Source: a virus
IMG/VR virus record: IMGVR_UViG_3300017745_000079
Span: 1-20,530 of that record
Length of the DNA stretch: 20,530 nt
Direction: 5' to 3' (one strand)
Below, piece by piece: positions 1 to 20,530 of this stretch. The position numbers and the translations under genes are program-made. The notes beneath the pieces were generated by a model. The model saw nothing but the letters and a program-made list of their open reading frames with translations, searched no databases and was not told the origin of the DNA. The stretch's first letter is position 1. Each line of letters starts with the position of its first letter.

Positions 1-317
1 TAGTAAGGAGACTTGCACTGATGCAGGTCCATAATATGGAGATGATAAATGCAAAAGATAGGGTCGTACATCTTAAAGATGTTGTCGCAAGTGATACAGT
101 ACCTAGCAAATGTTATAATGATATTCCTGATGGTGTGTCTGGGAATAGGAAACTTGACATTGGCTGTTCCTACTGTGCTTATAAAGTTCGTTGTTGGTCA
201 GATGCTAACAATGGGACAGGTCTTAGAAAATTTATCTATGCGAATGGACCAAGATACTTAACAACAGTGTCAAAAGTTCCTGATGTAAAAGAGGTTGAAT
301 TAGATGACGTGGGTTAG
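1..317 (+). CDS. Cas4/RecB-like PD-(D/E)XK nuclease, C-terminal fragment (5' cut by window edge)
   Basis: The reading frame is open from the first complete codon at base 3 to the TAG at 315-317, so the gene starts upstream of the window. Counting from the internal ATG at base 21, three cysteines lie at C49, C52 and C58 (C-x2-C-x5-C-W). This is the C-terminal iron-sulfur cluster pattern of Cas4/AddB-type exonucleases, in which a fourth, N-terminal Cys completes a [4Fe-4S] site. The nuclease motifs themselves would lie upstream and are not visible. Such nucleases in phages process DNA ends during recombination or replication. The neighbouring endonuclease I supports a DNA-metabolism context. 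The 3' end overlaps the next gene by 14 bases. The fragment could instead be an unrelated zinc- or Fe-S-binding protein, but the Cys spacing and the following CW make the nuclease call likely. Confidence 0.6.
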   Translation, partial: VRRLALMQVHNMEMINAKDRVVHLKDVVASDTVPSKCYNDIPDGVSGNRKLDIGCSYCAYKVRCWSDANNGTGLRKFIYANGPRYLTTVSKVPDVKEVELDDVG

Positions 318-528
318 TATATTTGAATTACTCGCTGCGATTAGTGCAGTAGTTACTGTATGGGTGTATGGTAATAAAAATAACTATGCACCTTTATATG
401 GAATGCTTTCAAATATAATATGGATTACATGGTCAGTAATGTCTAACAGTTTATTTATGTTAGTCATGTGTATTGTCTTTACAGCATTGCACATTAGAAA
501 TTATTTTCATATGAGAAAAATTAAATGA
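304..528 (+). CDS. Small membrane protein, unknown function
   Basis: This 74-residue protein is strongly hydrophobic. Predicted membrane segments lie at about residues 3-21, 30-46 and 48-65, and a basic tail (HMRKIK) probably stays in the cytoplasm. The middle is rich in aromatic residues and glycine (VYGNKNNYAPLYGMLSNI). I do not recognise a named family; the tryptophan-rich look is loosely reminiscent of PnuC-like transporters, but the protein is far too short to be one. An AGAGG sequence about ten bases upstream supports the ATG at 304. It overlaps the nuclease gene upstream by 14 bases, and its TGA overlaps the next ATG (ATGA), so all three are probably translated from one message. Function is unknown. 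Confidence 0.75.
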   Translation: MTWVSIFELLAAISAVVTVWVYGNKNNYAPLYGMLSNIIWITWSVMSNSLFMLVMCIVFTALHIRNYFHMRKIK

Positions 529-896
529 AATTTAGAAGTGGTTCAGAGAAAAAGGTTTATGAATTTTTTAAATCAAGAAAGATAAAAGTAAAATATGAAC
601 CTGAGAAATTTAAATATGAATGGCATGAACACAAGACTTATTGTCCTGACTTCATGCTACCTAATAATACTTATATAGAAGTTAAAGGTAGACTAACAAT
701 TGAAATGAGAAAGAAACATTTATTTTTTAGGAATAGTAACCCTGATATTACAGTTAGGTTTGCATTTGATAATCCTAATAAGAAGTTAAACAAGGGTGGC
801 ACAATGACGTATGCAGGGTGGTGTGAGAAGCATGACTTCGACTACTGTAAAATTAGTGATGGCATTCCTAAACAATGGTATAATGTTAAGCAATGA
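525..896 (+). CDS. T7-type endonuclease I (Holliday-junction resolvase)
   Basis: This 123-residue protein lines up along its length with phage T7 endonuclease I (gp3, 149 residues), which cleaves branched DNA such as Holliday junctions and helps debranch concatemers and degrade host DNA. The PD-(D/E)XK catalytic set is intact: E8 in an SGSEKKV segment, D42 in PDFMLPN, E52 and K54 in IEVKG. The D-to-E spacing of ten residues equals that of T7 D55, E65 and K67. The following RKKH and the late GG-x-MTYAGWCEKH segment also match T7 (RKKH; SPTSYGEFCEKH). The basic C-terminal extension of T7 gp3 is missing. The start overlaps the upstream stop (ATGA) and the end overlaps the next gene. Family identification comes from remembered T7 sequence and the match is strong. 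Confidence 0.93.
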   Translation: MKFRSGSEKKVYEFFKSRKIKVKYEPEKFKYEWHEHKTYCPDFMLPNNTYIEVKGRLTIEMRKKHLFFRNSNPDITVRFAFDNPNKKLNKGGTMTYAGWCEKHDFDYCKISDGIPKQWYNVKQ

Positions 897-1266
897 AAAA
901 TTCTTTCAGACAATTGAAAATTATTTTATCAGCGACACAAGTCCTGAGAGAACTTTATTCTTGGCAGTTATTTTACAAGCATTACTTGATGCTACACAAA
1001 AAGATACAAGAGACCTTGAGAGTTCAAGATATAAAAGAGAAGCTGTGCTTTGGTTTACAACAAAGTTTGGTGAGGTAAAAAAGAATTTTGATTATGTATG
1101 TACATGTGCAAATATAGAGCCTTCTTATATGAGAAGGATTGCATTAGAGATACTTAATTCAAAAAGAACTAGCTTTATTCGTGGACATATCAATGCGATA
1201 TTGACACATAGAGATAGTTATGATAGAATACGTAACTTAAACAATAAACAAAAAGGGGTTAAATAA
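883..1266 (+). CDS. Small conserved-type phage protein, unknown function
   Basis: The frame is open from further upstream, but I place the start at ATG 883, giving 127 residues and a 14-base overlap with endonuclease I; a longer start at 811 would be buried in that gene. No strong Shine-Dalgarno sequence is visible, so translational coupling is likely. The protein looks helical. It has a segment L-x3-I-L-Q-A-L-L-D-A-T near the N-terminus, then REAVLWF, then F-x-Y-V-C-x-C-A-x-I-x-P-x-Y-M-R-R. This AxxWF / F-x-x-V-C / P-x-x-[VM]-R layout looks like that of small phage proteins of unknown function and could be a DNA-binding helix-turn-helix. That idea is inference only. It sits between endonuclease I and ribonucleotide reductase and is separated from the latter by two bases. 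Confidence 0.7.
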   Translation: MLSNEKFFQTIENYFISDTSPERTLFLAVILQALLDATQKDTRDLESSRYKREAVLWFTTKFGEVKKNFDYVCTCANIEPSYMRRIALEILNSKRTSFIRGHINAILTHRDSYDRIRNLNNKQKGVK

Positions 1267-1268
1267 TT

Positions 1269-3194
1269 ATGAATAGTAACACACTTCCAACAGAATACCA
1301 AAACTACATTGCAATATCAAGATATGCAAGGTGGTTAGAAAAAGAAAATAGAAGAGAGACTTGGCAGGAAACTGTTGATAGATATGTTTCTTATATGGCT
1401 GATAGATATAAACAGATTACTAAAAAAGAAATATCTAAAGATGAATATGACAGATGGTTTAATGCTATACTTATGTTGGATGTGATGCCTTCAATGAGAG
1501 CACTCATGACTGCAGGACCTGCACTTGACAAAGATAATATTGCAGGATTTAATTGTTCATATGTAGCTATTGATAATGTAAGAACCTTTGATGAAATAAT
1601 GTATGTACTTATGTGTGGTACAGGTGTAGGGTTTAGTGTTGAGAGACAGTATACCAGTAAGCTACCTACTATTGAAGAAGAGTTTCATAAGACTGACACA
1701 GTTATTAAAGTAAAAGATAGTAAAATTGGTTGGGCAAAATCCTATAGAGAATTAATTGCCATGTTGTATGCAGGACAAATCCCTGAGTTTGATGTGTCAT
1801 TAGTTAGAAAAGCAGGAGAGAAACTAAAAACATTTGGAGGTAGAGCCAGTGGTCCTAAACCTTTGGTTGATTTATTTAATTTTACTATTGAAACTTTTAA
1901 GATAGCTAAAGGTAGAAAGCTAAACTCTCTTGAGTGTCATGACATTGTATGTAAGATAGCTGACGTTGTTGTCTGTGGTGGTGTAAGACGTTCAGCTTTA
2001 ATTAGTTTGTCTAATCTATCTGACCTACGTATGAGAGATGCTAAGACTGGACAATGGTGGGATGATAATCCACAAAGAAGTTATGCTAATAACTCTGTTG
2101 CCTATACTGAAATGCCTGACATAGGTACATTTATGAAAGAATGGGTATCATTATATGATTCAAAGTCTGGAGAACGTGGTATCTTTAATAGAGTTGCTTC
2201 ACAAAAAATGGCAACACGTTCAGGTAGAAGAGATGGAGACCATGAGTTTGGTACAAATCCCTGTTCAGAAATAGTGTTACGTAATAAACAAACGTGTAAC
2301 CTAAGTGAAGTTGTGGTTAGACCTTCAGATAAGATTGAAGATTTAAAAAAGAAAGTAGAGATAGCTACTATCTTTGGTACATTACAATCTACTCTTACTA
2401 ATTTTAGATATGTTACTAAGAAATGGAAAGAGAACACTGAAGAAGAAAGATTATTAGGTGTATCTCTTACTGGTATTATGGACCATAAGATATTATCAGG
2501 AGAAATTTTTAATAAACAAGTTCTTAAAGATATGTTAATAGAGTTAAAAGAACATGCTATTAAAGTAAATAAAGAGTGGGCAGATAAACTAGGTATCAAT
2601 CAATCTACTGCTATTACTTGTGTTAAACCTTCAGGAACTGTATCACAACTTGTTGATTCAGCTTCAGGTATACACCCTAGATATTCTTCTTACTATCTTA
2701 GAACTGTAAGAGCAGATAAGAAAGACCCTTTATGTGACATGATGTTAGAGAAAGGTTTCTATGGAGAGGATGACGTGATGAAACCTAATGATACTAAAGT
2801 ATTTTATTTTCCTATGAAAGCTCCACAGCATTCAGTTATGAGAGATAAGATGAGTGCATTAGAACAGCTTGAAGTATGGAAGATGTACCAACTATTTTGG
2901 TGTGAACATAAACCTTCTATTACTGTATATGTAAAAGAAAATGAATGGTTAAAGGTAGGTGCATGGGTGTATGAAAACTTTGAAATATGTAGTGGAGTTT
3001 CTTTCTTACCTCACTCTGAACACAGCTATCAACAAGCACCTTATCAAGAAGTAGATGAGAAGACTTACAAAGAGTGGTTAGCTAAGACACCTAAGAATAT
3101 TAACTGGATGGACTTAGTAAATCATGAAACTGAAGATACTACAACCTCTTCAAAAGAACTTGCATGTACTGCAGGTGCTTGTGAAATAGTTTAA
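1269..3194 (+). CDS. Class II (adenosylcobalamin-dependent) ribonucleoside-triphosphate reductase
   Basis: This 641-residue enzyme reduces ribonucleotides to deoxyribonucleotides for phage DNA synthesis. Catalytic landmarks are visible: C96 (FNCSYV) and C343 (QTCNL) as the redox pair; N330-P-C332-S-E334 carrying the expected thiyl-radical cysteine and the acid; and a C-terminal C633-x4-C638 shuttle close to the end (ACTAGACEIV). The C-x4-C tail, the FNCSYV/CGTGVGFSVE region and the absence of an R2 (radical-generating) subunit gene nearby fit the monomeric RTPR type known from Lactobacillus leichmannii, which is somewhat longer (about 740 residues). No N-terminal ATP cone is seen. An AAGGGG sequence about ten bases upstream supports ATG 1269. 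This class needs coenzyme B12 from the host. No small redox partner gene is visible in the window. The class II assignment is strong. Confidence 0.93.
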   Translation: MNSNTLPTEYQNYIAISRYARWLEKENRRETWQETVDRYVSYMADRYKQITKKEISKDEYDRWFNAILMLDVMPSMRALMTAGPALDKDNIAGFNCSYVAIDNVRTFDEIMYVLMCGTGVGFSVERQYTSKLPTIEEEFHKTDTVIKVKDSKIGWAKSYRELIAMLYAGQIPEFDVSLVRKAGEKLKTFGGRASGPKPLVDLFNFTIETFKIAKGRKLNSLECHDIVCKIADVVVCGGVRRSALISLSNLSDLRMRDAKTGQWWDDNPQRSYANNSVAYTEMPDIGTFMKEWVSLYDSKSGERGIFNRVASQKMATRSGRRDGDHEFGTNPCSEIVLRNKQTCNLSEVVVRPSDKIEDLKKKVEIATIFGTLQSTLTNFRYVTKKWKENTEEERLLGVSLTGIMDHKILSGEIFNKQVLKDMLIELKEHAIKVNKEWADKLGINQSTAITCVKPSGTVSQLVDSASGIHPRYSSYYLRTVRADKKDPLCDMMLEKGFYGEDDVMKPNDTKVFYFPMKAPQHSVMRDKMSALEQLEVWKMYQLFWCEHKPSITVYVKENEWLKVGAWVYENFEICSGVSFLPHSEHSYQQAPYQEVDEKTYKEWLAKTPKNINWMDLVNHETEDTTTSSKELACTAGACEIV

Positions 3195-3199
3195 AAAGG

Positions 3200-3228
3200 T
3201 TGACTTCATTTTAGGAAAGGAGTATAAT
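3200..3228 (+). promoter_or_regulatory. Consensus sigma-70 promoter before the glycosyltransferase cassette
   Basis: TTGACT at 3200-3205 and a perfect TATAAT at 3223-3228 are separated by exactly 17 bases. The expected transcription start, about seven bases downstream, falls at or next to the ATG at 3235. The AGGAAAGGAG at 3213-3222 lies inside the spacer, upstream of that start, so it could only serve read-through transcripts from the upstream genes. Confidence 0.7.
3213..3222 (+). promoter_or_regulatory. Ribosome binding site for the glycosyltransferase
   Basis: AGGAAAGGAG is a strong Shine-Dalgarno sequence ending 12 bases before ATG 3235, slightly far. It overlaps the spacer of the sigma-70 promoter, so a message starting at that promoter would lack it. 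Confidence 0.6.
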
Positions 3229-3234
3229 ACTATT

Positions 3235-4077
3235 ATGTTAATTAGAAGTAGACAAACAGCTAATGAGTATGAGTGGTTAAGACCTTTAGAATTAAATAAA
3301 ACTAACCTTTGTTTTATAGGTTATGACCATAGAGAAGACATTGCATATAGAGTTTGTGAACATTCTTTATTAAGAAAAAGTTCACGACCTCTAACTGTAG
3401 TTGACTTAAATCACAAATCATTAAGAGGTGCAGAATTATTTACAAGAGAATGGACTGAAGATTCAGAAGGACAAAGAATGGATGTTATAGATAACAAACC
3501 TTTCTCAACTGAGTTTAGTCATACTCGTTTCTTAGCACCTGAAGTTGCTAGAGTAAATGATATAACTAAAGGTTGGATATTATTTTGTGACTGTGACTTT
3601 TTATTTTTAGAAGATGTAGATAAGTTATTTAAATTTGTTGAAACTACATATCCTAATCATGCTGCTGCTTGTGTTAAGTTTGATTGGCAACCTAAAGAAT
3701 CTGAAAAAATGGATGGTCAAAAACAATTAGCATATGAAAAGAAACTATGGTCTTCTCTTATGTTAATTAATATGGGACATAAAGATACTAAAAAGTTAAC
3801 AACTGAATATGTTAACACAGCTAAAGGTTTAGACTTACATCAATTTAAATGGACAACTGATGACCAGATAGGAGCTATCCCTTCTTGTTGGAATTATATA
3901 CCAGATATAACTCCTATGTCTGAGTCACCTTCAGCTATACATTATTCATTAGGTGGTCCTTGGTTTGGTGGTAAGTTTGAGAACATGCAGTTCGCACAAG
4001 ACTGGCATGATGAAAGATTATTATATCAAACAACTATTCCTGGAAACATAGGAGATTGGGTAAGGTTAATGAAATGA
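3235..4077 (+). CDS. GT-A fold glycosyltransferase
   Basis: This 280-residue protein looks like a nucleotide-sugar-dependent glycosyltransferase of the GT-A fold. The FIGYDHRED start (about residues 27-35) fits the nucleotide-binding strand. WILFCDCDFLFLED contains the metal-binding DxD (D119, D121). WSSLMLIN (172-179), the W-T-T-D-D-Q-I-G segment (206-213) and IHYSLGGPWF (235-244), with its histidine, are typical acceptor-side and metal-ligand segments of the GT8-like group. Donor and acceptor are unknown; phage enzymes of this kind may decorate virion proteins, DNA or the host surface. It has its own promoter and strong Shine-Dalgarno sequence, and its TGA overlaps the start of the next glycosyltransferase (ATGA), so the two probably act together. 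Confidence 0.75.
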   Translation: MLIRSRQTANEYEWLRPLELNKTNLCFIGYDHREDIAYRVCEHSLLRKSSRPLTVVDLNHKSLRGAELFTREWTEDSEGQRMDVIDNKPFSTEFSHTRFLAPEVARVNDITKGWILFCDCDFLFLEDVDKLFKFVETTYPNHAAACVKFDWQPKESEKMDGQKQLAYEKKLWSSLMLINMGHKDTKKLTTEYVNTAKGLDLHQFKWTTDDQIGAIPSCWNYIPDITPMSESPSAIHYSLGGPWFGGKFENMQFAQDWHDERLLYQTTIPGNIGDWVRLMK

Positions 4078-6347
4078 GTAAAGACGATATAAATATTGTA
4101 ACTTCTTTTAGTAAGAAAGGTTGGTCAACATATGGTAAACTTATGGTTGATTCTTGTGTTAAATATTTATCAGATGACTTACATCTTACAGTTTTTTATC
4201 ACGACTTTGATGAAGAAACAATTAAAGAGTTTCCTAAAACTGATAAGATAACTTTTGAAAATTTAAATAGATGTACTGATATGATTCAGTATAGACAAGA
4301 GATGGTAAGGCATGATGGCACACAAGGTGGCAAGATGCCCTACAACTGGAGATTAGATGCCATTAAATGGTGTCACAAAGTGTATGCCTTAACTGACTTC
4401 TCCTTCAGGTTAGTTAAAGAAGGTGTGCAAGTGGGTTGGGTAGTATGGTTAGATGCTGACGTTATCCTGAAGAAACCTTTATCTAAGAAGGATTTGTTTA
4501 GAATTATTCCCCTTGGTTCTGAGCTTGTCCATCTTGGTAGGAAAGATGTTGATTATAGTGAGACATCCTTCATGGCTTTTAATTTAAATACTACCCCACC
4601 TTTTGATTTACTAGCAGATATGAGGGGAATATATAATAGTCATGAGGTTCTAGCTTATAGAGAGTGGCATGATGGTTTTATATTTGAAAGATTATTTAAT
4701 ATCTATGGAGCACATGGGTTAAAGAAGCATAGCTTAACACCAAAAGTAAATGGGTTAGATGCTTTTAATAACTCTCCTCTTACAGAATACTTGGAACATT
4801 ATAAAGGTAATAGAAAACAGGAGTTATCAAATGAAACTACCCCTGACGTTACTGGTCCAAAGCGATATAAACAAATTGCTACAATTATCAGACACTATAA
4901 GTTTTCAAGATTTCTTGAAACAGGTACATGGAATGGTGGTCGTGCAATTGAAATGGCATTGGCAGCTTTTGACAATGTAGATAAAGTACATTACAAAGGT
5001 TATGATTTATTTGAAGATGCAGATGAGTTAACTGACAAGACTGAAATGAATACCAAGCCACATAATCTTTACAAAGCAGTAGAGAAAAGACTAAATGATT
5101 TTAAAGAACATGTTAAGAAAAACTTTAAAAAAGAATTTACTTTTGAATTAGTTAAAGGTAATACCAAAGAAACTTTAACTGAACAAAAAGATTTTGACTT
5201 AGCTTATTTGGATGGTGGTCATAGTGAAGATACAGTACAACATGATTATAATATGACTAAGACATTTCCTGTTGTAATCTTTGATGACTTCTTTACTAAA
5301 GATATAGATGGAAAAGAAGTTGTTGAAGAACATCAAGGAACTAATAAAGTATTTAATGCTTTAGATAATAAGCTAAGAAAAAAAGTCTTACCTTCTCAAG
5401 ACCCTGTTATGGGTGGAGGTGTTACTCATCTAGGTGTTGTTATACATGATGACAAACTAGATGAACTACCATCAAGTTTAAAAGAAATACCTATTGTAGT
5501 TAAACCTAAAGACTGTATGCCAGTAGATGACATTAGAAAAAACATTAAAGAAAATGTTAAGGTTATGAACTCATGGTTAGAAAGATGTAGACCTAATGGA
5601 GAGACATTGAATATTGTTTCAGGTGGACCTTCTTTCTTAAAGCATATAGACTATTTAAAAGAAACTAAAGATAAAATAATATGTGTTAAACATTCCCTTC
5701 CTATGTTATTAGAACATGGAATTACACCTTGGGGTTGTAACATACTTGACCCTAGACCTATTGAAGGAACAAGTACACATGGTATTGTACGTAAAGATTT
5801 ATTTAAAGTTGTACCAAAAGAAACTAATTTCTTTGTATCATCTATGACAGATATATCTGTACTACAATTATTAAAAAAATCTAATGCAACTATAGTAGGT
5901 TGGAATGCTTACTCAGATGCTATTGTTGAAAAAGAAAAAGATGGTAAGGTTGTTATCCCTGAAGAACTAGGTATACCACAGAATGCTACACTACTTACAG
6001 GTGGCACATGTGCAGCTATGAGAGCCATTAGTGTAGGACATACATTAGGTTTTAGAAACTTTAATCTATTTGGATTTGATTGCTCAGTGCCTGAACCAAA
6101 AGACAAGACTGAAGTAGATAGCACAGGTAAACAAAAGTATCTGCATGTAGTTACTAATGGTAAAAAGTTTTGGACTACTGGTGAACTATTGGCTATGGCA
6201 CAAGACGTAGAAAAATTATTACAAAGAACAGATGTAGATATGTACATGGAATTTTATGGAGAAGATACATTAGTTTCTGAGTTATGGAAATTACAACAAC
6301 CACAAAGGCTACCTGATTATGGCACTACACTCAGCAGTAATACTTAA
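4074..6347 (+). CDS. Three-domain fusion: glycosyltransferase, SAM methyltransferase, Maf/DUF115-like domain
   Basis: The start is ATG 4074, overlapping the previous stop as ATGA and preceded by TAAGG at good spacing; a TTG start at 4056 is also in frame but less likely. The 757-residue product has three parts. Residues 1 to about 240 resemble a GT-A glycosyltransferase with the DxD at WLDADVIL (D127, D129). Residues about 255-460 resemble a class I SAM-dependent methyltransferase: FLETGTWNGG (280-289) binds SAM, and YLDGGH (378-383) and FDDFF (403-407) are the acidic loops of the Methyltransf_24 type. Residues about 485-757 resemble the MptE/Maf (DUF115) fold: VSGGPSF (515-521), GGTCAAMRAI (643-652) and LFGFDCS (665-671). 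Maf proteins transfer nonulosonic acids. The substrate is unknown. The first third is clearly less AT-rich than the rest. Confidence 0.75.
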   Translation: MSKDDINIVTSFSKKGWSTYGKLMVDSCVKYLSDDLHLTVFYHDFDEETIKEFPKTDKITFENLNRCTDMIQYRQEMVRHDGTQGGKMPYNWRLDAIKWCHKVYALTDFSFRLVKEGVQVGWVVWLDADVILKKPLSKKDLFRIIPLGSELVHLGRKDVDYSETSFMAFNLNTTPPFDLLADMRGIYNSHEVLAYREWHDGFIFERLFNIYGAHGLKKHSLTPKVNGLDAFNNSPLTEYLEHYKGNRKQELSNETTPDVTGPKRYKQIATIIRHYKFSRFLETGTWNGGRAIEMALAAFDNVDKVHYKGYDLFEDADELTDKTEMNTKPHNLYKAVEKRLNDFKEHVKKNFKKEFTFELVKGNTKETLTEQKDFDLAYLDGGHSEDTVQHDYNMTKTFPVVIFDDFFTKDIDGKEVVEEHQGTNKVFNALDNKLRKKVLPSQDPVMGGGVTHLGVVIHDDKLDELPSSLKEIPIVVKPKDCMPVDDIRKNIKENVKVMNSWLERCRPNGETLNIVSGGPSFLKHIDYLKETKDKIICVKHSLPMLLEHGITPWGCNILDPRPIEGTSTHGIVRKDLFKVVPKETNFFVSSMTDISVLQLLKKSNATIVGWNAYSDAIVEKEKDGKVVIPEELGIPQNATLLTGGTCAAMRAISVGHTLGFRNFNLFGFDCSVPEPKDKTEVDSTGKQKYLHVVTNGKKFWTTGELLAMAQDVEKLLQRTDVDMYMEFYGEDTLVSELWKLQQPQRLPDYGTTLSSNT

Positions 6348-6894
6348 AGATTTCCTAGATGATAGAGGTTGTAAAACCATTTATCAAAGTGTTCTTAACT
6401 TAGAAGAGTCTTGGACTCATTATAATAATCGTCTGTCATTAGGTTCAGGTAGAGAACTTATAGATAGTAATGGAGCTTATGAAGAGAGGTGCTTAAAAAA
6501 TAATCCTATTGTCTTTGAAAAGTTTCCTTCTTTATTATATAAGATACAGAAAGCATTGACTATGTTATATGTAGACAAGCCTGAGTTTAATAATGCAACT
6601 TCAACTCCAGGGTTTGAAATCATAGACGAAGATGGAACTTATTATAATTTAGGATTAAATGCACAGTTTTATTTTACTGTACCTATACATATAGGTAACT
6701 CTCATTGTGGTTTATTTTATATTAATAAAATAAATAATAAAAAAGAATACTTTCCTCTTCACGAAGGTTACTTTTATTTTCATACCAAACCTCTACATAA
6801 AAGGTACGAAAAGTTATCCCCAGAAAATACTTTAATATGCTTAGAAGGCAAGGGAGCTGTGGATAAAAATAATAAAATAACTCTTTTCTTTTAA
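6319..6894 (+). CDS. Hypothetical protein of the glycosylation cassette
   Basis: I do not recognise this 191-residue protein. It starts inside the end of the three-domain fusion gene (29-base overlap), with AAAGG about 12 bases upstream of the ATG, so it belongs to the same message. The N-terminal region, L-K-D-F-L-D-D-R-G-C-K-T-I with W-x-H-Y-N-N-R soon after, followed by a beta-rich second half (FYFTVPIHI, GYFYFHTKPLHKR), recalls double-stranded beta-helix proteins such as 2-oxoglutarate/Fe(II) oxygenases. The usual H-x-D...H...R triad is not clear, so this is only a weak fold guess. No signal peptide or membrane segment is visible, and no lysozyme or amidase motif, so it is not an obvious endolysin despite lying before the holin. 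Confidence 0.65.
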   Translation: MALHSAVILKDFLDDRGCKTIYQSVLNLEESWTHYNNRLSLGSGRELIDSNGAYEERCLKNNPIVFEKFPSLLYKIQKALTMLYVDKPEFNNATSTPGFEIIDEDGTYYNLGLNAQFYFTVPIHIGNSHCGLFYINKINNKKEYFPLHEGYFYFHTKPLHKRYEKLSPENTLICLEGKGAVDKNNKITLFF

Positions 6895-6905
6895 ACTATT
6901 TTGTG

Positions 6906-6928
6906 TTATTATACACACTATAAGGAGT
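6906..6928 (+). promoter_or_regulatory. Possible promoter before the holin (T7-like core or extended -10)
   Basis: CACTATAAGGAG (6916-6927) closely matches the CACTATAGGGAG core of T7-family RNA polymerase promoters, and part of the preceding ten bases also agrees. The site could equally be read as a host promoter with an extended -10 (TGT-TATTAT, 6904-6912) and a poor -35. Part of the match is the Shine-Dalgarno AAGGAG (6922-6927), eight bases before ATG 6935. No phage RNA polymerase gene is visible in this window. Confidence 0.4.
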
Positions 6929-6934
6929 ACGAAT

Positions 6935-7306
6935 ATGTTTTTAAATTTACTAGCACCTATACTAGGCAAGGTTCTTGATAGAGTAATACCTGACAAAGCT
7001 GGACAACAAAAGGCTATGCAGGAATTAAACAAGGCACTTGTGACACACTCAGCAGATATTGAAAAAGCTGCTGCTTCTGTTGTCGTTGCTGAAGCTAAAG
7101 GTGAGGGTTGGTTACAACGTAATTGGAGACCTTTAACAATGCTATCTTTTTTAGGATTGCTATTCTTATATTGGTTTGGGGTTCACCCTGAAAACTTATC
7201 TGACCAAGTGGTAATGAAACTGTTTGATTTACTACAGATTGGTATAGGTGGTTACATTATAAGTAGAGGTGCTGAGAAAGGTATTAAAACTTGGAAGGAA
7301 AAATAA
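6935..7306 (+). CDS. Holin of the three-TM (GTA-holin-like) type
   Basis: This 123-residue membrane protein resembles the GTA_holin_3TM group. A short hydrophobic N-terminal helix (MFLNLLAPILGKVLDRV) is followed by a charged helical region. Then comes the signature AEAKGEGWLQRNWRPLTML (residues 52-70), a membrane segment (about 67-83), a short external loop, and a final hydrophobic segment LFDLLQIGIGGYIISRGAEK (96-115). Holins form lesions in the inner membrane that time lysis and release the endolysin; no endolysin is recognisable here, so it is presumably encoded outside the window. AAGGAG eight bases upstream supports the start. It may have its own promoter and it runs directly into the pqqA-like peptide gene, one base after its stop, so both are probably expressed together late in infection. 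Confidence 0.85.
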   Translation: MFLNLLAPILGKVLDRVIPDKAGQQKAMQELNKALVTHSADIEKAAASVVVAEAKGEGWLQRNWRPLTMLSFLGLLFLYWFGVHPENLSDQVVMKLFDLLQIGIGGYIISRGAEKGIKTWKEK

Positions 7307-7307
7307 T

Positions 7308-7388
7308 ATGAGTACATGGAAACAACCAACTATTACAGAAATCTCTGTAGGTTTAGAAATTAATTCTTATGCTTGTGCTGAAAAGTAA
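7308..7388 (+). CDS. pqqA: PqqA-like PQQ precursor peptide (26 aa)
   Basis: This tiny gene begins one base after the holin stop, with AAGGAA about eight bases before its ATG, and ends just before the terminator. The 26-residue peptide contains WKQPTITEISVGLEINSY (residues 4-21), which fits PqqA precursors: an N-terminal W-x-x-P, a V-G-[LM]-E core and the essential Glu (E17) and Tyr (Y21) separated by three residues. In the known pathway the radical-SAM enzyme PqqE, with chaperone PqqD, joins these two side chains; later enzymes release and oxidise the product to pyrroloquinoline quinone, the cofactor of periplasmic methanol, glucose and related dehydrogenases. Length is in the usual range (about 23-30). 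No pqqB-E genes are present in the window, so the host must supply them. A different crosslinked peptide product is possible. Confidence 0.85.
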   Translation: MSTWKQPTITEISVGLEINSYACAEK

Positions 7389-7405
7389 ATAGTATAAAAC
7401 AAATT

Positions 7406-7448
7406 AAAAAAAATACCCCTAGTTAACTTAATAGCTAGGGGTTTTTTT
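7406..7448. terminator. Bidirectional intrinsic terminator between convergent operons
   Basis: ACCCCTAG (7415-7422) pairs with CTAGGGGT (7435-7442) around a 12-base loop. A T-run at 7442-7448 serves the plus-strand operon ending in pqqA, and an A-run at 7406-7413 gives the U-tract for the minus-strand operon ending in iscU. Confidence 0.9.
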
Positions 7449-7471
7449 ATGTATGCCTATATCACAGTTGG

Positions 7472-7852
7472 CTACTTATTCTTATCCTTATAATCTTTTA
7501 CTGCAGCTTTGATTGCATCTTCAGCAAGAACAGAACAATGAATCTTAACTGGAGGTAAGGCTAGATGCTTTGCTATCTCAGTGTTCTTTATCTTATTAGC
7601 TTCATCTATGTTCTTTCCCTTAACCCACTCAGTTATTAGTGAGCTTGAAGCTATCGCTGACCCACATCCAAATGTTTTAAACTTAGCATCTTGAATAACA
7701 CCTTCATCACCTACCTTAATTTGTAGTTTCATTACATCACCACAGGCAGGAGCACCTACTAATCCAGTGCCTACCTCTGCAGAATCTTTATCCATTGAGC
7801 CTACATTTCTAGGTTTTTCGTAATGGTCTAATAGTTCTTTACTATATGTCAT
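7472..7852 (-). CDS. iscU: Fe-S cluster scaffold protein IscU
   Basis: The start is placed at ATG 7852, overlapping the iscA-like stop as ATGA; the frame extends nine codons further but the family begins with M-x-Y-S. The 126-residue protein agrees with Escherichia coli IscU along its whole length. The cluster ligands are all present: C37 and D39 (APACGD), C63 (GCGSAIASSS), H105 and C106 (KIHCS). The L99-P-P-V-K motif recognised by the HscA chaperone is also intact. IscU receives sulfur from IscS and assembles [2Fe-2S] clusters for transfer. An intact protein with every partner-binding residue suggests it works in the host Isc machinery. By hand count parts of the gene are about 42-50% GC, above most neighbours, consistent with fairly recent capture from a bacterium. 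It is the last gene of the virion operon. Confidence 0.96.
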   Translation of the reverse strand: MTYSKELLDHYEKPRNVGSMDKDSAEVGTGLVGAPACGDVMKLQIKVGDEGVIQDAKFKTFGCGSAIASSSLITEWVKGKNIDEANKIKNTEIAKHLALPPVKIHCSVLAEDAIKAAVKDYKDKNK

Positions 7853-8172
7853 ACTCCAAAACTTTCTCCACATCCACAACTACTTGTTGCATTAGGATTT
7901 TGTAGTTCTAAAAAGCTACCAAATATTTGTTGTTTATATTCAATAGTCATGCCTGTTAAGTATAATAAGCTAGACCTATCAAGCAATAAAGTAAACCCAT
8001 CAAAGTCAACATGCTCATCAGAGTCCTGTATTATATCATCAAATGACCAATCATATTTAAATCCAGCACAGCCACCACCCTTAACTTCAAGACGAACATA
8101 TTTTTTATTGTTGTCGCTAGTTAATTTATTTAAATGGTCTTTAGCTGCCTGTGTTAAATTAATTAAGTTCAT
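7849..8172 (-). CDS. A-type Fe-S carrier (IscA/ErpA/HesB family)
   Basis: This 107-residue protein carries the three cysteines of A-type carriers, C35 (GGGCAGFKY) and C99/C101 (SSCGCGESF), within the standard length for the family. The N-P-N-A-T-S-S-C-G-C-G tail is most like ErpA/IscA rather than a degenerate HesB. A-type carriers accept clusters from the scaffold and deliver [4Fe-4S] or [2Fe-2S] clusters to target enzymes. The gene overlaps iscU by four bases (ATGA), and the upstream 36-codon frame overlaps its own ATG the same way. It has no clear Shine-Dalgarno sequence, which favours translational coupling. Whether it is functionally IscA, SufA or ErpA cannot be told from sequence here. 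Confidence 0.93.
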   Translation of the reverse strand: MNLINLTQAAKDHLNKLTSDNNKKYVRLEVKGGGCAGFKYDWSFDDIIQDSDEHVDFDGFTLLLDRSSLLYLTGMTIEYKQQIFGSFLELQNPNATSSCGCGESFGV

Positions 8173-8279
8173 ATTAGATTTGTTAAATTAAAATATTGTA
8201 AAACATCAATCACTATCTCAAAACAATGTAGACATATTTCAATGACTAAAAGAACTAATGCTATATTAATTTTATCCAT
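8169..8279 (-). CDS. Putative 36-residue single-span membrane peptide
   Basis: A frame too short for usual cut-offs runs from ATG 8279 to TGA 8169-8171. It begins MDKINIALVLLVIEICL and has one hydrophobic stretch (about residues 5-20) with some acidic residues beyond it. Its first 19 bases overlap the end of the 77-residue gene and its stop overlaps the iscA-like ATG as ATGA. It therefore fills an otherwise empty 88-base gap. No strong Shine-Dalgarno sequence is seen, so it would depend on translational coupling. Small membrane peptides of this size in phages can be lysis helpers or regulators, but nothing here identifies the role. It could be a chance frame in AT-rich DNA. Confidence 0.45.
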   Translation of the reverse strand: MDKINIALVLLVIEICLHCFEIVIDVLQYFNLTNLI

Positions 8280-8494
8280 GTGTAAACCATACCTAATGCT
8301 GCACCTACAATAAACAACATCTTGATAGCACCTGAACCTCTAGCTAAATCTGCTCTGAGTCCTGATATAATCTCTGTTTGTTTATTAATTAATTCAAAAG
8401 CAACTTCTAGTTTATTAGCAACCTCTTTGTGTTGCTCTTCATTACGTGCTTCTAATGCAGCTAGTCGTGCTTCTAATGAATCTCTACTGTTCAT
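8261..8494 (-). CDS. Small tail-anchored coiled-coil membrane protein
   Basis: This 77-residue protein has a charged, heptad-like helical region (about residues 5-50, e.g. SLEARLAALEARNEE) followed by one C-terminal membrane span (about 57-75, IKMLFIVGAALGMVYTWI). The layout resembles small phage lysis or membrane-associated proteins such as XhlA-like holin partners, but the family is not certain. Its ATG shares one base with the stop of the 1252-residue gene (TAATG), so coupled translation is likely. With the holin on the other strand, the phage would have two membrane proteins that could act in lysis; an alternative is a role in virion DNA entry through the membrane. Confidence 0.7.
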   Translation of the reverse strand: MNSRDSLEARLAALEARNEEQHKEVANKLEVAFELINKQTEIISGLRADLARGSGAIKMLFIVGAALGMVYTWIKLI

Positions 8495-11400
8495 TATTTT
8501 TCTCCTACTCTTCGTATTGTTTTAAATAATTCTTCATCAATTTTTTGACCTAATAATTTTTTATTTATTTCTCTTATTTTACCTAAAGGAAAAGATACAC
8601 CTTTTTTTTCCAAACCTGTATAAAAATTTTTTAAATCTTGTTGACTAAATTCAGTAGGTATATGTTTATTTTTACTTATTGAATCCATTGTTTGTAAACC
8701 TTTTTTAGGCACTGATATTCTTCGTAATGCTTTTTGTATATTGTTATCACTATAACCTAAATCTTTATAAGCATTAATATACATTCTTAATTCTTGTTCT
8801 AATTTTAGTTTAGTTTTTTCATCTGTTTTTTTAGCTTCAATAAAATCATTATCATTAATTTGATTTAAAGCTAGAGGTGTTTTTTCTCTTATTCTTTTTT
8901 TAATATCAACACTAAATGGTAAATCACCTTTCATAACTCTTGATAATTCTCTACCTTTATTCATATTTTTAAGTCTGTAACCTATGTTATAAGGAACACT
9001 AGAATCAATATCTATTCTTCTTGTTTTAACACCCAACAAAGCACCATAGTCAGCTTCACCTGGAATACCTTTTGTTCTTTCAGAAAATAAAGTATAAGAA
9101 GGATAACCTTTATCAGCTAGTTGTTTATCTTTTGCTGCAAGTTCTAACTCATATTGTTTTCTTTTTCTATAAAAATCAAGACCTGCAGGTGTTAGTGTGT
9201 CTCCTATAAATTTAGTAGCAACTTCACCAAAAGGTTTATCTTCTTTAAGACCTGTTGCTGCATCTAATAAAGCATCTGTAGCTAATGAAGTTCCAATAAA
9301 AGGACCTAATACACTATCAAAAAGTGCATTACCTACTTTAAATAATTCAGGTTGTAATGTTTTATCTATATCTCCTGAAAGAAGTTGTTCACTTATTTTA
9401 GGGTCAAAGAACATTCTATGAGTTGCTTTTGCTGCTGTTTTAGGAAAAGAAAAAGGGTCAAGACTTGCCATTGATAATGTATCATATACTTTCTTTTTAC
9501 CAATTTTCTTTTTATCTAAATATATTTGAGGTGCAAAATATTCCCAATCTGGTCCAATAGTTTTTAATGCCTCTTCTTCTTTATCTGACATACCTAAAAA
9601 CATTTTAGATTGTTCAGATAAATAATCTGCACCTATACCTGCTACAGTCATACCTGCTAATCTTTTAGCTGCTGTTGCACTCAATGTAGCATTACCACTT
9701 AATGCATCTTTAACTGTGTACTTTATTAAATTTTTAGATACTCTTGCAGACTCAGCAGCAAATGTAGCAAAATCACCTATAGGCATATATCTTAAACTTT
9801 TAACAAATGCAGGAGCTATTTTGTAGTTTGGCATTAAGTCTCTTGTTCTTTGAGATGCCATACTTTCAAGAGCATTATCTGCTAAATCAGGAAATGCTTC
9901 TTTTAAATATTTTTTAGTTCCTTCAAAATGCATTATTTTAAATACATCATCTTCAAGTTGGTATACATCAATTACTTTATCTATAGCTTTTTTTGCAGCT
10001 TTGCCTAAAGGTTTTGTTGTATACTTAGATATATTTTGAGGAACTTTTTTATATAAATTATCTATAATATTTTTTTTAACTTCAGGTGTATTTAAAGTTA
10101 TATCTTTTAAATTTTTTCTTATTGTTTCAGATGCAATATCTGTACCAGTTATACCTAAAGATTTATATTTATTAAATTGTTGTGTAAGTTCTTTATTATT
10201 TAATCCATATAATTTATCTACTACAAATTTAGATGCATCAAAAGCACCACCATTAATAGGAGACATACCATTACTTGTCATAAATACTACGTTACCTAAA
10301 ACATTTCTTGCATGAGTAATAGGATTAAATACAGTAACAGCTATTTGTGAACCTGTTTTTAATGGAATCCAAGCATATTTAAAAAAAGAACTACTTGCAG
10401 GATTCATTCCATCTATACCCTCTTGTAAAGTTTTAGCATAACTAGGGTCAATATATAAATCACTTAATGGATTTTTAACTCCATCTTTTCTTACTACTCC
10501 ACCACCAAATACTTTACTTAATCTTTCATCTACTATATTCTCAGCTTTAACAAAAGCATCAGGAACATTAGTTATGTCTTGACCTTTAGCTTTAGCTATA
10601 TTAACTGCAGCTCCACTATTTAACATGTCTTTTTTTAATCCTTCTAAAAAATTAACTTCAGCTTTGTAAGCAGCTAATTTTTTATAAGAGTTTACATAAT
10701 TAAAAGTAGGGTCTTTTATTTCACCTAAAAAAGCCTTAACAGGGTCAGGTATAAGTTGTCTTTTTTTTAATGCTCCTGTTGTACCTTGACCTCCTTTATT
10801 TTTATTAGCAAGGTCAAGTAAAAAATTACCAGTTTCTTCAGGGTTTAAATTTTGAACACTATTTTTTAATGCATTAAATGCCTGTGCAGGTTCTAAACCA
10901 ATATCATCTACTAAATAATTTGTCATTTTTTTTAAGCCTTCATCTTTTATTTGGTCTAGTTTGCCCATTGAAATATTTTTTTTATTTCTTCTAATAGCAT
11001 CTGCCATGTCTTGTAAATATTGAGGGTCTTCAAAAGCCTGATAACTTTTAGTTAAATAAGTATTTAAATTTTTATCTACTGTAGTTGAAAGTTGTCCAGA
11101 TAATCTTTCATTCTTTGTAAAAAATGTTGATAGTCCATCTATATTATTTCTCATTTCAAGAACAATTTCTTTAACATTAGCAGGTATATTTTCTAGTGCA
11201 ACTGCATCACCTTGAAGAGCATCATTAACAAGTTTAACTTGAGCAGGGTCTTTCATTTTATTATCTTTCATTACTTTAGATAATTTTTTTGCATCAAGTG
11301 TTGCTTCTTTAAAAGCATTACTTACTGCTGCATCTGAACTTAAAAATAATTCTTGAGCTTTATTTGTCATACCTCTTGTAGAAGAAAATAATTGTTCAAA

Positions 11401-12252
11401 CTTTCTAGTATATGGTTTTACTGCTTTAAAAGTTTTAACCAAAGCTGATATACCACCAACTGCTGCAACTTCAAAACCTAAATTATTTACAAAGGCATTA
11501 AGTCTTTGTTGCAACCTTGTATCTTCAGGGTTGACACTAAGACCTTCTAATATTTGTGTTGATTCAGGGAATTGTTCTCGTAAGGTATTTACTATATTTT
11601 CTGAAGGGTCTTCAGCTATTGTAGCTGCTGCTCCACCAGTTGTTAGAAAACCTGCTACCTTTGCAGCTTTACGACCTTTAGCACCTAATAGATTTGATGC
11701 TTGTTTTAAACCTGAGTTAAGAAACTTATTACCTTTAGCTAATGTGTGTGCTCCTCTTGTTGCTTTAAGTATACCTGTTGCAGGTACAAAGTAAGAAGCA
11801 ATATTACCTATAGCTCCTTCAGCAGTTCCATATACACCATCACCATGATAAGGGTCAAATAATTCATCTGAAAATTCTTTTATACTTTCAGGTACATATT
11901 CTCCCATTCTATCTGACACAACTGAAAAATTATCTGAAATCTTTTTAGTTAAATTAGGTGCTACATCTGCAGAAAAACTTGCAATGTCTCTACCTGCTTC
12001 ACCAAATGCTCTACCTGCTACTCTTATAGGTGCATCTATAATACCTAAACCAGTTATCTCTGTAGCTTTAGCTTTTTCTTCTTGAGTTAAACCTGAGTAT
12101 TCATTATAAGTTTCTTTAAATTCAATAGGGTCAAAACCTTGTTCTTCAATAAGTTGTTTAGCTTTACTAGAATCTAAAGCTCCCTTGTTTTGCAGGTCTT
12201 CAATTTTTTCTGCAGTTTCTCTGAATGATTGTGAGTCAATACTAATTGCCAT
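8494..12252 (-). CDS. Very large internal virion / DNA-ejection protein (putative)
   Basis: The 1252-residue product is the largest in the window. It is helical, rich in Ala, Lys, Leu and Asp, with several hydrophobic Gly/Ala stretches (for example around residues 70-85 and 200-215) and a segment F-N-P-I-T-H-A-R-N-V-L-G-N at about residues 640-655. To my knowledge that segment recurs in large virion proteins of marine phages. Its place at the end of the structural block, after two Gly/Gln-rich proteins, matches the internal core or ejection proteins of podoviruses (T7 gp14-gp16 in role). No lytic transglycosylase or peptidase motif was recognised. The gene lies four bases after its upstream neighbour and overlaps the 77-residue gene by one base. 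Virion location is inferred from context. Confidence 0.7.
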   Translation of the reverse strand: MAISIDSQSFRETAEKIEDLQNKGALDSSKAKQLIEEQGFDPIEFKETYNEYSGLTQEEKAKATEITGLGIIDAPIRVAGRAFGEAGRDIASFSADVAPNLTKKISDNFSVVSDRMGEYVPESIKEFSDELFDPYHGDGVYGTAEGAIGNIASYFVPATGILKATRGAHTLAKGNKFLNSGLKQASNLLGAKGRKAAKVAGFLTTGGAAATIAEDPSENIVNTLREQFPESTQILEGLSVNPEDTRLQQRLNAFVNNLGFEVAAVGGISALVKTFKAVKPYTRKFEQLFSSTRGMTNKAQELFLSSDAAVSNAFKEATLDAKKLSKVMKDNKMKDPAQVKLVNDALQGDAVALENIPANVKEIVLEMRNNIDGLSTFFTKNERLSGQLSTTVDKNLNTYLTKSYQAFEDPQYLQDMADAIRRNKKNISMGKLDQIKDEGLKKMTNYLVDDIGLEPAQAFNALKNSVQNLNPEETGNFLLDLANKNKGGQGTTGALKKRQLIPDPVKAFLGEIKDPTFNYVNSYKKLAAYKAEVNFLEGLKKDMLNSGAAVNIAKAKGQDITNVPDAFVKAENIVDERLSKVFGGGVVRKDGVKNPLSDLYIDPSYAKTLQEGIDGMNPASSSFFKYAWIPLKTGSQIAVTVFNPITHARNVLGNVVFMTSNGMSPINGGAFDASKFVVDKLYGLNNKELTQQFNKYKSLGITGTDIASETIRKNLKDITLNTPEVKKNIIDNLYKKVPQNISKYTTKPLGKAAKKAIDKVIDVYQLEDDVFKIMHFEGTKKYLKEAFPDLADNALESMASQRTRDLMPNYKIAPAFVKSLRYMPIGDFATFAAESARVSKNLIKYTVKDALSGNATLSATAAKRLAGMTVAGIGADYLSEQSKMFLGMSDKEEEALKTIGPDWEYFAPQIYLDKKKIGKKKVYDTLSMASLDPFSFPKTAAKATHRMFFDPKISEQLLSGDIDKTLQPELFKVGNALFDSVLGPFIGTSLATDALLDAATGLKEDKPFGEVATKFIGDTLTPAGLDFYRKRKQYELELAAKDKQLADKGYPSYTLFSERTKGIPGEADYGALLGVKTRRIDIDSSVPYNIGYRLKNMNKGRELSRVMKGDLPFSVDIKKRIREKTPLALNQINDNDFIEAKKTDEKTKLKLEQELRMYINAYKDLGYSDNNIQKALRRISVPKKGLQTMDSISKNKHIPTEFSQQDLKNFYTGLEKKGVSFPLGKIREINKKLLGQKIDEELFKTIRRVGEK

Positions 12253-12256
12253 AACA

Positions 12257-14401
12257 CTATTCTATCTCATCTAATATTTGTGATACAGTTTTTTGTTCTT
12301 TAGTTGCAGGAACTAAACCACCTTCTTTTAATTTTTCAAGACCACCTATACCTAACAGATTAACTTCATCAATTAATAAATTATTAAATACTGTCTCTTT
12401 ATCTGTTCCTCGTAGTTTACCTTGATTATTTAATTGTTTAAATTTTTCTAATGCATTTTCTGTAGTAATTTTAGTTATATCTGTTATACTTTTTTGACCT
12501 TCAGTTGTTTCTAATAAAGAATTAGCATCTAATGCTAGTTGGTCAGAACCTGATAATTTTCCTTTAACTATATCAGTAATTCTTTTAACATCACCTACAA
12601 TAGATAAACCTAAATCACCTGCTTTTTGAATAGCAGCTTTGTAGTCAGCATCAGTTTTAAGAATCTCAAGAACATCTTTATCAACTACACTTTCAGCAGT
12701 AATTTGTTTTAATGTTTCATCTAATTTTTCTTTTCTGGCTTTTCTATCTACATCTTTAAAGTCTTTAGCAGCTTCTAAAAATCCTGGAGCAGCCTTAGAA
12801 GCAGCAGAACCTACTGCAGCTAATGTACCTCTACTTGGGTCAGCAGCTAATATATCACCACCTAATTGTGCCATATTCATATAAGCCTTAAGTTTAGCTG
12901 CAGATTTATCTTCTTCAATTTGTTTTTGCCTTTCTTCATCACCCATAACTAATTCTAATTCATCTGCTCTTAATGACCTAGCTTTAGCTCTTTGTAATAA
13001 GTTCTCAATTTCTGCACTTGTTATATCTCCATAAGTAAAAGAATCTGGAATATTAAATATTGTTCCACCAGGAGCTTTTTTAACAACACTATTAAGACCC
13101 TTTGTAGATGATACTGAAGTTTTATTTATTAAATCCATTAACATTTTTTTATACATGGTGTTTTCTTTTTTAGATATTTTCTTTGTAGGTGAACCACCAT
13201 CTTTCATAAAACCCATTTTGTTTCTTACTTCTGTAGGAAGTTTAGATAAACCTTCATTGTCTTTAGGAACTTCTTTTAATGTTCCACCATCTTTAAATAA
13301 AGTTTTAGCTGCACCTGCTAAACCTAAAGCACCTGTACCTGCACCAATAAGTTGTTGACCTAATGAAGGTGTAGGTAGAATTGATTGTTGAGTTTGTGTG
13401 GTTGTTGGGTTAAGAGGAAATCCACGAATGATAGATTGATATTGTTGTAGACTTGCTTCAGGATATTGCTGCTGCTCTCTAAACTCTTGGAATCCTAAGT
13501 CTAATGCTTTTTGTGTTTGCTGTCTGTCTTGCTCACCTATACCTGCAAGTGCACCTAGTTCTTTAAATGCAAGACCTTGTTGTTGTGGTACAATGTTAGC
13601 ATACTGTTGACCACCTGCAAGTTGCCTTTGCTTTTGTGATTCAAAGGCTCTCTGTGCTTCTGTAAAGGCAGCTTGTTGACCTCTAGTCTGTATATCACCT
13701 AGCTGTTGTTGTAAGTTTCTATTAGCTTCAGCTTCTAATATAGCTTGTCTTGAACCACCAAATGAACCCTGTGCACCTATAGCTTCTGCAGCTATTTTTT
13801 GTTGCATAGGTTCAGCAGCACGTTGTGCTTCTCTCTTTTCTATATCAACTACATTCTGCATATAAGGAGACATACCACTTGCAATGTCTGAAGCTGTAGC
13901 TGCTCCTGTACCTGCAGCAGTTAAACCTTTAGCTACATCAAAACCTGGTTGCGAAGAACCTACTAATGATTTAATACCTTCTTGAGCAGCTCGTTCTTCA
14001 GTTGTAAAAGGTGCAATACGAGGACCAGGGTATAAAGGATAACCTGCAGCCAGTCTTGATTCTTCCTGTGCTTGTGCTTTAGAAAGTATATCAGTAATAT
14101 AAGGTCTAAGTTCTGGAGGAAACTCTGCTTTTTCCACAACAGTAGATGTAGCAGCAGGAGCTGGTGCAGACCCACCACCTGAACCATACATTTTTAAACC
14201 AGTCTTACTATTAATTGTACCTGAACCACCAACTGATTTTAATAACTTTGCTTCATATGAATTAATATGTGCAAGTTCAGTATCACCATCTTCACCCTGT
14301 GCTGCAATATCACAAGCAAGAGTTTCTAATAACCAAACTTTATATTTAATTGGTAATAGTTTTTGTACTATAAAACTAGAAATACGTTTCAAAACAGACA
14401 T
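12257..14401 (-). CDS. Gln/Ala-rich internal virion or DNA-ejection protein (putative)
   Basis: The start is ATG 14401, because AGGAAAG (14404-14410) lies at ideal spacing upstream; the frame remains open to 14470, but that region overlaps the gene before it and has no such site. The product has 714 residues. Residues 39-69 hold a G-D-T-E-L-A-H motif with GTINSKTGL following, shared with the 416-residue protein. Next is a Pro/Ala linker, then a long Gln-rich helical region with QAILEAEANRNLQQQLG and QQAAFTEAQRAFESQ repeats (about residues 200-300). A Gly-rich hydrophobic stretch and a charged C-terminal half follow. This composition resembles podovirus pilot or ejection proteins. It overlaps the GNAT-like gene by 26 bases. 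Virion function is inferred. Confidence 0.7.
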   Translation of the reverse strand: MSVLKRISSFIVQKLLPIKYKVWLLETLACDIAAQGEDGDTELAHINSYEAKLLKSVGGSGTINSKTGLKMYGSGGGSAPAPAATSTVVEKAEFPPELRPYITDILSKAQAQEESRLAAGYPLYPGPRIAPFTTEERAAQEGIKSLVGSSQPGFDVAKGLTAAGTGAATASDIASGMSPYMQNVVDIEKREAQRAAEPMQQKIAAEAIGAQGSFGGSRQAILEAEANRNLQQQLGDIQTRGQQAAFTEAQRAFESQKQRQLAGGQQYANIVPQQQGLAFKELGALAGIGEQDRQQTQKALDLGFQEFREQQQYPEASLQQYQSIIRGFPLNPTTTQTQQSILPTPSLGQQLIGAGTGALGLAGAAKTLFKDGGTLKEVPKDNEGLSKLPTEVRNKMGFMKDGGSPTKKISKKENTMYKKMLMDLINKTSVSSTKGLNSVVKKAPGGTIFNIPDSFTYGDITSAEIENLLQRAKARSLRADELELVMGDEERQKQIEEDKSAAKLKAYMNMAQLGGDILAADPSRGTLAAVGSAASKAAPGFLEAAKDFKDVDRKARKEKLDETLKQITAESVVDKDVLEILKTDADYKAAIQKAGDLGLSIVGDVKRITDIVKGKLSGSDQLALDANSLLETTEGQKSITDITKITTENALEKFKQLNNQGKLRGTDKETVFNNLLIDEVNLLGIGGLEKLKEGGLVPATKEQKTVSQILDEIE

Positions 14402-14792
14402 AACTTTCCTTATATTTAACATGTTTACTAAAAATTTTTCTCCATCCAGGTCTACCCATAACTTCAACACCAGAGCATCCTTGTTCTTTTGCAGATTCCA
14501 TAATGGTTTTTATACCCATACCTGCCCACTTATTCATATTCTTACCACCACAGAGCACAACAGTCATCATAGTCTTAGCAGGATAGATTGCTTTTTGTGT
14601 AACAATAACTGCTTCAATATCTTTTACTGATTTAAACACAACAAACAATTGCATCATACCAGTCTTTAAAAGATATTTAGTGGTATCTACTGTATGTCTA
14701 CCACCTGAATAACTTACTGCTTTTTTAATTAATGGTTCAATTTGTTTCCAAAAAATGTCAACCCCTACAGGTTGAACAGGGACTACTTTCAT
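14376..14792 (-). CDS. GNAT-like protein within the virion block
   Basis: This 138-residue protein has an N-terminal helical part with IFWKQIEPLIKKA, a central beta-rich part (MMQLFVVFKSV, IEAVIVTQ, KTMMTVVLCGG) and a C-terminal helix-strand part with GCSGVEVMGRPGWRKIF. The W-x-Q-I-x-P-x-I-x-K-A start and the G-R-x-G-W-R-K-I end resemble GNAT-fold proteins found among podovirus structural genes; T7 gp13 has the same length and is also GNAT-like, but its position relative to this gene is only an analogy. No clear acetyl-CoA P-loop (Q/R-x-x-G-x-G/A) is visible, so it may not be an active acetyltransferase. It sits one base after the 416-residue gene and overlaps the next start by 26 bases. Confidence 0.6.
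   Translation of the reverse strand: MKVVPVQPVGVDIFWKQIEPLIKKAVSYSGGRHTVDTTKYLLKTGMMQLFVVFKSVKDIEAVIVTQKAIYPAKTMMTVVLCGGKNMNKWAGMGIKTIMESAKEQGCSGVEVMGRPGWRKIFSKHVKYKESYVCFETYF
14404..14410 (-). promoter_or_regulatory. Ribosome binding site fixing the start of the 714-residue protein
   Basis: AGGAAAG on the minus strand ends two bases before ATG 14401, with its AGGAA core five bases away. The earlier in-frame ATGs at 14422 and 14470 have no comparable site, so the shorter start is preferred. Confidence 0.7.
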
Positions 14793-14793
14793 A

Positions 14794-16044
14794 CTAACCT
14801 ATTTCGTTGATTTGTCTTTCTCTCCCCATTGATTTCTTTCTAACAGCAGTCATAAATTTATCTAAAGTTTCTGCTCCTGCATTTGATGAGCCATTACCTA
14901 GAGCAGATACTACATCTGCAGGTAATACATATTCATCTCTACTTAACAATGCAGGTTGTTCTCCTTCAATACTAAATGGTATTTCATCTGACATACCATC
15001 ACCTTTACCTTTTACCATTCCTTCAAAGTAAACTTCTCCATCACTTACATCTGCTAGTTCTTCAGCTTTTTCAGTAATAGCTTCTAATGCATCTTGTATA
15101 CCACCACCTTCATTTAATCCCATACTACTTATATAATCAGGATTATAATATTGTATAGGTGCACCAGAACCTGTAGCTGCAGCAGTTATTTGTGAAGTTG
15201 TTAATGGATTCGTACTTCTTGAATATTGTGGGTTTCTATTAAGTTGTGTCTTACCAAAACCAGACTCAATTTCTGCAGCTTCTTTAACTTGTTCAGGTAT
15301 TGCTTGTGATTGTAACTGTAAAGCTGAATCTGCATATGTTGAGCCTAAAGTTCTTCCCACAGCTCCACCTAATTTTACAGGGTCATTTAATGTTTCTAAA
15401 GCAGATGAACCAAGGTTACTTAATGCTTTTGTAGGGTCAGTAGCTAATGAAGTAAGACCACTCCCTATCTTATCTAAACCTCCTTTTAAACCACCTGCAA
15501 TCTTTTGACCTAATGTAGGGTCAAGTGAACTTGTTATATTTTTTGCACCTATATTTTCTAATATTGCAGAACTTGCTTCTGCAGTATTAGGTAATGCACC
15601 ACTTACTAGATTAGAACCTGCCTCAGCTCCTACTGTAGTTGCATTTGTTCCAACAGTCTGACCTGCTGTATCACCTAAACTTCCTAAAGCTCCACCTAAT
15701 TTTTCACCTAATTTACCACCTGCATATGTTGTAAATCCTGCTAAAGCAATATCACCAAAATCGCCACCTTTAGATGCAGTATTAGCCATAGAATAAGTAA
15801 CACCACCTGCTGGTCCAAAAGCAGCAGTCGCAAGGGCAGGACCTACATAGTCTCTAAAAAATCCACCAATGTTAAATGCTTCAGGTAAACCTGTATCAGG
15901 ATTACGAGTTAGTTTACCTAAAGAAGATAAACCTTTAACTTCCATAGGTGACATATGTACTAATTCAGAGTCACCATAACGACCCTGCATCTTCATAAGA
16001 TTACTTATACCTGAGAGTGGTGGTGAAGTCCTGACGTTTTGCAT
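14794..16044 (-). CDS. Gly/Ala-rich virion protein with shared G-D-S-E-L-x-H motif
   Basis: This 416-residue protein opens with a short arm, then G-D-S-E-L-V-H (residues 24-30) and L-T-R-N-P-D-T-G-L-P-E (45-55), a motif block seen again in the 714-residue protein. Residues about 65-130 are Gly/Ala-rich and hydrophobic (YVGPALATAAFGPAGG, ALAGFTTYAGGKLG), compatible with membrane insertion during DNA entry. The C-terminus has LSRDEYVLPADVVSALGNG (about residues 366-384), a segment that to my knowledge recurs in marine phage virion proteins. The start shares one base with the stop of the upstream gene (TAATG). A tail or ejection function is inferred from position and composition. No catalytic motif was seen. 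Confidence 0.65.
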   Translation of the reverse strand: MQNVRTSPPLSGISNLMKMQGRYGDSELVHMSPMEVKGLSSLGKLTRNPDTGLPEAFNIGGFFRDYVGPALATAAFGPAGGVTYSMANTASKGGDFGDIALAGFTTYAGGKLGEKLGGALGSLGDTAGQTVGTNATTVGAEAGSNLVSGALPNTAEASSAILENIGAKNITSSLDPTLGQKIAGGLKGGLDKIGSGLTSLATDPTKALSNLGSSALETLNDPVKLGGAVGRTLGSTYADSALQLQSQAIPEQVKEAAEIESGFGKTQLNRNPQYSRSTNPLTTSQITAAATGSGAPIQYYNPDYISSMGLNEGGGIQDALEAITEKAEELADVSDGEVYFEGMVKGKGDGMSDEIPFSIEGEQPALLSRDEYVLPADVVSALGNGSSNAGAETLDKFMTAVRKKSMGRERQINEIG

Positions 16045-16721
16045 TATGCTATATACCTTTTCATTATATCATTTATATTATAACTTGTTTGTGGCTGATT
16101 TACAAGGGAATTTATTCCTGTTCTTTCATTAATACCTTGCCTTTGTCTTAATGAGTCTATTATTCTTTGTTGTTTAATATACTCAGAATCATCTGGAGTT
16201 GCATCTCTAGTTATATTTTCTGTATACTTTACATCAGGTAAAGGTTTATAATAACCTGTTGCCTGTGGTAAAGATGTACCTCCCCCTCCAGGTCCTCTCT
16301 CTACATAAACTCCTGAAGGTATACCTGTTCCTCTACCATCTCCAGTTGTTTGAGATAATCCTGTAGGCATACTACCTACTACTCTTGAAGGTCCTGGTTG
16401 AGTATATGGATTTATTTGTAAGGGAGTATATTGATAACCACCTGGTCTTGTTTTATTTAAAGTTTCATTAACTGTTAATTCATTTAATAATTTTTCACGT
16501 TCAGCAATTGTATTTGCTAAGTTATTTGCTTGTGGAGTTGCTTTTAAACCACTACCAGCTTCAGTATATTTTAAAAGAAGTTCTTCAGGAGTAGCTTGAT
16601 AATTACCTTTTGTTTGTACTGGTTGAGAATAACTTTCATTAACAACAGGCTGCTCTACCTCTTGTTGAGGTATTCTTTTAAGTAAATCTTCATACAACAT
16701 ACGTTGTCCACCAGCACCCAT
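16044..16721 (-). CDS. Disordered Pro/Gln/Gly-rich protein of the virion block
   Basis: The start is set at ATG 16721, because AGGAG (16727-16731) lies five bases upstream; a TTG at 16748 would extend the frame by nine residues but lacks such a site and overlaps the previous gene. The 225-residue product is rich in Pro, Gln, Gly, Tyr and Thr, including a GPGGGGTSLP stretch, and has little obvious folded core apart from a helical region near residues 60-85. It has no recognisable family. Its position between tail and ejection genes suggests a virion-associated linker or assembly protein. It shares one base with the next start. Function is unknown. Confidence 0.65.
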   Translation of the reverse strand: MGAGGQRMLYEDLLKRIPQQEVEQPVVNESYSQPVQTKGNYQATPEELLLKYTEAGSGLKATPQANNLANTIAEREKLLNELTVNETLNKTRPGGYQYTPLQINPYTQPGPSRVVGSMPTGLSQTTGDGRGTGIPSGVYVERGPGGGGTSLPQATGYYKPLPDVKYTENITRDATPDDSEYIKQQRIIDSLRQRQGINERTGINSLVNQPQTSYNINDIMKRYIA

Positions 16722-16726
16722 ATTAT

Positions 16727-16731
16727 CTCCT
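16727..16731 (-). promoter_or_regulatory. Ribosome binding site overlapping the upstream stop
   Basis: AGGAG on the minus strand, five bases before ATG 16721, overlaps the TAG stop (16730-16732) of the 95-residue gene. This decides the downstream start over the TTG at 16748. Confidence 0.7.
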
Positions 16732-17017
16732 AATGAAAGTCTACCCAAGCACTTCCAGTATATCCCTGGAATTTTGAAGTAGCTTCGTTAAATCTAATGT
16801 CACCTAATTGTGGATTAGGGACAATGTTAGTATTAGTTACTCTTGCAACTCTAATTGATTCTCTTGCTTGTTGCTCAATAAGCTGAGAAGTTAATTCATT
16901 AATTAAAGAATCTGCCCATTGCCTTACAACATCAAATGCAATTTTTTGTTTCTCATCTGTTAGTTGATTAAAAGTATCTCTAAGTTCAGGATATATAATT
17001 GCTTTTCGTGTAGCCAT
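16730..17017 (-). CDS. Small virion protein with a fibre-type C-terminal motif
   Basis: The 95-residue product has an amphipathic helical N-terminal half (about residues 10-60, e.g. DVVRQWADSLINELTSQLIEQ), suited to a coiled coil. It ends with GDIRFNEATSKFQGYTGSAW, a G-x-[IL]-R-[FY]-N-x-x-T-x-x-F-x-G-Y-x-G-x-W pattern that is common near fibre and tail proteins. It is likely a small tail or fibre-connector subunit that trimerises through its helices. The ATG shares one base with the preceding stop (TAATG). Identification is by motif only. Confidence 0.65.
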   Translation of the reverse strand: MATRKAIIYPELRDTFNQLTDEKQKIAFDVVRQWADSLINELTSQLIEQQARESIRVARVTNTNIVPNPQLGDIRFNEATSKFQGYTGSAWVDFH

Positions 17018-18852
17018 TATCTCATACCATCTTTACCAATATCTAAACGTATCGTACCATACTGCCATTTAGTCCCAGACGTAGAAGTACCCACCCTTAT
17101 CTTCGCTTGTCTTCCCCTTGCCCTCATTGAAACTTTTTCAGTTGTAGCACTAACATCAAAAGGTCCTTTCAATATTGCTTGTGTAGCATTAGGATATTGT
17201 TTGGTTGTTAATTGTAAATTAATCTTACCAGAAGTTCCTTCAGTTTCATTTTGTATATTTATATCTGGGACCATCCTGTCAATAAACATTACATCATTAC
17301 CTTCAGCCATATCAAAATCACTTGACTCTAAGAATGATTCTATTTTACTACCATTAGCAGTATAAATTCCTTCAGGTTCATTATCATATAAATAAGAAAA
17401 CGTAGTGCTTGATTCAACTCCATTAGTAATTGTATTACCAAATACTCCTTTATCTTCAAAGGTAGTAAAGTGAGTATCTCCATAAACCCAATAGTTTTCA
17501 TTAGGATTATAAGTTACATACTTATCACATTCAGTTGAACTTGCTGAAGGATATAACCAAGTTACTTCTTTAAATTGTGAATTAACTCCTGCATATATCT
17601 TATCAGCTTGGTCAAGATTAATATCATCAAAAACAAATCTTCTTACAGTACAAGGTAAGTTTTTAACTGTACCATCAAATACATAAAAGTTTGCACTACC
17701 CATCCAGTAAACTCTACCATCAAAGTCAACTGCTGAATGAGCACCTGCTGCACCACAGTTTGTACCTATCTCATTAAAACCAAAAGTAAAAGGTGGTCCA
17801 ATAAATTGCATAGTATGTGCAGAGTTATCTGTAAGAATAATAATATTATTTCTACTTCTAGCTGCAGTTCTAATTGAATTACCTGAACCTAAAATAACTT
17901 CACCTGATGTAGAACTTACTGAAGGTGTCCAGTTATTAAAATCATTTTGATTAGACCATCTAACTAACATAGGATTAAAAGAACCACTTGTTTGTTCATT
18001 TGTACCTAAACAAATAAGGTGTCTATCCTCTTGTGAAACAATTAAACTATTGCTTGTGTTAGGAGCTGCTGATACTTCTATTGCTCTACTATTTATACCT
18101 GTTGAAGTTTCCCAATAATAAACTCTACCACCTCTAACTCCTGCAATTAAATCTTCCCCCCATGTATCAAGTTTCCATTGTCTTGCTAAAATACTTATAT
18201 CTGAAGTTGCTCTTGCAGTACCATATGTACTTTGTCCATAGTAACCTGCATTCCAACCTAAACCTACAACTTGTTCACTTGTTCCTGTAGGTAATAAAAA
18301 ATTAACTGTTACAGTTCCTGCAGCAGCTTGACTAGATGCAGCAGTTGTTGATGTAAGTATTTCAAATGAATTACTATTAACTGAACTTACTGCAAAACTA
18401 CTACCACTTGTAAAGAATACATTACCACCTATTGTTGCAGCCATTGAAGTAAACTCTACAAAGTCTCCAGTCTCAACTGTATTTGCTACAGAACAAATAA
18501 CTTTCATACTACCTGATGTAGTAGTCAGTTTATTAGTAGCAGTAACAGTAGAAACAATTGGAGTAATATCATAATTGACACCACCAAAATAAGTATAGAG
18601 TTTAGATTCAGTTGCAAAAGCTGCTCTCTTTAATGTGTCATTATCTTCCCAACTAATTAAATCTCTTGATGTTCCTATAAAAGCATCAGTAACTTTAAAG
18701 TTCCAACCTCCTATATTCTCAGGTTTACCTGCTCTAAATCTAACTCTATTGCCATCATACCATTTACCTTGTTCAGCATATTGAGTTGACTCTCTATGAA
18801 ACCCTGGAGCAAAGTCAAGTTTTAAAAGTTGGAGTCTAGTCTCTGTTGACAT
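17017..18852 (-). CDS. Tail / head-closure protein (phage stabilisation-like)
   Basis: The 611-residue protein starts with a region of the type L-x-F-A-P-G-F-H-R-E-x-T and then W-Y-D-G-N-R-V-R-F-R-A-G-K-P-E-N-I-G-G-W (residues about 27-49). This combination is common in tail-nozzle or stabilisation-type proteins of marine podoviruses, and may correspond to the P22 gp10 (Phage_stabilise) group. The rest is beta-rich with many short strands and W or Y turns, suggesting a repeated beta fold such as a propeller. It probably sits at the head-tail junction or tail tip and keeps DNA packaged. AAGGAG before ATG 18852 supports the start. The exact homologue (T7 gp12-like or P22 gp10-like) cannot be decided here. 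Confidence 0.75.
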   Translation of the reverse strand: MSTETRLQLLKLDFAPGFHRESTQYAEQGKWYDGNRVRFRAGKPENIGGWNFKVTDAFIGTSRDLISWEDNDTLKRAAFATESKLYTYFGGVNYDITPIVSTVTATNKLTTTSGSMKVICSVANTVETGDFVEFTSMAATIGGNVFFTSGSSFAVSSVNSNSFEILTSTTAASSQAAAGTVTVNFLLPTGTSEQVVGLGWNAGYYGQSTYGTARATSDISILARQWKLDTWGEDLIAGVRGGRVYYWETSTGINSRAIEVSAAPNTSNSLIVSQEDRHLICLGTNEQTSGSFNPMLVRWSNQNDFNNWTPSVSSTSGEVILGSGNSIRTAARSRNNIIILTDNSAHTMQFIGPPFTFGFNEIGTNCGAAGAHSAVDFDGRVYWMGSANFYVFDGTVKNLPCTVRRFVFDDINLDQADKIYAGVNSQFKEVTWLYPSASSTECDKYVTYNPNENYWVYGDTHFTTFEDKGVFGNTITNGVESSTTFSYLYDNEPEGIYTANGSKIESFLESSDFDMAEGNDVMFIDRMVPDINIQNETEGTSGKINLQLTTKQYPNATQAILKGPFDVSATTEKVSMRARGRQAKIRVGTSTSGTKWQYGTIRLDIGKDGMR

Positions 18853-18861
18853 AGTTTCTCC

Positions 18862-19833
18862 TTACGAAAGATTTAATATACTAGCACAATCTATTGAAGA
18901 TACTTCTCTTACTTTATAAACTATAATATCTTTTGCAGCAGCAGCAGTTGAAAGAGTAGGTGCTGTACCTCCTGAAAAGTTATAAGAAGCTCCATAAGAT
19001 AATGTTCTACTACCTGTACCATCTTGTGTTATTGTTATTGTACCTGACTGACCTACCTTGCCATTAACTGCTCCTGCTAGTGTAGCATTTGTTCCTAGTG
19101 TAATTGCAAAGTTATTACCATTTGAAAAATCTACATTCATTGAAGTTGCACTTGCAATTGAAACTTCAGGAGTTCCTACTGCACCTGAAAAAGTTGCTGA
19201 TGAAGCTGCTGATACTTCAGCAGTAAATACTGCCTTACCTGATTGTGTAGTAGTTGAAGTAAATGTATTTGTTCCTGAAGTAATAACAGTACCACTAAAT
19301 ACTTTATTAGAACTAATAGTTGAAGAAGTTGAAGTAGGTATGTATCTAATATCTGCACTTGATACTGGAATTAAATTAGCATCTGCAGTACCAAAGTTTA
19401 ATGTAGAAGCTGTACCTAAACCTAATCCAGTTGTATCTACAGCATCTGTTACTGTTACTCCATTACATATAACTCCAGTTGTACCACCTTGAGTAATAGC
19501 CTTACCACTATTACCACTTGTTTTTAATGTAACTGAATATGAACCTGATGTACTATTTTTTACAAAATATATTTTAGAAACTGCAGGAATTGTAATTGCA
19601 ACATTACTTGTTAATGTTCCTTGTAATTCAAGTATAGCACTTCTTGCTTGGTCAGCAGAACCATTACTAGAACTTAAAGTTATATCTGCACTACTACAAG
19701 ATACAATAGTATATCCTGCAATAGCACTATCTACTAAGTCAATTACATTTGCATTAAGTACAGTACCCCAACTTCCTGAGTTGGAACCATTATCTTGTTT
19801 CTCAAGTCTTATACTTGAAGTAAAAGTTGCCAT
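18862..19833 (-). CDS. Tail-fibre-like protein
   Basis: This 323-residue protein is rich in Ser, Thr, Gly and Ala and has almost no long helices. The N-terminus carries L-E-K-Q-D-N-G-S-N-S-G-S-W-G-T-V-L-N (about residues 10-27), a motif of marine phage tail fibres in which G-x-W-G-x-x-x-N is followed by a helical I-x-x-V-D-x-A-I-A-G. The C-terminus has G-T-I-T-I-T-Q-D and GTAPTLST-like segments. It likely forms a trimeric adhesin shaft or tip that touches the host surface. AGGGGA upstream of the ATG, overlapping the stop of the preceding gene, supports the start. Receptor specificity is not apparent. Confidence 0.75.
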   Translation of the reverse strand: MATFTSSIRLEKQDNGSNSGSWGTVLNANVIDLVDSAIAGYTIVSCSSADITLSSSNGSADQARSAILELQGTLTSNVAITIPAVSKIYFVKNSTSGSYSVTLKTSGNSGKAITQGGTTGVICNGVTVTDAVDTTGLGLGTASTLNFGTADANLIPVSSADIRYIPTSTSSTISSNKVFSGTVITSGTNTFTSTTTQSGKAVFTAEVSAASSATFSGAVGTPEVSIASATSMNVDFSNGNNFAITLGTNATLAGAVNGKVGQSGTITITQDGTGSRTLSYGASYNFSGGTAPTLSTAAAAKDIIVYKVREVSSIDCASILNLS

Positions 19834-19842
19834 TTATTTCCC

Positions 19843-20472
19843 CTAAGTTGTTGGTGCTTCACCAAAATTATATAGAATACCACTTCCAATTGTAGTTGTA
19901 ACTGTTCCATCTGTTGCAGTTACTGGTACAGAAACTACATGTAAATCTTTTAATGCACCTACTGAAGTTACAGCAGATACTGCAGTTTTCATTTCTGCAG
20001 CTTTAGTTCTTACACCTGCTCTATAAGTTTTCCAAGCATCAGTCATAGATACTCCAGTTTCATATTGTCTTACTGCCATCCAATCAGAAGACTGTAATTC
20101 ATTATATGCACGATTATCAATATTTTCTTTATACTGTGTAATTAAACCTTTAGAAATCATAGTAGTTCCATCTCTATTTTTTAAAACTACACCATCCTCA
20201 TCAGTTACAGTTACATCAGCTATTTTATGTGGAGTTGAATTTATTGTTTCAGTTACAACTCCATCACTATAACTATAACTTGAAGCACCATTTTTATAAA
20301 ATCTATTATCAGCAGGTGATGCTTGAGTCACTGGATAAATACCTAATGTTTGTAATTCTCCTTTTGTCCAATTATTAAAAATACTTGCAGGATGCTGAAC
20401 ACCATTTATAGTCATAGCTTTCGCACTCCCAAAGACTTCAATAACTTGGTCAGCTTTTACTAATGCCCACAT
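19843..20472 (-). CDS. Tail-associated protein (possible fibre accessory)
   Basis: The 209-residue product begins MWALVKADQVIEVFGSAK and looks like an alpha/beta tail protein. The segment D-W-M-A-V-R-Q-Y-E-T-G-V-S-M-T-D-A-W-K-T-Y-R (about residues 128-149) matches the D-W-x-x-x-R-x-x-E-x-G-x-x-x-x-x-x-W-x-x-Y-R pattern of the Phage_tail_APC / tail-fibre assembly group. It is the first complete gene of the minus-strand operon in this window, and AAGGAAA upstream of the ATG supports the start. It is likely a fibre-attached chaperone or tail component; the similarity is to a short motif only. Confidence 0.65.
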   Translation of the reverse strand: MWALVKADQVIEVFGSAKAMTINGVQHPASIFNNWTKGELQTLGIYPVTQASPADNRFYKNGASSYSYSDGVVTETINSTPHKIADVTVTDEDGVVLKNRDGTTMISKGLITQYKENIDNRAYNELQSSDWMAVRQYETGVSMTDAWKTYRAGVRTKAAEMKTAVSAVTSVGALKDLHVVSVPVTATDGTVTTTIGSGILYNFGEAPTT

Positions 20473-20504
20473 TATCTTTTTCCTTTCATGTTATTTAAAT
20501 TTAT

Positions 20505-20510
20505 ATTATA
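20505..20510 (-). promoter_or_regulatory. Candidate -10 element upstream of the tail operon
   Basis: On the minus strand a TATAAT lies at 20510-20505 in a very AT-rich leader before the 209-residue gene. The matching -35 would fall at or beyond the window edge, so this cannot be confirmed, and AT-rich DNA yields such hexamers by chance. Confidence 0.25.
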
Positions 20511-20530
20511 TATTAAAATCATTTTAGATA

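What the first reader, a model, noticed from the sequence alone, without database searches (positions are those of the whole stretch)
7308..7388. Phage-encoded PqqA-like precursor peptide hidden between holin and terminator
A 26-codon gene with a good ribosome binding site encodes a peptide carrying WKQPTITEISVGLEINSY. Seen in the sequence: the W-x-x-P start, the V-G-L-E core, and Glu17 and Tyr21 separated by three residues. Established: in PqqA these two residues are joined by PqqE to build PQQ. Inference: the phage adds precursor supply to a host PQQ pathway late in infection, keeping PQQ-dependent dehydrogenases (for example a XoxF-type methanol dehydrogenase) active. It has no pqqB-E genes beside it, so it would be precursor-only cargo. 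Genes this short are usually missed by annotation.
Basis: partly seen in the sequence, partly recalled or inferred. Interest (0 to 1): 0.92.

Follow-up and report, generated by a model that had tools for sequence, protein, structure and literature searches.

The report
Phage gene for PQQ precursor peptide
A marine bacterial virus carries a tiny gene for the peptide from which bacteria build the cofactor PQQ, and many other marine viruses do the same, so they may be feeding their hosts' methanol-burning machinery during infection.

Summary
The 26-codon ORF at 7308-7388 encodes a true PqqA: PF08042 30.6 bits (cut-off 21.1), TIGR02107 36 bits (cut-off 20), with Glu17/Tyr21. It lies one base after a holin gene and before an intrinsic terminator. 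Of 25 viral records whose holin is 87-100% identical, 24 have it; one 56.7-kb record has a clean empty site. The last 16 residues do not vary while the 3' flank is scrambled (pN/pS 0.26, wide interval). PqqE and PF13360 domains are absent from 50 of 50 pqqA-bearing viral records tested.

The phage's iscU points to a HIMB59-family alphaproteobacterium (93% identity to MED657). That genome has one pqqABCDE operon beside a xoxF cluster plus three orphan pqqA genes. Best reading: the phage adds substrate for host PqqD/E, raising PQQ for XoxF during infection. Identity is shown; the physiological effect and host are inferred. Viral PqqA is already in print for a Lake Baikal phage (PMC7678222). New here: the precursor-only setting, recurrence in marine phages and host context.

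The parts
7308..7388 (+). pqqA: 26-aa PQQ precursor peptide MSTWKQPTITEISVGLEINSYACAEK (Glu17, Tyr21)
   Evidence: PF08042 30.6 bits, TIGR02107 36 bits; present in 24 of 25 close relatives
7293..7299 (+). putative ribosome binding site GGAAGGA, 8 nt before the ATG, inside the holin 3' end
   Evidence: sequence; stretch largely kept in the relatives aligned
6935..7306 (+). upstream holin gene (3TM GTA-type); its stop codon ends one base before the pqqA ATG
   Evidence: PF11351 36.2 bits; phrog_3427 87.4 bits
7409..7448 (+). intrinsic-terminator-like hairpin with T run after pqqA
   Evidence: -19.5 kcal/mol, z -5.1, 0 of 200 shuffles as good
7472..7852 (-). iscU (Fe-S scaffold), convergent with pqqA, 83 bases away; used here to place the host
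   Evidence: TIGR01999 227.7 bits vs 192.4; 93% identity to G009, a HIMB59-family genome
7849..8172 (-). hesB/erpA-like A-type Fe-S carrier overlapping iscU by four bases
   Evidence: TIGR00049 104.9 bits vs 58.8; best of 26 genomes is G009 at only 50%

Best explanation
The gene is a functional phage-borne pqqA. Shown here: the peptide is a PqqA with the Glu/Tyr pair; it is conserved at the protein level at one site in a phage clade, sits in a holin-pqqA-terminator unit, and comes without any other PQQ gene that I could find. Inferred: the phage infects a HIMB59-family methanol-oxidising alphaproteobacterium. When the holin region is transcribed the peptide is translated, bound by host PqqD and cross-linked at Glu17-Tyr21 by host PqqE. 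It is then finished by host PqqB/PqqC and protease, giving more PQQ for the host's XoxF methanol dehydrogenase and so more electrons and energy while the cell makes phage. Because one PqqA molecule is consumed for each PQQ, adding precursor copies is a cheap way to raise flux. Host-type genomes use the same device: one operon copy and up to three orphan copies for a single PqqE.
For: Profile scores. Present in 24 of 25 close relatives fetched by the holin; the one without it is a clean empty site. pN/pS 0.26 (bootstrap 0.06-0.87): the last 16 codons have no amino-acid change and five synonymous columns. Glu and Tyr stand in all 79 PqqA copies that reach the Tyr among loci fetched by a neighbouring gene, not by pqqA (46 + 10 + 23). 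120 of 120 pattern-matched viral stretches are PqqA-type ORFs. PqqE and PF13360 absent in 50 of 50 pqqA-bearing records, PqqE absent from the window. Phage IscU is 93% identical to G009 and groups with G009, G002/G019 and G010; G009 is in the HIMB59 family. In that family 31 of 32 genomes have pqqA, 1-4 copies. Of the first 19 genomes (13 in that family), 14 have a PqqE over the cut-off, one each, and 10 of these 14 have two or more pqqA. G009 has pqqB, C, D, E over cut-off and a XoxF cluster beside them. The window peptide's last 16 residues are identical to the main HIMB59-family PqqA. Papers (passages read): Glu and Tyr of PqqA make PQQ, PqqA is 20-fold more expressed than PqqC or PqqE, and loss of the gene in M. 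extorquens leaves 10-20% of PQQ (PMC2294125); cross-link by PqqE with PqqD (PMC10906245); multiple pqqA copies are known (PMC6520949).
Against: No expression, cross-linking or PQQ measurement. pN/pS rests on 11 distinct sequences and its upper bound is 0.87. Host assignment rests mainly on one gene: genomes outside the HIMB59 family reach 86% in IscU, 7 of the first 19 genomes gave no IscU match, the erpA-like gene is only 50% identical to its best match, and in the tree (20 of 33 inner branches unresolved, bootstrap not settled) the IscUs of other members of the same phage clade do not join the window's group. Five of those 19 genomes lack an above-cut-off PqqE (four no match, one partial); incompleteness cannot be told from absence. 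XoxF was checked in one genome only. The gene is dispensable: absent in L006 and in 28 of 72 c9 loci that have 300 bp of room downstream, and not seen in 55 distant holin relatives. Late timing is deduced only from the neighbouring holin.
Confidence: 0.7

Rival explanations
1. Neutral passenger: a host orphan pqqA was picked up by recombination and drifts in phages without benefit.
For: The gene is short and dispensable (L006 empty site; 28 of 72 c9 loci with room lack it), and hosts carry orphan copies that are easy to capture. The pN/pS interval reaches 0.87.
Against: Last 16 codons with synonymous change only, scrambled flank; presence in several different gene contexts, and at different positions within the largest group.
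Confidence: 0.11
2. Decoy: the phage peptide occupies PqqD/PqqE and lowers host PQQ, shutting down methanol oxidation to redirect metabolism.
For: Phages do make small inhibitors of host enzymes (general knowledge, recalled); only the binding part would need to be kept.
Against: The two chemically used residues Glu and Tyr are kept in 79 of 79 copies, and the last 16 residues equal those of the main HIMB59-family PqqA, which suits a substrate better than an inhibitor.
Confidence: 0.07
3. The peptide acts with the holin in lysis, its PqqA look being incidental.
For: It is the next gene after a holin in the window clade and in the c30 group (phrog_3427), and after a similar-sized gene of unknown function (c9, phrog_2524) in another.
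Against: PqqA profile E of 3.4e-7 and 4.4e-9; no long hydrophobic run by eye; in other stretches the gene sits between terminase and portal (L089, L116, L159, L161, L181) or directly before iscU.
Confidence: 0.02
4. A combined PQQ module: iscU and the erpA-like gene were recruited with pqqA to keep the Fe-S enzyme PqqE loaded. (This adds to the best explanation and does not exclude it.)
For: pqqA lies 83 bases from iscU in the window and directly upstream of iscU on the same strand in 8 of 120 other stretches; six of these eight form their own IscU clade, the other two are unresolved. PqqE holds three Fe-S clusters (PMC5715301, passages).
Against: Only 12 of 120 pqqA stretches hold iscU (stretches are often short), and of 80 viral IscU loci only one has pqqA; sharing a host could explain the pairing.
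Confidence: 0.15

Closest known systems
PqqA in Lake Baikal virus population VP_266 (PMC7678222; passages read)
   Same: A phage genome encodes the PQQ precursor PqqA, proposed to support methanol oxidation in a methylotroph host.
   Different: VP_266 also encodes a methanol dehydrogenase and is a lake virus. Here the viral records carry pqqA without PqqE or a PF13360 domain (50 of 50), and the peptide is identical in its last 16 residues to the PqqA of HIMB59-family alphaproteobacteria. The VP_266 peptide itself was not seen.
Virus-encoded pqqA, pqqE, pqqD in reservoir sediments (PMC13188868; passages read)
   Same: pqqA listed among viral auxiliary metabolic genes.
   Different: Framed as phosphate solubilisation; the passages seen give no gene-level analysis of pqqA.
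Orphan pqqA copies of HIMB59-family genomes and multiple pqqA of methylotrophs (PMC6520949 passages)
   Same: Stand-alone precursor genes away from the single PqqE; same last 16 residues.
   Different: Chromosomal, not phage-borne.
HTVC023P/HTVC027P pelagiphages and phage DSL-LC04
   Same: Related 611-aa virion protein, 33-38% identity over 91-99% of the query.
   Different: A word search of the paper on 80 uncultivated pelagiphage genomes gave no occurrence of PQQ, PqqA, IscU or NifU (PMC9599517); the INPHARED records gave no PqqA match.

Membership tests
PqqA (PF08042 / TIGR02107) | profile score above curated cut-off | tested here: met
   30.6 vs 21.1 bits; 36 vs 20 bits
PqqA (PF08042 / TIGR02107) | Glu-x-x-x-Tyr pair that becomes PQQ | tested here: met
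   Glu17/Tyr21; kept in 79 of 79 copies that reach the Tyr
PqqA (PF08042 / TIGR02107) | short free-standing peptide gene with its own start and ribosome site | tested here: met
   26 codons, GGAAGGA 8 nt before ATG; region kept in relatives aligned
PqqA (PF08042 / TIGR02107) | cross-linked by PqqE with PqqD | not testable with these tools
   needs an in vitro assay
pqqABCDE operon | pqqB-E genes beside pqqA | tested here: not met
   PqqE absent from the window and from 50 of 50 viral records; Pfam scans of 22 window proteins show no PQQ-synthesis family besides PqqA. PqqB, C and D were not searched in the other records.
Viral auxiliary metabolic gene | host-type metabolic gene embedded among phage genes | tested here: met
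   holin upstream, phage endonuclease I, virion protein and RNR in the same 20.5 kb; same place in 24 of 25 relatives
Viral auxiliary metabolic gene | alters host metabolism in infection | not testable with these tools
   no expression or metabolite data
XoxF lanthanide methanol dehydrogenase in host group | close sequence match to solved XoxF and location by pqq genes | tested here: met
   one genome, G009: 6oc5 XoxF E 3.4e-264, D-Y-D-G aligned with D-F-D-G; TIGR03075 667 vs 480 bits, same 9.5 kb as pqqBCDE
Host = HIMB59 family | shared gene closer to this family than to others | tested here: inconclusive
   IscU 93% to G009 vs at most 86% outside the family in a sample of 385 class genomes plus the 19, tree support 84/91 in a poorly resolved tree; erpA-like gene only 50%; no CRISPR or single-cell link

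The most novel reading that the evidence does not exclude
Marine phages of several types have repeatedly adopted a substrate-only auxiliary gene: instead of an enzyme they carry the precursor peptide of a redox cofactor, exploiting PqqA supply as the rate-limiting step in methanol-oxidising alphaproteobacteria whose own genomes are already stocked with orphan pqqA copies. If so, viral PQQ boosting is a common and overlooked control on methanol and alcohol oxidation in the surface ocean, hidden because genes this short escape annotation.
Probability: 0.5. Interest if true: 0.75.

Novelty: new variant of a known kind. Interest (0 to 1): 0.62.

Why it matters
Auxiliary metabolic genes are usually enzymes; here the phage would supply the raw material of a cofactor, one molecule per PQQ. 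It ties phage infection to XoxF, a lanthanide enzyme of methanol oxidation, and it offers a test of whether PqqA supply limits PQQ in streamlined bacteria. It also suggests that phage metabolic genes below about 30 codons are easily missed: no PHROG matches the peptide.

Tried and rejected
Chance ORF: rejected by profile scores and conservation. The erpA-like gene as host marker: weak, best 50%. Reference phages: no tblastn hit at E <= 10 to two PqqA peptides in 50,697 INPHARED records; such short queries find near-identical copies only.

Errors of my own script: my Glu/Tyr expression mis-anchored on upstream codons for 17 window-clade loci, so I read that clade from the printed peptides (23 complete, all with E and Y; L010 is cut before the Tyr). 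Two of the 10 c30 copies also fell outside the expression but read E and Y as printed.

Limits on counts: one search kept the best 80 of 97 relatives; searches stopped at 120 stretches; one search stopped at 600 stretches with 80 kept; one search kept 80 of 133; one search kept 80 of 597. The 120 viral stretches were picked by a pattern that fixes most of the core, so their pN/pS (0.20) is biased and not used. The ten context groups come from a simple single-linkage rule (two shared gene clusters within 2.5 kb): three are single stretches, and shared iscU/hesB can pull different phage types together, so the number is rough. Phage-type labels such as T4-like are recalled. Two of the 120 genome stretches (L208, L255) are phage contigs sitting in MAGs; they stayed in the 64-peptide host set behind the home-made profile. 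PF13360 is not specific to dehydrogenases: in the HIMB59 family 27 of 32 genomes match, mostly with proteins of about 430 aa that are probably BamB (recalled), and 11 with an open frame of 614-673 aa, of which only G009's was checked.

Literature: ten searches of the PMC library. The two that required PqqA with phage or viral terms returned only PMC7678222 and PMC13188868; the looser ones showed capped lists. PMC12124388 (PQQ import) and PMC9602057 (vinegar virome), which name PQQ with phage or virus terms, were seen as listings only. Subscription papers and preprints are not held.

I lowered the main confidence from 0.72 to 0.70 after adding the tree result that other clade members' IscU does not join the window's group.

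Full report
What is there. The ORF at 7308-7388 (+) reads MSTWKQPTITEISVGLEINSYACAEK. It begins one base after the stop of a holin gene (6935-7306; PF11351 and phrog_3427), with GGAAGGA 8 nt before the ATG. It is followed by a strong terminator-like hairpin with a T run (7409-7448, -19.5 kcal/mol, z -5.1). PF08042 scores 30.6 bits against a cut-off of 21.1 and TIGR02107 36 against 20. Pfam scans of 22 window proteins found no other PQQ-synthesis family, and PqqE is absent.

Is it maintained? I fetched 80 viral relatives of the holin (best of 97), so the choice does not depend on pqqA. Of the 25 with 87-100% identity, 24 records have PqqA (23 over the cut-off, one cut by the contig end). The exception, L006, is a 56.7-kb record with the holin end and a matching terminator but no gene between them: a natural empty site. 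In the 55 more distant relatives none was seen (loose pattern). Among 11 distinct sequences pN is 0.053 and pS 0.205, ratio 0.26 with a wide bootstrap of 0.06-0.87. The last 16 codons have no amino-acid change and five columns with synonymous change, whereas the DNA after the stop differs widely between the subgroups aligned (11 sequences).

How widespread is it? All 120 are short PqqA-type ORFs, 60 with EINSY and 60 with EINCY. By shared gene clusters within 2.5 kb they fall into groups of 60, 26, 14, 5, 5, 4, 3, 1, 1 and 1, a rough count. Representative neighbours match a portal (phrog_1216), terminase (phrog_38), GroES (phrog_3188), holin (phrog_3427), late-transcription, helicase-loader and exonuclease families (phrog_254, 269, 298), and IscU. 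In the largest group the gene sits at different places: between terminase and portal (L089, L116, L159, L161, L181), downstream of the portal, or after the gene c9. Two further fetches by neighbour genes, c9 (phrog_2524, unknown function) and c30 (holin), gave PqqA in 46 of 80 and 10 of 80 loci. With the window clade, Glu and Tyr stand in all 79 copies that reach the Tyr. In 28 of 72 c9 loci with room downstream no PqqA was found. PqqE at E 1e-5 and PF13360 at E 1e-3 are absent from 50 of 50 pqqA-bearing viral records, many of which are fragments. INPHARED has no close PqqA.

Whose phage? A PqqA pattern in genome contigs gave 120 stretches before its limit, mostly alphaproteobacterial by title, many of them marine single-cell genomes. 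Two are phage contigs binned in MAGs. The window's iscU, 83 bases beyond pqqA and convergent with it, encodes a protein 93% identical to that of G009 ('Rickettsiales bacterium MED657'), which lies in the family of HIMB59-MED-G10. In 385 genomes drawn from the class, the five best scores are HIMB59-family members (85-87%); others reach 86%. A tree puts the window IscU with G009, G002/G019 and G010 (84/91), but 20 of 33 inner branches are unresolved and the IscUs of other members of the same phage clade fall elsewhere. The erpA-like neighbour has G009 as its best of 26, at 50% only. I take a HIMB59-family host as likely, not proven. In INPHARED the 611-aa virion protein is 33-38% identical to those of DSL-LC04, HTVC027P and HTVC023P.

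What the host group does with it. In the HIMB59 family 31 of 32 genomes carry pqqA, up to four copies. Of the first 19 genomes examined (13 in that family), 14 have an above-cut-off PqqE, one each; 10 of those 14 have two or more pqqA; five lack an above-cut-off PqqE. In the loci read, one pqqA opens the operon before pqqB (L278, L274, L232) and others lie elsewhere with no PqqE in the stretch (L273, L234, L215, L248, L299, L321, L265, L271, L305, L230; their neighbours were not annotated). In G009 pqqB, C, D and E all pass their cut-offs, and beside them lie a MoxJ-type protein (TIGR03871, over cut-off), a methanol-related cytochrome c (TIGR03874, below cut-off) and a 610-aa dehydrogenase (TIGR03075 667 vs 480 bits). 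The last matches solved XoxF 6oc5 at E 3.4e-264, its D-Y-D-G aligned with D-F-D-G. The names XoxG/XoxJ and the reading of that stretch as the lanthanide motif are recalled.

Mechanism. From papers whose passages I read: PqqE with PqqD cross-links Glu and Tyr of PqqA (PMC10906245); replacing either residue stops PQQ in one species, PqqA is expressed about 20-fold above PqqC or PqqE, and loss of the gene in M. extorquens leaves 10-20% (PMC2294125); several pqqA copies occur in methylotrophs (PMC6520949). PqqA is therefore a consumed substrate, and an extra copy is a plausible way to raise flux. The window peptide's last 16 residues equal those of the main HIMB59-family PqqA. Shown: identity, conservation, no PqqE found, a likely host group with full pathway and XoxF in one genome. 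Inferred: translation late in infection, cross-linking, higher PQQ, higher methanol oxidation.

Known or new. The Lake Baikal virus VP_266 encodes both PqqA and a methanol dehydrogenase (PMC7678222), and viral pqqA is listed from reservoir sediments (PMC13188868). So phage pqqA as such is known. What I did not find in ten literature searches (some with capped lists) is its precursor-only, recurrent presence in marine phages, a link to HIMB59-type hosts, or the parallel with orphan host copies. A HIMB59 genome paper has no occurrence of PQQ, XoxF or methanol (word search, PMC10734472).

Verdict. A new variant of a known kind.

Noticed in passing
L006 6369-6430 against window 7304-7450: Natural empty site: a 56.7-kb relative has the holin stop and a matching terminator with pqqA cleanly missing.
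   Followed up: yes
L084, L108, L132, L135, L137, L150, L199, L200: pqqA 9-71 bases upstream of iscU on the same strand in other phage contigs; six of the eight have IscUs in their own clade.
   Followed up: partly
L273, L234, L215, L248, L299, L321: Orphan pqqA genes in HIMB59-family genomes away from the pqqBCDE operon; why one PqqE is served by up to four precursor genes is unexplained.
   Followed up: partly
L208 and L255: Contigs in MAGs titled Maricaulis IN14 and Flavobacteriaceae SAT25 are phage contigs with pqqA: binning contamination.
   Followed up: yes
L089, L116, L159, L161, L181: pqqA lies between terminase and portal genes, while others of the same context group have it after the portal.
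   Followed up: no
window 4056-6347 (+): 763-aa protein with Methyltransf_24 and MptE-like domains next to a glycosyltransferase-8-like gene (3235-4077, just below cut-off), possibly surface-sugar modification.
   Followed up: no
window 1269-3194 (+): B12-dependent ribonucleotide reductase, about 61% identical to those of HMO-2011 and Roseobacter and Rhizobium phages.
   Followed up: no
60 of 120 viral stretches, e.g. L094: A second PqqA type (EINCY in place of EINSY) is common in the portal/GroES neighbourhoods; among genome stretches this type is in 28 ORFs, several in Rhodospirillales-titled MAGs, suggesting other hosts.
   Followed up: partly
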